In this document: positions 1 through 64,000 of the stretch, piece after piece | How positions within the stretch are numbered: position 1 is the stretch's first letter | How the letters are laid out: each line of letters opens with the position of its first letter | DNA from: Armatimonadota bacterium | Lineage (GTDB): Bacteria; Armatimonadota; HRBIN16 | Direction: 5' to 3' | Assembly: GCA_026003175.1 (NCBI GenBank) | Contig: BPGT01000005.1 | Coordinates: 130,810-194,809 of the forward strand | DNA: 64,000 bases | The notes under the pieces: model-generated | Told to the model about the DNA's origin: nothing | The model's input: the letters and a program-made list of their open reading frames with translations, nothing else | Databases searched by the model: none | Position numbers and translations under genes: made by a program

Positions 1-609
1 GGCAACGTGCAACACCTCGATATCGAAGCTGAAACCGTTTTCTTCACATCGTGAGAATATCTCCCTTGCCGCTTCTCGTCGGAACAGTTTGAACCCGCAT
101 TGCGTGTCGTGAATACCGGGTACCGCCAGCAGTTGCACCATCAGGTTGAAACTACGTCCGGCGAACTCACGGTACCACGGCTGTCGCACCACCAGCTGCG
201 CGCCGCGCACCGCTCGCGAAGCGATGGCGATGTCATAGCCCTCGCGCAGTTTGGCAGCGAGGTTGGGCAGCTCCTCGATGGGGGTGGCTAAATCGGCATC
301 CGAGAAGAGCACCCATTCACCCTGCGATTGCAGAACACCGGTTCGCACCGCGTGCCCCTTGCCCCGGTTCGGCTGGTAGGAGATGAGCCGTACCTCAGGA
401 TGTTGTTCGGCGAAGTCCCGGACGATAGCGGGTGTACGGTCAGTGGAGCCGTCGTCCACCACAAGTAGCTCGAACCATGAGAAATGTTCCTTCAGGAAGG
501 CGTACATGAGGGGCAACGTGTTACCCAGCCGCCCTTCCTCATTATAAGCAGGCACCACCACCGAGATAGCCGGCGGCTCGGTGAAGGATAACGTGTCTTT
601 CTCGCTCAA
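1..609 (-). CDS. Glycosyltransferase family 2, dolichyl-phosphate glucosyltransferase-like (3' end beyond window)
   Basis: About 203 residues are visible; the C-terminus lies outside the window. The protein starts ISVVVPAYNEEGRL, followed by LVVDDGSTDRT, NRGKGHAVRTG, FSDADLATP and, near the edge, DTQCGFKLFRREAA and GFSFDIEVL. This is the GT-A order of family 2 enzymes that transfer sugar from a nucleotide donor to polyprenyl phosphate (Alg5/DPM-like); DADLATP is the metal-binding DxD region. The chosen start is TTG at 609, because GAGG lies about 9 bases upstream and no in-frame ATG precedes the conserved strand. It acts on the cytoplasmic membrane face, probably making lipid-linked sugar. 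The donor sugar cannot be told from sequence. Confidence 0.85.
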   Translation of the reverse strand, partial: MSEKDTLSFTEPPAISVVVPAYNEEGRLGNTLPLMYAFLKEHFSWFELLVVDDGSTDRTPAIVRDFAEQHPEVRLISYQPNRGKGHAVRTGVLQSQGEWVLFSDADLATPIEELPNLAAKLREGYDIAIASRAVRGAQLVVRQPWYREFAGRSFNLMVQLLAVPGIHDTQCGFKLFRREAAREIFSRCEENGFSFDIEVLHVA

Positions 610-750
610 AGGTGTCTATCCTCACTGCCGAAAGGTTTGTCTTTATTTGGCAACTTTTCCGTTCCATTATACCACTTTTCGGTCGGCTCAGCAGGAGCCG
701 CGTCTTTCAAGCACGGTGTTATTGCGAGCCGCGAACACGTTTGAAGGAGA

Positions 751-780
751 TTGCTTCGGGTACTGGCGTACCCGAAGCAA
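751..780. repeat. Perfect 13-bp hairpin downstream of the Gfo/Idh gene
   Basis: TTGCTTCGGGTAC is followed by the loop TGGC and its exact complement. It sits 11 bases past the stop codon of the oxidoreductase on the minus strand. The word gattgcttcg with a nearby attgcgag recalls the dispersed repeat at 42481-42565. It may act as a transcript 3' end, but no T-run follows on the minus strand. Confidence 0.5.
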
Positions 781-790
781 CGACACACCG

Positions 791-1891
791 CTATAGCTTA
801 ATCGCTGTGGATTTTGACGCCTGACGTACCTCGTCGGCTGTGACCTCACGCCCCAACTGGTCGGAAAGGTAGATACCTTCACTGATGAGCATGGTTGCCA
901 GGGCGATTTCGGCGGTGGGCAACAGCTCTACTCGCCCCTGCAGTGCGGCAATCCAGTGATGCTGGGGCGAGTCGTAGGCATCGGTGTTTTCCAGCAGCTG
1001 ATGCCAGCGCCAGTCCGCGCTATTCAGGTCGAAAGTGGCGTTCATGTCCATATCGGCAACGGTGGTGAAGTAGCCGAACGGATGCAGTCGAATGCCGCCT
1101 TTAGAGCCGAAGATGCTGCTCCCCTCGAAGCCGTCGAGGTGAACCGCCCATGCCTCGATGATGTCTATCGTGACGTTGTCGGCGCATTTCACGAAGCCCA
1201 GTCCCAGTTCTTCCACGTCGTACCCGCTGATTTCGCGTCGGCGAGGGTCCATGTCGGTTTCCTGATAGACCTTCCCGCTGATACGTTCCACCTTGGGCAA
1301 GCCAAGCAGGTACAGCACCTGCGCAATGTGGTAAACACCCATATCGTACAGCGCTCCACCTGCCGCAACCGCCTTTTGCACGAAGGACGCTGTCCCATAG
1401 CCGTCCACGTACGGTCTGCCGCGTCTGCGGAAGCCGGTCGAGCGGGCGTGGTACAGCCTGCCCAGATAGCCCTCGTTTATCAATCGCTTGGCAGCTTTGG
1501 TCTCTTTGGAGAACAGCGTTGCCAGCTGGATGGAGAGCTTCTTACCTGTGCGCTTCGCCGCTTCGTACATGGCGAGGGCGTCTACATACGCACCTGCCAT
1601 GGGCTTCTCGCAGTAGACGTGCTTGCCAGCCTGCAGAGCCTCAATAGTTACCGGCGCGTGCAGGTTGTTGTGCAGGCACACATCGACGGCGTCGATGTCG
1701 TCACGTTCCAGCAGTTTGCGGAAGTCGGTTGTGGTGTAGGGGATATGGTACTCTTCGGCAACACGTTGCAGCTCCGCCTCGTTGATGTCTGCGGCGGCAA
1801 CTACTTGCGCGCCGGGTATCTGGGCGTACTGGCGTAGATGGCTCTTACCAATCTGCCCAACACCAATCATGCCAATGCGTATCGGTTGCAT
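791..1891 (-). CDS. Gfo/Idh/MocA family oxidoreductase
   Basis: This is an NAD(P)-dependent dehydrogenase of 366 residues, the usual family length. It has the N-terminal dinucleotide motif GVGQIG, the acidic strand end AAADINE, and the EKP signature ([10 protein letters not shown]) with the lysine expected in catalysis. The C-terminal half is the alpha/beta substrate domain. The ATG at 1891 is preferred to the GTG at 1900 because AAGGGG lies 8 bases upstream of it. Family members oxidise or epimerise sugars, inositols and related polyols. The substrate is unknown; the neighbouring glycosyltransferase and other sugar enzymes fit carbohydrate use. A second, distantly related member is at 24032. 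Confidence 0.88.
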
Positions 1892-2004
1892 CAGTTCCAC
1901 CCCTTGGCAAACAATGTGTATACACGATACTGTTCGTTGTGCATATGCCGGTTACCTTGTGGTGTGTCGCAGAAAAAATTCCCGAGGAATCATAGGATTC
2001 CCCC

Positions 2005-2033
2005 TTGACAAAGATATGGAAATGATGTAGTGT
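2005..2033 (+). promoter_or_regulatory. Strong sigma-70-type promoter ahead of the candidate ncRNA
   Basis: A consensus TTGACA at 2005-2010 is followed after 17 bases by TAGTGT at 2028-2033. No plus-strand coding region follows, which is why an RNA gene is proposed. The neighbours are a divergent gene on one side and the convergent aspS on the other. Confidence 0.6.
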
Positions 2034-2039
2034 ATAAGT

Positions 2040-2244
2040 AGAGTGGACCCGTCCCGGTGAAGACCGGGCTACGGAGCCAAGAGGGGGTTTGCCTGCCCGA
2101 GCTGAAGTCGAGAGGCGGGAGGTTTCCCGTCCGGCTTAGTTCGGTACCTGCCCCGCCCTCTCCGGTGTGAAAGCCCCCCGCTCAGGGGTAAGCCGCTGGA
2201 TCAAGAGCGCGGAGGTAAGGATTCAACCCCCTCTCCGATTTTTT
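2040..2244 (+). ncRNA. Candidate structured non-coding RNA of about 200 nt
   Basis: The interval has a strong promoter, no convincing reading frame and dense complementarity. A first hairpin pairs CCCGGT (2053-2058) with ACCGGG (2063-2068), extended by CCGT/ACGG. A long-range 10-bp pairing joins AGAGGGGGTT (2080-2089) to AACCCCCTCT (2225-2234) and encloses about 135 GC-rich bases. A run of six T follows at the 3' end, as in intrinsic termination. The end overlaps the aspS stop codon on the other strand. It does not show the core motifs of SRP RNA, RNase P, tmRNA or the common riboswitches, so the class is unknown. It could instead be a bidirectional terminator region. Confidence 0.45.
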
Positions 2245-4033
2245 ATGACCCCTTTTTCTGCTCCGGCAACACCACGCGAATGTGCAGCTCCTCCAGCTGT
2301 TTTTCGTCCACCGGTGCAGGCGCGCCGAAGAGCAGGTCCTGCCCTGTGGCGGTCTTGGGGAAGGCAATCACCTCGCGGATGTTCTCATCATCGGTGAGGA
2401 ACATCACGAGGCGGTCGATGCCGGGCGCGATCCCGCCGTGCGGCGGTGCACCGTACTCAAACGCCTCTAACATGTGCCCGAAGCGAGCCTGTGTTTCCTC
2501 CTCGCTGTAGTTGAGCAGCTGAAACACTTTCTGCTGGATGTCGCGCCGGTGGATACGGATACTGCCGCTTGCCCACTCTACCCCGTTGCACACCACATCG
2601 TAGCAAGAGGCGCGTACGCGGGCAGGGTCGGTATCCAGCAGAGGAATGTCCTCCGGGTGCGGCATGGTGAAGGGATGGTGCATCGGGTCCCAGCGCCCTT
2701 CCTCTTCGTTCCACTCCACCAGCGGGAAGTCCACAATCCAGCAGAACGCCAGCAGGTTAGGGTCTAACAGACCCAGCCGTTTACCAAACTCGTTACGCAA
2801 GCGCGACAGCACGTTCGCCACTACTTTCGGCTGGTCAGCCACGATGGCGACCATATCGCCTTCTTGTGACTCGGTGACGCGGCGAATGGCGTCTATCTCC
2901 TCGTGGGTGAGGAACTTGGCGATAGGCGAACGCACCCCCGTCTCCATCCATTGAATCGTCGCCAGTCCCTTCGCGCCGAAGCGTCGTGCAAACTCGGTGA
3001 TTTCGTCTAGGTCCTTGCGACTGTACTGCGCGCCGCCGGGGATGCGGATGGCTTTCACCTGCCCCCCGCTGTCCAGCACGCTACGGAAAATCTGAGCCTG
3101 CGTGTTCGCCAGCGCGGAGGAGAGGTCTACCAGCTCCAGTCCGAAGCGCAAATCGGGTTTGTCGGTTCCGAAGCGCGCCATCGCCTCGTCGTAAGTCAGG
3201 CGGGGCCAGGGCTTAATCATCTTCTTGCTGGACACCGACTCCACCACGAAGATGGTCATCTCCTCAATCAGCTGCAGGATATCCTCCTGCTCCACGAAGG
3301 ACATCTCCAGGTCCAGCTGGGTGAACTCGGGCTGGCGGTCGGCGCGGGTATCCTCGTCGCGGAAGCACTTGGCTATCTGGTAGTAACGCTCCACGCCCCC
3401 CACCATCAGCAGCTGCTTGAGTTGCTGGGGCGACTGCGGAAGGGCGTAGAAGTGCCCAGGATACAGGCGTGAGGGAACCAGATAGTCACGCGCTCCCTCG
3501 GGCGTAGACTTAATCAGGATCGGGGTTTCTACCTCTATGAATCCGCGCTCGTTCAGGAACTGGCGGATGAGGTTCACCACCTTGTGGCGCAGCTCCAGGC
3601 GATAGAACATCTCCGGCCGACGCAGGTCCAGATAGCGGTAGCGCAAACGAATCGACTCGTCCACGTTCAGGTTCTCGTCCGAGATCTGGAAGGGCAGAGG
3701 GCGACAGGTATTCAGCACCTCCACGTCAGATGCTAGCAGCTCTATCTCGCCGGTAGCCAGTTTGGGGTTCTCCAGCCCTTCCGGTCGGCGGCGGACGGTT
3801 CCCTCCACCGCCAGCACGTATTCGGCGCGCACCGTTTCGGCGACCGCATGTGCCTGTGGGGCAACGCTGGGGTCAAACACTACCTGCACCAGTCCGCTAC
3901 GGTCGCGCAGGTCAATAAAGATAAGTCCTCCATGGTCGCGGCTGCGGTGTACCCAGCCGTTAAGTATCACCTTTTGTCCGATATGCTCTGGGCGCAGTGT
4001 TCCACAAAAGTGCGTACGTTTCCACCTTTGCAA
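2243..4033 (-). CDS. aspS: Aspartate--tRNA ligase
   Basis: The 596-residue bacterial-type class II synthetase charges tRNA with aspartate in the cytoplasm. An N-terminal OB-fold anticodon domain spans residues 1-105. Motif 2 is [18 protein letters not shown], a bacterial GAD insertion spans roughly 285-420, and motif 3 is [13 protein letters not shown] near the C-terminus. Length and domain order are those of the full bacterial enzyme. The start is TTG at 4033, with GGGGAGG about 9 bases upstream and the family's N-terminal pattern THFCGTL directly after it. Whether it also charges tRNA-Asn cannot be decided here. Confidence 0.97.
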
Positions 4034-4201
4034 GGGTCAAAACCTCCCCTCATGCTGACTGAAGCAGCATTATTATACACCGTTTTGGTTGCTGTGTCAT
4101 CGCGAGCGAACGGTGGTGATTGCCTCCTGCCCGTGTATTGGGGAGTCCCAACGCTGCTGAGGATTTCTCGGAGGAGATGACGTTCTTGAAGCGGTGTAAC
4201 A

Positions 4202-4225
4202 GGGCATCGCGGGGACGCGATGCCC
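4202..4225 (-). terminator. Hairpin at the end of the redox cluster
   Basis: GGGCATCGCG, loop GGGA and CGCGATGCCC directly follow the thioredoxin reductase stop codon on the minus strand. The 10-bp stem has no strong U-run, so termination may be partial. The rest of the gap to aspS (4034-4201) shows only a piece resembling the genome-wide gcgag/gattgc repeat. Confidence 0.4.
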
Positions 4226-5211
4226 TATTTGGACCAGTCTACCACCAGCTTCTTGCGTCCCCGCAGCTGCTTTTCCACCGCCATCGCGGCGATGGCTCCC
4301 TCCGCCGCGGCGACAACAGCCTGCTTTACGTGGTTGCACAACACATCGCCCACCGCGTACACGCCGGGGATGGCGGTGCGGTATTCCGAATCCACCATCA
4401 GGCATCCGCCCTCACTGAGAGGCAACTGCCCGCCGAGAAAGTCGGTAATCGGGTGTCCCCCCTGCAGGTAGATGAATACACCCGCTACCGACAGTGTCTC
4501 CTCTGTGCCGATGGGGGTGCGGTAGCGAATGGCTTCTACCTTCTCTTCGCCCAGCACCTCACGCAGGGTCACGCCCCAGTGCATGATGACCTTCGGGTGC
4601 TCGGTCAGTTCCTGCACCAGTTCCGGGTCGGCGTGTATCTCCTTTTTGGGCGAAAGGAAGTGTACCCTGTCGGCGAACTGGGTGAGGAACAGCGCCTCTT
4701 CCACTGCCTCCTCGCTGCTCCCCACAACAGCCACCTCCGCATTGCGGAAAAAGGCGGCGTCGCAGGTGGCACAGTACGATACCCCACGCCCCAGCAGGCG
4801 GTCCTCGCCGGGTACACGATTGCCACGTCCCATCGAACCGGTGGCGATAATCACCGCCTTTGCGGTGTAGGTGCCGTTATTGCCGAACAGCACCTTGGGT
4901 TCGCTGAGCAGGTCGGTGGCTTGAATACGGTCTTGTACGAACATCGCGCCGAACGATTCCGCCTGCTGGCGTATCCGACGAACCAGTTCTTCCCCACTAA
5001 TCTCTTCGGGAACGCCCGGATAGTTAGCGATTTTGCTGGTGATGCCCAGCGCGCCGTTAGCGATGCCCTTATCAATCACCAGCGTCTTCAGGTTGGCACG
5101 GGCGGTGTAAATAGCAGCGGTGGTGCCTGCCGGACCACCGCCGATAATCGCTACGTCGTACACTTCCTCGTGTTCAGGAATAGAAGGGGTGAACTGGATG
5201 TTGAAATCCAT
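4225..5211 (-). CDS. trxB: Thioredoxin reductase-like FAD-dependent disulfide oxidoreductase
   Basis: The protein has 328 residues. The FAD-binding motif GGGPAGTTAA starts near residue 24 and the redox pair CATC is at Cys147 and Cys150, within the spacing of low-molecular-weight thioredoxin reductases. The C-terminal FAD motif is GVYAVGDV. The family transfers electrons from NAD(P)H through FAD to a thioredoxin or glutaredoxin-like partner in the cytoplasm. The NADPH-binding loop is atypical (VGSSEEAVEEALFL rather than GGGNSAxEEA), so the donor may not be NADPH. It is the last gene of the tight glutaredoxin-groES-reductase cluster, 13 bases after groES. A different partner than classical thioredoxin is likely, since no thioredoxin gene is adjacent. 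Confidence 0.85.
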   Translation of the reverse strand: MDFNIQFTPSIPEHEEVYDVAIIGGGPAGTTAAIYTARANLKTLVIDKGIANGALGITSKIANYPGVPEEISGEELVRRIRQQAESFGAMFVQDRIQATDLLSEPKVLFGNNGTYTAKAVIIATGSMGRGNRVPGEDRLLGRGVSYCATCDAAFFRNAEVAVVGSSEEAVEEALFLTQFADRVHFLSPKKEIHADPELVQELTEHPKVIMHWGVTLREVLGEEKVEAIRYRTPIGTEETLSVAGVFIYLQGGHPITDFLGGQLPLSEGGCLMVDSEYRTAIPGVYAVGDVLCNHVKQAVVAAAEGAIAAMAVEKQLRGRKKLVVDWSK

Positions 5212-5224
5212 CGCCTCACCTCCT

Positions 5225-5512
5225 TTAGCCTTCGGCGAGTTTGGCCAGAATGTCGCTTGCTTCCATAATCAGATAGTCAACGCCGTTGTAGCGAAACTCG
5301 GTGCCGGTGTATTTGGGGAAGATGACCTTATCCCCCGCTTTCACCTTGATTTCCTCGTCGTCGCCGACTGCGACCACCAGACCGAGCTGCGGTTTCTCTT
5401 TGGCGGTGTCGGGCAGGAAGATGCCTCCCGCCGTTCGAGACTCTTCCTCCACTGGCTGCACCAGTACTCGCGAGCCAAGCGGCTGGATGGGCGGTGTAGT
5501 GTTGTTGCTCAT
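5225..5512 (-). CDS. groES: GroES co-chaperonin paralogue without groEL partner
   Basis: The 95 residues match the Cpn10 fold: [19 protein letters not shown], the mobile loop with [10 protein letters not shown], and the C-terminal [19 protein letters not shown]. It would cap a GroEL ring in the cytoplasm. Unlike the copy at 25778 it has no CIRCE operator and no groEL; it sits between glutaredoxin and thioredoxin reductase genes. The N-terminus carries a short polar extension ([11 protein letters not shown]). It may serve a specialised folding role under redox stress, but this is inferred from context only. Confidence 0.92.
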
Positions 5513-5534
5513 GATGCTTCCCTCCGGATGATGC

Positions 5535-5780
5535 TTATTTCAGTCCTAGCAGCTGGTTGATTTTAGCGCGGTCGAAGCCGACCACGATTTTGCCATTGAT
5601 ATCGATGACAGGCACGCCCTGTTGTCCTGACCGACGTACCATATCGCGCGCGGCGGCGGGGTCACGACTCACATCCACATCGCGAAAGCGAATGCCCCGC
5701 TCGCGCAGATAGCGTTTTGCCATATTGCAGTACGGACAGTTCGGCGTCGAGAACACAATCACTCGCGGCTGGTTGTTCAT
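5535..5780 (-). CDS. Glutaredoxin / NrdH-like redoxin
   Basis: From ATG at 5780 the product has 81 residues. It carries the dithiol active site CPYC near the N-terminus ([16 protein letters not shown]), the cis-proline region GVPVIDING and the C-terminal [10 protein letters not shown] helix, all typical of small glutaredoxins. This start is preferred to the upstream ATG at 5846 because AAGGAG precedes it and the conserved beta strand begins 6 residues later. As first gene of the grx-groES-reductase cluster it is the likely electron acceptor of the reductase encoded at 4225. Confidence 0.88.
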
Positions 5781-5867
5781 AGGCTCCTTATCCTCTGTGC
5801 GTTTTCCCACAGAGTTAGATACGCGGTACAAGAGAGAAGATTCCAAAAGCAGCGAAAAGGGGGTCCT

Positions 5868-7172
5868 TTAACCTACGACACCCACACCCGTTGCGCGTAT
5901 ACCCGGGAATACCTTTGCCACGTTGGGGTTGCCCATTCGGCGACGTACTATCTCCGCCAGCACCTCGCGGTAATCAGTGGTGACGCGCAGGTCGCCGGGC
6001 TCCTCCAGCTGATGCGGCTCCAATCCCTGCCATCGAGCGTACACCTTGCCTCCTCGCACGTTACCGCCCAACACCAGCATCACCCCTGCGCGTCCGTGGT
6101 CGGTGCCCAACCCGCTGTTCTCGCGCACGCGCCTGCCGAATTCGGTCATCGCTATCAGCGTGATATGGTGCATTCCATCACCCATATCGGTGACGAAGGC
6201 AGCAAGGCTCCGGGCGAGGTCGGTCAGGTTCGCTGCCATCCAGCCGGTGGTGCTTCCCTGCGCAACGTGCGTATCCCAGCCGCCTTTGTCCAAACAGGCA
6301 ACCTCCAGCCCGACCTGCGCCTTGATGAGGGCTGCAACCTGTTTCAGCCCGCGCCCCAGGTCGCTATCGGGATAGGCTGCGCTGTTCGCGGGGCGGTAGC
6401 GGGTGGGATCTACGCGCTGCAACGTCTGCAACACTTGCAGGGTGTCTCGGGCTGCTTGTTTCACGCCATGCCGGTCCGCACCCGCGTACATCTCGCGCAG
6501 GGTATACTGAAGCTCCTCCGCTTGCGTGATGCCCATGCTCTTCGGCATGGCAAGGCGGAAGTCGGAGAGGGCTTGCAGCACTACAGCGTCAGTACTACCG
6601 CGCAGGGATTCAGGCAGCACGTTGCTGAACGCCACCGCCCGCAGAGGAGAAGAACCCTTTCGCGGCACGCTTAGCAGATGACGCGCAATCCAGCCACTCC
6701 CGATGCTCGCTTTCGCCTCGGCGACACCTCGCTCCATGGCGGACATGGCTTCAAAATGCGAACGGGACCTCTCTGCCGAACCGCAGGCGTGGATGATTGC
6801 CAGCTTGCCTTGCGCGTACAAGGGGTAGAGCGGTCTCAGCGCGGGGTGCAACGCGAAAAGGTCGTTCAGAACTATCGCACGTTCGTTCGCGGGGCGACGG
6901 CGGTCGTTGGGGGCGGGTATCGCCAGCGAGGGGCGGTTGCGGTAATAGGCGTCTTCCGCATAAGGAACGACCATATTGAGCCCATCTGCACCGCCACGAA
7001 GGAACAGACAAACCAGCACATCGCCCTTGCGTTCCGTTCCGACGGGCTGGAAGGCGACCTGCGCCAACGCGCTGCCACCGCTGAGGAACCATCCTAACGC
7101 GACGGAGACACCGCTTAGCAGTATTTGACGTCTTGCTGGAGAGTATTCATCTTCGCCCGGATACCTTTCCAT
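5868..7172 (-). CDS. DUF1501 family exported protein
   Basis: The 434-residue product begins with a twin-arginine-type signal: RRQILLSGVSVALGW, then a hydrophobic stretch ending in ALAQ. The mature part has VLVCLFLRGGADGLNMVVPY and LALHPAL-type segments, then IALTEFGRR-like ITLIAMTEFGRRV and TDHGRAGVMLVLGG, the hallmark of DUF1501, an alkaline-phosphatase-superfamily fold of unknown activity. The ATG at 7172 follows GGAGGG by 7 bases and puts the signal peptide close to the start. It lies directly downstream of DUF1800, its near-constant partner in Planctomycetes, Armatimonadota and Proteobacteria, and both are probably exported together. Confidence 0.9.
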   Translation of the reverse strand: MERYPGEDEYSPARRQILLSGVSVALGWFLSGGSALAQVAFQPVGTERKGDVLVCLFLRGGADGLNMVVPYAEDAYYRNRPSLAIPAPNDRRRPANERAIVLNDLFALHPALRPLYPLYAQGKLAIIHACGSAERSRSHFEAMSAMERGVAEAKASIGSGWIARHLLSVPRKGSSPLRAVAFSNVLPESLRGSTDAVVLQALSDFRLAMPKSMGITQAEELQYTLREMYAGADRHGVKQAARDTLQVLQTLQRVDPTRYRPANSAAYPDSDLGRGLKQVAALIKAQVGLEVACLDKGGWDTHVAQGSTTGWMAANLTDLARSLAAFVTDMGDGMHHITLIAMTEFGRRVRENSGLGTDHGRAGVMLVLGGNVRGGKVYARWQGLEPHQLEEPGDLRVTTDYREVLAEIVRRRMGNPNVAKVFPGIRATGVGVVG

Positions 7173-7250
7173 GTTTTGCCCTCCGTCGATTTTGTTCAAA
7201 GTTGCGCGTTCGTCGCGCACCATGACACAGTGGAAACCTCTGCATGAACG

Positions 7251-8703
7251 TCAGTATCGCCACTGGAACTGCGGCGACGCTAGCATCAACGCCGCCTGCT
7301 GTGCCAGCGTGCCATGCAGTCGCTCGCGCAAGGGGCGCAATGCAGGCGAGCTGGACGGCAGGCAGAAGACCGTCTGCAACAGCGCATCGGTTGCGGGCTG
7401 CTTACCTACCAGAGCAGGCAAGTCTATCTGCGTACCCCGTATCTCGTTGGCGCACAGCGCGATAGCAAAGTTCCACCGCGTTAGCAGGGTTCCCTTCCAT
7501 GCCTGTTCGCCGTGCGGATAACCGTCGGGCAAGGGCCACTGGTAGAGTGGCTGCCCCATCTTTTGCAGATACTCCTGCAGGGGGCGGTTGCCGTCGGTCA
7601 GGGCATACAGCGCGCGCAGGGCGGATACCATGAAATCGAACGGGCGCTTGAAAGCAGGCGGCGACTGCAGAAACTCCTCTGAAAGCAACAGCTCACGCAG
7701 TACCCTCGCTGATGTCGCCGCCGGTGCTCAGGTACACCCCGCTCAGGCGATGCACGATGGTTTCAGGCGTGTGTCCCATGAAGTGCATACACAGCTTCCG
7801 GCACAGGTGCTTTGCGGTAGATGGATGCAGCGCCAGCATCTCCAGCACGCGCTCGCCGTCTTCTATGCCACCTCCAGCGGGGAGATGTTGTACCAACACC
7901 TGCTTCTCGCCGTCGTCATGCTGGGAGAGGTCAAAGCGGAACGTGCCGCGCGGGTGTAGGAAGCGTTCCTCCACCGTCCAGCCAGTGAAGCAGCGAGCAA
8001 CCTCCTGTACGTCCTTCTGGGTATAGCCCCCATGTACGCCCAGCGTATGCAGTTCCATCAGCTCGCGAGCATAGTTTTCATTAGGTACGCCGCGACGGTT
8101 GCGGTAATTGTCCAGGTAGAGAAGCATAGCAGGACTGCGAGCGGTCGCCTTCAGTAGGTCTGAGAATTTGCCCAGCGCATGCTTACGCAACACATCGCGC
8201 TCATACTGGGGCAGATAGTAAGCGCATAGTCCTTTGTGGGCATAAACGTTGAAATGGTCACGCCAGAAGTCTACCATGCGCTCGTACAGCTGGTAGCGGC
8301 TGTACACCGCGCGCAGGATGGCGTGTTGCTGTAGCTGGCGCAACACTTCAGGCACGGGCAGGTCACCCAGCTCGGCTGGCGCAGCCTGAAATATCTCGAA
8401 ACCACGCAAGCGCAGCCGCACCAGCCACTGCTCGCCCATCTCGTTGGGGTGCAATTGCTGTTCGAGATAGGCGACTTTGCCCAGCTCCGCCAGCCGGTCC
8501 AGCTCGGTCAACGCGACACCAAAAGTGATCCGATTGAGCCACCGCACGTCGGCGGGTAGCCCCTCGCGCGCAGGCAGCCCCGTCACCAGAGGAGGTGGAG
8601 CCATCGCCCGACGCAGAATCGGCTGACAACCGGTTATCATCCCCGCACCTGCCAGCAGCACAAGGTGCAGGCACTCTCTGCGGCTAAGTTGCACTGTCGC
8701 CAC
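7251..8703 (-). CDS. DUF1800 family protein, split by a +1 frameshift
   Basis: Two reading frames make one DUF1800 protein. The first (8703-7693) has a lipoprotein-like start (LVLLAGAGMITGC) and the core VDFWRDHFNVYAHKG, RNRRGVPNENYARELMELHTLGVHGGYTQKDV, ending STGGDISEGTA. The second (7688-7251) continues LSEEFLQSPPAFKRPFDFMVSALRAL, the usual C-terminal block. Removing one G from the run at 7703-7705 gives STGGDISEVLRELLLSEEF, an uninterrupted family sequence of about 483 residues. The gene is therefore either recently broken or miscalled by one base. Role unknown; it is partner of the downstream DUF1501 gene. Confidence 0.85.
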
Positions 8704-8712
8704 CTTCTCCGG

Positions 8713-9237
8713 CTAGGAAGCAGAGGTATTTGCGGGCTGAGACGGCGCCACAGCGTGCGGACGCGCGAACAGAGCTTCCACCCCCGCACCCAGCGACGCG
8801 AAGCCCATCAGCGGACCTACCACGAACCAGCCCAGTATCGGCACCAGTGTTGCCAGCACGCAGAGCAGCGCGCCTCGTGACAGGGCGCTGTACGGCGTTA
8901 AGGCAGGTTCGAGCTTCGCCAGACGATGCGCTACCAGTGTCGCCAGCCCGCTGAAGCCGACCGCTCCCGCCACCAACATCAGCAGGTAGATGATCCAGCC
9001 GACAAGTTTCAGCGCGGGGGCAGGCTGGTTGATGAGCGCAACGATGATAACGCCTAACACCAGCCCGACCGCCGCGCCAAGTAGAATAACCTTGCCAGGG
9101 GAATGTTCCAGCTGCTCGCGAGCCCGTGCGGTACGTTCTCTGAACAGTATCGACGTCGCCATCACCAGCGCCCACAGGGAAAGCACCGTAACGACGATAA
9201 TACCAATCACAGCCAGAACGTCGCCGATTGTGGTCAT
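8713..9237 (-). CDS. Small integral membrane protein, unknown function
   Basis: The 174 residues hold about four hydrophobic segments: 8-30 (VLAVIGIIVVTVLSLWALVM), 48-68, 80-104 and 124-150. They are separated by a charged loop after the first (RERTARAREQLEH) and the tail is Ser/Pro-rich. No family is recognised. It ends 10 bases ahead of the DUF1800 start on the same strand and could be its co-transcribed membrane partner. The ATG at 9237 follows a short GAGG-containing leader (ATGAGGTGATTACTC). Confidence 0.6.
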   Translation of the reverse strand: MTTIGDVLAVIGIIVVTVLSLWALVMATSILFRERTARAREQLEHSPGKVILLGAAVGLVLGVIIVALINQPAPALKLVGWIIYLLMLVAGAVGFSGLATLVAHRLAKLEPALTPYSALSRGALLCVLATLVPILGWFVVGPLMGFASLGAGVEALFARPHAVAPSQPANTSAS

Positions 9238-9302
9238 GAGTAATCACCTCATTTTATAGACGTTCGCTCGCGAAAAAGGTTTTCCCTGTGTGAAGCACGA
9301 AT

Positions 9303-10283
9303 CTATTCTTCCCCTATCCTGCCGAAGTTCTTGACCAGAATGCCGAAGTCGAACAGCGTGACCTCGCTGTCGCCGTCGATGTCGCCAAAGAAGACATCGA
9401 AGAAGCTGATGGGTATCACGCTGCCGTCCCCAAACTCCACGTTCCTCTGTACAGCAGGCAGAGCGCTACCGATGCGAAGCACCACGTCATACGTGCCGTC
9501 GGGAACGTCGAAGTCCGCATCGAAGTCACCATCGTCGTCTATCTGCACATGCATCATATCGGCGATGTTGCCATCACGTGTGCGCAGTTCGAGGATGGCG
9601 TTGCGTTTGCCCGTAAAATCCGCCAAATTCACATGCCCAACGATGTATCGCCTGTACAGGCGGAACGCCAGGTCATCGGGCTGGTTGTCGCAAGCGTCCA
9701 GAATGGGCTGGGTGAAGGGCGGTGACTGCACAGCAGGGCAAAGCAGGATGGGACGGTGTGCTGACCAGCGGAAGTCCTCCACGCCTGCTCTCGCGCTCTC
9801 CCTGTCTACCTCCGAAATCTGTATCCAGTAATGCTGCTCTATCTGCTGCATGAACGGGGTCGGGAGCCGTGCCGAGAAGTAGAAGACTCGCTGCTGTTTG
9901 CAATCCCATCTACCGGTGTAGCGAAGCACGTCTGGTTTGACGCACGCGCGGTAGACAGGTTCTGGCTCCGGTTCACAGGTTCCCGGTTTGTTACGGTAGA
10001 TGGCGATGTAGTAGCTCCACTGCTTGCTATACTGCGTGCTGGTTAGCAGTACTCCCCACCAGCCCACGCGCACGATGGGACCGGTTCTGGTACATATCCA
10101 GTCGTCCATCGCGATTTTGTCCAGAGGGCGAGGTATGTCGCAGCTGAACACGCGCGACTCGTGCGAAGCGAGAGGCCAGGTGTAGGGTTGGTTCCACTTA
10201 AAGCTCCAGTACGCCACAGGGTACTGCGCCCACACGCTCACCGTCAGGAAGAGCAGTGTCATCACGGACATCAGACGTTTCAT
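9303..10283 (-). CDS. Secreted protein with dockerin-like C-terminal tail
   Basis: The 326 residues start with a signal peptide (MKRLMSVMTLLFLTVSVWA, cut before QYP). The ATG at 10283 has AAAGGAG upstream. The N-terminal two thirds are rich in Trp and Tyr (WGVLLTSTQYSKQWSYYIAIY, HYWIQISEV) and match no family I can name. Residues 240-290 form a beta-sandwich-like segment, and the end is GDIDGDSEVTLFDFGILVKNFG, a half-dockerin calcium loop. The same tail closes the neighbouring subtilase, suggesting a shared anchoring or sorting route at the cell surface. Confidence 0.7.
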   Translation of the reverse strand: MKRLMSVMTLLFLTVSVWAQYPVAYWSFKWNQPYTWPLASHESRVFSCDIPRPLDKIAMDDWICTRTGPIVRVGWWGVLLTSTQYSKQWSYYIAIYRNKPGTCEPEPEPVYRACVKPDVLRYTGRWDCKQQRVFYFSARLPTPFMQQIEQHYWIQISEVDRESARAGVEDFRWSAHRPILLCPAVQSPPFTQPILDACDNQPDDLAFRLYRRYIVGHVNLADFTGKRNAILELRTRDGNIADMMHVQIDDDGDFDADFDVPDGTYDVVLRIGSALPAVQRNVEFGDGSVIPISFFDVFFGDIDGDSEVTLFDFGILVKNFGRIGEE

Positions 10284-10317
10284 GGTGTAGTCTCCTTTGA
10301 TGTTCAGGTTATTACCC

Positions 10318-10393
10318 GCACCCCTTGCCCCTCTCCCGCTCCGGGAGAGGGGCAGATACCTTCTTCTCCTCGTGGGGGAAGAGGGCAAGGGAT
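10318..10393. repeat. GC-rich double-hairpin repeat between the two dockerin-tailed genes
   Basis: Nested palindromes include CCCCTCTCCC with GGGAGAGGGG and an outer CCCTTGCC pairing with GGCAAGGG. The arrangement resembles the interior of the 186-bp MITEs at 34004 and 52921, but lacks their GAGGGTGTTC ends. It may be a related repeat family or a processing signal in a shared transcript. Confidence 0.5.
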
Positions 10394-10400
10394 GAAGGGG

Positions 10401-13400
10401 CTAATCGTCCCCGATCGCGCCGAAGTTCCTGACCAGGATTCCGAAGTCAAACAGCGTGACCTCTTCATCCCCGTCCAGATCGGCGTTGGCGTTCCAGTTG
10501 CTGTCGCCTGGTACCGCGCCGAACGCGGCAACCAGTGCACCGAAGTCAAACAGCGTCACCTCGTTGTCCCCGTCGACATCACCGTTGATGAGGCTGAAAT
10601 CCACCGTCACGTTGGTGGTGATGGAGATGCTGCTTCTCGTTTGCCTCAGCCAGTGCGATGCTTTCGCAGCCACATCGAACGTGCCGCTCAGCGCGGTGTC
10701 GAAGGAGTACTGACTGCTGCCGTCTAGCGTCACCACGTGCGTCTCCAGCGCGGAAGTGCTGCCCGGGTTGCGGATTTCGATGGATACCGACTGCGTCGTG
10801 GGGTCACCGCCGAAGTCCTGCAGGTCCACGGTTCCCGCCACCCGACGGGTATTGGCGGAGACGTTGAGCGTGCCCGTACCGCTACCGGCATTAAGCGGGT
10901 CGTCTCCAGCGAAGTCCACCCGAATAGTATGCGCTCCTAACGACGCGCCCGAGGGGATATTGTAGTTGAGGCTGGCGACGCCGCTGGAGTTGGTCACCGC
11001 GCTGCCGACGGACGAGCCATCTACCCGGAAAACGAGGGTGCGTCCGCCGATTAACGCGCCATCGTGTGCGCGCTTGAGGGTAGCGCTGAGCACTACCGTG
11101 TCGCCCCGACGTCCGCTGGTGTTTGCCACATCCACTGTGGTGTTCGCGTAGCGGCGGAAAGTGGCGCTATCCGACGTGCCGTGATAGGTGCTGTCCCCCG
11201 CAAATGAGGCGCTCATGGTGCGATCGCCCAACACCCCGGAGGTCACTACCCACGAACGGGTAGCGACACCAGAGGCGTCGGTGTTCGCCGCGCCCGCGTT
11301 CGTGCCGTCCACGTTGAAGCTCACCGATTTACCACTTAGCAGTGCCCCGTCCGACACGCGACGCAGGGTAGCTCTCAGTGTGGCGGACTGCCCTATCGTG
11401 CCCGAAGCGTTGTCCAACTCCAGCGTGGTGGTGTATTTGGTAGCGACAGTATAAGCCGGGCTGTAACCCCAGGTTCCTGCCAAATCGCTCACCGCGAACT
11501 GGATTCTGTTGGCAGACGCGCTCTGCTGGTTGAAAGGCACATCGCTGGCGGTGATGGTCTGGAAGGCGGTCGTGCCGTCCGAACCAGTAACACTACCCAG
11601 GAACCAGCTGCTCCATGTGGTGCCGCCATCGGTGGAGTAGCGGTACCAGCCTCCGCTTGAGATGTTTAATCCGGACAGGATATCGCGCGCCTGTACGGTA
11701 CAGGTGGGTGTCAACCCGGTACTGCCCACACTGGTAACGGCGAAGTTCTGCCAGTCCTGCGGAGCAGTGAGGTCTATCTTTACCACCTGCCAGCCGCTGT
11801 CGCTGTAGTTGCCTGCGCGGTCGTAGGCGCGGAAATAGACCTGGTTCTGGCCACTACCGCCTTCCTGATTGAAGGGCACGCTGGCAGCGTAAATCCACTC
11901 CAGCGCAGTGCTTCCATTGGAAGCAGGGGTTCCACAAGCAAATGGTCCTTGCGTGCCTGTGCCCGAGGTCCAGTACCAGTAATACAGTGCGCTGGTATTC
12001 AAGCCGGACAATGTATCCTGCACCTTGATCCAGCACGAGGGCGTGGCACTGTTCGTCCAGTCGGGCCAGAAGCTCTGCCAGTTCGTGGGGGCAGTGCCGT
12101 CCACGATAATCGTGTTCGTCACGGTGGCAGTGCCTCCGTTGATGGAACGCACACGGTAGCGTACACTCTTGCTGCCTTCGGAGGTGCCGCGCAGGTTCCA
12201 TACCAGCCGGCGCCAGTAGCCTGCAGGGATATTGCCCTGATTCGTGCCAGAGGCGCCCGAAAAGGTGAAGCTCTCTTCGGCGCCGTCGGGTGCATAGCGC
12301 ACGTAGGTCATGCTGTTGAGGCTGATGCCGGAGGTGAGCAGAGAGATGTCCCCGTACACTCCGGACGCCACAAAGGAGTCGGCACGCGCCCAGCCGGTCA
12401 CGTCGAAGTTCACATTCGGCTTCACCGCCACAGGCGTCTGGAAGACCTGTGTGATGTTGGGGTTGACCGGTCCGTACACCACACGCACCGCCACTGACCA
12501 TGCCTGTGAGGAGCCTTCGTTCTGGGCATAGGTGTATACCTTGATGCGGTAGTCGCCTGCGGTAGCGTTATACACTGTGATGACCTCTACATTGTCTCTG
12601 GCAGAAAGAGACCACCAATCGCCGCTGGCTCCGCCAGAGAACGGCGCTTTGTCGAGATAGAGGTCCAGGTCATTCTTGAGCGCGACGCTTCCGCCAGAGG
12701 GAGCCGGAGCATCGGGATATACCAGCACCACGCGCAGCATGGAGGCGTTCTGTGGCAGGTTGAAGTCCACCGTGCGTAGGTCGCCCGTTCCACCGTTGCC
12801 CCACCACCATGTGTACCACCAGCCGTCCGTGTTGTAATGGGAGAGGAAAGCATCCACCTTACCTCGTCCTTGATTGGCGGAGGAGTCCCCGAGATTGATA
12901 GTGTTGGCAAGGATGACCGCTTTGGTCGCCCAGGCGGGGAAGTTGTAGTGACCTATCATGCCCGCCACCAGTCCAGCCACATGAGGAGCCGCCATCGAGG
13001 TGCCGCTCCAACCGTAGGCGTAGCCTGAGCTGTTAGTGTTGCTCAGCGAGTCGATCCACGAGCCGGGCGCCACCACATCGGGCTTCACGCGACTGTCGCC
13101 TGTGGGACCACGTGAGGAGTAGTCGGTCACCTGGTCTAGGTATCCGATAGCGTCATCATATATGGCGCCCACAGTGAAGGCTCCTTTTGCCACGCCGGGG
13201 CTACCGATGGTGCTTCCCCCCGGTCCATCGTTTCCAGCGGAAATCACCGGCACGATGTTCTGCTGGAAAATCTCGTCCACTTTACGAGATTGGGCGTCCG
13301 TACCGACAAGGTTGGTACCGCTGGCACCGCCGCTGTAGTTAAACACCTGACGGGTATAGCGCGCTTCCCTACCCTGCATGTCCAGCAGACCCTCGTATAC

Positions 13401-14681
13401 CGAGTTACCTTCCGAGACGCCTCTTCCATCAGCGGCGCGACGGAACACCTTGCTGATGAGCAGGTCATAACCGTCTACATCCGTATCGCGCAGACCTTGT
13501 GCCGTGCCACGATAGCGCGCCTGAATGTTGCCTTCGCCCATGAAGGTGCCCGTGACGTGCGTGCCGTGACCATGCACATCATCCCACCAGTTGGCTTCGG
13601 TCGTGCGGTTGTAACCCGCCGCGCCTCCCCAGATGTTGTTCAGGTCCCAGTGGAAGCTCAGTCCGGTGTCCATCACGCCCACCTTGATGGAACGCCCACC
13701 TTCGGGACGACCGTCGTGCTGGTAATACCACAAGAGGTCGGCGTTGATGGACGCCTGTGACTCGGTGTGCATCGTGTGTGATTGACGTATCGGCTCTACG
13801 AACAGCACCGCATCCATGTCTAACAAGCGGTTGACCGTAGAGGCATCCGCCATTATCGCGAACACACCCAGCGAGGGGTCATACACCCCCGTCTCCGCCA
13901 CCATGCTCGCGATAGCTGCCTTCGCGCCTTCATCCGCACCGAACAGGTTCACATACAGCCAGATGCGCTCCCCCGTCTGACCGCCCATGAAGTAGAGCAA
14001 CTCGGGGTCCAACTTCTGCACCGGGTTGGGTTGCCCCACCCAGCGCACCTGCGGATGAGATGCCACTGCGTTCAAGGCATCCACCGGTATGCGCGCCTGG
14101 TAGGCACTGTAGGGGTAGAAGCCGAGCAGTTCCACCCCGCGCTCCTTTAGCCACGCCTGCAGGTCTTCGTCCAGCCTGCCGTTCAGCAGGATGAGCGCAT
14201 ACACCGCAGGTTTGGTGCTGGAGGTTTGTGCGGAGAGTTGTGCTGCCCGCTGTTGCGCCAGCCTTGCCAGTGCAGGCTGCAGTTTTTCGCCTGGCGGGGG
14301 CACATAGTCACCGCTGAGGAACGCCAGTGCGACCTTCTCGCCCTTGGTGCCAAAGGGGAGCGGGAAGCGACCGGCTTCGATAACGCCTTCGTTGCCCAGA
14401 CCCTTTCCCTCCTGAAGGTACAGAGGACCCACAGGCAGCTGCTTATTCGCCAGCTCGGGGCGGGTGTGCGCTACGGAGGACTCGTACTGCATAGGGGGTG
14501 TCGCTCCGGGAGCTGCTAGCAGAAGGTCTAAGGGACTGCCCGGGAGCAGAAAGAAAGGTGTCCCGGAAGGGGATGTCGTTTTCTTCGCCTGTTGTGCAAA
14601 CGCAAGCGGTGCCAGAACGGTGACGAGCAGCATCGCTATCGCCCACACTGCAGGCAGAAGCCTGATAGGGTTGAGTCTCAT
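10401..14681 (-). CDS. Large secreted subtilisin-like serine protease (S8) with Ig-like repeats and dockerin-like tail
   Basis: The 1426-residue product has a signal peptide (residues 1-29, cleavage near LAFAQ). The S8 catalytic domain has Asp338 (VGVMDTG), His372 (HGHGTHV), oxyanion Asn484 (SAGNDG) and Ser562 (GTSMAAPHVAG). Behind it come a P-domain-like beta region, two similar blocks of about 110 residues (APTNWQSFWPDW... and APQDWQNFAVTS...), and two bacterial Ig-like repeats with VFRVDGSSVG and SFNVDGTNAG. The C-terminus holds two calcium-loop half-dockerins, GDVDGDNEVTLFDFG and DLDGDEEVTLFDFG. It probably degrades proteins outside the cell. The 300 residues before Asp338 form a propeptide-like region. 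Confidence 0.92.
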   Translation of the reverse strand: MRLNPIRLLPAVWAIAMLLVTVLAPLAFAQQAKKTTSPSGTPFFLLPGSPLDLLLAAPGATPPMQYESSVAHTRPELANKQLPVGPLYLQEGKGLGNEGVIEAGRFPLPFGTKGEKVALAFLSGDYVPPPGEKLQPALARLAQQRAAQLSAQTSSTKPAVYALILLNGRLDEDLQAWLKERGVELLGFYPYSAYQARIPVDALNAVASHPQVRWVGQPNPVQKLDPELLYFMGGQTGERIWLYVNLFGADEGAKAAIASMVAETGVYDPSLGVFAIMADASTVNRLLDMDAVLFVEPIRQSHTMHTESQASINADLLWYYQHDGRPEGGRSIKVGVMDTGLSFHWDLNNIWGGAAGYNRTTEANWWDDVHGHGTHVTGTFMGEGNIQARYRGTAQGLRDTDVDGYDLLISKVFRRAADGRGVSEGNSVYEGLLDMQGREARYTRQVFNYSGGASGTNLVGTDAQSRKVDEIFQQNIVPVISAGNDGPGGSTIGSPGVAKGAFTVGAIYDDAIGYLDQVTDYSSRGPTGDSRVKPDVVAPGSWIDSLSNTNSSGYAYGWSGTSMAAPHVAGLVAGMIGHYNFPAWATKAVILANTINLGDSSANQGRGKVDAFLSHYNTDGWWYTWWWGNGGTGDLRTVDFNLPQNASMLRVVLVYPDAPAPSGGSVALKNDLDLYLDKAPFSGGASGDWWSLSARDNVEVITVYNATAGDYRIKVYTYAQNEGSSQAWSVAVRVVYGPVNPNITQVFQTPVAVKPNVNFDVTGWARADSFVASGVYGDISLLTSGISLNSMTYVRYAPDGAEESFTFSGASGTNQGNIPAGYWRRLVWNLRGTSEGSKSVRYRVRSINGGTATVTNTIIVDGTAPTNWQSFWPDWTNSATPSCWIKVQDTLSGLNTSALYYWYWTSGTGTQGPFACGTPASNGSTALEWIYAASVPFNQEGGSGQNQVYFRAYDRAGNYSDSGWQVVKIDLTAPQDWQNFAVTSVGSTGLTPTCTVQARDILSGLNISSGGWYRYSTDGGTTWSSWFLGSVTGSDGTTAFQTITASDVPFNQQSASANRIQFAVSDLAGTWGYSPAYTVATKYTTTLELDNASGTIGQSATLRATLRRVSDGALLSGKSVSFNVDGTNAGAANTDASGVATRSWVVTSGVLGDRTMSASFAGDSTYHGTSDSATFRRYANTTVDVANTSGRRGDTVVLSATLKRAHDGALIGGRTLVFRVDGSSVGSAVTNSSGVASLNYNIPSGASLGAHTIRVDFAGDDPLNAGSGTGTLNVSANTRRVAGTVDLQDFGGDPTTQSVSIEIRNPGSTSALETHVVTLDGSSQYSFDTALSGTFDVAAKASHWLRQTRSSISITTNVTVDFSLINGDVDGDNEVTLFDFGALVAAFGAVPGDSNWNANADLDGDEEVTLFDFGILVRNFGAIGDD

Positions 14682-14902
14682 AGAAATACCTCCTTTTTTC
14701 AGGACTCGCCCGCTGCTCTACCCGGCACCTGGAGGAACAGCGCGGTTCGCCCTGAAGCATCGCGGCGTGTTCTGTCGCATCAGAACTACTTTACCAAGTA
14801 TATATTATGCAAGATTCGTGCCAAAACGCGCATTTTTGAGGGGTGCAGGAAGTTTTTTTAAAATTTTTTTTGCAAAGATTGCGAAAGTGGGATTGGCTGA
14901 CA
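14682..14902. other. Intergenic region upstream of the subtilase
   Basis: About 220 bases without a gene. It contains a run of T and A around 14850-14872 that would lie far upstream of the protease start. It should hold the promoter of the protease gene on the minus strand, but no convincing -35/-10 pair stands out. AAGGAGG lies just before the ATG at 14681. Confidence 0.4.
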
Positions 14903-15665
14903 CTAAAAGATGTCGTTAAGCCACTGTCGTAGGGTGCGTGCATCCTCCAGAAACGCCTCTGGCGAGTCGCCGCGTACGAACTCCACCAGCACCCAGCGGT
15001 CATCTCCCGCTAGACGCACAATATCAAGGAAGTGTCTCCAATCGCTCCACCCCTCTCGCAGGGGACGTCTTTCGCCTCTGGCGGTCCACCAGAAGGCATG
15101 CACGTTCACCAACCAGGGCAGGACAGCGCGCAGGTCGCGCAGGTTACGCAGAACGGTCTGCTCTGCTCGTGGTTGCCAGTAGGTGCGCATTGCAGGGTGG
15201 TTCACCGATTCCAGTAACCGTTTTGTCGAGCCTGCGCTATCAGTGAGCGTGTCACGGTGGAACTCGTAGCAAAGGGTGATGCCTTCGTCAGAAGCTATCT
15301 CAGCGATGCGTCGTGAGTCATCAATCACCTGCCTCCAGTAGTCGGGGGGTAGCGTCTTTTGTGCCTCGTTTGCCCGCCCACACGCGCACAACGGGCGCGC
15401 CCAGCTCTTTCGCGGTTGCCAGCACCTTCTCAAAAGGCAGTTCGTCTCCGTGCCCCACGCGGTAGTAGGAGCCGTAGGAGCTGACCATCAGCCCTGCCTC
15501 TTGCGTTTGGCGTGCGACCTGGCGGGCTGTTTGCAGGTCGCCGTGAGGCACATGGATGTCGCCTCCCCACTCGATGCCCTGCAGACCAGCCTGTGCCGAC
15601 AGGCGGATCACTTCCTGCACAGGTAACTTTCGAAAGGTGACAGAACATACGCCTGCTTTGAGCAT
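14903..15665 (-). CDS. Sugar phosphate isomerase/epimerase (xylose isomerase-like TIM barrel), split by a +1 frameshift
   Basis: The N-terminal frame starts at ATG 15665 (MLKAGVCSVTFRKLP, GLQGIEWGGDIHVPHGD) and runs to RVWAGKRGTKDA. The C-terminal frame continues PPDYWRQVIDDSRRIAEIASDEGITLCYEFH, then VNVHAFWW and LVEFVRGDS. Removing one base from the six-base C run (plus strand G at 15344-15349) joins them as DATPDYWRQVIDD, giving about 253 residues of the AP_endonuc_2 fold. Metal ligands are plausible at Glu in CYEFH and His in VNVHAFWW. The family isomerises or epimerises sugars and sugar phosphates; substrate unknown. It is either a homopolymer miscall or a new inactivation. Confidence 0.8.
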
Positions 15666-15764
15666 TGTTCCTTTCCTCCATGTCTCTGAAAGCCTTCGTC
15701 TCACCATGACCACACAGGGTTGTGCCCAGTCCCGACACCATCCAGCCAAGCACCTGCCGTCCGT

Positions 15765-15982
15765 TTGAGGTCTGCGCCAGTTCGGTTTCACGACACCCTT
15801 GGTGTAGCCATCCTCCTGCGACAACGCCATCTCGAACGCCTCACCGATGTCCTGGAAGGCAAAGCGGTGAGCACCATCTCGCTGCGGCAGATTCCGCACG
15901 CTTCTACACGCACCCATACCTGATTGGGGCGTATCTCCACCCCTTCTTCCTGCAGTTCAAATCGTCGCGGTTCCACCAGCAC
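15765..15982 (-). pseudogene. Remnant of a zinc-type alcohol dehydrogenase (MDR family) with most of the middle deleted
   Basis: The first part reads VEPRRFELQEEGVEIRPNQVWVRVEACGICRSEM, the N-terminal strand and zinc-cysteine region of medium-chain dehydrogenases. After a frame change, about 100 bases on, comes FQDIGEAFEMALSQEDGYTKGVVKPNW, the family's C-terminal block. Some 270 residues, with the whole Rossmann fold, are missing. The junction is at HRFAFQDIGEAF near 15845-15870. No intact start is found in frame. It cannot be functional and lies between a sugar isomerase and a glycoside hydrolase, so it was once part of a sugar-use cluster. Confidence 0.8.
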
Positions 15983-16016
15983 GCCACCACACGTTTGCGT
16001 TTCATCGGAACCCTCC

Positions 16017-18065
16017 TCAGAGAAGTTGTAACAACCGGGTTTGTCCTTTGTCTATCCGCAGGTGTAACGACCATGCGCGCCGTTTAATGACCTCTCCATG
16101 CACAGCATCATACACAGTAGCAACCTGCGGCAGGGTGATATAGGTTTCCCAATCGAACTGCTGGGTGCCGTGTAATGCCAGTAATCCATTGCCCGCGCTC
16201 ACGACAGGCTGTTCGTAACGGCTATACCGATGTACTCCCGCCTCCTTCGCCAGTGCCTGGAGCAGGAAGACGCCTGCACGTAGCGTGCCGATATACACCG
16301 ACCAGCCTTGCTCCACCCGCTTCATCGCTGCGGCCACTTCGCTGGTAGCGAGAAAGGTAGCCAGCGTGCGCGCGGAGGCATCCTGCACGACAAAACCTGG
16401 CGAGAGCGGCGCCTGCACTCCGAACTCCTCTCGCTGTTCCAGTTCTATCCCCGCTCTGCTCGGTATAATGGCTGCCCCCGTGTAAGCCATTCCCGACGGC
16501 ATCTCTTCCTTTTCCACTACCCGGATGCCCGTCAGGTCGCTGATGTTGTCGGCGGAGGCGGAGTTGCCGCGGATATAGCCGGGCGCATAGAACCACACCA
16601 CCATCTTGCCCCGGCGCACCAGCTCCTTCAGCGCTCGGCGTTGCGCTTCGGTCGGGGCGAAGGCGTTGAGCATCAGATACATCCTGGCGTGCTTCACCTT
16701 GCCAGAGCAGACATCGCTCAGCAGGTAGAACCCCAAAGGCGCACCGATGCGGTACAGTTCATGCCGTATCTGGGAAAGCAGGGGGAGTGTTACGGCGTTC
16801 CCGTACGAGAGATGACACAGGCTGGCTTCATCCACCACCACGGCGATTTCGGGCTGGTAAGGTTCGAGATGGGGAAGGATGTCTTCGTATACCTTCACCA
16901 GTTTCGCCAGATTCTGCCATATCTCTGCACTGTCCAGCCAGCCCGCGCCCATCAGGTCCATCCACCAGCATGCCGCCCCGCGTGTGGCGATGTGCGCAAA
17001 GTTGCGCTGATGCACCGCCAGCGTGTCCTTCAGTGTGTCCGCCCTGCCGAAATTGTCTTCGGGTTTGGAGAGGTAGGTGCGGGTGTCGTCCTCGTTCAGC
17101 CAGAGCTTGCCGTGCAACTGCACCGAGTCCACTGGCGCCATAAAACCGCCCGCGCCGCCTGCTTGCCGATCAAAATAAGAGATGGGCGAGCAACAGATGT
17201 CCACGTACGGGCAATTCAGTAGCCGTTCCAGCGCGAGATGCCCCGATACCGCCGCGCCGCCCGGCAACCCGGACAATTCAAAGGTATAGCCATAGAAGAG
17301 CACCACCAGCTTGCGCCCATCGGTCTCCTCTTTGATGATTCGGGCGAAGTGCTCCAGAGGCTGCACCATCACCTCTTGCTGGAACTGCCAGAACCGGTAC
17401 AGCCGACGTTGGGTAACAGGATGCAGGAAAAAGCCCTTACCTTTTGCTTTACGCTCCTCGGCGGTGGGCAGAGTGGCGTTGCGGTCGCGCAGGTATCGGC
17501 GGAAGGCGGTTCCCATCGGCTTCTCAAAGCTGGGTAAAAGACCTTCCCACACGCGGTCGTAGAACCATTCGCCGGTGTTCTGTCCGCAGGGATGGTAACC
17601 CACGATATGGTCGCCGTAATATGATTCCAGGTGGTTTACCAGCTGGCGCAGCACGTCGCCCGCTTCCGCTCGCCACTTTTCGGACGCCATGCTCACATAA
17701 CCTCGCTCACCGTTGTCGTACAGCATCATCTCTTCGGGGTTCTGTTTCGCCCACCAGTCAGGCACGTATCCCACACCGAAGCGAGGTAGCAACAGCGCGC
17801 GCGGGTTTTCCTGGAGGATAGCGTCCATTTGCTCCTCAAAGGGGCGATAGTTCGGCGTTTCGCCCGCTTGTGCCCACGGGAAGAAGTGCACGTCGAACGA
17901 GACGATATGCACCCCCGCTTGCGCGGCGCGGCGGACGATGCTTAACCCAGCCTCGCGTTTCTCCCCCACGAGGTTCACGAACACCATCAGTGGAGGGACG
18001 GGCTTGCCGTTCACCAGTAGCGTCGGCACGCCTTTACGGTTCACCACCTGTGCGGTCAGGGGCAT
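16017..18065 (-). CDS. Glycoside hydrolase-like TIM-barrel protein, beta-galactosidase (GH42-like) architecture
   Basis: The 682-residue protein begins with a beta strand pair (LLVNGKPVPPLMVFVNL) and a barrel resembling GH42/GH-A enzymes: VSFDVHFFPW, PRALLLPRFGVGYVPDWWAKQNPEEMM, then HIVGYHPCGQNTGEWFYD, where NTGEW is a candidate acid/base. Later PVDSVQLHGKLWLNEDDTRTYL holds a possible nucleophile region, and residues 430-600 look like the trimerisation-type domain (MYLMLNAFAPTEAQRRALKEL). The ATG at 18065 is chosen over the one at 18125 because GGAGGG lies 8 bases before it. No signal peptide is seen. The substrate is unknown; a beta-galactoside is only a family guess. Confidence 0.7.
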   Translation of the reverse strand: MPLTAQVVNRKGVPTLLVNGKPVPPLMVFVNLVGEKREAGLSIVRRAAQAGVHIVSFDVHFFPWAQAGETPNYRPFEEQMDAILQENPRALLLPRFGVGYVPDWWAKQNPEEMMLYDNGERGYVSMASEKWRAEAGDVLRQLVNHLESYYGDHIVGYHPCGQNTGEWFYDRVWEGLLPSFEKPMGTAFRRYLRDRNATLPTAEERKAKGKGFFLHPVTQRRLYRFWQFQQEVMVQPLEHFARIIKEETDGRKLVVLFYGYTFELSGLPGGAAVSGHLALERLLNCPYVDICCSPISYFDRQAGGAGGFMAPVDSVQLHGKLWLNEDDTRTYLSKPEDNFGRADTLKDTLAVHQRNFAHIATRGAACWWMDLMGAGWLDSAEIWQNLAKLVKVYEDILPHLEPYQPEIAVVVDEASLCHLSYGNAVTLPLLSQIRHELYRIGAPLGFYLLSDVCSGKVKHARMYLMLNAFAPTEAQRRALKELVRRGKMVVWFYAPGYIRGNSASADNISDLTGIRVVEKEEMPSGMAYTGAAIIPSRAGIELEQREEFGVQAPLSPGFVVQDASARTLATFLATSEVAAAMKRVEQGWSVYIGTLRAGVFLLQALAKEAGVHRYSRYEQPVVSAGNGLLALHGTQQFDWETYITLPQVATVYDAVHGEVIKRRAWSLHLRIDKGQTRLLQLL

Positions 18066-18235
18066 TTCTAAAGCCCTCCGAGTAATGGCTTCGCCAGAGA
18101 ATCGATCATACCCTGTGCGATACACCTGCTGCTAATTCAGCAGGCGGAATAATCACGGGCGATACTCTCCTCCAGCCAAAGGGTAGCAGGTCGTGCGAGA
18201 ATGGGGTGGCATAAACAAACCGGAAGAGTTGCTCC

Positions 18236-19795
18236 TTACTTCTCAATCTTCCTCATCTGCTCGTCCCACATGGCTTTCAGCTTGCGGGCTTGTTCGTCGT
18301 ACGCCGCTCTATCCCGCCAGGTCTGGCGCGGGTCCAGAATCTCCGTTGGGACCCCCGGGCACGCCTTCGGGACGCGCAAGCCAAAAACCGGATCTGTTCG
18401 GTACTCCACCCCGTCGAGGTCGCCTCTAAGCGCAGCACGCACCATCGCCCGCGTGTAAGGGATACTGATTCGGTGTCCAACGCCATACGGACCGCCTGTC
18501 CAGCCGGTATTCACCAGCCATACCTGCGCTTTGTGCTTGTGCAGACGGTCGCCCAGCAGGTTGGCGTATACTTTCGGCTGCAGTGGCAGGAACGGTGCCC
18601 CAAAACAGGTGCTGAAGGTTGCCTGCGGTTGGGTAATACCGGTCTCTGTACCTGCCACCTTTGCCGTATAGCCCAGCAAGAACTGCTCCATCGCCTGCTC
18701 TTCGGTGAGGCGGGCAACAGGCGGCAACACACCAAAGGCATCGCAGGTGAGAAAGAACACGTTCCTGGGATGCCCCGCCACGCTGGGGATGACCGCGTTT
18801 TCAACGAAGCTCAGCGGGTACGCCGCGCGGGTGTTCTCGGTGAGGCTGGCGTCGTTAAAGTCCAGCAAGCGTGTCTGCATATCAATGGCTACGTTCTCCA
18901 GCACCGCGCCAAAGCGGATGGCGTTCCAGATCTGTGGCTCGTTTTCTTTCGAGAGGCGGATGCACTTGGCATAGCAACCGCCCTCAAAGTTGAAGATACC
19001 ATCATCACTCCAGCCGTGTTCGTCGTCACCGATAAGCCGCCGTTCCGGGTCGGCGGAAAGGGAGGTCTTGCCGGTGCCGCTTAACCCGAAAAACAGCGCC
19101 ACATCGCCCCCCGGTCCCATGTTTGCGGCGCAGTGCATAGACAGTACACCCTGCTCGGGCAACAGGTAGTTCATAATGGTGAAGATGGACTTCTTCATCT
19201 CACCGGCATACTCGGTGCCCCCGATGAGAATGATGCGTCTGGTGAAGTTGACAATAATGAACACCCCTGACCGCGTGCCATCGATTTCTGGGTCAGAATG
19301 GAAGCCGGGCGCGGAGACGATAACAAATTCTGGCTTATGCTCGCCTGTCTTTGTCCAGTCAGGACGAACAAACAGCTGGCGGGCGAACAGGTTATGCCAG
19401 GCGTACTGCGTTACCACACGAATCGGGATGCGATAGCGCTCGTCCGCCCCCACGAAGCAGTCCTGCACGAACAAGCGCTTGTCCTGCAGGTATGCCAGCA
19501 CTCGTTTGTAAAGCGCGTCAAACCTCTCGGGATCAAACGGCTGGTTCACCGAACCCCACCAGATTTTATGTTCTACATTGGGGTCGCGAACCACGAACTT
19601 GTCTTGCGGTGACCGACCGGTATGCAACCCGGTGCGCACCACTAGCGCCCCTCCCGACGCCAGCACACCCTCCTGCTGGCTTAAGCTATACTCTATCAAC
19701 TGGGCGGTCCCCAGATTCCACAGTGCCACCCTTGCCTGCTTAATCCCATGCATCTCCAGTCCGTATCGGCTAGGGTTCACTCCCAGGTTTTGCAT
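18236..19795 (-). CDS. pckA: Phosphoenolpyruvate carboxykinase (ATP)
   Basis: The 519-residue enzyme converts oxaloacetate plus ATP to PEP, CO2 and ADP at the start of gluconeogenesis. Diagnostic parts are [17 protein letters not shown], the kinase-1 P-loop GLSGTGKTS (residues 237-245), the kinase-2 motif LIGDDEHGW and the C-terminal [16 protein letters not shown]. Length is normal for the ATP-dependent family. The ATG at 19795 has AAAGGAGG 5 bases upstream. A gluconeogenic enzyme fits a heterotroph that also uses peptides, given the secreted protease nearby. Confidence 0.97.
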
Positions 19796-19813
19796 ACGAA
19801 CCTCCTTTGCCAG

Positions 19814-20608
19814 CTATCCAGCCCGATTTTCGATATAACTGCAGGCTTCAGCCTGCGCAAGAAGCCTTTGCCTCTGCTCCGTCATCAGCAATATCTGACT
19901 GACCGCTACCAACGCCGCCGTCTCCGTGCGCAGGATACGAGGCATCAAGGAAACTGTTGTCGCCCCGTGTTCCTGACACAGTACTACCTCTTCGTCCGTC
20001 AACCCTCCTTCCGGTCCCACAACGACTGCAACCCCCGCAGCCAGAGAACCACTTTCCAGCCATTCCGCAAGCGACAACGTCGCATCACCAGGGTGTAACA
20101 CCAGAATACTCGCGTCAGCCACTTGTTCCAGTGCCTGTCGAAGAGACAAAACGCCGTCCAATGCAGGAACCTTCGCCCGACGAGCCTGTTCCGCAGCTTC
20201 TTTGGCGATTCTCCGCCAGCGTTCCATCCGCGACCTTGCGCGCTCCGCGCTCAACCTCATCACACTCCGCTCGGTGTGTACCAGCAGAAAACGTGAGACG
20301 CCGATCTCCGTTCCGTGTTGAATTACCTGCTCTACCTTCTCGCCCTTCGCCAGCGACTGCACGACCGTAATATGCACCCTTGGTTCCACATCCAGATCTA
20401 CCCAGTTCCCTACGCGCGCGACCGTTTCATCTTTTCGCACCGACTCCAGCACACAGTGATACTCCCTGCCCGAGCCATCCAGTACGCCGATTTCATCGCC
20501 GGGTTGCAATCGGAGTACCACACGAATCTGGCGAGCGTCTTCTCCCCCAATGCGCACGATGCCGTCCGAAAATTGCTCCGGCGCTACAAAGAAACGATGC
20601 CTGGACAC
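19814..20608 (-). CDS. rsmE: 16S rRNA (uracil-1498-N3)-methyltransferase
   Basis: The 264-residue SPOUT-class protein methylates U1498 of 16S rRNA using SAM. It has an N-terminal PUA-like domain (RHFF-type start RHRFFVAPEQF, GDEIGVLDGSG) and the knotted C-terminal domain with VVVGPEGGLTDEEV and LMPRILRTETAALVA, the RsmE signature. It starts with GTG 3 bases after the prmA stop; prmA-rsmE adjacency is very common in bacteria and supports both calls. Confidence 0.95.
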   Translation of the reverse strand: MSRHRFFVAPEQFSDGIVRIGGEDARQIRVVLRLQPGDEIGVLDGSGREYHCVLESVRKDETVARVGNWVDLDVEPRVHITVVQSLAKGEKVEQVIQHGTEIGVSRFLLVHTERSVMRLSAERARSRMERWRRIAKEAAEQARRAKVPALDGVLSLRQALEQVADASILVLHPGDATLSLAEWLESGSLAAGVAVVVGPEGGLTDEEVVLCQEHGATTVSLMPRILRTETAALVAVSQILLMTEQRQRLLAQAEACSYIENRAG

Positions 20609-20611
20609 GTT

Positions 20612-21460
20612 CTAACCTCTCCGTACAGCGACTGCGCACCACTCCCCACGCCCGCGATGTTGCATATTTTGCCAGGGAGGTTGCGACAAAGTCTCGCGAA
20701 TGCGCTCGCATCGCTCCTGCACGATGCCACTCACTACCAGCCATCCCCCACGACGGATACAACGCACAAAGTCGGGCAGCAATTGCAGGATAACCTCTGC
20801 CGTGATGTTGGCAACTAGCAGGTCGCACCCCGGCGAGCCCTCACAGCCCTCTGTCAGATGTACCGACACCACCCTTTGCACACCGTTTTGAGCCACATTG
20901 CGCTGAGCCGTCAATACCGCCACAGGGTCGTTGTCGCCAGCCCAGACGGACGCGGCTCCCAGCTTGGCTGCTGCAATTGCCAGTATACCCGAACCCGTAC
21001 CTATATCTGCCACTTTCATACCAGGCTGTATAAGTTTCTCCAAAAACTCTAAACACAATTGAGTGGTTTCATGCTGTCCGGTGCCAAAAGCCATACCTGG
21101 GTCCAGCTCAATCACCACATCGTCTTCTTGTGTCTCATATGCTTCCCATGAAGGTTTAATGACTATGCGCTCGCCCACCCGCAGCACGTGGAAGAACTGC
21201 TTCCATGCATCCGCCCATTCGGATTCATCTCGTACCCGCTCTTCGATGTGCTGCACGGACGGAAGACCCCACTCTGACAGGCGCGACAGCTGTGTTGTGA
21301 GCCATTGTTTGCACTCGTCCAGTTCGTCGGTGACGGGCAGGCTGGTAATCACCCTGTCCGCCTCCAGCTGGACGCCTTGCGCCCCCGCCTGTTGGCAGAG
21401 TTCCGCTATCGCCTCATGCGAGTAAGGATGAGCTACTATCTGCAACTCGATCCATTTCAT
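20612..21460 (-). CDS. prmA: Ribosomal protein L11 methyltransferase
   Basis: From ATG at 21460 the product has 282 residues. It methylates ribosomal protein L11 using SAM. The N-terminal substrate domain starts MKWIELQIVAHPYSHEAIAELC. The methyltransferase core has DPGMAFGTGQHETT, VADIGTGSGILAIAAAKLG and DLLVANITAEVI, the NxT/NI motif typical of PrmA. A longer reading frame upstream is rejected since it runs into the preceding ABC permease gene, with which the start overlaps by 4 bases. It is followed by rsmE. Confidence 0.95.
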   Translation of the reverse strand: MKWIELQIVAHPYSHEAIAELCQQAGAQGVQLEADRVITSLPVTDELDECKQWLTTQLSRLSEWGLPSVQHIEERVRDESEWADAWKQFFHVLRVGERIVIKPSWEAYETQEDDVVIELDPGMAFGTGQHETTQLCLEFLEKLIQPGMKVADIGTGSGILAIAAAKLGAASVWAGDNDPVAVLTAQRNVAQNGVQRVVSVHLTEGCEGSPGCDLLVANITAEVILQLLPDFVRCIRRGGWLVVSGIVQERCERIRETLSQPPWQNMQHRGRGEWCAVAVRRG

Positions 21461-22864
21461 GCTGTCGCTGCCCCAGCCCCTGCATCCTGTCGTCTTCGGC
21501 GTCCCAGAGCCGCCCCGCCCACCAGGACTACCGCCCCCAGCACAGGATACAATCTGCTCCATAGAACAAGGTTGCCCTGGCTGGCAAACAGGTCAACGGG
21601 AGCAGATAGGTTAGTCAGAGACCTCCATCCTGCGTAATGCGGATACTCTCCTAGCAGAACAAAGAAATGCGACGCAGCATACAGTATACCTGCCAACGCA
21701 AACAACGCTCCCCACCGGTTTTGAATCCGTACGGAGACCGTGTATCCCATGCACCACAGCCACCAGAGGTAACCCGCCACGTAGCACCACGCTAGCGGGC
21801 TACTACGCATGCTACGGGGTGTGAACATATCTGCCACAACACCCATTAACAACAGCAAGAGCAAATAGAGCGGCGCGCTTTGCACTGCCCCCCTTTGCCA
21901 GCGAGCGCGGGTGCAACCATTCAACCCATCTGACCCCGGGAAGCGGAACGCCCGTTGCTGCTACAAGGGCAATGGCCCCCAGCAAAACTGCGACCGTCTG
22001 TGCCATAAACTGGGGCATAGGGACAGCTGCTGTACTTCTTGTCATGTCTACTGTTGCAACCAGCAACCATACGTACAGCGCCGCTGTTAACAGTCGGGTT
22101 TTCCACGCGCCCTGGCGAGGGTCGGGCAGGAGGTAATTTGCCGCCACCTGCAGCAGGATGAAAGTGAACAACAGCACAGCACCTGTAATGAACACCCAGA
22201 CCTGCCATGTACCGAACCCGGAACTGAACCAGAAGACCCCAGAAGAGCCAGGTCCAAAAACCCTGGACATGACGAACGCAGCCCCCACCACGGCGGCGGC
22301 AAAATAGCCTGCAGCCAGTCCACCGTAAGTGAGCAGGTTCGCCAGCGTAGAGGTAGCACATATCGCGCTCATCATCAAGCCGAACGCCGCCAGCAGTATA
22401 CCGGTGATGAGCATCCCCGCATACCGTTCCAGCATGATGCCGGTGTCCACCCCGCCCATCAGGAACAGTACTGCCACCAGCGGCATCCCGCACAAAATCA
22501 TCACCACCACAAACGCCAGCGCAGAAGCGAACTTGCCCCACACAATCGCAAAACGGGATAGAGGCGTCATGACCAGCAGGTCAAACGTGCGCTGTTCCCG
22601 CTCCATTGTGATCGCGCTGGTGGTGAGGGCAGGAGTGATAAATGCCACCAGAAACCATTGAGTCGTCACCAGAGTCTCGAACAGCATTTGTGCCAAACCG
22701 GTAGTGGTACGTTGCACTCCGTACGTGATGAACTGGCTGTAAGAGATAAGCACCACCAGCGCCAGCGTCAGCAGGTAGGCTACCAGACAACCATAGGTAC
22801 GTGCCCCACGCATCCGCTGACGCGAGGATTGCCGAAAAACAGGGTTTTCCAGACGTTCAATCAC
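21457..22864 (-). CDS. ABC-2-type transporter permease, split by a +1 frameshift
   Basis: The first frame (22864-21812) encodes an ABC-2 permease: TYGCLVAYLLTLALVVLISY, TMEREQRTFDLLVMTPLSRFAIVWGKF (the conserved coupling region) and several further membrane segments. It ends abruptly after HPRSLAKGGSA. The second frame (to 21457) continues AVQSAPLYLLLLLLMGVV with three to four more membrane segments. Deleting one base from the six-base run (plus-strand C at 21888-21893) joins them into about 468 residues. The gene overlaps the ATPase by one base upstream and prmA by 4 bases downstream. The transported substrate is unknown. Confidence 0.82.
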
Positions 22865-23808
22865 TATTGTACCGCTCCCTGTGTGACGCGCATAAAGATA
22901 TCTTCCAGGTCGGTAGGTTGCTCAGCGAAGGAAAGCACCTTTATCCGCTTCTCTGCCAGTGCCCACACTACCCGATAATGTTCGCCCGGAGGACCCACGT
23001 AGTGCGCCCGAATCACTCCATCCTCTACCTGCACATCGCGAATGTCCTCCAGCTGGCTTTGCAACACCTGTACAGCAGAGTCGGTGTCCTCGGCGACCCT
23101 TATCTCCAGCACATGCGAGCCGGTCAGCTGGCGCATGATGGTGTTAATCTCGCCGCTGATGAGCAGCTCGCCGCGCTCGATGATGGCAATCTTGTTGCAG
23201 ATGTCCGCCAGCTCTGGCAGGATATGCGAGGAAATCAGGATGGTTTTGCCCATATTACGCAGCTCTTTCAACAGCTCTTTAATCTCGATACGAGCACGGG
23301 GGTCCAAACCTGAAGCGGGTTCGTCCAGCAACAACACCTGCGGATTGTGCAGCAGCGTTTTGGCAAGGCACAGCCTCTGCTTCATCCCGCGCGACAGCGC
23401 CTCGACGTAGTCATTTTTCTTATGCGATAGGTCGGTGAGCGCAAGCACATCGTCTATCAGCTTCCCCCGCTCGGAGCGGGGCACGCGATAGGCGCACGCA
23501 AAAAAATCCAGATACTCCCACACCTTCACATCGTCGTATACACCAAAAAAGTCGGGCATATAGCCGATAACCCGCCTGACAGCCTCCGGTTCCTTGACCA
23601 CGTCATGTCCTGCGATGGTTGCCGTGCCGCTCGTCGGCTCCAGCAAGGTAGCGAGTATCCGAATGGTCGTGGTCTTGCCTGCGCCGTTGGGTCCAATAAA
23701 ACCCAGGATGTCGCCCTCTTCTAAACGCAGGTTCAGATTGTTCACAGCCACCAGGTTGCCGTACTTTTTGGTCAAATGATGGGTTTCAACCAGCGCCACC
23801 GTTGCCAC
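22864..23808 (-). CDS. ABC transporter ATP-binding protein
   Basis: The 314-residue ATPase has Walker A GPNGAGKTTTIR, the Q-loop region GYMPDFFGVYDDVKVWEYLDFF, the signature LSRGMKQRL, Walker B VLLLDEPASGLDP and the switch His in ILISSHIL. About 80 C-terminal residues (LEIRVAEDTDSAVQVLQSQ) form the accessory domain seen in CcmA/DrrA-like exporters. It pairs with the permease that starts at its last base, so both make one exporter. GTG at 23808 is the likely start. Confidence 0.92.
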   Translation of the reverse strand: MATVALVETHHLTKKYGNLVAVNNLNLRLEEGDILGFIGPNGAGKTTTIRILATLLEPTSGTATIAGHDVVKEPEAVRRVIGYMPDFFGVYDDVKVWEYLDFFACAYRVPRSERGKLIDDVLALTDLSHKKNDYVEALSRGMKQRLCLAKTLLHNPQVLLLDEPASGLDPRARIEIKELLKELRNMGKTILISSHILPELADICNKIAIIERGELLISGEINTIMRQLTGSHVLEIRVAEDTDSAVQVLQSQLEDIRDVQVEDGVIRAHYVGPPGEHYRVVWALAEKRIKVLSFAEQPTDLEDIFMRVTQGAVQ

Positions 23809-24031
23809 CCCCCTCTTGCAGCCGTTCCTGCGTCCGCGCTGTTTCCTGTGGTGCTAGAGATTAACACAAAACCCCGCCATCTGGCAAGAGGATGCGAGCC
23901 GATGCAAGGCGAATTTACGAATGAGTACATCACCAATCGCAAGAGGTCGCAGAGAGAACACTCCTATCCTCTGTGTTCTCGCTAGCGACAACACACAAAG
24001 TATAACAATGAACCATACTGGGAGGTCACAC

Positions 24032-25108
24032 ATGTCCGTCATTCGGATAGCCATTGTCGGGTGTGGCAGCGTCAGTCGTCATTACCTGAACGACTTGCAA
24101 ACCAGCAAACACGCACAGGTGGTTGCAGTATGTGATGTGAAGGAAGAACGTGCTCGTGAACGCGCTGAACAGTTCAACATCCCGCAGGTATATACCGAGG
24201 TAGACGACTTGCTCAGCCGTTGCGAGTTCGATATGCTGATCAATCTCACTTCCATGCAGCAGCATTACCCGATTAACCTGAAGGCGTTGCAAGCAGGCAA
24301 GCACGTGTTGTGTGAAAAACCGTTCGCTACCACGCTGGATGAAGGGCGCACGCTGATAGAAACCGCTAGACAGCACGGCGTTTACCTCTGGGGCGCGCCG
24401 ACGGTGGTCACCAGCCCAGCGTTCCAGTGCATGGCAGAGCTGCTAGCGCATAAGGCGGTAGGCGACGTATATGTTGCCCGCGCATGGTACGGACATGGCG
24501 GACCCAGCTGGGGACCCTGGTTCTATCAGAAAGGCGGCGGATGCCTGTTTGACCTGGGCGTCTATAACATCACCACGCTCACCGGACTGCTCGGTCCCGC
24601 CAAAAGCGTCACCGCACTGATGGGAACTGCTATTAAAGAGCGGTTTGTGGAAGGACAGCATGTGAAGGTGGAAGCCGACGACAACACCATCGTGCTGATG
24701 GATCACGGCAACAGCGTCTTCTCCTGCGTGATGACCGGTTTCGTATACGGTCCCTACCACGAGGAGCGCACCATCGAACTGGTTGGCACGAAAGGGAGCA
24801 TCAGCATGCTGGGCTGGGACTGGCATCCCAAAGGTGTGGAGATATGGGATACCGAAACCGGCACATGGAAATTGGTTTGCGCAGACCAGAAGGGCTACAA
24901 CTGGAATCAGGGCGGTTCGTACCTCGCGCGGTGTCTTGCCACTGGTGAAAAGCCTTTGATGACTGCTGAGCACGCCTTCCACGTGCTGGAGGTAATGCTC
25001 GCTGCGCAGAAGTCGGCGGAAACGGGGCAGCGTGTGGAGGTGCACAGTCGGTTCTCTGCTCCCTGGCTGGATGAGATAAGGGCTTACGAAACCGAGCAGT
25101 CCATCTGA
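24032..25108 (+). CDS. Gfo/Idh/MocA family oxidoreductase
   Basis: The 358-residue NAD(P)-dependent dehydrogenase has GCGSVSRHY near the N-terminus, AVCDVKEERARERA, and VLCEKPFATTLDEGR with the catalytic EKP lysine. The ATG at 24032 follows GGGAGG by 7 bases; the frame is open further upstream without a ribosome site. It probably oxidises a sugar or polyol. The decayed glycosidase directly downstream suggests the two once worked on the same carbohydrate. Confidence 0.88.
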   Translation: MSVIRIAIVGCGSVSRHYLNDLQTSKHAQVVAVCDVKEERARERAEQFNIPQVYTEVDDLLSRCEFDMLINLTSMQQHYPINLKALQAGKHVLCEKPFATTLDEGRTLIETARQHGVYLWGAPTVVTSPAFQCMAELLAHKAVGDVYVARAWYGHGGPSWGPWFYQKGGGCLFDLGVYNITTLTGLLGPAKSVTALMGTAIKERFVEGQHVKVEADDNTIVLMDHGNSVFSCVMTGFVYGPYHEERTIELVGTKGSISMLGWDWHPKGVEIWDTETGTWKLVCADQKGYNWNQGGSYLARCLATGEKPLMTAEHAFHVLEVMLAAQKSAETGQRVEVHSRFSAPWLDEIRAYETEQSI

Positions 25109-25124
25109 AAGGGGGAGAAATCGC

Positions 25125-25562
25125 ACGGCAACACTACTTGGCACGACCGCATGGGCGGGCAGAATACCCGACCTGTTCCATCGCTGTGAGGTGGTTGCAG
25201 AGCCTGACCGGGACGAGCCCGAATGGTGGGCGGGCGCGCCATCGGTGGTGCGTGATAGAAAAGGCGTCTTCTGGATGGCAATACGCGTGCGCACTGCGGA
25301 AGGCGATCTGGGCAAACGCGGATACGAGATACGTATCCTGCGCAGTGACGATGGCATACACTTTGTAAAAGTTCATAGCCTGAAGCGTGAACAGATATCC
25401 ACTATTGGGCTCGAACGCCCCGCCCTGCTGGTAGAGCCTCACACGGACAAGTTCAAACTTTACGTTTGTGGACAGCTCACCAGAGAGTGGACGAGGAGTT
25501 ATGGGTGTATGCAGAAGTGGAAAAACCGAACGGCGCCCATGCAACCCGATTATATCGGCTAA
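25125..25562 (+). pseudogene. Decayed glycosidase-like (five-bladed propeller) gene with ACG in place of a start codon
   Basis: An open frame of 146 codons reads ATLLGTTAWAGRIPDLFHRCEVVAEPDRDEPEWW and GAPSVVRDRKGVFWMAIRVR, then RGYEIRILRSDDGIHFVKVHSL and LERPALLVEPHTDKFKLYVCG. These are the first blades of a GH43/GH130-type propeller. The frame begins with ACG exactly where an ATG is expected, 9 bases after AGGGGGAG. After about 120 codons the sequence loses family character (KWKNRTAPMQPDYIG) and stops. It is a truncated relic, with no more than a third of the fold left. Confidence 0.65.
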
Positions 25563-25684
25563 CCCGTAACCCAGCCTGAGCCGCAAAACGAGTTCATGTA
25601 CGAGTGTCTGTTTATGGAGAGCACGAATCTCCTGCCATGCTCACTGAGCGGCTCACTATGGTATGCACTTGCAGAGATTCACCC

Positions 25685-25714
25685 TTGCATCTTTGCCAAA
25701 GTTAGGGTATTATA
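25685..25714 (+). promoter_or_regulatory. groESL promoter
   Basis: TTGCAT at 25685-25690 and TATTAT at 25708-25713 are 17 bases apart; TATAAT at 25711-25716 is an alternative -10. The CIRCE operator lies just downstream, covering the likely start site. Confidence 0.55.
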
Positions 25715-25723
25715 ATTCACGGA

Positions 25724-25750
25724 TTAGCACTCGGCGATGTCGAGTGCTAA
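25724..25750 (+). promoter_or_regulatory. CIRCE operator (HrcA binding site)
   Basis: A perfect match to the consensus TTAGCACTC-N9-GAGTGCTAA lies 27 bases before the groES start. HrcA binds this inverted repeat and represses chaperonin transcription until heat stress. No hrcA gene is in the window. Confidence 0.97.
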
Positions 25751-25777
25751 AATTCTGCTGAAGGAGGTGACTCTGCG

Positions 25778-26089
25778 ATGCCTGAGACCGCAGTTAAGGT
25801 ACAGATCAAACCGCTTGCAGATCGCATCGTGGTTAAGCCGATGGAAGCTGAAGAGGTAACCAGTGGAGGCATCGTGTTGCCCGATACTGCCAAAGAGAAG
25901 CCCCAGAAGGGGGAGGTTGTCGCCGTCGGTCCCGGCAAGATGCTGGACAACGGCAAAGTAGTAGAGATGGAAGTCAAAGTGGGTGACGTTATCTTCTACT
26001 CCAAGTACGGTGGCACCGAAATCAAAATCAACGGCGAGGAGTACGTCATCTTGCGCCAGGACGACGTGCTCGCAGTTCTGGAGAAATAA
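25778..26089 (+). CDS. groES: Co-chaperonin GroES
   Basis: The 103-residue Cpn10 protein has [22 protein letters not shown], the mobile-loop anchor [21 protein letters not shown] and the roof segment [21 protein letters not shown]. It forms the heptameric lid of the GroEL chamber. The ATG is preceded by AAGGAGGTG. It lies 17 bases ahead of groEL behind a CIRCE element, so it is the housekeeping, heat-inducible copy. Compare the orphan copy at 5225. Confidence 0.98.
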
Positions 26090-26103
26090 GAGAGGAGGAG
26101 TGA

Positions 26104-27714
<1,611 letters not shown>

Positions 27715-27741
27715 TCTGGGAGCTGCGTATCTCATGCACTT

Positions 27742-27769
27742 GGGACGGGCATTCTGCCCGTCCCCTTTT
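27742..27769 (+). terminator. Intrinsic terminator after groEL
   Basis: GGGACGGGCA, loop TTC, TGCCCGTCCC and then CTTTT. The 10-bp GC stem followed by T's ends the groESL transcript, in a convergent arrangement with the next minus-strand gene. Confidence 0.85.
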
Positions 27770-29673
27770 CATCTATTGAGGACGAACAGAATCCAGCCCG
27801 GCGGTTCCAGCCTACTCACTACACCAGCCCGCCCCTCTGGCACGGGATAAAACCCTCCAAGCACAGGGTCGTACGGAGTAAGCCGCCGCGCCTTCCATGC
27901 TTGTGCTAGCTGCTGCATCTGTTTCTCGTCCGCGACAAAATAGGACTGGAAGATGAACTGCCTCGCTCGATTGTAGTGTGCAACCCATCCCTGTAAGCGC
28001 TCACCGTCGGGCGTCCCACCTACCGCCGGTGTCATGATAGCAAATTGGGGCTGTACCTTCCGCAGTAAGTCCCACGCCGCTGAAATGTTGGGCAAAGACC
28101 GGTTCCACGTCACCTTATTGCGCCCCTGTCCCAGCTCGACAGGAACCTGCACCAGAGGTGTTTCGGGCAGCCACACCCAGATGTGGTGCGTATACCACGC
28201 TGCACGCCATGGTACATCGCTAATGCCGACGATGGGCGTTGGTAGTGTTGCTTGGGGGTTGCGCTGTTTCATCTCAGAAAGCGTCCTGTCCAGTCGCTGG
28301 GAAATGACGCTGAAAGCAATCAGATCCTCCCGTGTTTCCTTCGGCTCACGAAAGACCAGCGTCAGCACCAGCGGTACGAACAGTATCAACATGACTCCAG
28401 CCACTGCCCACCGCCATACTTGCTCTGCGTTTTCGAACAGAGCCTGAATCAAATCCTCCAACGTGCCTGTCGCTAATACACTGAATGGCACCGCGAAACA
28501 GTACAACGCAAATACGTTCGCCCCGGGTACCCCGAATGAGCACCCCACCAGTACCAGTATCGCCGTCCACCACACCATGTTGCGCCACAATGCCAATGCA
28601 CGCTGACGCACAGGGATGAACAGCCCTGCGAACGCCAGAGCGGTAATCACCGGATGGGGAAAAGTTAATAGCGCACCGATGCCGTTGCCCAGGTTGCGCG
28701 ACCACTTGCCCATCACCTGCTGGGCGTTTTCCATGAACAGCGTGCTGATTTTGGGTGGGCGTTTGCCCTCTTCATACCGACGGTACAACGAATAGCCTGG
28801 GTATGGCTTCGTCGCCATCCCTACCTCGTACACACGCAGATTGAAGAACGGGTTGCCAAACAGACGCGCGTTGCGTATCCAGTACGGCAGGCTGATAAGC
28901 ACAAACCCCAGTAGAAACAACACCACATGCTTTCTGCGATGCTCTGGGTTGGTAATCATCAGGTAGACGGTAGCGGGTATCAACAGCAGCCACAAAGACA
29001 GCTGTGTGAGATAGCTCGCCCCTGCCAGAACGCCAGCCCAGAAGCTGCGCCGAGGAGTTCGTTCCTCCCAGACCTCGATAACCTGCCCCGATTGAGGATC
29101 CAGCTCCTCTCGGCTGCGGCGATACAACAGGTAACACGCTGCCAGTAACAAGAAACCTGCCATCGCCGCAGGCAAGCCTGATATCGCAATCCATGCCAGT
29201 GCGCCCTCTGCAAACAGCAGCATCGCTGCCGCCCAGTAGCCCACACGCCGGCTGAACAGACGACTGCCCACGAAATAGACCAGTACCAGACTCAGCACAA
29301 ACCATATCATCGAACCCAGCGCAAGCGTGCTGTTTTGAGCACCCCTGTACAGGAGAAGAGCCAGATACACTGGGTAGACAGGACCGTGCTCGATATCGTA
29401 CGCCTTGCGCACATCCTTCCAGAAGTATAACCCCAGAGGCACAATGTTGTTGGTGACAAAACCGCGCCCCTTGGACAGATTGTAGGCTATTTGCCCATAG
29501 TCCATCGCTTCATCTGTGGGACCGGTAAAGCGTGCCCGGTAGAAAACACCTAGCACTAACGCCACCACAGCCAGCGAAATGACCCACACCACCATTAGCT
29601 TTACGACATTGGTTATTCTGGTTTCGGCAGTGCCTCGAGGCGCATCTACCACCATTGCAAAGATTTCCTCCAT
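27769..29673 (-). CDS. Polytopic membrane glycosyltransferase-like protein (GT39/ArnT-like)
   Basis: The 634 residues start with a membrane segment (VVWVISLAVVALVLGVFY) followed by a lumenal loop with the acidic pair DEAMDYGQIAYNLSKGRGF, the position of the catalytic Asp-Glu loop in GT-C enzymes of the PMT/ArnT type. About ten further hydrophobic segments end near residue 460, with a soluble C-terminal domain of about 170 residues after them. Such enzymes use polyprenyl-linked sugar donors on the outer membrane face; this fits the family 2 enzyme at the window start. The acceptor is unknown. A second ATG six codons in (29655) is possible. Confidence 0.7.
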   Translation of the reverse strand: MEEIFAMVVDAPRGTAETRITNVVKLMVVWVISLAVVALVLGVFYRARFTGPTDEAMDYGQIAYNLSKGRGFVTNNIVPLGLYFWKDVRKAYDIEHGPVYPVYLALLLYRGAQNSTLALGSMIWFVLSLVLVYFVGSRLFSRRVGYWAAAMLLFAEGALAWIAISGLPAAMAGFLLLAACYLLYRRSREELDPQSGQVIEVWEERTPRRSFWAGVLAGASYLTQLSLWLLLIPATVYLMITNPEHRRKHVVLFLLGFVLISLPYWIRNARLFGNPFFNLRVYEVGMATKPYPGYSLYRRYEEGKRPPKISTLFMENAQQVMGKWSRNLGNGIGALLTFPHPVITALAFAGLFIPVRQRALALWRNMVWWTAILVLVGCSFGVPGANVFALYCFAVPFSVLATGTLEDLIQALFENAEQVWRWAVAGVMLILFVPLVLTLVFREPKETREDLIAFSVISQRLDRTLSEMKQRNPQATLPTPIVGISDVPWRAAWYTHHIWVWLPETPLVQVPVELGQGRNKVTWNRSLPNISAAWDLLRKVQPQFAIMTPAVGGTPDGERLQGWVAHYNRARQFIFQSYFVADEKQMQQLAQAWKARRLTPYDPVLGGFYPVPEGRAGVVSRLEPPGWILFVLNR

Positions 29674-29849
29674 GTTGCTCTTGCTCTATTGTCTGCTTTT
29701 TGATTCTCGTCAGGGAAAGGATTGTCCTCTAGATGATACCGCATCTGCCTTCTCAAACCGCTTAGCCCTTGCAACTACCAGGCAAATATCCTAAAATAGG
29801 GGCGCAGTGTTCCGCGAGATACAGTATTCAGGACTCAGGAGCGTTTCAC

Positions 29850-31878
29850 ATGCTGAACATAGGAAAAGCGCGTTGGGTCGCGCAGGCTCCCCCCGTGTCT
29901 ATAACACACTTGGGGGAAAGGGAAGCGGTTGAAGAGGCTGCCCGCGAGCGAGGGGTTACTCTCCGCTCGGTGCTTATCGGTACCTTGTTGATACCTGTGA
30001 ACACCTACTGGATTATTCAGGTAGAGGGCATTTGGCACCGCAATCATGCCACAGCGATGTCGCTCTTCTGGAACACCGTCTTCTGCCTGATGATACTTAT
30101 CCTGATCAATGTGCTCTTGTTGAAACGCTTTCTCCCGCGCTACGCGCTCACACAAGGCGAGCTGATTGTCATCTATGTGATGATCACCATCGCCTCCGCA
30201 CTGGCAGGGCATGACACCCTGCAGCTGGGTATTCCCGCTCTGTCCATGCCTTTTTGGGGGGCAAACGAGACAAATGGCTGGAACCAGCTATTCAACCATT
30301 ACTTCCCCAAATGGCTTACCGTGCAGGATAGAGAGTTCCTTCGCCCATACTACGAGGGGCACAGTTCGCTGTACATTCAGGGGCGTATTCTGGTGTGGCT
30401 CAAGCCTGTGCTGATATGGAGCGTGTTCATTGGCGTGATGGGGCTGGTAATGGTCTGTTTGAACGTCATCCTGCGCAAGCAGTGGATGGAAAACGAGAAG
30501 CTCACCTACCCCATCGTGCAGCTGCCGATGGCAATGGTGGCAAACGGTGGTAACACCTCCTTCTTCCTGCAGAAACCGCTTATCATTGGCGCGTTGCTGG
30601 GTGGAGGTCTGGACGTACTCAACGGTCTACACGTGCTGTTCCCCACCATCCCAGAGATTGTGGTGCGCCATGACGATCCCTCACGCAATCTGCAACAGTA
30701 CTTCACCACTCCACCATGGAACGGCATAGGCTGGTTCCCTTTGCCACTGTATCCCTTCATCATTGCACTGGGCTACTTCTTGCCCGTAGACCTTTCGTTC
30801 TCGATATGGTTCTTTTTCCTGCTGAAAATGGCTCTGCGCGTGGTAGCAACCGCCGCAGGCGTAGAGCAAGGACGCCCCTACACCTTCCCCTTCTTCAACG
30901 AGCAGTCTTACGGCGCGTGGTTCGCCATCTTCGCCTTCGCGATATGGGGCGCACGACACCACCTGCGCGAGGTCTGGCGGAAAGCCATTCACCCGCACTA
31001 TGCAGGCATTGACGACTCGCGTGAGGCACTGAGCTATCGTGGAGCAGTAGTGGGATTACTGCTGGGCATGGCATTTCTCACCGTCTTCTGCGTGGCTGCG
31101 GGTATGAAGCTGTGGGTAGTAGTATTGTTTTTCCTCATCTTCTTTATCATATCCATCGGTATCACCCGCGTACGAGCAGAGCTGGGTCCCCCCGGCGCAT
31201 GAAGTGGTAGGAATGAACTCCCAGACCTTCCTTATCATGATGTTCGGTTCCACCGCCATCGGCGCGCCCAGCCTGACGATGATGACCATGTTCTGGTGGT
31301 TCAGCGGTCGCGGCTACCGCACGCATCCCATGCCTTGCCAGCTGGAGGCGATGAAAATGGCACAGCAGGGTGGTATTAACATGAAAGGCATGGGCTGGGT
31401 GATGATGTTTGCGATGTTCTTCGGTGGGCTGGCTTCTTACTGGGCAGCCCTGCACCTGAAATACGCAAACACAACCGGCGTGGACTATATGGATATGCAC
31501 AACTGGGGCAACTACTACTGGCTCGAGAGCATCCTGCGCTCGCCGCGAGAGCCCAGCGTGACTGCGATGCTGGCAGTGGTGTTTGGCTTTGCCGCCGCCT
31601 CGTTGATGCACCTGGCGCGCATACGCTTCCTGTGGTGGCCCTTCCACCCTGCCGGATACGCATTGTCGCTCAACTTCGGTGTGGAGTACTTCTGGTCGTG
31701 CTTGCTCATCGCCAGTGTCATTAAATGGCTGGTGCTGCGTTACGGCGGCTACAAGATCAACCGCCAGATGATGCCCTTCATGTTCGGGGTAATCCTTGGC
31801 GAGTACTGCGTAGGGGCTTTCTGGAGTGCGATGAGCGTGATACTGGACACGCGAATGTACGACTTCTGCCCGGGCTAA
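29850..31878 (+). CDS. DUF6785/DUF6784-type OPT-like multi-spanning membrane protein, split by a +1 frameshift
   Basis: The first frame (29850-31202) carries membrane segments such as SVLIGTLLIPVNTYWIIQVEGIW, ELIVIYVMITIASALAGHD and LLGMAFLTVFCVAAGMKLW, and ends ITRVRAELGPPGA. The second (to 31878) continues EVVGMNSQTFLIMMFG, MGWVMMFAMFFGGLAS and FHPAGYALSL. Removing one C from the six-base run at 31188-31193 gives RAELGPPAHEVVGMNSQ, uninterrupted, about 675 residues. The family resembles oligopeptide/metal transporters; no substrate is known. The ATG at 29850 has AGGAG upstream. Confidence 0.8.
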
Positions 31879-31917
31879 AATTATTATCCAAACTCTCTCG
31901 AAGGATGCAGGAAACCC

Positions 31918-31946
31918 TTGACACCGGCGCGAAGTTATGGTAGCGT
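31918..31946 (+). promoter_or_regulatory. Promoter of the LysM-domain protein
   Basis: TTGACA at 31918-31923 and TAGCGT at 31941-31946 are separated by 17 bases. The 60-base leader contains a short imperfect stem (GTAGCGTAGAG/GTTACGCTG). AAGGAGG lies before the ATG at 32014. Confidence 0.5.
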
Positions 31947-32013
31947 AGAGTGCCCGTTACGCTGAAGTGTGGCGCCAACCGTAATACCTGAGTGAGAAAA
32001 AGGAGGCAGGTGC

Positions 32014-33591
32014 ATGAAAAGAACCATGTACGTTTTTGCTGTGGCAGCTGCGTTGCTGACATCCACAGCGTGGTTGCCAGCAAACGTGCAAGCGATTCCC
32101 GACAACGCACCCCGCCTGCAGATTATCAACGCGCGTGATTTGGCGCAGCCGCTGCAGGTAAGTACAGAACTGTCGGTGCGGTACCAGGGCAAGGCGATAG
32201 TAAAGCTGGAGCTGTGGGTAGATAATGTGCTCTTCGCCGAAAAGCCTCTGGACACCCCCATCGAGCGAGGTGTCGCCTCGTTTATACTGGACCCCGCCTA
32301 TCTTAGCGCGGGAAAACACACAATTACCCTGAAAGCTATTGAAGCAAATGGCACGGTGGGCACCACACGCACCAGCGTAACAGTAGAGGCGCCTGCTCTA
32401 ACCAACCTGCCTCTCGCCATTGTTTCCCCGGCAAACGGTACCGCCGTGTCGGGCAAGGTGGAGATTGGGCTTCGAGTGAGCGAGCAACTGGGCAGAGCGT
32501 ATGTCAGCCTGTTCATTGACCGCCAGTTCAAGACGTTGCGCAACTTCCCGCCCTATACTTATACATGGGACACCACTACCGTAGAAAACGGGTGGCACCT
32601 CATCGAGGCGCTGGGCGTGGACGAAGCGCGAAACACGCACAAAGCTGCTCCTGTTCGCGTGCTGGTCAATAATCCGGGCGGTCAAACCATTCGCGAGACG
32701 CGCTTGCCCGAGGCTGCACCCAGCTCGCCGGACATCCTGCTCTCCCCGCTGGGCAGCACGCTTTCGCTGCAGACCGTCGAAGCAGTGCCTACCTCTACCG
32801 TGCGCGACGCGGTACCGTCATCGGTAACCGGCATCGGGGCAAAACGCACGCTAGGCGAGGCAGCAATACCCCCTGCTATAGCCCCGCAGCAGATAGCGCG
32901 TGCGGTTGCGCCACCTGCCCCGCTGGGCGTACAGCGCGACGCGACACCAGTCTCCGAACCGCGCGTCTCTGTGCAATCGCCTGCTGTAGATACCGAGAGT
33001 GTACGCCAGATCGAAACGCTGTCGTCCTCTACTGCGCCGGCAGGGCAAAAGCTAGTAGTTCCGCAAATGGTGGCGATGGCGCCTCCTGCCCCGCAGACGG
33101 TGTACGAAGTGCGCCGGGGCGATACCCTCATCGGCATCGCCAAACGGCATGGCGTTTCACCAGAGGCAGTGGCAACCGTCAACGGCATCACCAACCCGAA
33201 TCGCGTGCGCGCGGGCGATAAGCTGATTATCCCCGGTTCCACGTTCCAGGTGGTGTTCGATAACACACGCATCGCCTTCGACGTGCCGCCGCGCGTGCAG
33301 GACGGTATACCGCTGGCGCCCTTCCGCCAGATATTCGAACATACCGGCGGATGGCTCTACTGGTATCCCCAGTCCCGAACGGTAAGGGCAGTGAATGCCG
33401 AGCGAGAGATCGAACTCCGAATCGGTCACCCCACCGCCCGGGTGAATAACCAGACCCTGCCGGTGGAGGTCGCGCCATTCATCGACAGAGGGCGCACCAT
33501 CGTGCCGCTATCGTTTGTGCGCGATGCCCTAGATGTCAAAATCCACTACGACCCGAAAACGGGCAACCTGCTTATCGAGAGCGAGAGGTAA
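32014..33591 (+). CDS. Secreted LysM protein with Ig-like and copper-amine-oxidase-N-like domains
   Basis: The 525-residue product has a signal peptide cut after PANVQA. Two Ig-like beta domains follow, at about 30-120 and 125-215 (PANGTAVSGKVEIGLRVSEQ, NGWHLIEALGVDEARN). A Pro/Ala/Val-rich linker spans 215-355. The LysM peptidoglycan-binding module follows (YEVRRGDTLIGIAKRHGVS, PNRVRAGDKLIIPG, about 360-408), and the C-terminal stalk-type domain ends DRGRTIVPLSFVRDALDVKIHYDPKTG. It probably sits on the cell wall. No enzymatic domain is seen. Confidence 0.85.
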   Translation: MKRTMYVFAVAAALLTSTAWLPANVQAIPDNAPRLQIINARDLAQPLQVSTELSVRYQGKAIVKLELWVDNVLFAEKPLDTPIERGVASFILDPAYLSAGKHTITLKAIEANGTVGTTRTSVTVEAPALTNLPLAIVSPANGTAVSGKVEIGLRVSEQLGRAYVSLFIDRQFKTLRNFPPYTYTWDTTTVENGWHLIEALGVDEARNTHKAAPVRVLVNNPGGQTIRETRLPEAAPSSPDILLSPLGSTLSLQTVEAVPTSTVRDAVPSSVTGIGAKRTLGEAAIPPAIAPQQIARAVAPPAPLGVQRDATPVSEPRVSVQSPAVDTESVRQIETLSSSTAPAGQKLVVPQMVAMAPPAPQTVYEVRRGDTLIGIAKRHGVSPEAVATVNGITNPNRVRAGDKLIIPGSTFQVVFDNTRIAFDVPPRVQDGIPLAPFRQIFEHTGGWLYWYPQSRTVRAVNAEREIELRIGHPTARVNNQTLPVEVAPFIDRGRTIVPLSFVRDALDVKIHYDPKTGNLLIESER

Positions 33592-33609
33592 CGCAACCAA
33601 ATGAAGCAT

Positions 33610-33640
33610 CGCCGGAGAGGGTGTCCTCTCCGGCGTTTTT
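33610..33640 (+). terminator. Intrinsic terminator
   Basis: CGCCGGAGAG, loop GGTGTC, CTCTCCGGCG and five T's end the LysM gene transcript 18 bases after its stop codon. It separates that gene from the convergent FmdB gene. Confidence 0.9.
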
Positions 33641-33663
33641 CTTCAGCTTCCGAACCTGCCCTG

Positions 33664-33915
33664 TTAAACAATCCCCGCGATTTTCTCCTCTTTCTTGCCC
33701 GAATCGCCCTCCGATTTGCTCTCCGACGGCTTGTCGGACTTCCGGTAGTCGGTAATATGGAATCCCGGTCCCTTAAACAGGATGCCAACGGGGTACAGCA
33801 ACCGTCGCACCGTACCACCACAATGCGGACATTCCGTCAAGGGCGGTTCGGTAATGCGCTGAAACTGCTCGAACTCCCCACCGCAACTATCACATCGGTA
33901 GCCGTATGTAGGCAT
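33664..33915 (-). CDS. FmdB-family zinc-ribbon protein
   Basis: The 83 residues start MPTYGYRCDSCGGEFE and hold a second CxxC (CPHCGG) about 16 residues on, giving the four-cysteine zinc ribbon of the FmdB family, then VRRLLYPVGILFKGPGFHITDYR, also typical. The tail is highly charged (KSDKPSESKSEGDSGKKEEK). FmdB was named as a putative regulator, but the family's function is not established. It is a single-gene unit, facing the LysM gene tail to tail. Confidence 0.9.
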   Translation of the reverse strand: MPTYGYRCDSCGGEFEQFQRITEPPLTECPHCGGTVRRLLYPVGILFKGPGFHITDYRKSDKPSESKSEGDSGKKEEKIAGIV

Positions 33916-34003
33916 TCTTCACATCACCTCCGATAAATATTATGACAACCCTTGGGAGAAGCGGTCAACCTTACCTGAAAAAATCGCGGGAGCGTGCAGG
34001 ACT

Positions 34004-34189
34004 GAGGGTGTTCGAGAATTGTTGAGAAGTTGGTTGTAGCGCAAGGAGAGAGGCGTTCTTGCTATCCCTGCCTTACCTCACCCCCGTCCCCTCTCCTACG
34101 AGGAGAGGGGCGTTCCCCCTTCCCTTGCAGGGAAGGGGGCAAGGGGGTTAGGTTATCTATCCATTCAACCAGCAATTTCGAACACCCTC
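34004..34189. mobile_element. 186-bp MITE, copy at 34 kb
   Basis: The ends are GAGGGTGTTCGAGAATTG and, inverted, GAGGGTGTTCGAAATTG; the interior is two GC-rich hairpins. A 9-bp target duplication, tgcaggact, flanks it at 33995-34003 and 34190-34198. The two copies at 52921 and 53116 have the same length and nearly the same sequence, and the terminal GAGGGTGTTC is shared with the IS at 53311. The element encodes nothing and would depend on that transposase. Confidence 0.9.
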
Positions 34190-34197
34190 TGCAGGAC

Positions 34198-34227
34198 TTG
34201 ACAAATCCCCTGTCGAATGGGTATAGT
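34198..34227 (+). promoter_or_regulatory. Promoter and short structured leader of the NlpC/P60 gene
   Basis: TTGACA at 34198-34203 and TATAGT at 34222-34227 are 18 bases apart. The first T of the -35 box is the last base of the MITE target duplication. The 70-base leader holds two hairpins: GGCGTTGT with ACAACGCC, and GTGGC with GCCAC. It is too short for a c-di-AMP riboswitch of known type. Confidence 0.65.
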
Positions 34228-34300
34228 CACGAGGCGTTGTGCTGCCGGGACAACGCCGTGGCTATCTTTAAGCCACTAAACACACTGAGGAGGTGAACCG

Positions 34301-35272
34301 ATGCAACGATGGCTCACACTCTGCACCTTGACAATAGTATACGGCTCGTTGTGGGCGACAGGTGCGATAGCGCAACGTGTGGTTGTGGTGAAAGAGAACG
34401 ATACGGTGTGGTCCTTGGCAAAGCGATACCATGTGCTGCCTCAGGACATCGTGAAAGCAAATGGGTTGAAGAATCCGGACTCCTTGCAGCCGGGCACTCG
34501 CTTGCGCATTCCTTCTGCCGTAAAGCCAGTAATCGTCCCTGTAACTATGCGGAAGACCGCCGTGATCAACGGGGACAGGGTGTGCGTTCGCTATGCTCCT
34601 AACCGCACCGACCGCTCTGTGACCTTGCTGGATAAAGGACATCCTGTGCTGGTGACCGCACGCAAAGGCAGCTGGCTGCAGGTGAAGATACCTACAACAG
34701 GTCAACTGGGCTGGGTGAGGGACGATCTGGTGAAAGTAACAGGCATGCTGGCGGTAAAGCCCCCAACGGCTGTGGCGAAGCAAGTTGCCAAACGCCCGGC
34801 TGTCCGGCATAGGCGCAACGGCGAACAAGCCGCAAAAGTGGTAATGCGTAGGAGCACACCGCATCGCAGCGCGAGTTATAAAGGGGCATCGAACAGCTCC
34901 GCTGGCGAATCTATCGTGCGGGTAGCGTCGCGCTTCAGGGGCGTGCGTTACCGATGGGGAGGGTCCTCACGCAGTGGCTTTGACTGCTCGGGCTTCACGC
35001 GCTATGTCTTTCGCCAGAGGACCGGCATTGAGCTGCCCCACTCCGCCAGTGCGCAGTTCCGCATGGGCACGCCCGTATCGCGCAGCGAGATCAAGCCGGG
35101 CGACCTAGTGTTCTTCCAGACCTATCGGCGCGGTGCCTCGCATGTGGGCATCTACATTGGGAACGGTAAGTTCATCCATGCCTCCAGTGCAGGAGGGCGC
35201 GTGCGGGTGGACAGCCTCAACGACGGTTACTACCGCCAGCGGTACGTTGGAGCGCGTCGGCTCACCAGGTAG
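34301..35272 (+). CDS. Secreted NlpC/P60 endopeptidase with LysM and SH3 domains
   Basis: The 323 residues form a cell-wall hydrolase. A signal peptide ends at AIAQ; one LysM module (VVVKENDTVWSLAKRYHVLPQDIVKANGL) spans 25-70, an SH3-type domain (NGDRVCVRYAPNRTDRSV, GSWLQVKIPTTGQLGWV) about 85-150, then a basic linker. The catalytic NlpC/P60 domain has the nucleophile in FDCSGFTRY, the His in SHVGIYIG and the third polar His in FIHASS. It should cut gamma-D-glutamyl-diamino-acid bonds in peptidoglycan during growth. GAGGAGGTG precedes the ATG. Confidence 0.93.
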   Translation: MQRWLTLCTLTIVYGSLWATGAIAQRVVVVKENDTVWSLAKRYHVLPQDIVKANGLKNPDSLQPGTRLRIPSAVKPVIVPVTMRKTAVINGDRVCVRYAPNRTDRSVTLLDKGHPVLVTARKGSWLQVKIPTTGQLGWVRDDLVKVTGMLAVKPPTAVAKQVAKRPAVRHRRNGEQAAKVVMRRSTPHRSASYKGASNSSAGESIVRVASRFRGVRYRWGGSSRSGFDCSGFTRYVFRQRTGIELPHSASAQFRMGTPVSRSEIKPGDLVFFQTYRRGASHVGIYIGNGKFIHASSAGGRVRVDSLNDGYYRQRYVGARRLTR

Positions 35273-35375
35273 AGATTAGCAACATTTTTCGCAAGATAGT
35301 CTCCGGCACAAGCAGGAGTCTTACACGGTATTCTATAATAAAAAGGTTGGCACTTCCCCTTCGCGAGGGGTGCAG

Positions 35376-35636
35376 ATGGAACAGCACGAGGTCGGACAGG
35401 AGTTTGACCTGCACCGTGTACGCAAGGTAGTAGAGGTTCGTGCCAACATCGTGAACGAACTGCTGGATCAGGGCTGGATACTGCACGACATTTACATCTC
35501 GAACGAGTATCGCAGCGTGTACATTCTGTTGATGTTGGACGAGCTGACCTGCCCCCGCTGCGGTGCGCCGGCGAATATCGAGGTATCCGAAGAAGGAGAC
35601 CGCTACCGCTACATCTGCACAAAGGAATGTTCATAG
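35376..35636 (+). CDS. Small zinc-ribbon protein, unknown function
   Basis: The 86 residues hold a helical N-terminal half (VRKVVEVRANIVNELLDQGWILHDIYISNEYRSVYILLML) and a C-terminal metal site CPRCG plus YICTKEC. The ATG at 35376 is favoured, with GAGGGG upstream; the frame is open two codons earlier. No family is recognised. It lies between the wall hydrolase and the sigma factor without an obvious functional link. Confidence 0.6.
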   Translation: MEQHEVGQEFDLHRVRKVVEVRANIVNELLDQGWILHDIYISNEYRSVYILLMLDELTCPRCGAPANIEVSEEGDRYRYICTKECS

Positions 35637-35804
35637 CGGCTGGCGTATCCCTTTTTGCACGGCAACGTTTTGTGAGTTGCAATGCGTAATTCCCATTGGG
35701 TAGAATCTCAAGAACGGCGTGAAACCGAATCCGCCGTCCGCGTGTCGAACTAACTGGAAATAGTAGCAGTAACCTGCTGGTGTGACCGACTTTTGAGGAA
35801 CAAA

Positions 35805-36710
35805 ATGGGCAGCAACAATCCAGTCAACCGAAGAGGAAGCTCTCAAGGCAACCCTACCCTGACGCCAAGCCGTAAGGCGGCGCCATCGGAGATACCGTCC
35901 TTGCTCAACCGGCTGACGCGGGTCGCTTTGCTCACGCCAGAGGAAGAGCTGGAACTGGCGGAACGCGCTCGCAAAGGTGACGAGGAAGCAAAGCAGAAGC
36001 TGGTCGAGGCGAACATGCGCCTCGTGATGAATATCGCCAAGCATTACCGCAACGCGCTCGTGCCTTTCGAGGACCTGGTGCAGGAAGGAGCCATCGGGCT
36101 GATGAACGCTGTGGAGCGATACGACCCCTCCAAAGGCTATCGCTTTAGCACGTACGCCACGCACTGGATCCGGCAGGCTATCGGTCGGGCGATAGACAAC
36201 AAGGCGAAGACGGTGCGCATTCCCGCTCATGTTGCCGAACAACTGCGCCGTATGGAACGCGAACGCGAGCGGCTGCGCCGCGAAACCGGTGACGAGCCAA
36301 GCATCGAACAGCTGGCGAAAGCAATGGGCGTATCGCCCAAGAAGATATTGCAGCTCCAGCAAGCGGCACAGGAGCCTCTGTCGCTGGATATGCTGGTCGG
36401 CGAGGAAGAGGATACCTCGCTGGGTTCGCTCATCCATGACCAGAATGTACGCGACCCTGAAGAGGTCATGCTGGAAATGGAGCGGCGAAAGGTGCTGGAC
36501 GAGCTCCTGGAGACGGAGCTGACCGACCGCGAGCGACAGGTGATTATCCGCAGGCTGGGCTATGGCGACCAGGAAGAGCAAGTCTTACAGGAGATAGGAG
36601 AAGCGCTGAAAATCTCGCGCGAACGTGTGCGCCAGATTGAAGCGCAAGCCATGCGTAAACTCAAAGACGCCGCCAAGCGCAGGGGTTTACGCGAGTATCT
36701 TCTGCAGTAG
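35805..36710 (+). CDS. RNA polymerase sigma factor, RpoD/SigA type
   Basis: The 301-residue sigma-70 protein has region 1.2 (SLLNRLTRVALLTPEEELELAERA), region 2 (NMRLVMNIAKHYRNALVPFEDLVQEGAIGLMNAVERYDPSKGYRFSTYATHWIRQAI), region 3 (PAHVAEQLRRMERERERLRRETG) and region 4 (LTDRERQVIIRRLGYGDQEEQVLQEIGEALKISRERVRQIEAQAMRKLK). It lacks the acidic region 1.1 of many primary sigmas, so it is either a compact primary factor or a group 2 factor. The ATG at 35805 follows GAGG; a TTG 12 bases upstream is an alternative. Confidence 0.93.
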   Translation: MGSNNPVNRRGSSQGNPTLTPSRKAAPSEIPSLLNRLTRVALLTPEEELELAERARKGDEEAKQKLVEANMRLVMNIAKHYRNALVPFEDLVQEGAIGLMNAVERYDPSKGYRFSTYATHWIRQAIGRAIDNKAKTVRIPAHVAEQLRRMERERERLRRETGDEPSIEQLAKAMGVSPKKILQLQQAAQEPLSLDMLVGEEEDTSLGSLIHDQNVRDPEEVMLEMERRKVLDELLETELTDRERQVIIRRLGYGDQEEQVLQEIGEALKISRERVRQIEAQAMRKLKDAAKRRGLREYLLQ

Positions 36711-36746
36711 CGGTTAACTTTTTAACCGCCTGTCTCCCTCACTCCA

Positions 36747-36774
36747 ACGGCACGAGGGGTTCTCCTCGTGCCGT
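36747..36774. terminator. Bidirectional hairpin between sigma factor and RHH gene
   Basis: ACGGCACGAGG, loop GGTTCT and CCTCGTGCCGT form an 11-bp stem between two convergent genes. A short T-containing stretch follows on the plus strand. Confidence 0.7.
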
Positions 36775-36820
36775 TCGCCTTTCAGAGAGCCGCCTGAAGA
36801 GCTGATGAACCACTGATGCA

Positions 36821-37015
36821 CTATTCGCGCTCCCCTAGCTCAGAGCGAGGCTGGCGGTGAGCGCTTCCCTTCCACCGCCCAGCACGGCGTGCCGCTTCTT
36901 TCAGCAGGTACTCAATCTGCGCGTTCACACTGCGCAGATCGTCCGCTGCCCACTTCTCCAGCACCTCGTATAGCTCCTCGTCGAGGCGCAGCAGGAACCG
37001 CTTCTTCTCAGGCAT
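36821..37015 (-). CDS. Arc/RHH-type small DNA-binding protein
   Basis: The 64 residues begin [44 protein letters not shown], the beta-strand-helix-helix layout of ribbon-helix-helix dimers. The C-terminus is basic and unstructured. The start at 37015 overlaps the last 8 bases of the SPFH gene, so translation is coupled. Arc-like genes directly behind SPFH genes occur in many bacteria. It may autoregulate the pair. Confidence 0.8.
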
Positions 37016-37892
37016 ATAGAGTCCCAGTGTTGATGACCGGAGTAGCCTCGCTCTCTGAAACCAGCGCGACCAACAGGTTGTTGACCATCGCAGCTTTGCG
37101 CTCCTCATCCAGCTCCACCACGTTGTGCTCGCTGAGCTGCTGCAACGCCATCTCTACCATGCCTACCGCGCCCTCTACGATACGCTGGCGCGCCGCGATA
37201 ATCGCCTCTGCCTGCTGACGGCGCAACATCGCCTGCGCGATCTCGGGAGCATAAGCGAGATGACTGATGCGCGCCTCCATGACCTCTACGCCAGCAACCT
37301 CCAGCCTTGCCTGTACCTCGCGTTTCAACTCCTGAGAGATTTCATCCGGATTGCCTCGCAGAGACTCTTCCCCTTCCCGATGCGAGTCGTAAGGGTACCG
37401 AGTTGCCAGTGCGCGGATGGCGGTTTCACTCTGTGTGGCGACGAACTCCTGATAGTTTTCTACATCCAGCAGAGCCTTCGCCGAATCCACAACACGCCAC
37501 ACGACCACGGCTGCAATCTCAATGGGATTGCCCAGCGCGTCGTTCACCTTCAGTTTCTCACTGTTGAAGTTGTGGATACGCAGCGACACGCGAGGCTTCA
37601 GGGTAAAGGGGTTCGTCCACCAGAACCCGCTCTGTCGTGCGGAACCAACGTAACGTCCGAAGAACACAATCACCCGCGCGGTGTTCGGCTGAACCACGAA
37701 AAAGCCCGACCACAGCAGGCTGGCAAGCACCAGTAGAATCATGCCATACCAGAACCTGCCGGGCCAGGCAATATCCTGGTCTATCGCTGCGCGGATGATG
37801 AGCCATAAACACAGCACATGCACCGCAAATTGCAACAGTAGCACCACGAACCCGTTGACGTACCACGCCTTGCTTTCGCGAATGGGTTCCAT
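37008..37892 (-). CDS. SPFH/Band 7 membrane protein
   Basis: The 294 residues start with two membrane segments ([38 protein letters not shown]) and then the SPFH domain: [67 protein letters not shown]. The C-terminal helix ([32 protein letters not shown]) is flotillin-like and may form coiled coils. Such proteins build membrane scaffolds. The double N-terminal membrane segment, rather than one, is a feature of the subgroup paired with Arc-like proteins. A TATAAT on the minus strand near 37925 may be its -10. Confidence 0.88.
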
Positions 37893-38098
37893 TTCACTCC
37901 TCCGATTTCATTTTGATATCATTATTATATCACACCTGGAGACGACTTGGCAAGAGGTGCTCTCAGGGAGATAGGGGGTCGCTTCGTCATGCCTGGCGAC
38001 CTCGGTCCGTGCTCTGAACACAGTGGATAGGAGGGAGGAGTCAGCGCAAGAGAGAAAATCAAGCGTAGAGCACTGCGGAAAGAAAGGTGGCGCAGAAG

Positions 38099-40084
38099 AT
38101 GCGGAGAACAAAATCAGAGGATGACTGGCGAAGTGGTTCTGTGAAAGCTTTCCAGCTGCACGAATGGACTTTCGCTCTTGCTCCTGTTGGTAATCCTTTC
38201 TCTCCTGCCGACAACGACATCCTCGCAGAGATTCTTCTGCCCGGCGGGCAGACGATACAACAGCCCGCATTCTGGGATGGCGATAACATCTGGAGAGTGC
38301 GTTTGACCCCTGTGCGCTCAGGGACTATTCGCTGGCGGCTGCTCCGGAATGGAAAGCCTGTCCACGTCGATGTGCAAATGCAGATCAAACCGATTTCGGC
38401 ACAAGCGTCCCTGGGCTTCGTACGAAGACATCCTCGCCTGCCGCATTTTGTGAATGACAGAAGCAAAATCTTCTACCCTGTGGGGCAAAACGTTGCATGG
38501 CGAACTCCAAGCGCCGACTACCCGGTCTTTTTCCAGCAGATGTCACGCGCAGGCATGAACTGGGCAAGAGTCTGGCTGTGCCACTGGGATAACAAAAACC
38601 CCGACTGGCTCATGGACAAACGCATAGAACCGGGCTGGTTAGACCTGGGCGTCATTCGTCGTCTGGAGGAGATACTGCAACTCGCAGAGCGATACGGCAT
38701 CTTCATCCAGCTCACCCTGCAACATCACGGACAGTACTCCACGCGCACCAACCCCAACTGGGCGGAAAATCCCTGGAACGAGCGAAACGGGGGTTTTCTG
38801 GCTTCGCCAGAGCAGTTTTTCACCCACCCCCGCGCTATCGAAATCACCCGCCATAAGTATCGCTACTTCGTGGCGCGATGGGGATACTCACCGCATCTCA
38901 TGGCGTGGGAGCTGTTTAACGAGGTGGAATGGACAGATGCCGCCGCAGGTGGTCAATGGGACGTCGTCGCGCAGTGGCATCGTGAGATGGCAAAGTTCTT
39001 GCGCTCTATCGATGTACACCAACATCTCATCACCACCAGCTCCGCCATGCACATCCCTTCATTGTGGACGGAGATGGATTATTACCAACCTCACTATTAC
39101 GTGCCGGACATCGCGGGCACCCTGCTGGCAATGACATCTGCGCGGTGGAATAAGCCCATCTTCATCGGAGAATGGGGAGGCGCTAGCCCTCGGCAGTGGG
39201 GTGATGAGGCTTTCCTCCGGCAGGGGCTGTGGGTCGGCGTCATGCGCGGACTGGCAGGCGCAGCGCAGTGGTGGTCGTGGGACACCACCGAACCGCGCAA
39301 ATGGTACACCCACTGGGCATCTTTGACCCGGTTCCTGAAACTGGCAGGCTTCCCCTCTGCACAGGTCTGGCAGCCGCTTTCAGCGCAGGTGCTCTCCGAG
39401 AAAAGAGCACCCTTCCGCTTCTCCCCAGGCGGCGGTTGGGAAAGCACCACACGCTACCGCTTCTCGGTACCCACTGATGGCTCCGCCATAGAGGGGTTAT
39501 CCGCGCTGTCGCGATTCGTGCAGGGCGAGTCGCACCGTGGCATGTGCAAAGAGCCGATTGTGTTCGAGGTGAACTTCGCACAGGAAGGTACTTGCAGTCT
39601 ACACATCGGCACCGTAGCCCGTAGTGGTGCCGCCATCACGGTGAAGCTGGACAACCGCACCGTCGCCGAAGAGCGCTTCCCTTCGGCGGAGCGAGATACT
39701 TTCGTGAATCGGGAGATTGTCTTCGCAGTGCCTGCAGGCAAACACACTCTATCCATCTACAATCCCGGAGCCGACTGGTTCACGCTGGATAGCATTACTT
39801 TGACACCCTACGCCCCACCGAACAAGGTGGTCGCCTGCAGCGATGGTCAGAGCGCAATGTGGTACCTGTGGAGAGAACAACCGATAGACGCGCGGATAAC
39901 GCTGAAGCTACCGGGGATTCGGCAGGGGAAGTATCGCGTGGTATGGTGGGACATCCTTCAAGCGAAGGTGTTACGCACGGAATCGGTCACGGTATCCGAG
40001 AAGGGATTACAGGTAGAGGTTCCTGCGCACGAGCGAGACATTGCGGGATGTCTGCTTCCTGCCAGGCGCCGAGTCAGCCTGTAA
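38099..40084 (+). CDS. DUF5060/GH5-like glycoside hydrolase with C-terminal beta domain
   Basis: In a 661-residue protein an N-terminal beta domain (LHEWTFALAP... residues 15-100, DUF5060-like) leads into a TIM barrel with FYPVGQNVAW, NWARVWLCHWDNK and QLTLQHHGQYSTR. WELFNEVEW supplies the acid/base Glu and FIGEWGG the nucleophile Glu, both in clan GH-A positions. Residues 440-655 are beta-rich, CBM-like (TVKLDNRTVAEERF, KHTLSIYNPGADWFTLDSITLTP). No signal peptide is seen. The last about 20 bases overlap the 3' end of rnpB on the opposite strand. The substrate is probably a beta-glycan; not more can be said. Confidence 0.82.
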   Translation: MRRTKSEDDWRSGSVKAFQLHEWTFALAPVGNPFSPADNDILAEILLPGGQTIQQPAFWDGDNIWRVRLTPVRSGTIRWRLLRNGKPVHVDVQMQIKPISAQASLGFVRRHPRLPHFVNDRSKIFYPVGQNVAWRTPSADYPVFFQQMSRAGMNWARVWLCHWDNKNPDWLMDKRIEPGWLDLGVIRRLEEILQLAERYGIFIQLTLQHHGQYSTRTNPNWAENPWNERNGGFLASPEQFFTHPRAIEITRHKYRYFVARWGYSPHLMAWELFNEVEWTDAAAGGQWDVVAQWHREMAKFLRSIDVHQHLITTSSAMHIPSLWTEMDYYQPHYYVPDIAGTLLAMTSARWNKPIFIGEWGGASPRQWGDEAFLRQGLWVGVMRGLAGAAQWWSWDTTEPRKWYTHWASLTRFLKLAGFPSAQVWQPLSAQVLSEKRAPFRFSPGGGWESTTRYRFSVPTDGSAIEGLSALSRFVQGESHRGMCKEPIVFEVNFAQEGTCSLHIGTVARSGAAITVKLDNRTVAEERFPSAERDTFVNREIVFAVPAGKHTLSIYNPGADWFTLDSITLTPYAPPNKVVACSDGQSAMWYLWREQPIDARITLKLPGIRQGKYRVVWWDILQAKVLRTESVTVSEKGLQVEVPAHERDIAGCLLPARRRVSL

Positions 40085-40447
40085 GCGGGGTTCTGTGCCC
40101 TGCCTCTGGAGGGCAGGCGGCGGCTATCTCTCTGGGATACCGGTTACCCGGTACCTCTAGCGGCTGTACCCGGAGGCTCAGCGGGCGCACCTCACTGCCT
40201 CCCTATTCAGCCTTGCTCCCGATGGGGTTTGCCCTGCCGGCGACATTACTGCCGCCGCGGTGCGCTCTTACCGCACCTTTTCACCCTTGCCCGCATTCAG
40301 CACAGCGCTGAACCGCTGGCGGTATGTTTTCTGTGGCACTTTCCGTAGGGTCGCCCCTCCCGGACGCTATCCGGCATCGTGCCCTGTGGAGCCCCGACTT
40401 TCCTCCCCACCCGAACGGGTGAGGCAGCCGCCCGGCTGGCTCGGCAC
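40066..40447 (-). ncRNA. rnpB: RNase P RNA, bacterial type A
   Basis: Read on the minus strand, the RNA starts GAGCCAGCCGGGCGGC, followed by GAGGAAAGTCGGGGCTCC (conserved region I), GAAAAGGTGCGGTAAGAGCGCACC, CAGGGCAAACCCC, and the 3' conserved block ACAGAACCCCGCTTACAGGC. These are the universally conserved parts of the tRNA-processing ribozyme; the size of about 380 nt is usual for type A. The -10 box TATAAT lies on the minus strand at 40456-40461, at the very 3' end of the TolB-like gene. The 3' end is antisense to the last codons of the GH5-like gene. Ends are accurate to a few bases. Confidence 0.96.
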
Positions 40448-40461
40448 CCACCATCATTATA

Positions 40462-41649
40462 TCACTTTTGCTTGCCCGGATGTGGAGACCAGGTGGGAGC
40501 ATAGTTATCACTGGTGCCATCCGTCAATCGCCGGGCATCCGAGCCATCCGCGTTCACTATCCACAGGTCGCGTTTTCCATCCTCGCGAAACTTCACGTAC
40601 ACCAGACTCGTGCCGCCCTGCGACCACGTGGGCGTTATCGCGTTGCCCTCTACAATCAGGCGAGGTTCGGGGTCGCCGATACCCATCACGCCGATACCTG
40701 CCCGATCCTTTTCCTCCCCTTTAACGCGCCACATCTCAAAAGCAAGATGTGTTCCTTCCGGCGCCCATACCACCGCGCCAGGCGCAAGGTCTCCTTGTCC
40801 ACGCCAAAGAGGCTGCATCGTTTCGGTTACCAGATTATACAGCGCTACAGCGTGTCCAATCTGGCTGTTGCCCATCACGGTAACGGCTAACTGTGTGCCG
40901 TCCGGCGAGAGCGCAATATGCACCTCCTGCCCGCCGATAATCGGCTCGGGCAGCTTTTGCGGGGTGGGAAGATGAGCCTGTTGCTCCTCCGGTGTCCCGC
41001 CCTCTTCATGTTGGTGGTCCGCGCCACCCTGCCGATAGCGAACCAGCGCCTCGCCGCCCTCGGTGCGTTGCACCGCGTAGACGATTCGCTTCTCCGGGTC
41101 GTACGTCGGCTCGCGGAAAAGCACGCTGCCGCCGAAAGTATTGCGCCACTGTTGCTCCAGCTCAAACGGAGGCAAAATCTTCTCCGCTTCGCCCCCCTCG
41201 ATATCCACCAGTAATACCTGTCCCTGCAACAGGAAGATGATATGTTTGCCATCGGGCAGGAACTGCGGCTTCTCTTTTGCCCCTACACTGACGGTCAACT
41301 GCTGAACTCGCCTGCCCTCCGGGTCCGAATAGAACAGCTGGGGAATACGATTATCCCTGTCGGAGATAAATGCGATAAGCCTGCCGTCGGGCGACCATGC
41401 CGGGTCCGTTTCGGCAGAAGGCTCCGTTGTAATCTGGCGTAATCCACTGCCGTCCGGGCGTATCACCCACAAGTCAGGATTGCCCGAACGGTCGGAAACG
41501 AACAATATCCAGTCCTTCGTGTCAATATCGGCAGGCTTGACGCGGAAGGGATTGAAGTAGCGAATCCAGAACATGCCTGCCGCCACCAGCACCACCACTG
41601 CCAGCAAGCCCAGCAGGGTGTGCTTAAGCCAAACGCGCCGTAGATACAT
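40462..41649 (-). CDS. Membrane-anchored TolB-like beta-propeller protein
   Basis: The 395-residue protein has one N-terminal membrane anchor (LLGLLAVVVLVAAGMFWI). Repeated blades of the WD40-like PD40 type follow: WILFVSDRSGNPDLWVIRPDGSGLRQIT, AWSPDGRLIAFISDRDN, IALSPDGTQLAVTV and a closing RDLWIVNADGSDARRLTDG with APTWSPHPG. A His/Glu-rich insertion sits near residue 205 (GGADHQHEEGG). Such propellers bind partners or act as sensors outside the membrane; the role is unknown. Its 3' end holds the rnpB promoter. Confidence 0.8.
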   Translation of the reverse strand: MYLRRVWLKHTLLGLLAVVVLVAAGMFWIRYFNPFRVKPADIDTKDWILFVSDRSGNPDLWVIRPDGSGLRQITTEPSAETDPAWSPDGRLIAFISDRDNRIPQLFYSDPEGRRVQQLTVSVGAKEKPQFLPDGKHIIFLLQGQVLLVDIEGGEAEKILPPFELEQQWRNTFGGSVLFREPTYDPEKRIVYAVQRTEGGEALVRYRQGGADHQHEEGGTPEEQQAHLPTPQKLPEPIIGGQEVHIALSPDGTQLAVTVMGNSQIGHAVALYNLVTETMQPLWRGQGDLAPGAVVWAPEGTHLAFEMWRVKGEEKDRAGIGVMGIGDPEPRLIVEGNAITPTWSQGGTSLVYVKFREDGKRDLWIVNADGSDARRLTDGTSDNYAPTWSPHPGKQK

Positions 41650-41800
41650 CCGTGCGCTCCCTTTGGAATGTTTCCTTCTGAGGTTTGCTCTTCGCTATCG
41701 GAAGAGAAAAATCCTGCGCAAGGCTTTGTTTGGGAAGGAACAGCATTAGCCATGCACACAACACGCCGCTTTTGCGCAGGCTAAGGTCTGAGAAGCTCAG

Positions 41801-42422
41801 CTAGTGGAGCTGCACGCTCAATGGGCGGGCTATCAGGTCGGCAATGCTGTTGTGACTATAAGGAACCTGCACCAGCAGGTGTCTTTCCCCAGGGTTAGCG
41901 ATAAAGAACGCCATCCCACAGGCGAAGGTCAAGCCTTCCAACGCACGCTCTGCAAGAAGGCGCAGCTTGAAGAATCGGGGCAACTGTCCGCGTCGGACGG
42001 TTCCACGTATATCCTCTACCAGCCGCTCACCCATCGTGCTTCGTTGAAAATGGTAGGCGTAGATGTTCTGATAACTTATCCAGTCAAAGCGGTCGTACAC
42101 CACAAAGAGCGACAGCTCGTTCACGCTGTGGATAAACTCTGTGTGGGGGAGGTGATACAGCCTGTCCAGCAGCTCTAAGGTCTCTTTGACCCCAACAAAA
42201 TGGTGAGTGAACTCGCCGAGAGCACCGGAAAACTCCTCCGGTAGTTCACGAAACTCGTAGTAACAGCCATTGCTGGATAAAACCACACGAGCGATTTCGT
42301 TGCTGAACTCCATCCCCTCGCCCACTTGCTGTTTGACGTAACGAGCCAGTACCTGGGTTGTTCCCCCCGTCCGCTTCCAGTTGTTCGGCAAACCATTCAC
42401 TATCCATCATCAACCCATCCAC
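41801..42422 (-). CDS. Conserved protein of unknown function, split by a +1 frameshift
   Basis: The N-terminal frame reads MMDSEWFAEQLEADGG, after which the frame changes; the main frame continues TTQVLARYVKQQVGEGMEFSNEIARVVLSSNGCYYEF and ends ADLIARPLSVQLH. Deleting one base of the six-base run (plus-strand C at 42363-42368) joins both into about 206 residues. No domain is recognised; the composition is that of a soluble alpha/beta protein (FVVYDRFDWISYQNIYAYHFQ). Start candidates are GTG 42422 and ATG 42410. The gap upstream of it to 41650 on the other side shows nothing. Confidence 0.6.
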
Positions 42423-42480
42423 GACCGTTCCCTTCCTTCCAAAAGAGAGGTTTGAAATGCTCTGTCGCAAACGCCTCATC

Positions 42481-42565
42481 GGAGGGGATTGCTTCAGCTT
42501 GCAATGACACCAGGTAATGTTCATCACGTCATTGCGAGGTAGCGCAGTAACCGAAGCAACCTCCC
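42481..42565. repeat. Dispersed imperfect inverted repeat (gcgag/gaagcaa type)
   Basis: The 85 bases begin ggaggggattgcttc and end gaagcaacctccc, with cttgcaatgac and gtcattgcgag as inner arms, so the whole unit can fold into one long hairpin. The inner words belong to a repeat type seen in many bacterial genomes. Related pieces are at 730-785 and 4092-4125. It lies in the 300-base gap before glcF's 3' end, which holds nothing else. Confidence 0.6.
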
Positions 42566-42728
42566 ACTATATCGTTGCAACAGAACAACGCCTGAACGAT
42601 ACCAATCCGATTCTAAGCAATATGTGCCTCTGAAGTCAACGATTACGACACGAGTTTGCGTAAAAAACAGCATTTTGACGGGGTGTGTTGGCAAAGAGCG
42701 ATTCGTCGTTCAAGCAACCTGGACGGCT

Positions 42729-44012
42729 CTACGTCCCATTGCGCGGTTCATACGCACGGTATAGCAGCTCCACCGGATGCATCACTGTTATCGGTTGAGG
42801 CGGTTCACGCAATCCTTGTGCAATCCACGCTAGACAACCCGGGTTGCCGGTCAGCACGATTTCCGCTCCTGTGGCGCGGATACGTTCTATCTTGCGCTGC
42901 AACAGGCGTAACGCCATCTCGGGCTGCAACAGGTTGTAGACGCCTGCACTGCCACAGCATAAATCCGCTTCTTCCAGCTCTACCAGTTGCACGCCGGGAA
43001 TGCTACGGATAATTTGCCGGGGTTGCCTGCGTATTCCCTGTGCATGTGCCAGATGGCAGGCATCGTGGTAGGTAACAACAAGGTCGGAACGCCCATCTCG
43101 CCCCGCTAAAGCGTGCTCCGGCACCTGGATACCTACTTCTGCCAGAAACTCCATCACGTCTTTTACTTTGTCTGCAAAGGCGCATGCTCGCGCTTCGTGG
43201 GGGGTACACTCAAACAGCCTGCCATACTCCTTCATCGTGGAACCACACCCTGCCGAGTTGACGATAATAGCGTCCACTGCCTCGCGTTCGAAGCATTGTA
43301 TCAGACGCAAAGCCAGCTGACGCGCCTGCTCGGGGAAGCCGTTATGCACATGCAGTGCGCCGCAGCATCCCTGCCCAGGCGGCACAACCACCTCAAAGCC
43401 GTTGCGCTGTAATACAGCGACAGTGGCCACGTTGACATCATGAAACAGCACCGAAGCCACACAGCCGGTTAACAATCCCACCCTGCCCCGTCGCTCACCC
43501 ACCGCCGGATACACAGAGGCAAGCCTGCCCCGCCTGCCAGACACCTGCGGTAGTTTTGCGACCACCTCTTTTACCCCCAGCATCCGTGCCAGTGGTGCAG
43601 GTATAGCTCTATCGCCGAACAGAGGAGAAAACAGACGGGCGGCGCGTACGGCAAACGCAAAGGCTCTAGGGCGTGTCATCAGGTTCAGAATCCATCGCTT
43701 CGCCACCCTCTGACTGGCTGGGCGTGCAGACGACCTCTCCACCTGTGTTCTGGCAATCTCCAGCAGCAGCCCGTAGGCAACCCCTGAGGGACACGCCGTC
43801 TCGCAGGCGCGGCACCCCAGGCAGCGGTCTATATGTTCTATCGCCCCTGCTTCCCAACGAATGCGTCCCTCAGATACCGCTCGCATGAGGTAGATGCGAC
43901 CGCGAGGCGAGTCCGCTTCGTTGCTGTCTTCTAAATACGTCGGACAGGACTGCAAACACAAGCCACAGTGAATGCATTTCAACAATTGCTCAGGGCGAAA
44001 CTCGTGCATCAT
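42729..44012 (-). CDS. glcF: Glycolate oxidase iron-sulfur subunit
   Basis: The 427 residues have two [4Fe-4S] motifs at the N-terminus, CIHCGLCLQSCP and CLGCRACETACPSGV. Two cysteine-rich CCG domains follow: GCVASVLFHDVNVATV with GCGSTMKEYG-type and CCGALHVHNG, then YHDACHLAHAQG and CCGSAGVYNL. This is the GlcF pattern: the protein passes electrons from the FAD subunits of glycolate oxidase to the membrane. Its start overlaps the stop of glcE by 4 bases. glcD, the main flavin subunit, is not adjacent. Confidence 0.92.
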   Translation of the reverse strand: MMHEFRPEQLLKCIHCGLCLQSCPTYLEDSNEADSPRGRIYLMRAVSEGRIRWEAGAIEHIDRCLGCRACETACPSGVAYGLLLEIARTQVERSSARPASQRVAKRWILNLMTRPRAFAFAVRAARLFSPLFGDRAIPAPLARMLGVKEVVAKLPQVSGRRGRLASVYPAVGERRGRVGLLTGCVASVLFHDVNVATVAVLQRNGFEVVVPPGQGCCGALHVHNGFPEQARQLALRLIQCFEREAVDAIIVNSAGCGSTMKEYGRLFECTPHEARACAFADKVKDVMEFLAEVGIQVPEHALAGRDGRSDLVVTYHDACHLAHAQGIRRQPRQIIRSIPGVQLVELEEADLCCGSAGVYNLLQPEMALRLLQRKIERIRATGAEIVLTGNPGCLAWIAQGLREPPQPITVMHPVELLYRAYEPRNGT

Positions 44013-45244
44013 AGCCCCTCCACGAACCTACCTGGAGCCAGTATTGCCAAGGGGTCAAACATCTCCTTGAGCCGACGCATGACTTTCTCTCCGTTCCGCA
44101 CCCCGTCCCACACCCCCAAAGCATTCTTTATCTCTACGGGTGCGTGCTCCAGCACACAGAATCCCTCAAGCCGGTAAACTTCCCTACGCACATCCTGCAA
44201 AGCCTGCACGTCAGGCGAGCCATTGCTCCACCAAACGCGCACCACGCCCACACCAAAGTGAGCCTGCATCTCTGCCTCAGCAAAACGCTGCGACAGCCAT
44301 TGCATCATCCCCGCCGTCTGCGCAGGCGGCACCACGCACCGGCAACGGCACACCGAATCCGCCAGCAAGTAGCGGTCGCGTAGACTATCCACCTCCTCCG
44401 GCAGCATCTGTGCCCACCCCAGCCGCGTTTGTTCGTGCAGAAAATCGCTCTGCCAGCGTACGTCTTCCTCAAAGCCCGCTAATCCGCAGATGATACGCCA
44501 GCCGTTTTCGGGATCGTAAGTCACTTCCAGTATCTCCGGCTGCAGCAGCGGGTGGCTCCATGCATCGCGTAGTGATGACAGGCTCTGTGCATCACTCAGG
44601 GTGGCACGGTAAACAGAGCGCACCTCTGGCACAGGTGCTACCTTGAAGGTCAATTCGGTGAGCACACCCAGCGTGCCCCAGGAACCTGCGAAAAGGCGCG
44701 GCAGGTCATAACCGGCAACGTTTTTCACTACCCCCACGCCCGCCCTGATCACTTCTCCCGAAGGCAACACCGCCCGGATCGCCAGGAGCCATTCGCGCGG
44801 TAAGCCGTAGCGCTGGCGCCGCGGCCCCGCGCCGTTCGTCGCGACGATACCTCCCATCGTTTGTCTGTTGGGCAAGGGGGCGTCTATGGGCAGCCATTGC
44901 TGGTGTGGACGGAGAAGATTCTGCAGCGTATCGAGGGTCATGCCCGCCTCTACGGTAACCGTCAGGTCCCCCGGCGAGTAGTCCACCAGCTGCGATAGCG
45001 CGCGCATGTCCATCGCCCAGCGATACGAGCGCGGCGGGCTGCCAACGGCTACGTGCGTGCCACCGCCCCAGATAACGCCGGGCGCGGTATACTTGCTACA
45101 GACCTTCAGCACATCGCGCACCTCGTTGGCGGAGGCTGGACGAACAAGCACATCGGGCACACAATCGTCCAGTGTGTATGCCGCGCATTGCTCTCCCGTT
45201 ACGACCTCCGTAACCTTTTCCAGTTCCTCGACAATGTCCGTCAT
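44009..45244 (-). CDS. glcE: Glycolate oxidase FAD-binding subunit
   Basis: The 411 residues from ATG 45244 form a PCMH-type FAD protein: DVLVRPASANEVRDVLKVC, VIWGGGTHVAVG, TVEAGMTLDTLQNLL, APLPNRQTMGGIVATNGAGPRRQRYG, GVGVVKNVAGYDLPRLFAGSWGTLGVLTELTFKV. Length and the short C-terminal part match GlcE rather than GlcD. With GlcF it would oxidise glycolate or a related hydroxy acid to the keto acid. An upstream extension of the frame is rejected because it lacks homologous character. Confidence 0.9.
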   Translation of the reverse strand: MTDIVEELEKVTEVVTGEQCAAYTLDDCVPDVLVRPASANEVRDVLKVCSKYTAPGVIWGGGTHVAVGSPPRSYRWAMDMRALSQLVDYSPGDLTVTVEAGMTLDTLQNLLRPHQQWLPIDAPLPNRQTMGGIVATNGAGPRRQRYGLPREWLLAIRAVLPSGEVIRAGVGVVKNVAGYDLPRLFAGSWGTLGVLTELTFKVAPVPEVRSVYRATLSDAQSLSSLRDAWSHPLLQPEILEVTYDPENGWRIICGLAGFEEDVRWQSDFLHEQTRLGWAQMLPEEVDSLRDRYLLADSVCRCRCVVPPAQTAGMMQWLSQRFAEAEMQAHFGVGVVRVWWSNGSPDVQALQDVRREVYRLEGFCVLEHAPVEIKNALGVWDGVRNGEKVMRRLKEMFDPLAILAPGRFVEGL

Positions 45245-45549
45245 AGTATCCGCATTATAGACCAGACGCACCTGCGTACGCAAGTCAGGTGTCGGGCAGA
45301 ATGCAGCCACAGCCTTCGGGTCTACTTACCCCCCCATAATCATGTGGTGGCAAAGTATTACTACCATGAGGTTTATAAAATTTTTTGAAAATTTATTGAA
45401 AATTCTAATAAATAATATTGATTTTTTGAATATCAGGCGTTACAATATGAAACACGAACGCCGGATACGGTGTCTGTATACAGTGGACAGGGCAGGTAGA
45501 AGATGTGAGTTTCAGGCTGCCCAGAGGCGTGATGAACAGGAGGTCCGTG
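45245..45549. other. AT-rich intergenic region with promoter of the pilin/Cys-rich module
   Basis: The 305 bases contain an AT-rich stretch at 45365-45430, far below the local GC content. A promoter lies at its end: TTGATT at 45418-45423 and TACAAT at 45441-45446, 17 bases apart, pointing at the small zinc-ribbon gene. The AT-rich block could be an UP element or a regulator site. A run of seven C is at 45329-45335. Confidence 0.55.
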
Positions 45550-45741
45550 ATGCAAGCAGTGTTGGAGAGAGAGCAACAGCAGTTGAACCGTGCACCACTA
45601 AGAGCACCTGTACGGTTGCAAGCGGAGAATTGGCTGTTCCTGTGTGACCGATGCGGTCAGCCTATCACCTACGATGAGCCTCTGCAGGTGAACTGCAACG
45701 GCAGCGATATGGAGGTAACCCATCTTCAATGCCAGTGCTAA
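45550..45741 (+). CDS. Small zinc-ribbon protein
   Basis: From ATG 45550, with AGGAGG 6 bases upstream, 63 residues start MQAVLEREQQQLNRAPLRAP. A metal site follows: CDRCG ... VNCNGSDM ... LQCQC. The family is unknown. It is the first gene behind the AT-rich promoter region and may be the regulator of the downstream module, but that is only a guess from position and size. Confidence 0.6.
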   Translation: MQAVLEREQQQLNRAPLRAPVRLQAENWLFLCDRCGQPITYDEPLQVNCNGSDMEVTHLQCQC

Positions 45742-45777
45742 CGTGGCATGAACATCTGCGTGATAAGGAGCACAACA

Positions 45778-46197
45778 ATGCGACTGGCACGCGAAACATG
45801 GCTCTTGCTGGCTATCGGTTTGGTAGACCTGGCAAGCACGCTCTACCTGATACACAGGGGTCTGGCGCGAGAAGCCAATCCGGTGATGGCGTGGTACCTT
45901 GTCCACTTCGGCGTCTGGGCTTTCTGTGCTGCCAAAACCACCATGCTGGTCTGCCCGCTGGTGATATTGGAGTGGGCTCGGCGCATCAAGCCGTATCTGG
46001 GATTGTGGGCGTTGCGAATCGCGCTGGTGGGTTACCTGTTCGTCTACTTCGGCGTCGTGTGGCGCGCAAACGAAGCGCACATCGAGTGCATTACCGGTGC
46101 GTACCTGTGCCGCATTAGCCGACTCTGGCAGCAACGGTCGAAGCCCTCCGTACCTGTCGATCAGCACCACAGACCGATGATGATGCCCATCGAGTAG
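45778..46197 (+). CDS. DUF5658-like small membrane protein
   Basis: The 139 residues have four hydrophobic segments: WLLLAIGLVDLASTLYLIHRG, MAWYLVHFGVWAFCAAKTTML, CPLVILEWARR and LWALRIALVGYLFVYFGVV. The pattern DLASTLYLIHRGLAREANPVMAW is that of the DUF5658 family of unknown function. The ATG at 45778 has AAGGAG 8 bases upstream and is preferred to the ATG at 45748. It is the second gene of the module ending with the sigma factor. Confidence 0.65.
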   Translation: MRLARETWLLLAIGLVDLASTLYLIHRGLAREANPVMAWYLVHFGVWAFCAAKTTMLVCPLVILEWARRIKPYLGLWALRIALVGYLFVYFGVVWRANEAHIECITGAYLCRISRLWQQRSKPSVPVDQHHRPMMMPIE

Positions 46198-46326
46198 GGT
46201 TCCTTCATGTCGTTCCACAGAAACCCCATCACTTCAACGGTGTTTATCATGCTATTTTACCGAATACCCCGTTCTTTTGTCGTACAAATGCCTTCCTGGG
46301 TGCAATATACAAGATGGTGAGTTGGG

Positions 46327-47013
46327 ATGCGTACAGAAGCACACCGTAACGACAAAACCTCACTGGCTTTGGCGTGCCTTCTTTTTCTGGCAAGCGTGCT
46401 CCTGCTCAGCTGGGCGATCTTCCCCCATCTTCCTCAACAGGTCGCGCGGGCACTGCGCGAGCGTTCCCTGCAAAAACAACGGGCGGAGATACGCCGTCTG
46501 CTGGCTCGTGACCCCAAGCCAGGGCAAACCATGCCTGCTATCGCCAGCGACCTTTTCGGACGCCCCCTTCCCAAGGCAACGCAGAGGTACATCGCATTCG
46601 TGGGTATGGTCAGCGAGCGCCATTTTGCCAGAGTGACAGCGTGGCTTCAGCAGGAAACTTCAGACCGCAGCGCGAAGTGGGTAGTGGTTGGCATCGGGAA
46701 GCAGGAAGATTTACGAAAACTGCAGGAGCATTTGGGCGCCAGGTCGCGCGTGGTGCGGGACGCGGATGGCAAACTGCACCGGCAATGGAACGCGGTGTTG
46801 CTGCCTCGGGTGTATGAGGTAGATGCCACGTGGCGTTTGAAAAGGATAACCCGTCCCTCCGGTGGCTGCGGTGGGGGATGCGGTGGATGCGGAGGTGGTT
46901 CAGATGAGACCGGTTCGCGCGTTCACTCTGGTGGAGATGCTGGTGGTGCTGGCGATCATCGCCGTGCTGGTGGCGCTGCTGCTTGGAGGTATTCAATTGA
47001 CGAGGCGACATAG
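46327..47013 (+). CDS. Membrane-anchored redoxin-fold protein with Cys-Gly-rich tail
   Basis: The 228 residues have one N-terminal membrane anchor (LALACLLFLASVLLLSWAIF), a coiled segment, and a thioredoxin-like fold without CxxC: PGQTMPAIASDLFGRPLP, YIAFVGMVSERHFARV, WVVVGIGKQEDL, VVRDADGKLHRQWNAVLLPRVYEVDATWRL. The tail is GGCGGGCGGCGGG. The last 110 bases overlap the first pilin gene, unusual for this strand-packed module; one extra G at 46873-46877 would end the protein at an ATGA overlap, so the C-terminus is uncertain. The fold resembles thioredoxin-like helpers of disulfide-rich secreted proteins such as MauD. Confidence 0.65.
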   Translation: MRTEAHRNDKTSLALACLLFLASVLLLSWAIFPHLPQQVARALRERSLQKQRAEIRRLLARDPKPGQTMPAIASDLFGRPLPKATQRYIAFVGMVSERHFARVTAWLQQETSDRSAKWVVVGIGKQEDLRKLQEHLGARSRVVRDADGKLHRQWNAVLLPRVYEVDATWRLKRITRPSGGCGGGCGGCGGGSDETGSRVHSGGDAGGAGDHRRAGGAAAWRYSIDEAT

Positions 47014-47473
47014 CAACCGTACAACATGCGCCAGCAACATGCGTCAGCTGGTCATCGCCCTCAAGATGTACGACGAGGCATGGGGCGGACCACCACCATT
47101 GAAAGTCGCCTTTTATTCCTGGGATGAGGTGCAGCCTGAGATCAAACCGGTGCTGTTGTGTCCCAACGACTACACCAGAGGGGAATACTGGCCGCACGGA
47201 GCAAAGCGCAAGCCTGAGTTAGTGCGCACTTCCTACTGGTTCCATTTTACGCATGAGATCCTCGAGTGTTCTGGCTGGGCACCGTTGCCAGACTCGGAGC
47301 GCATCTGGTTCCGATGCGATTGGTGTATTGGAAGGCACCGGGGTGTGCACGCCTACGCCGATGGGCATGTTGCCCCAGAAGGCCCGTATGAGATGGATTT
47401 GAGCCACGAAATGGCTTACAGGTATAAGCTCGAAAAGGCATGTAAGGGCCGTCCCAAAACTATCGCCTTTTGA
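46904..47473 (+). CDS. Type II pseudopilin / prepilin with H-X-DG-type C-terminus, copy 1
   Basis: The 189 residues start MRPVRAFTLVEMLVVLAIIAVLVALLLGGIQ, a class III signal: cut after the Ala before F, N-methylated Phe+1 and Glu+5, followed by a long hydrophobic stem. The globular part ends with RHRGVHAYADGHVAPEG, the DG motif of pilins frequent in Planctomycetes and Armatimonadota. GGAGGTG precedes the ATG. The region from the ribosome site through the signal is almost identical to copy 2 at 48024. Confidence 0.88.
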   Translation: MRPVRAFTLVEMLVVLAIIAVLVALLLGGIQLTRRHSNRTTCASNMRQLVIALKMYDEAWGGPPPLKVAFYSWDEVQPEIKPVLLCPNDYTRGEYWPHGAKRKPELVRTSYWFHFTHEILECSGWAPLPDSERIWFRCDWCIGRHRGVHAYADGHVAPEGPYEMDLSHEMAYRYKLEKACKGRPKTIAF

Positions 47474-47498
47474 CGCCTGAAAAGGGGAGGCGAACACA

Positions 47499-47918
47499 AT
47501 GAGCAGGCGTATGGCAAGGTTAGTAGCCTTCTGGTTTATTCTGGCAGTGTTCGCGACGTGGGTAGCTGCCACCAACGCGCGAGAAACAACTACGCCAACA
47601 TCCGTCGGTATAACACCGCAGCAGGTGTATGGTGATGCGTGCCCTAACACCTGTCCACCATTAGATGAGTGTTCAGAATGGTGGTACGAGGGCCGCTACT
47701 CTTATGACTGCTGCAGGTGGGACTGGGGGTGCTGGCTGAATCCCCGTGAGCCCAATTACCAATTGAAGCTTTGCACAAGAGGACACTTCACTTGCCGATG
47801 GTATGATTATCCCGGTGGCGGTTATATCCTGATCCGCTGTTGCGATGAGGGCGCGAGCTGCCAAGAAGTGAACGGATGGCCATGCTGTCACCCGCTGAAT
47901 AACGTGATCTGTCCGTGA
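47499..47918 (+). CDS. Secreted 14-cysteine protein, copy 1
   Basis: The 139-residue product has a signal peptide (MARLVAFWFILAVFATWVAATNA). The mature part has 14 cysteines: CPNTC, DEC, DCC, GCW, LC, TC, RCC, SC, PCC, ICP. The same order is kept in copy 2 at 48674. Seven disulfides are possible. NP and EP after GCW are also conserved. No family is recognised; the density of Cys pairs is faintly like the light chain of methylamine dehydrogenase. It is exported along with a pseudopilin encoded 25 bases upstream. AGGAGG-like GGGGAGG lies before the ATG. Confidence 0.7.
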   Translation: MSRRMARLVAFWFILAVFATWVAATNARETTTPTSVGITPQQVYGDACPNTCPPLDECSEWWYEGRYSYDCCRWDWGCWLNPREPNYQLKLCTRGHFTCRWYDYPGGGYILIRCCDEGASCQEVNGWPCCHPLNNVICP

Positions 47919-47930
47919 TGCGATGTTTGG

Positions 47931-47954
47931 GGCGGGCGGCGTTTGCCGCCCGCC
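47931..47954 (+). terminator. Hairpin after the first pilin/Cys-rich pair
   Basis: GGCGGGCGGC, loop GTTT and GCCGCCCGCC form a 10-bp GC stem, 12 bases after the stop codon. The same hairpin, slightly changed, follows the second pair at 49139. No T-run follows, so it may stabilise the mRNA end rather than end transcription. Confidence 0.6.
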
Positions 47955-48023
47955 GGTTATAGGAGGGGAAATGCAATGGATATGAGGTAAGTTCCGCGTG
48001 GGGAGGATGCGGAGGTGGTTCAG

Positions 48024-48602
48024 ATGAGACTGGTTCGCGCGTTCACTCTGGTGGAGATGCTGGTGGTGCTGGCGATCATCGCCGCGCTGGTGGCGTTGAT
48101 ACTGGGAGTGGTGCAGTTAGGGCGTCGGTATGCCTATCGGGGCACATGCATGAGCAACATGAGGCAGCTGGTGGCGGCGGTAAAGATGTACTACGACGGT
48201 CACGATGTACCTCCCATGTATACCGGTTATCGTACCCCCATTACCGGTCGCCAGCTGGTACAGATGTGGGATAGGGTCCAACCCGGTGTGGCGAAACTCC
48301 TGCTTTGTCCCTCCGATCCATATCACGGAGTCATGTACCGCTGGTGTCCTGAGGTCAAGCCGCGTGAGCCAACTGTACCGGTGAGCTCATATCAGCTGGA
48401 TTATCTGCACGAATGGATTCAGTGCGAAGGTAGATGGTCGCCTCAGTCGGAATCGGAGCGTATGTGGTTCAATTGCTTCTGGCATTCGGGATGCACATTT
48501 CCGCGAAGTAAGGTGACGGCATTTGCTGACGGTCACGTCAAAGTGATATCTAGTGGGGAGTATAACCGCTACATAGAACTGCTCGACAAAGCATGCCCAT
48601 GA
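48024..48602 (+). CDS. Type II pseudopilin / prepilin, copy 2
   Basis: The 192 residues start MRLVRAFTLVEMLVVLAIIAALVALILGVVQ with the same class III signal as copy 1. The first about 85 bases (from the ribosome site) are nearly identical at DNA level to copy 1, while the globular domains differ strongly (YYDGHDVPPMYTGYRTP, WHSGCTFPRSKVTAFADGHVKV). This points to tandem duplication followed by fast change outside the export signal, or recombination through the signal region. Confidence 0.88.
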   Translation: MRLVRAFTLVEMLVVLAIIAALVALILGVVQLGRRYAYRGTCMSNMRQLVAAVKMYYDGHDVPPMYTGYRTPITGRQLVQMWDRVQPGVAKLLLCPSDPYHGVMYRWCPEVKPREPTVPVSSYQLDYLHEWIQCEGRWSPQSESERMWFNCFWHSGCTFPRSKVTAFADGHVKVISSGEYNRYIELLDKACP

Positions 48603-48673
48603 GGAGGCTACCGAGACAGGCAGAGTTTTGCCCCTGTCTGATACTCCTCATTTTGAGAGAAGGAGGGATTGCG

Positions 48674-49127
48674 ATGAGAAAGAACCGTGTGCATTTGGGC
48701 TGGCTGTTTACAGTATGGCTAGTGCTAGCCACCCTTGCCGTTCTGGCAGTGGGTGAGGTGGCTCGGTCGTCCCCCACTAGCGCATCCTCACAGCCCCTCG
48801 TGTATCGCTACGACGGATGCCCGGACACGTGCCTGAGTTCAGCTCCATGTCCTCCTCCCGGATGGCGTATCCATCGAGAAGGGGCGCTGTACTATTGCTG
48901 TGTACCGGACCTGGGCTGTTGGGCTAACCCTCAGGAGCCGGATTTTCAAAAAGCGCCTTGCAAACGGGATGTCTACATTTGCCGCGGGGGGTGAACCGGC
49001 GGGGGTTCGACAGCGCGCCGAGCCGCAGTCTATACCTACCAGGTACTGTTGCTCCCAGTACTATCAGTGCGGAGAAGAAGATGGGCAACCCTGCTGTGAG
49101 CCGAGAAACGACGTAGCGTGCCCATGA
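48674..49127 (+). CDS. Secreted 14-cysteine protein, copy 2, split by a +1 frameshift
   Basis: From ATG 48674 (AAGGAGG upstream) a signal peptide (LGWLFTVWLVLATLAVLAVG) leads to CPDTC, PC, YCC, GCW, PC, ICRGG, then a stop. In the next frame EPAGVRQRAEPQS continues to RYCC, QC, PCC and ACP. Removing one G from the six-base run at 48986-48991 restores one protein of about 150 residues with 14 cysteines in the same order as copy 1. This makes the reading-frame break look recent or artificial. Confidence 0.7.
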
Positions 49128-49138
49128 AGCCCAGTGTT

Positions 49139-49162
49139 GGCGGGCGGCGTTTGCCGCCTGCT
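49139..49162 (+). terminator. Hairpin after the second pilin/Cys-rich pair
   Basis: GGCGGGCGGC, loop GTTT and GCCGCCTGC fold as at 47931, with one wobble pair. It sits between the Cys-rich gene and the sigma factor gene. Confidence 0.55.
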
Positions 49163-49188
49163 GTTTACAGGAAGGGGAGAAAAGCAGG

Positions 49189-49722
49189 ATGGACATCGCG
49201 ATGCTGAACGAAGTGGTACAAAAAGCCCTCCGCAAAGCGTATCGCTGGCAAACCCCAGGCAACTGGAGCACTGCTGAGTGGCGGGAGGAGCTGGTGGGCG
49301 TTGCCTACCTTGCTTGTCTGGAGGCAGAGGGTGAGTACGACCCTGCGCAGGGACCGTCGCTGCAGCATTACCTGCTGCAACGCACGCTGTCTGCTCTGCT
49401 CAGCCATTATCGCAGAGAGTGGAGGTTTGCCTCACGGTGTACCTGCCTCGACGCTGTTGGTCCTAACGACAAACTAAACACCGCCCCGCCGGACCCGCCC
49501 GACCCTGAATCAGCTGCCTTTGTCAACCGGGTGTGCCTTTCGGTAGATGTTCGCCGTGCCCTGTCCAGTCTCACTGCCCGCGAGCGACAGGTGCTGATGA
49601 TGGTCTTCTGGGATGGCATGAGTGAACGCGATATTGCTGCAAGGACAGGCGTCGCGCTATCCACTGTGTGCGTGTATAAAGATCGCGCCCTGCGCAAGCT
49701 ACGCAGGGCGATTGGATATTAA
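49189..49722 (+). CDS. Small sigma-70 family (ECF-like) RNA polymerase sigma factor
   Basis: The 177 residues have a region-2-like helical half (WREELVGVAYLACLEAEGEYDPAQGPSLQHYLLQRTLSALLSHYRRE) and a clear region 4: ALSSLTARERQVLMMVFWDGMSERDIAARTGVALSTVCVYKDRALRKLRRAIG. No anti-sigma factor is adjacent. It is the last gene of the pilin/Cys-rich module and its likely regulator. Region 2 is weak, so a sigma-like regulator without polymerase binding is possible. Confidence 0.75.
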   Translation: MDIAMLNEVVQKALRKAYRWQTPGNWSTAEWREELVGVAYLACLEAEGEYDPAQGPSLQHYLLQRTLSALLSHYRREWRFASRCTCLDAVGPNDKLNTAPPDPPDPESAAFVNRVCLSVDVRRALSSLTARERQVLMMVFWDGMSERDIAARTGVALSTVCVYKDRALRKLRRAIGY

Positions 49723-49874
49723 GCGTCTACTTTTTGCCTTCCTGCTTGTGTGAATTCCCTCAAACTACCGCTTTCTCAGTTGTTCATCCTGGGATAGCAC
49801 AGGAGCGTCGCTGGCGGCAGGATTCCCTTCCCTCGTCACGGAAGCATTTATCAAAACGAGCAGGAGGGATCACC

Positions 49875-50903
49875 TTGCGAAAGGCTTTGTGGCTCACACT
49901 GATACTGGCGGGCGCGATGCACCTGCTGGTCGCCTGCGGAAAGAAGCAAGCACCCTCAGGAGGCACCACCGCTACGAGCACCCGAACCAAACTGGTGGTG
50001 GCGGTGATGCCCAAGCTGAAAGGCATTGACTACTTCAACGCCGTAGAGCGAGGTGCCAGAGAAGCGGCGCAGGAATTGGGTAATATTGACCTCACCTACG
50101 ATGGTCCCACCGAGGGCAAGGTAGACCAGCAGATTCCTTTCATCGAAAGCTGGACGCTGCAGAAAGTAGACGTGATCGCGGTAGCGTGCAACGACCCCGA
50201 CGCCATCTCCCCTGCCCTGAAGCGTGCGCGGGACAAGGGCGTGCACGTGATCACTTATGACGCTGACGCCAACGCCGAAAAGTCGGGGCGGGAGTTTTTT
50301 GTCAATCAGGCGACCTTTGAGGACATCGGGCGTGCGCTGGTAGACGAAATGGCTTCGCAGGCAGGTGAAGATGCGAAAGTGGCTATTGTCAGCTCCTCCC
50401 CCACCGCGCCCAACCAGAACGCCTGGATTGCTGTCATGAAGCGCTACATGGCGGAAAAGTACCCGAAGATGCAGATTGTCACTATCCAGTACCCTGAGGA
50501 GGACCAGGGACGCGCCTTCAGTATGACGCAGGATATCCTGAAGACCTACTCCGACGTGAAGGGCGTGTTCGGGCTGTCATCGGTAGCGTTTCCCGGAGCT
50601 GCCGATGCGGTGCGTCAGGCAGGCAAGAGCGGCAAGGTAGCCGTCGTCGGGCTGTCCACCCCCAAGAGCATGAAAGAGTTCGTCAAGGACGGCACCGTGA
50701 AGACGGTCATCCTGTGGAATCCGGTGGACCTGGGCTACCTGACCGTATACGTGGCAAAAGCGGTTGCAGAAGGCACGCTGAAGCCGGGGGCTACCGAATT
50801 CGAAGCAGGAAGGCTGGGCAAAGTCAAAGTGGAGGGCGACCAGGTACTGCTGGGACCTCCCATGAAGTTCACCGCAGAGAACATTGACCAGTATGACTTC
50901 TGA
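49875..50903 (+). CDS. Sugar-type ABC transporter substrate-binding lipoprotein
   Basis: The 342 residues from TTG 49875 (GGAGG 8 bases upstream) start with a lipoprotein signal, lipobox LVAC. The mature part is a type I periplasmic binding protein of the RbsB/RhaS/LsrB group: VVAVMPKLKGIDYFNAVERGAREAAQEL, VDVIAVACNDPDAISPALKRARDKGVHVITYDADA, NAWIAVMKRYM, LWNPVDLGYLTVYVAKAVAEG. It would capture a sugar outside the membrane for the two permeases downstream, whose first gene it overlaps by 11 bases. RhaS- or LsrB-like ligands (rhamnose, AI-2) are possible. Confidence 0.9.
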   Translation: MRKALWLTLILAGAMHLLVACGKKQAPSGGTTATSTRTKLVVAVMPKLKGIDYFNAVERGAREAAQELGNIDLTYDGPTEGKVDQQIPFIESWTLQKVDVIAVACNDPDAISPALKRARDKGVHVITYDADANAEKSGREFFVNQATFEDIGRALVDEMASQAGEDAKVAIVSSSPTAPNQNAWIAVMKRYMAEKYPKMQIVTIQYPEEDQGRAFSMTQDILKTYSDVKGVFGLSSVAFPGAADAVRQAGKSGKVAVVGLSTPKSMKEFVKDGTVKTVILWNPVDLGYLTVYVAKAVAEGTLKPGATEFEAGRLGKVKVEGDQVLLGPPMKFTAENIDQYDF

Positions 50904-51861
50904 GCGTATCTCCCCCACTCGTTTCGCCCTGTGGCGTCAGTACGGGCGCGAGATGAGCGTGGGGGTATTTCTGGTGTTGCTACTGGGCTATTTTGGCACC
51001 ACCCCGGGCTTCTTGCGGGCAGACAATCTGCGCGACATTCTCATTAACGCTGCGCCGCTGGTGATTGCCTCCTGTGGGATGAGCATGGTCATCATCGCGG
51101 GCATGATAGACATCTCCGCGGGCTCTGCGCTGGCGGTGTGTGCGGTGCTCGCGGGGCTCACCGCCAAATTGGGAGCTCCTCTGGTGCTTGTCATTCTTCT
51201 GCCCATGCTGGCGGGTGCAGCTATCGGTGCGGTAAACGGGTGGCTGGTGGCTTTCGTGCGCATCCCGGCGATTATCGTCACGCTAGGCATGATGAGCGTG
51301 TTGCGCGGTGGCATTATCTGGTGGACGCGCGGCGAGTGGATTGGCAACCTGCCCCCATCCTTCTCCGCCATCGGGCGCGGCGAGGTTGTCGGTATCCCCG
51401 CGCCGGTGCTGATTGCGATGGGCATTGTGGCGACAGCCGCTCTTTTGCTGGCTCGCACCCCCTTGGGACGCCACATCTACGCGGTGGGCGGCAATCCCCT
51501 TGCTGCCGCCCGCATGGGCATCCCCGTGCGGCGTGTGTTGTGGCTGGTGTTCGTGATGCACGGCGCACTGCTGGGGCTATCTGCGCTGGTGTACGCCTCA
51601 CGCTTCAGCGTCATCCAGAGCAACGCGGGTGCAGGCTTCGAACTGCTCGCCATCAGCGCGGTGGTGGTTGGCGGTGTGAACATCTTCGGCGGACAGGGCA
51701 CAGTGTGGGGCAGCGCGATTGGCGGACTGTTGCTTCAGGTCATCAGCACCGGACTGATTTTCCGCCGCGTCTCCGAATACTGGGCACCCAGCGTGCAGGG
51801 CGCGCTGGTGCTGCTGGCAGTGGTGGCAGATGCTCTGCGCACGCGGAGGGCAAGGCGGTGA
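50893..51861 (+). CDS. Ribose/rhamnose-type ABC transporter permease, first subunit
   Basis: The 322 residues have 8-10 membrane segments, with the family motifs ASCGMSMVIIAGMIDISAGS, VGAVNGWLVAFVRIPAIIVTLGMMSVLRG, GRHIYAVGGNPLAAARMGIPV and VVGGVNIFGGQGTVWGSAIGGLLL of the BPD_transp_2 family. The ATG at 50893 overlaps the binding protein gene. It forms a heterodimeric channel with the following permease. Confidence 0.92.
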   Translation: MTSERISPTRFALWRQYGREMSVGVFLVLLLGYFGTTPGFLRADNLRDILINAAPLVIASCGMSMVIIAGMIDISAGSALAVCAVLAGLTAKLGAPLVLVILLPMLAGAAIGAVNGWLVAFVRIPAIIVTLGMMSVLRGGIIWWTRGEWIGNLPPSFSAIGRGEVVGIPAPVLIAMGIVATAALLLARTPLGRHIYAVGGNPLAAARMGIPVRRVLWLVFVMHGALLGLSALVYASRFSVIQSNAGAGFELLAISAVVVGGVNIFGGQGTVWGSAIGGLLLQVISTGLIFRRVSEYWAPSVQGALVLLAVVADALRTRRARR

Positions 51862-52799
51862 AACAACTCATCGCCCGGCGAGAAACGGTGCTGTTTCTGT
51901 TGCTCCTCGTGGAGATGGCGGCGATGCAGTCGCTGTCTCCCCTCTTCCTCACGCCCGACAACCTCCTTGAGGTCGTACGCCAGTCCGCCGAGATTGGGTT
52001 GATTGCGCTTGCCATGACGCTGGTTATCATCACCGCAGGAATAGACCTTTCGGTCGGCTCCATCGTGGGCTTAAGCATCATAACGATGGGCATGTTGTGG
52101 GAAGACGCGCGTTTGTCGCTATGGCTGGCGGTTCCGCTGGCGCTGGTGGCGGGTGCACTGCTTGGTGGCTTCAATGGCGCGCTCATCACCGCTGTGGGCA
52201 TTCCCCCGCTCATCGTCACGCTGGCGACGATGGCAGGCTTTCGTGGCATCGCGTTGGGTATGAGTCAGGCGCGCTCCATCCGCAACTTCCCTGAGGGTTT
52301 CCTCTGGCTCGGGCAGGGTTATGCGGCAGACATCCCTGTACAGGTGTGGGTGCTGGCTGTGGCTGCCCTGCTCTTCCATCTGGCTTTGACGCGCACCGCG
52401 TGGGGGCGGTCGGTATTCAGCATCGGCGCGAACGAGGCAGCAGCGAGGCTCTCCGGCGTGCCCGTGAATCGCGTGAAGATGCAGGTGTATATGCTATCGG
52501 GGTTCATGAGCGCGCTGGCAGCGGTTATCTATGCGGCGCATGCTTCCGTCGCCAAACCCGATGCGGGAATGGGGTTCGAACTCACTGCCATCACCGCCGT
52601 CGTGCTAGGCGGCACGGCTGTCTCGGGTGGTGAGGGCGGCGTGTTGGGGACGTTGATTGCGCTGTTGATGGTGGGCTTCCTGCGAAGCGGGTTGACTCTG
52701 GCGCGCGTGCCTTCTGAAGCACAGGATATGATGGTCGGCTCGTTGCTTATCCTCGTGGTGGCGATTGACCGCTGGAGCCGTCGCGCGGGGAGAGAGTAA
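51858..52799 (+). CDS. Ribose/rhamnose-type ABC transporter permease, second subunit
   Basis: The 313 residues start at GTG 51858, overlapping the first permease's stop (GTGA). Motifs are LIALAMTLVIITAGIDLSVGSIVGLS, GGFNGALITAVGIPPLIVTLATMAGFRG, GRSVFSIGANEAAARLSGVPV and VLGGTAVSGGEGGVLGTLIALLMVG. No ATPase gene follows: the operon ends and repeated DNA begins 120 bases further on. A longer reading frame running backwards through the first permease is a shadow. Confidence 0.92.
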   Translation: MKQLIARRETVLFLLLLVEMAAMQSLSPLFLTPDNLLEVVRQSAEIGLIALAMTLVIITAGIDLSVGSIVGLSIITMGMLWEDARLSLWLAVPLALVAGALLGGFNGALITAVGIPPLIVTLATMAGFRGIALGMSQARSIRNFPEGFLWLGQGYAADIPVQVWVLAVAALLFHLALTRTAWGRSVFSIGANEAAARLSGVPVNRVKMQVYMLSGFMSALAAVIYAAHASVAKPDAGMGFELTAITAVVLGGTAVSGGEGGVLGTLIALLMVGFLRSGLTLARVPSEAQDMMVGSLLILVVAIDRWSRRAGRE

Positions 52800-52911
52800 G
52801 GGGGCTGTAAAGTGTCATGTCGAGCCACGAAGCGCAGTGATAGTAGACGAGTAGAACAGGAAGGTGTTGTGCGTTCACGGATTGACGCATAGCCGTTCTT
52901 TGAACACCCTC
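52800..52911. other. Intergenic stretch ending in a lone IS/MITE terminal repeat
   Basis: No gene is seen. The last bases, gttctttgaacaccctc (to 52911), match the right end of the IS at 54285-54299 (gattttttgaacaccctc), and are followed by the same 9 bases ccaccccct. No left end is visible, so this is a relic of an older copy or a deleted element. Confidence 0.55.
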
Positions 52912-52920
52912 CCACCCCCT

Positions 52921-53106
52921 GAGGGTGTTCGAGAATTGTTGAGAAGTTGGTTGTAGCGCAAGGAGAGAGGCGTTCTTGCTATCCCTGCCTTACCTCACCC
53001 CCGTCCCCTCTCCTACGAGGAGAGGGGCGTTCCCCCTTCCCTTGCAGGGAAGGGGGCAAGGGGGTTAGGTTATCTACCCATTCAACCAGCAATTTCGAAC
53101 ACCCTC
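52921..53106. mobile_element. 186-bp MITE, first copy of the cluster
   Basis: Same ends and interior as the copy at 34004; one difference is seen (tatctaccca in place of tatctatcca). It is preceded by ccaccccct (52912-52920) and followed by gttccatct (53107-53115). It has no coding capacity. Confidence 0.88.
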
Positions 53107-53115
53107 GTTCCATCT

Positions 53116-53301
53116 GAGGGTGTTCGAGAATTGTTGAGAAGTTGGTTGTAGCGCAAGGAGAGAGGCGTTCTTGCTATCCCTGCCTTACCTCACCCCCGTC
53201 CCCTCTCCTACGAGGAGAGGGGCGTTCCCCCTTCCCTTGCAGGGAAGGGGGCAAGGGGGTTAGGTTATCTATCCATTCAACCAGCAATTTCGAACACCCT
53301 C
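53116..53301. mobile_element. 186-bp MITE, second copy of the cluster
   Basis: It appears identical to the copy at 34004. Nine bases (gttccatct) separate it from the first MITE and nine (ccaccccct) from the IS. The pair of MITEs plus spacer is flanked by ccaccccct on both sides, as if it had moved as one composite unit. Confidence 0.88.
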
Positions 53302-54256
53302 CCACCCCCTGAGGGTGTTCGAAAAATCGCATAGACCCCACACCCACCACCAACACACAAAACAACCGCTACCAGCCACCTGCACCACACCCACCATGTT
53401 CCACAACACAAACATGCCCCACACCCACACCCGTGCAACCACCCACGAACGCGCTCGCCACACACTCCCATAAGCTCCCTTCACACTACCAAACACCTGC
53501 TCTATCCGATAACGCTCCCGCAACGCCCAACCATATGTCTGCGCACGTGCACGCGCACGCAACCGCGCATCCGCACGCACCTGCTGCCACACGCCATCCC
53601 GAACCACTGCCACAGGCAACCAACCCGCACGCTCCAACGCAACCAATAACTGCGCCCGATAACCATACAACCCGTCCCCAACTAATAAAGTGCCACACGA
53701 CAAACCACCAAGCCCATGACGCTCCACCCACTCCCACAACAGACGCCCCTCATCCGCATATGCCCCCCCACACGATAACCCCATCACCCACACCCGACCC
53801 CCCTGCCAACACCCCAACGCCACCACCTTCACATGCGACCGCTGCTGACGTACCTGTGCCCCACGCAAATACTGCGCCAAAAACGGTGAGGCATACCCCA
53901 CGCCCGTGCCATCCACAAACACACACGGCGTTTCACGGGTCGGTGTCTCTGACGCGATGCCCTGCTGGGCAAGCCAAGTGAGCAGTTGGTGCAGGCGTTC
54001 GTCTGCAAGATGCTGCAACAGGCAGGGGTTGGTCGGGCAGCAGTTCTGGGGCGAGGGCGAACAGTAGGCGTCGGTAGGAGGCGTTTTCGCGCACTCCCAG
54101 CAAGAGGAGGGTGAGGATGAGCGCTTCGGGGTATTTGTAGGGTCGCCCGCGGCGTGGGGGCAGAGGATGGATTTGGCAGAAGCGTTGGACGATGGTGAAG
54201 ATGACCTTCACCGACAGGGTAGTGAGTCTGCTTTGTGGTAGGTATCGTCGTTTCAT
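53269..54256 (-). CDS. DDE transposase of the IS4/IS5-like group, split by a +1 frameshift
   Basis: The N-terminal frame (from 54256) has RRGRPYKYPEALILTLLLLGVRENASYRRLLFAL, a DUF4096-like DNA-binding part. The second frame carries the catalytic core: Asp in VFVDGTGVGY, Asp in LLVGDGLYGYRAQ and Glu in ERYRIEQVFGSVKGAYGS, with the E-6-K spacing. One base less in the run of four at 54025-54028 joins them (LLPDQPCLLQHLADERL), total about 328 residues. The frame has no stop inside the IS and ends in the neighbouring MITE at 53269. It could be programmed shifting, decay or a miscall. Confidence 0.75.
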
Positions 54257-54299
54257 GGAATCGATATACCCGATACTAACCGATTTTTTGAACACCCTC
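53311..54299 (-). mobile_element. Insertion sequence, 989 bp, 19-bp inverted repeats, 9-bp target duplication
   Basis: The left end is GAGGGTGTTCGAAAAATCG and the inverted right end GAGGGTGTTCAAAAAATCG, matching at 18 of 19 positions. Direct repeats ccaccccct flank it at 53302-53310 and 54300-54308. It holds one transposase gene on the minus strand. The first 12 terminal bases are shared with the three MITEs. The 9-bp duplication and the DDE protein fit the IS4/IS5-like supergroup; a precise family cannot be given. Confidence 0.88.
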
Positions 54300-54366
54300 C
54301 CACCCCCTTGACTTCCTCAGCAAATCCTGTTAGCATTTTGTGTAACGGAACAACGGAGGATGCCTA

Positions 54367-55374
54367 TTGACACCCATCAACAAAACAGCGCATCAGCTCT
54401 ACACGCTTTTTTCTCGGGCTTTGGCCAGCGAAAATAAAGAACGATATCACGAGGGACTGTGGTGCTCGTACGGGCATGTTGCTACCCTTTCGGGTGCGCG
54501 CAGGCGTGTACAGTTCGTATATGACCTGTGTCGCCTCGCCCAATTCGACCCACAGGATAAAGTTATCCTCGACGCCGGTTGTGGGTATGGAGTCATCGCC
54601 ATTATCCTAATGCTCATGGGAGCCCGCAAGGTGTGGGGGCTGGATATTTCGGAGGAAAGGTTGACAACCTTCCGGCGAATGATTCAGGACCATCGCCTTG
54701 CTGAGCGACTAGATGCCCAGCTGCGCGGAGTAGAGGATACCGGTCTGGAGGATAGATCTGTGGACGCAGTGGTATCCAATGAAGCTATCTCGCACTACTA
54801 TGATGTGGAAGCCTTCTTGCGCGAGGCGGCGCGTGTGCTCAAACCGGGCGGTGTGTTGTTGATAGCAGACGGCAACAATGCAGCCAACCCCCTTCGTCGG
54901 CGCGACACCGAAGAGATATGGAACCGTTTTGAAAACGGACCTGCGGGCGAGGTGCATGGACACAAGTTAGAGACCCCATACGGGGAGATGCGTCGGCAAA
55001 TCATTCGTTCCGCTGCCCCCGATCTGCCGGCGCAGACCGTAGACCAGCCGGCGCAAGAGACTGCTTACATGAAGCAGGAACAGATAGTGCACGCGGTAAA
55101 CGAGTATCTGACCACCGGAAAGCTGCCCGGCTCGCGCTTTGACAGGAGACGTTGTCCGGTGAACCCGGTGTCGGGCGCTTACATGGAGCGGATGTTCCAC
55201 CCTGCGCAGCTTGCGCGGGAGATAGAACAATACGGGTTCCGGGCAAAGTACTATGCGGCTTTAGGCGGAGCGATACCCACCTGGCTTAGCGTGCCCAGTC
55301 GCCTTTTCACCGCGCTGACACCGCTGACCTTGCCGATTGCTCGCGCTTTTCGGATTGTGGCGGTGCGCAGGTGA
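54367..55374 (+). CDS. Class I SAM-dependent methyltransferase
   Basis: The 335 residues have the Rossmann motifs VILDAGCGYGVIAIILMLMGARKVWGLDISEERL, the acidic VEDTGLEDRSVDAVVSNEAISHYYDVEAFLREAARVLKPGGVLLIADG, the methyltransferase type 11 pattern. Residues 180-300 are an extra helical part. The start is TTG 54367, 6 bases after CGGAGGA. The substrate is unknown. It is the last gene before the tRNA-borne island, on the conserved chromosome side. Confidence 0.82.
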   Translation: MTPINKTAHQLYTLFSRALASENKERYHEGLWCSYGHVATLSGARRRVQFVYDLCRLAQFDPQDKVILDAGCGYGVIAIILMLMGARKVWGLDISEERLTTFRRMIQDHRLAERLDAQLRGVEDTGLEDRSVDAVVSNEAISHYYDVEAFLREAARVLKPGGVLLIADGNNAANPLRRRDTEEIWNRFENGPAGEVHGHKLETPYGEMRRQIIRSAAPDLPAQTVDQPAQETAYMKQEQIVHAVNEYLTTGKLPGSRFDRRRCPVNPVSGAYMERMFHPAQLAREIEQYGFRAKYYAALGGAIPTWLSVPSRLFTALTPLTLPIARAFRIVAVRR

Positions 55375-55598
55375 CACGCGAATGTTAATGTTTAAGTAGG
55401 TACGTGTGGAAGATTGCAAGCGCGGACTGTGAACGCAGTTACAGTCTAGTCACCGAAAAACCTTTTACCGCCCGGCAGCCAATCTACCATTCCCGTCATA
55501 GCTCGGTGGTCGAGTGGAGCCACCTTCCGCACACCGCCTGTTCAGAGGGTTCACCTGATTATGTTTCTGATAAGCATGCAGATTGACAGTAACTAGAG
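55375..55598. other. Intergenic region left of the island
   Basis: About 220 bases without gene, RNA or clear repeat. It is the chromosomal flank that would have followed the tRNA-Thr 3' end before integration. Confidence 0.4.
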
Positions 55599-55643
55599 TG
55601 GAGCCGACGGGCGGATTCGAACCGCCGACCTACGCATTACGAG
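55599..55643 (-). other. Left attachment site: displaced 3' end of tRNA-Thr
   Basis: Read on the minus strand it covers the anticodon CGT, the T-arm GGCGGTTCGAATCCGCC, the acceptor 3' strand and CCA. Directly upstream the anticodon stem is lost (gagattgacc instead of gagtg), so it cannot make a tRNA. It is the copy cut off by integration. Confidence 0.92.
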
Positions 55644-55756
55644 ATTGACCTCCTGCCTCTATTATTGTCTGTTAACGTCCATGAATGTATAAAATTCAGG
55701 CAGTCTGGTGATGTATTTTCTCTCTTTTTCCACGTTCGTCTACCGCCGTCTACCAC

Positions 55757-55779
55757 AATTGGCATCAAATTGGCATCAG
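55757..55779 (+). repeat. 23-bp subterminal repeat, left copy (candidate integrase arm site)
   Basis: The repeat is aattggcatca followed by aattggcatcag, that is a 10-base word (attggcatca) twice at 11-base spacing. An exact copy in the same orientation is at 63854-63876. The left copy lies 113 bases inside the att core; its last bases overlap the stop codon of the unknown gene at 55776. Confidence 0.75.
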
Positions 55780-56342
55780 CGTGAGATGGAGATGAGCATG
55801 CGGGCGAGCGCACCGGTGATGGCGACACCGCATGCGATGATGCCGTCGTCCGGGCCCAGCTCGGTCGCGAGCCTCTCCATCTGGGTGTGGGGGATGGCTT
55901 GCCGAACCTCTGCAGCGAGCCGGAAAAACCGACGGCGGGCTGCCGCGTAGGTCTCGCCGCGGAGGTCAGCCATTTGGCGAAGGGTTGCTTCCAGGTCGCC
56001 CAACGCCATGAAGTGGCGCGCAGCCTCAAAGAGCCACACGTAACTGCGAGAGTAGCGTTCCTGCCGAGTGTTGGGGGCTACCAGGCTGGCAACGATTGCC
56101 TTGAACTCCTTCACGGGGTCGGGGCTTTGCGCCGCTTTCGCGATGGCGCATGGTAACCAGCTGAGGCTTTCGTAGACCCTTCGGTCAGCCGCGTCCGTCC
56201 AGTTGTGGCGCCAGCGACGCAACACATGCACCCGCGCCGCGTCAAGAAAACCCTCCGTGTCATCGCCGCCCACAAGAAACTCACGCGCAGCAGCGATGGC
56301 TTCATCCAGTCGTGCCTCAAAGTCTTCATATTCCTGCGACAT
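55776..56342 (-). CDS. Unknown protein, divergent gene at the left end of the island
   Basis: The 188 residues are mostly helical (EDFEARLDEAIAAAREFLVGG, YVWLFEAARHFMALGDLEATLRQMADLRGETYAAARRRFFRLAAEVRQAI). No motif is recognised. It is transcribed away from the replication genes, the place where satellites and prophages keep the master repressor or a cargo gene. No clear helix-turn-helix is seen. The GTG at 56357 is an alternative start. Confidence 0.55.
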   Translation of the reverse strand: MSQEYEDFEARLDEAIAAAREFLVGGDDTEGFLDAARVHVLRRWRHNWTDAADRRVYESLSWLPCAIAKAAQSPDPVKEFKAIVASLVAPNTRQERYSRSYVWLFEAARHFMALGDLEATLRQMADLRGETYAAARRRFFRLAAEVRQAIPHTQMERLATELGPDDGIIACGVAITGALARMLISISR

Positions 56343-56480
56343 GATGTGATCCACCACACGCGAAGTGACAGAATACCGAGAGATGCGCTGGGCAGGCTCT
56401 TTTCCCTGTCACCGCCAGCCAGCTCTGTGCTAAAATCATACTTGAAATCTCAAAAAACGTCAAGATGTCAGGAGGTCCGT

Positions 56481-56678
56481 ATGGACGACGTCAAGCTGTT
56501 GCTGAAAATGACGGAGGCAGCGGAGATGCTGTCGGTCTCTCGCGCCAATTTCTACCGGCTGGTCAGTGACGGTCGCATCAGAACTGTCCGCCTGGGGCGG
56601 GCACGGCGCGTGCCGGTGGACGAGCTCCGGCGGTTTGTCGACGACTTGTGCCGCGCTCAATCGGAGGGGGAGGCGTGA
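56481..56678 (+). CDS. Excisionase-like winged helix-turn-helix protein
   Basis: The 65 residues read LLKMTEAAEMLSVSRANFYRLVSDGRIRTVRLGRARRVPVDELRRFVDDL, the MerR-like HTH_17 fold of excisionases and small DNA binders. AGGAGG stands 7 bases before the ATG. Being the first gene of the rightward operon of an integrative element, it is probably a recombination directionality factor or operon regulator. A TAAAAT near 56431 may be the -10. Confidence 0.8.
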   Translation: MDDVKLLLKMTEAAEMLSVSRANFYRLVSDGRIRTVRLGRARRVPVDELRRFVDDLCRAQSEGEA

Positions 56679-56691
56679 TGGTGGTTGCAAA

Positions 56692-56728
56692 GACGAAAGC
56701 CCGCGTCAGCACGACGCGGGCTTTCGTC
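56692..56728 (+). terminator. Perfect 16-bp hairpin between excisionase and primase genes
   Basis: GACGAAAGCCCGCGTC, loop AGCAC and the exact complement GACGCGGGCTTTCGTC. It begins 14 bases after the excisionase stop and ends 26 bases before the primase start. No T-run follows, so it is rather an attenuator, RNA-processing or protein-binding site than a full terminator. Confidence 0.6.
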
Positions 56729-56753
56729 GACGATGGAGGAACACATAGACACC

Positions 56754-58760
56754 ATGAGTATACCACAGCAAGCGCAAAACATTCTACACAAGCTACGCGG
56801 TGTGCGTCAACAGAGAGACGGCAGCTGGTTCGCCCTCTGCCCCGCACACGGTGACCACGAGCCAAGCCTGCATGTTTCGCTGAACCATGACCGCATCCTG
56901 CTGCATTGCTTCGCGGGATGTAATGTGGACAGCATCTGCAGGGCACTCGGCATCCGCGCCGCCGACCTGTTCCTGCACAACGGACACTCTGAATCTTCCG
57001 ATGACGGGCTGACCCTTGAGCAGTTTGCGCAGGCGAAAGGTCTGGACGTTAACCTGCTACAGGCGTGGTACGTGCGTGACAGCACCTTGCAGGGCAAGCC
57101 GGTGGTGGCGTTCTCCTACATAGACGCCGATGGCAATCTGCAAGCGGTGCGCTACCGCACAGCCCTCACGGGCGACCGCTTCCGCTGGCAGAACGGCGCG
57201 AAGCCAAAAGAATTGCTTTACGGCACGTGGTGGCTACCGCTGTGGCGCGAGAAGGGCATCCCGCACGTGATGCTGGTGGAGGGCGAAAGTGACTGCCTCG
57301 CGCTGTGGCAGGCAGGCATCCCTGCGGTAGGCGTTGCTGGTGCGGATTGCCTCTCCCCCAAAAATGCCAGCCTGCTGGAAGGCTTGGAGCTGGTGCTATG
57401 GCAAGAGCGCGATGGCGGTGGACGCAGACTGCTGGAGGACGCAGCACAGCTGTTCGGTGACCGCCTGCGCGTGATGGAACCACCTCAGGGCGTCAAAGAC
57501 CCCTCCGACCTCTGGCTCCGCATCCTGCGTGAGGAAGGCACGGACGCTGAATCCTGGACAAAGGCGCGTGAACGGTTCGAAGCGCAGATTCGGCAGATGA
57601 TGCGCGAGGCAACGCAAGTGACGGAAGTGACGGAGCCTATATATATGCCGCCACATCCGTCACTTGCCCAAACCACCTCTCAACTTATGGACCTGGGGAT
57701 GTTTCCTGAGCCTGCACCTCAAGAGTGGTTGGTGAAAGACCTGATCCCTGCACGCTTCATCACGAATTTGTTCGCCGACAGTGGACAGGGGAAGAGCTTT
57801 CTCATTCTACACCTTGCGCTGTGTTGCCTTACTGGCGAGCCCTTCTGTGGCAAGCGCGTGAAGGCAGGCAAAGTGCTCTACTTAGACTGGGAGTTGGACG
57901 CGGAAACCACAGCGCGAAGATGGTATGCCGTATGTCGCGGTGCTGGCTTTGAGGATGCCTTGAGAGGATTGCTGTATGAGCGCATGACCAAACCCCTGAC
58001 TGCTGTCTTCCCCTACATTCAAAGCCTCGCACACGAGCACTCACCGGCAGTGGTGGTGGTAGACAGTCTGGGCAAGGCGTTGGGGACTGACCCTCGTGAC
58101 CCTGAGAAGGCAATACAGGCATACAACCTGCTGGAGCAACTGCCTTGTGCGGTGCTGGTGATTGACCACCAGGGCAAACTGCAAGCCGAGGACACCTACG
58201 CAAACAAGAGCGAATATGGCACGGCTTATAAGGCCCACTATGCGCGGTCGCGTTTGCAGATTGAACGCATTGGCGAATCGGTGACAAGCGCGAAGGCTAA
58301 CGACACAGTCACTTCGGCAGTTTCGCGTGTGGGCATCGTGATTCGGCACAAGAAGAGCACCTTCGGTGCACTGCATCCTGACCTGCACCTCGTCATGACC
58401 TTCACGAACGACGTGGAAGGCAACCTGCGGTTAGTGCGATTTGAGCAGGTGCAAAGTGCAACCCACGAAGCCGAAGCGCTAGGAGTTCGAGGCGAAATCC
58501 TCATGGCTTTGCGCGAGGCTGACCGGACGGTGGAAGAACTGGAAGAGCTCACAGGACTGCCCCGCACCACAATCAGCGACCACCTCCGCGCCCTGCACAG
58601 GGCAGGCTTGGTTGCGGAGAAGGGCAAGCGCGGACGCGCTAAGGTGTGGGGTCAGCGAACTGACGAAGTGACGGACATATATAATACTCGTCAGTTCGTC
58701 AGTTCGTCAGAAGATGCCCCCTTGCTGCTGGAGTGGGATGTTGCAAATGACTGCGATTGA
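56754..58760 (+). CDS. Primase-helicase (CHC2 zinc finger, TOPRIM, RecA-like ATPase, winged helix)
   Basis: From ATG 56754 the 668 residues hold the zinc finger Cys29-His32-Cys52-Cys56 (CPAHGDHEPS, HCFAGC). The TOPRIM-type core has MLVEGESDCLAL and the pattern GVKDPSDLWL. A RepA/DnaB-like ATPase follows with FADSGQGKS (Walker A), VLYLDWELD and AVVVVDSLGKAL (Walker B), then a C-terminal winged helix (RTVEELEELTGLPRTTISDHLRALHRAGLV). Such fusions start replication of plasmids and satellites (P4 alpha-like logic). ATG 56733 is an alternative start; the region before holds the 16-bp hairpin. Confidence 0.9.
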   Translation: MSIPQQAQNILHKLRGVRQQRDGSWFALCPAHGDHEPSLHVSLNHDRILLHCFAGCNVDSICRALGIRAADLFLHNGHSESSDDGLTLEQFAQAKGLDVNLLQAWYVRDSTLQGKPVVAFSYIDADGNLQAVRYRTALTGDRFRWQNGAKPKELLYGTWWLPLWREKGIPHVMLVEGESDCLALWQAGIPAVGVAGADCLSPKNASLLEGLELVLWQERDGGGRRLLEDAAQLFGDRLRVMEPPQGVKDPSDLWLRILREEGTDAESWTKARERFEAQIRQMMREATQVTEVTEPIYMPPHPSLAQTTSQLMDLGMFPEPAPQEWLVKDLIPARFITNLFADSGQGKSFLILHLALCCLTGEPFCGKRVKAGKVLYLDWELDAETTARRWYAVCRGAGFEDALRGLLYERMTKPLTAVFPYIQSLAHEHSPAVVVVDSLGKALGTDPRDPEKAIQAYNLLEQLPCAVLVIDHQGKLQAEDTYANKSEYGTAYKAHYARSRLQIERIGESVTSAKANDTVTSAVSRVGIVIRHKKSTFGALHPDLHLVMTFTNDVEGNLRLVRFEQVQSATHEAEALGVRGEILMALREADRTVEELEELTGLPRTTISDHLRALHRAGLVAEKGKRGRAKVWGQRTDEVTDIYNTRQFVSSSEDAPLLLEWDVANDCD

Positions 58761-59664
58761 ACTGCTGGACATCCTTCGGGCGATGGGCGTTGCGCTGTGG
58801 GTGGAAGACGGCAAACTGCGCATGTTCGCACCGCAGCGACATTTGCTTACCAACGAACTGCAGCAGCACGTCACGCGCTTGCGTGAAGACCTCTGCAAAC
58901 TCGTTCGGCAGGAATACGTCTGCTGGCGGTGCGAGGGCAGCAACGTGCGCTTTGACGTGGAACTACAGCGTTACGTCTGCACGGACTGCAGGCGCGTATT
59001 AAGCGAGCCTCTGGACAGTTTTACTCCACTGCCGGAACTGCTCTTGCATGCAGCTGAGGCGTATGGCTTTCCTGAACTGCGCATCCTGCCTCACGTGCGC
59101 ATTCCAGCAGGGCGCGAGGCGTGGACTGCCTTCTGCACTTCACCTGCGCACGATGAACGTCTACTCGTCGCAGCCTACCGCCGGCTTCCCTATCATGCAC
59201 AGCAGGATGAACGACACACAAGCGTTTACAAACCACAACATGAGGAGGCAAACATGCGAATCCGTTGGAGAACAACAGAACCGCTGCCTACCGGCGAGTA
59301 CCCCGTGAAGGTGGAAAGCGTCAGCGAGCAAGAGGGCAAGTATGGCGTGCAGTTGGTGTGGAGACTGCGTGTGCTTGACCCCGAACACGAAGGCAGGGAG
59401 TTGACCGCGTGGACGAACACCAGCAGCAGCACCAACAGCAAACTGGCACGGTGGGCTAAAGCTTTTGGCTTTGAGCCGGAGCCGGGCGAGGAGCTGGACA
59501 CCGAAAACCTCAAGGGACGCAAGGCGATTGCTGTGGTGGTAGTCAGGCGTGGTGAGGACGGCAACCTGTTCAATTGCGTGGAAGACCTGTTACCACTGCG
59601 CAAGCCTGCACGGGCGAAGGTAGCCGTGCCAGCAGATTCTGAAGCCGACTACTACGAGGCGTAA
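58747..59664 (+). CDS. Two-part protein: TubC-like/zinc-ribbon N-half, ssDNA-binding-like C-half
   Basis: The N-half (to residue 165) has a TubC-type start (IELLDILRAMGVALWVEDGKLRMFAP) and a zinc ribbon (CWRCEG ... CTDCRR). From Met at 59254 a second unit starts, MRIRWRTTEPLPTGEYPVKVESVSEQEGKYGVQLVWRLRV, DUF669-like, as in phage single-strand-binding genes. An AGGAGG lies 7 bases before that Met, so the C-half is probably also translated separately, or two genes have fused in frame. TubC-like domains often follow the primase in such elements. The gene overlaps the primase by 14 bases. Confidence 0.65.
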   Translation: MTAIELLDILRAMGVALWVEDGKLRMFAPQRHLLTNELQQHVTRLREDLCKLVRQEYVCWRCEGSNVRFDVELQRYVCTDCRRVLSEPLDSFTPLPELLLHAAEAYGFPELRILPHVRIPAGREAWTAFCTSPAHDERLLVAAYRRLPYHAQQDERHTSVYKPQHEEANMRIRWRTTEPLPTGEYPVKVESVSEQEGKYGVQLVWRLRVLDPEHEGRELTAWTNTSSSTNSKLARWAKAFGFEPEPGEELDTENLKGRKAIAVVVVRRGEDGNLFNCVEDLLPLRKPARAKVAVPADSEADYYEA

Positions 59665-59820
59665 CGGAAACAGAGGCAGGTGGTGCTGACACACCGCCTG
59701 CCTCTCTAAGCACGGTGTGTGGAAGCCTACCCCTGCCGATTTCGTGGCTGTACGAGGCTTGTAGACGCCTTAAAACGCAAATTTGACGGCTATGGCAGAC
59801 CGAACCAGGAGGCGAATTTG

Positions 59821-60123
59821 ATGGGAAGACTATCCCTGCCCGTACGCGAGAAGGAGTTCCTGCAGTCGGTGCGAGAGCTGGCAGAGTTGCAAGGTTGGCT
59901 GTGTTACCATACGTGGAACAGTCAGCGTTCGCCCGAAGGCTTCCCGGACTTAGTGCTGGTGCGCCCGCCGAGAGTGTTGTTCGCGGAACTGAAGACGGGC
60001 GTGCGCAAGCCGACGCCAGCACAACAGCACTGGCTTGCCCAGTTAGGCGCGTGTCCGCAGGTTGAGGTCTACCTGTGGCGTCCGACGGACTGGGAGGAGA
60101 TAGAAGAAACTTTGAGGCGGTAA
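59821..60123 (+). CDS. VRR-NUC domain nuclease
   Basis: The 100 residues contain FLQSVRELAELQGWLCYHTWNSQRSPEGFPDLVLVRPPRVLFAELKTGVRKPTPAQQHWLAQL. PDLVLV...FAELK is the PD-(D/E)XK core of the VRR-NUC family; such stand-alone nucleases are common in phages and cut branched DNA or Holliday junctions. ATG 59821 follows AGGAGG by 9 bases. It is part of the replication operon. The 150 bases before it hold no gene. Confidence 0.85.
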   Translation: MGRLSLPVREKEFLQSVRELAELQGWLCYHTWNSQRSPEGFPDLVLVRPPRVLFAELKTGVRKPTPAQQHWLAQLGACPQVEVYLWRPTDWEEIEETLRR

Positions 60124-60183
60124 GGCTGTTATGATTGACAAATCAGGGTGCTTTTTGTACAGTAAACTTGGAGGCAATCGCCT

Positions 60184-60435
60184 ATGACGCTTGAACAGCA
60201 AATCCAGATTCTTCAGATGGTCGCCGACGCACAGCCCACCTTCAGTGCGGTGGTCAACGACGTGGCGATGGTGGTTTCGCGCATCGAGCTTGCCCTTCGC
60301 GAGATGGAGGGCAGCAGCGACCCGTTCACTCAGTGGCGTGCTGGCAAACTGCGCAGACGCTTTGCGGACACACTCGCCGCGTTGGCTGCGCGGGGCATCC
60401 GGGTGCCCTTGCCCGTGCAGGGGGTGACGCTATGA
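60184..60435 (+). CDS. Small helical protein, unknown function
   Basis: The 83 residues are two helices (LEQQIQILQMVADAQPTFSAVVNDVAMVVSRIELALREME, FTQWRAGKLRRRFADTLAALAARG). TTGGAGG stands before the ATG. Its stop overlaps the next start (ATGA), so both are co-translated. No family is recognised. Confidence 0.6.
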   Translation: MTLEQQIQILQMVADAQPTFSAVVNDVAMVVSRIELALREMEGSSDPFTQWRAGKLRRRFADTLAALAARGIRVPLPVQGVTL

Positions 60436-60923
60436 GCTACCAGCAAGCGGTAGAACGCGCGTCGGCACTCATTGCTTCGTGGCGTGAACTGCTTGCCAGC
60501 GAAGCCCAATTGCTAGCCAGTGGCGACGAACGAACCGTGCTTCGCGTGCTGACAAACAAGCACTCGTTGCCCGCCCAGGTGCACTGTGCCATCCTGCAGG
60601 CAGCGGAGGCAGCAGCGCAATGGTACGCGCAGTTGGCGCAAGATGAAGAACAGCGCATCGCCGAGTTGGACGGCGAGTTGCAGCCTCTGCTTGAGGAACT
60701 CCGCCAGTTGCAGCAGCGTGTGGACGAACTCGTGCGCGAACGGCGTGGTCGCGAACACCGACTGGCTGCCTTGCGTGGTTACGAACGAACAGCCCGCCAG
60801 TTGAGCACGCTGGCTGCTGACCGTGTGCGCTGCCCCGAAGACGCATTGGGGGTGTTGTCAAGACTCCCACCCTGCGAGGTGCCCCCACCAGCGGAGCCAG
60901 CGAAACGCCTCACGGAGGTTTAG
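60432..60923 (+). CDS. Coiled-coil protein, unknown function
   Basis: The 163 residues hold a long heptad-like stretch (QWYAQLAQDEEQRIAELDGELQPLLEELRQLQQRVDELVRERRGREHRLAAL) between residues 60 and 115. A Pro-rich tail follows. It is translationally coupled to the gene upstream. In phage genomes such proteins may act as scaffolds or recombination helpers, but nothing here proves this. Confidence 0.6.
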   Translation: MSYQQAVERASALIASWRELLASEAQLLASGDERTVLRVLTNKHSLPAQVHCAILQAAEAAAQWYAQLAQDEEQRIAELDGELQPLLEELRQLQQRVDELVRERRGREHRLAALRGYERTARQLSTLAADRVRCPEDALGVLSRLPPCEVPPPAEPAKRLTEV

Positions 60924-60931
60924 CGACAAAG

Positions 60932-61285
60932 GTGACACTTAAAAAAGGGCGCGATTGGCGTGAGAAGTTTCTGGCTGCCCTCGCGCGTGGTTGCAGCGTC
61001 AGCCAGGCAGCCAGGCTGGCAGGCGTTTCCAGACAGCACGCCTACCGGTGCAGGCAGCGCAGCAATACCTTCGCCCAGCAGTGGGAGGACGCTTGGGAAC
61101 AGGGCACAGACGCGCTGGAGGACGAAGCCGTGCGCCGCGCACTTGCCGGCAGCGACACGTTGCTGATGTTCCTGCTGAAGGCACGACGCCCAGAGAAGTA
61201 CCGCGACAACGTTCGCGTGGAACACGACGCCAGTCGTGAGATGCTGGATGCGCTGGAAGAAGCAATCAAACGTGTTCAAAGCTAG
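60932..61285 (+). CDS. Terminase-small-subunit-like helix-turn-helix protein
   Basis: The 117 residues have an N-terminal HTH (FLAALARGCSVSQAARLAGVSRQHAYRCRQRSNTFAQQWEDAWEQG) and a C-terminal part DALEDEAVRRALAGSDTLLMFLLKARRPEKYRD. This pairing is typical of small phage terminases (phBC6A51-like), which recognise DNA for packaging. A terS without large terminase is the hallmark of satellites that use a helper phage's packaging machine. GTG at 60932 is the start, 8 bases after the upstream stop. Confidence 0.72.
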   Translation: MTLKKGRDWREKFLAALARGCSVSQAARLAGVSRQHAYRCRQRSNTFAQQWEDAWEQGTDALEDEAVRRALAGSDTLLMFLLKARRPEKYRDNVRVEHDASREMLDALEEAIKRVQS

Positions 61286-61295
61286 CTGCCGAACT

Positions 61296-62042
61296 GTGGG
61301 TTGTTCGCCTGACCCCTCCGATGACGAAGGTCGAGCGTCATCGTGGGGGGATTTTTTCTCTTTACCACCAGACTGGTTCCCTGTATGCAGCCTTCGCCGT
61401 GTGGTGGTGCACAGCGCGCCCGTGTGCGAACCCCTTGACGACCTGCTGCCGTGCTACCATTTTCTCATCGCGAAGGGTGGCGCAGTAGCACGCGGGGTGT
61501 TCTCGTTAGCAGACAACGCCTCACCGCAACGAGGACAGGGCTACGCGAGGCACACGCACGCTTTCAACATCGGCAGTGCAGGCGTGCTGCTGGTGGGCAA
61601 GTCCCCTAACGAACGGCAATGGAACAGTCTGGTGTCGCTGTGTCGGCTGTTGTGTTCGCGCTACCAGCTGGATGTTCGCGACGTGCAGACGCACGGCGAA
61701 CTGGAACCCGACACGGACGACCTTGTGGGGTGGGGCGACCGCTTGAGGCAAGCCATCGGCAGCGCACCGCTGCCAGAGTGCGAAGAACCGCCCGCCTACG
61801 TCAATGTGTTCGTGGGCGACACGAAGCTGCTGGCGAGGCAGGACGGAGGCGACCTGTGGGTTCCCAGAACGCATCTAACCAGGCAGCTTGGCTGCCTCCC
61901 AGAGTTGCCGATGGAGACGCACATCATTTACGGCACGGCGTTGGTTTGCGTACCCTTGCGTCAGGTGCTGTCATCGCTGCACCGGCACGTTGTGTGGGAC
62001 ACCCGCCTTCGCGCCTTGAAACTGGAACCCCTTGAGGAATAA
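61296..62042 (+). CDS. N-acetylmuramoyl-L-alanine amidase-like (PGRP-fold) protein
   Basis: The 248 residues have RRVVVHSAP, LLPCYHFLIAKGGAVARGVFSLADNASPQRGQGYARHTHAFNIGSAGVLLVGKSPNERQWNSLVSLCRLLCSRYQLDV and THGELEP. The order YHF - HNxGS-type (HAFNIGS) - C-terminal His (THGEL) follows the amidase_2/PGRP fold. The zinc ligands would be His in VVHSA, His in HTHAF and possibly His in THGEL. It may be a lysin helping release. The C-terminal 90 residues are unassigned. GTG 61296 is the best start, but no clear ribosome site precedes it. Confidence 0.65.
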   Translation: MGCSPDPSDDEGRASSWGDFFSLPPDWFPVCSLRRVVVHSAPVCEPLDDLLPCYHFLIAKGGAVARGVFSLADNASPQRGQGYARHTHAFNIGSAGVLLVGKSPNERQWNSLVSLCRLLCSRYQLDVRDVQTHGELEPDTDDLVGWGDRLRQAIGSAPLPECEEPPAYVNVFVGDTKLLARQDGGDLWVPRTHLTRQLGCLPELPMETHIIYGTALVCVPLRQVLSSLHRHVVWDTRLRALKLEPLEE

Positions 62043-62069
62043 AAAACTGCTTGCCATCCGCACCGATGC

Positions 62070-62336
62070 TGTCTTGCGATTGTTGCATCAGGTCAGCGAA
62101 ATCGCTGACCTGATGCAAGTTTTGCAATCCAATTGTCTTGCAATTGTAGCATGAGGTCGCAAATTTTTGCGACCTGATGCAATTTTTGCAATCCAATTGT
62201 CTTGCGATTGTGGCATGAGGTCGGCGATTTCGCCGACCTGATGCAACTTTTGCAATCCAGGCCAATCAGAACTGTCTCGCAATTGTTGCATCAGGTTACA
62301 AAAATTTGTGACCTGACGCAATTTTTGCAATCTAAC
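62070..62336 (+). repeat. Array of four 32-bp palindromes with variable, compensated inner arms and constant linkers
   Basis: Palindromes occupy 62085-62116, 62149-62180, 62213-62244 and 62288-62319. The outer arm GCATcAGGTC/GACCTGATGC is shared; the inner six bases are CAGCGA, CGCAAA, CGGCGA and TACAAA, each paired with its own complement around a 2-base centre. Linkers of 32, 32 and 43 bases contain ttttgcaatcca and tgtcttgc. Every hairpin is followed by AA(n)TTTT. There is no long reading frame. It lies between the amidase stop and the integrase promoter. Confidence 0.9.
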
Positions 62337-62343
62337 TGGTCGC

Positions 62344-62372
62344 TTGACACGTTTTGTAGAGAATGCTAAGAT
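62344..62372 (+). promoter_or_regulatory. Promoter of the small protein-integrase operon
   Basis: TTGACA at 62344-62349 and TAAGAT at 62367-62372 are 17 bases apart, starting only 8 bases after the palindrome array. The 150-base leader has the hairpin GACGGCG/CGCCGTC (62380-62408) and a GGAGGAGG ribosome site. Confidence 0.7.
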
Positions 62373-62521
62373 GAAAATGACGGCGCGTAGCCGGAACTAC
62401 CGCCGTCGTGGCGTCCACAGGCGGGAGCTGTGAACGCAGGAACAGTGTAGCATCCTCTGCAAGCCTGCGTCAAGCCCCCTTGCTGTGAACGCCTCAAGAG
62501 ACCCGCAAAGGAGGAGGAACG

Positions 62522-62710
62522 ATGAACGAACGTGTTCGCGAAGCCGTTGAGGTCATGCTGGATTACGTGCGCACCCACCCTGAGGAAGAGATGGAAGATG
62601 CCCTCTTCTTTGCGTACCAACACTTGCTTGCTGCCCACCAGTGGCGATTGCAACTGAACCGACAGGAACTGGATGAGGCGTGGGAGATGCTGCGAGCGGA
62701 GGTGCGTTGA
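62522..62710 (+). CDS. Small acidic helical protein upstream of the integrase
   Basis: The 62 residues read MNERVREAVEVMLDYVRTHPEEEMEDALFFAYQHLLAAHQWRLQLNRQELDEAWEMLRAEVR. No family is known. GGAGGAGG precedes the ATG by 5 bases, and the stop overlaps the integrase start by one base (TGATG), so the two are coupled. It might control the integrase or act as a DNA mimic, judging from its acidity, but this is speculation. Confidence 0.65.
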   Translation: MNERVREAVEVMLDYVRTHPEEEMEDALFFAYQHLLAAHQWRLQLNRQELDEAWEMLRAEVR

Positions 62711-63852
62711 TGGCGAGACGACGAGGCAACAATGAGGGCAGCATCACGCAGCTGCCCGACGGTCGCTGGCAGGCGCGAATCACCTATTACGAAGGGGGCA
62801 AGCGCAGGCGCAAAGCGTTCTACGGTGCCACACGCAAGGAAGCGCAGGAGAAGCTTCTGCAAGCCCTCGCCGACCTGCAGCGAGGCATCATGCCCACGAC
62901 CGGAAGGCAGACGGTGGGGGAGTTTCTGGCTTCCTGGTTGGAGGAATCTGCCAGACCCACCCTGCGCCCTCGCACTTACCGACGCTACCACGAAATTGTG
63001 CATCTGCACCTGGTGCCGACGTTGGGACACATCGCGCTGTCCAAACTCACGCCCCTGCAGGTGCAGAAGCTGCTGAACGAGAAGATTGCGAGCGGTCTCT
63101 CCCCTGCGACGGTGATGTACATCCTTGCGGTGCTGCGCCGCGCGCTCGGTCAAGCCGAGAAGTGGCAGCTGGTACCTCGCAACGTGGCGAAGCTGGTGGA
63201 CGCGCCTCGCGTGTCGCGTGAGGAGGTGCAGCCGTTCACGGTCGAGGAGGTGCAGAGGCTGCTGGAGACGGCGCGAGGTCACCGGTTATACGCGCTGTTC
63301 GTGCTGGCGGTGGCGTCAGGACTACGCCAGGGCGAACTGCTGGGTTTGCGGTGGCAGGATGTAGATTTTGAACGAGGCACGCTCACGGTAGCGGTGCAGC
63401 TGCAAACCATTGACGGCAAGCAGGTGCTGGTGGAGCCGAAGACCGCCCGCAGCAGGCGCACGCTGCAGATTCCACAGTTCGTGCTGGACGTTCTGCAGCA
63501 GCACCGCGCCAACCAGTTGCTGGAGAAGGCGCAGGAGGGCGAATCATGGCGTGAACACGGGCTGGTGTTCGCATCTTCGGTGGGCACGCCCGTACCGGCA
63601 CGCAACCTGCTTCGGCTTTGGTATAACCTGCTGAAGAAGGCAGGACTGCCGAAGCGTCCGTTCCACACGCTGAGGCACACGGCAGCCAGTTACCTGCTGG
63701 CGATGGGTTGCGACCTTCGCACGGTGCAGCAAGTGCTGGGTCATTCGCAGGTCGGTTTGACCGCGAACCTCTACACCCACGTGATGCCCACGCTTTTGCA
63801 AGACGCGGCGCAGAAGATGGACGCGCTGTTTCGGCGGTTGCTGGAGGGCTAA
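62710..63852 (+). CDS. int: Tyrosine recombinase / phage-type integrase
   Basis: The 380-residue enzyme has an AP2-like arm-binding N-terminus (NNEGSITQLPDGRWQARITYYEGGKRRRKAF), a SAM-like core-binding domain (TVGEFLASWLEESARPTLRPRTYRRYHEIV) and the catalytic domain with Arg206 (ASGLRQGELLGL), Lys244, His319 and Arg322 (HTLRHTAA), His345 (LGHSQ) and nucleophile Tyr355 (LYTHV). All catalytic residues are present. It integrates the element into the tRNA-Thr gene whose 3' end lies 100 bases downstream. Int with its att site next to it is the normal prophage arrangement. Confidence 0.96.
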   Translation: MARRRGNNEGSITQLPDGRWQARITYYEGGKRRRKAFYGATRKEAQEKLLQALADLQRGIMPTTGRQTVGEFLASWLEESARPTLRPRTYRRYHEIVHLHLVPTLGHIALSKLTPLQVQKLLNEKIASGLSPATVMYILAVLRRALGQAEKWQLVPRNVAKLVDAPRVSREEVQPFTVEEVQRLLETARGHRLYALFVLAVASGLRQGELLGLRWQDVDFERGTLTVAVQLQTIDGKQVLVEPKTARSRRTLQIPQFVLDVLQQHRANQLLEKAQEGESWREHGLVFASSVGTPVPARNLLRLWYNLLKKAGLPKRPFHTLRHTAASYLLAMGCDLRTVQQVLGHSQVGLTANLYTHVMPTLLQDAAQKMDALFRRLLEG

Positions 63853-63853
63853 A

Positions 63854-63876
63854 AATTGGCATCAAATTGGCATCAG
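63854..63876 (+). repeat. 23-bp subterminal repeat, right copy (candidate integrase arm site)
   Basis: Exact copy of 55757-55779, same orientation, one base after the integrase stop codon and 77 bases inside the att core. Two words attggcatca at 11-base spacing, near one helical turn, fit binding by two integrase N-domains. Confidence 0.75.
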
Positions 63877-63953
63877 GTTGCGTGTTAGCCAGCGAATCAC
63901 CCATTAAGCACCACAAGATGTAGTGGTATTGAGGCAGGGATGGTACAAGATGA

Positions 63954-64000
63954 TGGAGCCGACGGGCGGATTCGAACCGCCGACCTACGCATTACGAGTG
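63954..64000 (-). tRNA. tRNA-Thr (CGU anticodon), 5' part beyond window; right att site
   Basis: Read on the minus strand: anticodon loop CTCGTAA with anticodon CGT, 3' anticodon stem TGCGT, T-arm GGCGG-TTCGAAT-CCGCC, acceptor CGTCGGC, discriminator T, encoded CCA. The last two window bases (TG) begin the complementary 5' anticodon stem, so the gene appears whole beyond the edge. Bases 63954-63998 equal the left att copy. Confidence 0.88.

Follow-up and report, generated by a model that had tools for sequence, protein, structure and literature searches.

The window analysed here, a stretch of 64,000 nucleotides from an Armatimonadota genome (contig BPGT01000005.1), contains near its right end an array of four palindromes whose interiors differ while their linkers stay constant, and it raises the question of where such sites come from and which protein, if any, may read them.

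The element and its palindrome array

We found that the array lies between an amidase gene on one side and an integrase gene on the other, within an 8.4-kb element that has, at each border, a direct repeat (at least 40 bp) of a tRNA 3' end. The features of the element are as follows.

55600..55644, no strand: left att repeat (tRNA 3' end)
56460..56678, plus strand: HTH_17 (AlpA/excisionase-like) protein
56748..58760, plus strand: primase-helicase (CHC2/Toprim/AAA_25) with a C-terminal winged helix
59719..60123, plus strand: VRR-NUC protein, with 71% identity to a VRR-NUC protein encoded on G004:C8, the contig of a candidate helper phage
60932..61285, plus strand: terminase-small-subunit-like HTH protein
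61302..62042, plus strand: Amidase_2-like gene, the last before the array
62067, 62131, 62195 and 62270: starts of the palindrome array units, 68 nt each
62085..62116, no strand: site 1, GCATCAGGT CAGCGAAATCGCTG ACCTGATGC, half-site TCGCTG
62149..62180, no strand: site 2, half-site TTTGCG
62213..62244, no strand: site 3, half-site TCGCCG
62288..62319, no strand: site 4, half-site TTTGTG in one arm and TTTGTA in the other
62344..62372, plus strand: sigma-70-like promoter immediately past the array, TTGACA-17-TAAGAT
62372..62480, plus strand: stably folding leader downstream of the promoter (z -3.5)
62522..62710, plus strand: small ORF of no family
62710..63852, plus strand: tyrosine integrase
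63955..64000, minus strand: right att repeat, inside a partial tRNA gene at the contig end

The primase-helicase, the terminase-small-subunit-like protein, the integrase and the 40-bp tRNA direct repeats support the satellite status that an earlier note on this DNA had assumed, and neither a capsid nor a large-terminase gene was seen among the genes of the element, for which a phage satellite is the natural reading. No similar element DNA was found in the phage collection, and the TerS-like protein showed no similarity to the phage TerS. A second copy is present in the same genome (G000), with 7 mismatches in 8.4 kb; its tRNA-Lys flanks lie on two different contigs, C2 and C1. Because these near-identical copies occupy two tRNA genes (C5 end, C2 start and C1 end), the satellite has moved recently; the copies also break the G000 assembly. 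Elsewhere in the window, we noted near-identical 190-bp repeats (34002-34189, 52919-53106 and 53114-53304) and a transposase-like gene (53269-54299) with 99.9% identity to a copy on contig C4.

Re-measurement bore out the four regular units described previously, with spacings of 64, 64 and 75, as well as inner arms that vary yet stay complementary. In a covariation test on 14 units from the same genome and a sister species, 92.4% of the cells of the 17-bp palindrome were paired and 26 cells showed double changes, against 9.8 in shuffles, with 0/500 shuffles reaching 26, and pairing was lost when the partner was slid by 1-3 columns. In a separate comparison, compensatory changes occurred in 6 pairs. 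The claim of pairing in all four window units holds overall, but not all units are perfect: a T-G wobble occurs in unit 4, and the outer arms of unit 2 contain a mismatch. The array is AT-rich and consists of iterated palindromes with the outline CAGGT..ACCTG and a variable interior, which do not match the canonical parS consensus TGTTNCACGTGAAACA; the window sites are even-centred, and the centre flips between AA and TT from unit to unit. In the satellite units, as in the in-gene copies described below, the sites are two-fold symmetric DNA, and stoperators, which are asymmetric oriented sites (PMC4351075), were rejected for this reason. CRISPR was also rejected, as it had been before, because the linkers are constant while the hairpin interiors vary.

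Across related elements, arrays comprise 1, 3 or 4 units with differing half-sites. An element on contig C4 of the same genome has an array 98% identical to that of the window, and three elements in the sister species G004 have 1, 3 and 3 units. Homologous elements lacking the array had been named as evidence against selection on its structure; two such elements were found (G003:C6 and G000:C1:336k), so the array is optional rather than essential. Identical interiors in all relatives, which would have argued for simple duplication, were not seen, as the interiors turn over. Specifically, when unit 1 of the window is compared with its orthologue in G004:C1:826k, the flanks differ at 0/48 and 1/28 positions and the interiors at 6/14, all of the latter changes being complementary. 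The apparent specificity of the array is changing faster than anything around it.

Homologous sites within phage genes

A covariance-model search with the unit, proposed in the earlier note, was run together with a DNA search and yielded one more copy, located in frame within a gene on contig C8 of G004. This gene encodes ParB_N, HTH and N6/N4 methyltransferase domains (Pfam ParB_N and HTH_23 in the protein), and the contig, a candidate helper, has one such site, inside the ParB-MTase gene, along with genes judged from their sequences to be terminase-, portal- and recombinase-like. Covariance-model hits in G002 and G006 were weak and were judged unrelated, being AT-rich TGTTGAAAAC-type repeats by a dnaA-like gene, at a probable oriC (L226 ~8278, G002:C2:168278, and the matching G006:C424), and a DnaB-like hit in G047 was judged to be due to chance. 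A first pattern scan of IMG/VR gave no ParB-MTase relatives. The viral contig IMGVR 3300014796_000053 carries a syntenic homologue of the G004:C8 gene, with 61% identity and the same linker (..LQKWHQVAQFDHLMQQSQDD..SIGADGKRYP), and its protein matches Spo0J/Noc/ParB structures (Spo0J 6sdk, E=6e-9).

The window unit and its flank align at the DNA level to the linker of the phage gene, with ACCTGATGCAACAATCGCAAGAC in common, and unit 1 with its flank translates to LQNLHQVSDFADLMQQSQDSIGADGKQ on the minus strand, which gives one further feature.

62050..62138, minus strand: stretch (..LQNLHQVSDFADLMQQSQDSIGADGKQ..) with in-frame homology to the linker behind the HTH of phage ParB_N-HTH-methyltransferase genes

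In two phages from the same genus, the in-gene site thus shares homology and reading frame with the array but differs in its inner half-sites. The array most likely derives from such a phage ParB_N-HTH-methyltransferase gene, because the satellite also retains the flanking codons (GADGK). None of the four window half-sites (0/4) equals the in-gene half-sites of the group's two known phages (TTGATA; TTGACC/GGGCC), so neither phage is an exact helper match. No ParB_N-HTH-methyltransferase gene of this type was found in the satellite's own genome, and ParA was not seen.

We found palindromes at the same position, roughly 54 nt beyond the codons of the recognition helix, in ParB_N-HTH genes of unrelated phages and plasmids, with arms that differ greatly from gene to gene. 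On synonymous recoding of the linker, the palindrome went beyond codon choice (p<=0.05) in 43/64 protein-retrieved genes, 28 of them at the floor, compared with 2/17 control canonical ParB genes. The inner half-site tracks residues 2-4 of the recognition helix, as listed.

DHK helix: inner half-site CCCC
DDK or SDK helix: inner half-site CCGC (CCGA in two SDK genes)
DNK helix: inner half-site CCTC
DKN helix: inner half-site CACC
SHH helix: inner half-site GCCC
SPT helix: inner half-site GGAC or GGAA

The partial correlation between helix and inner half-site was 0.87 with ParB_N identity controlled, and it was 0.62 without the commonest helix and 0.83 in 13 genes with <60% identity. Some gene copies had first been found by the palindrome pattern, and the key tests were rerun on protein-retrieved genes only, giving 0.77 (n=37). 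Helix and site are adjacent in the DNA, and linkage could itself produce a correlation; once the residues that immediately precede, separate and follow the two were controlled for, the partial r was 0.85, and the outer arm, used as a negative control, showed no correlation with the helix (r = 0.0, and -0.16 with local flanks controlled). Because the inner half-site tracks the recognition helix and the outer arm does not, we predict with high confidence that the in-gene palindrome is the encoded protein's own site in double-stranded DNA. A correlation confined to the inner arm therefore favours recognition of double-stranded DNA by a symmetric dimer and disfavours RNA hairpins and cruciforms, and, among the options raised earlier, it is dimeric protein sites with different half-sites that the in-gene palindromes and the helix-site code support. 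The specificity set by the HTH was measured on the gene copies rather than on the satellite units themselves, and most of the sites used to fit the code were odd-centred, unlike those of the window, which are even-centred. The rule of an in-gene site covers a subfamily only, since the ParB-like gene of Cluster O mycobacteriophages, which are rich in palindromes, has none, contrary to prediction.

Possible function of the array beside a promoter

The array is located 25-27 bp upstream of the sigma-70 promoter or overlaps it. This promoter is common to the sister elements; in G004:C1:791k the last unit overlaps its -35, and in the array-less element G000:C1:336k it is still present. As a separate observation, the leader downstream contains a GCGTCC-stem-GAACGC motif that sister elements share whether or not they carry the array. 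Rfam assigned no family to the leader (62372-62480), and in the Rfam search as a whole no match reached a gathering score, only spurious eukaryotic miRNA hits appearing below it.

We consider it likely that the array represents several ParB-type (parS-like) sites of different specificities, placed by a sigma-70 promoter, with which the satellite would sense or hijack the ParB-like proteins of helper phages. A helper phage, either infecting or induced, would make its ParB-like protein, which would bind the unit with the matching half-site and load on the satellite DNA; the loaded protein may then switch the adjacent promoter and/or mark, methylate or stabilise the satellite DNA. Different half-sites would allow one satellite to respond to phages with different recognition helices.

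Alternatively, the sites may be decoys that titrate the helper's ParB-like protein and thereby weaken the helper, without control of the satellite's own promoter. The presence of several sites of varied specificity, the one such site in a gene of the helper contig itself, and the finding that SGI1 destabilises its helper partly via parS-like sites (PMC10954446) would fit decoys, but we regard them as unlikely, as the array always adjoins or overlaps the same promoter and there are just 1-4 sites per copy. Iterated AT-rich palindromes would also suit a replication origin or packaging site, as suggested earlier, recognised by the satellite's primase or terminase-like HTH protein, the element carrying genes for a primase-helicase and a TerS-like protein. 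There is no need for such a role, given that the array is missing from sister elements of the same gene content, and we find it improbable: the TerS-like recognition helix (SRQHAYRCR) is constant in all array-bearing elements whereas the inner arms differ, and the homology to the phage ParB gene would be left unexplained. It is very improbable that the array is a set of neutral repeats of no present function, in which hairpin template switching corrects one arm against the other; complementary changes would then be expected without selection, and the AA/TT flips of the centre and the optional presence of the array would agree, but the helix-site code, the placement after the HTH and the proximity to the promoter would not be accounted for. 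Finally, tandem intrinsic terminators, a small-RNA array or other hairpins selected as transcribed RNA or as cruciforms, all proposed in the earlier note, would be consistent with stable stems followed by TTTT and with complementary changes, but we give them next to no credence, as G+C-rich stems with a T (U) tract were not above chance (1 terminator-like site found, 0.9 expected), only the inner arm of the gene copies obeys an amino-acid recognition code, and the same palindromes occur in frame inside genes.

Palindrome arrays of mixed specificity also occur elsewhere, notably in three viral contigs that are related to one another, where 3-4 copies directly follow a portal-like gene.

L200, about 540-660: array
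L206, 7118-7217: array
L224, 3657-3736: array

These share the position and the code but have different half-sites (TTCCCC, TTCCGC, TTCCTC). Two further likenesses were noted. L367 (2194-2282) contains a tandem pair of palindromes with a spacing of 63 bp, which have differing inner arms and outer arms as in the window units; in L356 (8980-9005, IMGVR 2693429751_000005), the linker of a phage gene resembling a single-strand-binding protein gene includes, in frame, a TCAGGT..ACCTGA palindrome whose interior is complementary at 4/5 positions.

Beyond the sensing or hijacking role proposed above, a more general model, to which we would assign slightly less than even weight, is that phage ParB-like proteins and the operator after their HTH codons form a co-evolving cassette of reader plus site, and that satellites and some phages collect arrays of these sites, swapping inner arms to follow the helices of the phages that they depend on or compete with. 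If this is true, each sequenced phage would supply the protein along with its site, the recognition code would be readable from sequence alone, satellite arrays would be a record of the phage regulators responded to, and both helper-satellite specificity and HTH recognition would become testable at scale.

Comparison with known systems

In B. subtilis, one parS is located inside spo0J. The ParB-parS and Noc-NBS systems, in which site specificity is set by a few HTH residues (PMC7383237), resemble the present one in having a protein with ParB_N and HTH domains, a palindromic site and specificity determined by few HTH residues. The canonical parS is TGTTNCACGTGAAACA (PMC7022226), whereas the in-gene sites are unlike it, occupy a fixed place after the HTH codons and belong to fast-diverging phage proteins. 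Phage ParB-CTPase-fold methyltransferase fusions (PMC12704722) are the family of proteins in whose genes the palindrome lies, and the main text of this 2025 fold survey mentions neither palindromes nor an in-gene site. The 17-bp palindromes of Cluster O mycobacteriophages are similar in being dispersed in a phage, in having AAA/TTT at the centre and in their presumed binding of a dimer (PMC4351075), but their arms are invariant, and none of the 34 copies lies in the ParB-like gene.

A limited full-text search of the literature gave no account of a cognate site with a constant position behind the HTH codons, nor of satellite arrays of differing half-sites; helper-ParB sites on a dependent element (SGI1) and ParB specificity residues (PMC7383237) are known already. 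SGI1 has two near-identical parS-like sites, which are bound by the ParB of its IncC helper (PMC10954446), and it is a tested precedent for the hijacking of a helper's ParB by a dependent element. SGI1 is thus a helper-dependent mobile element with palindromes for the helper's ParB, and the satellite is proposed to be another, binding being predicted from its sequence. However, the SGI1 pair serves a single ParB, whereas the satellite has 1-4 sites with differing inner half-sites, related to the in-gene sites of phage ParB-MTase proteins.
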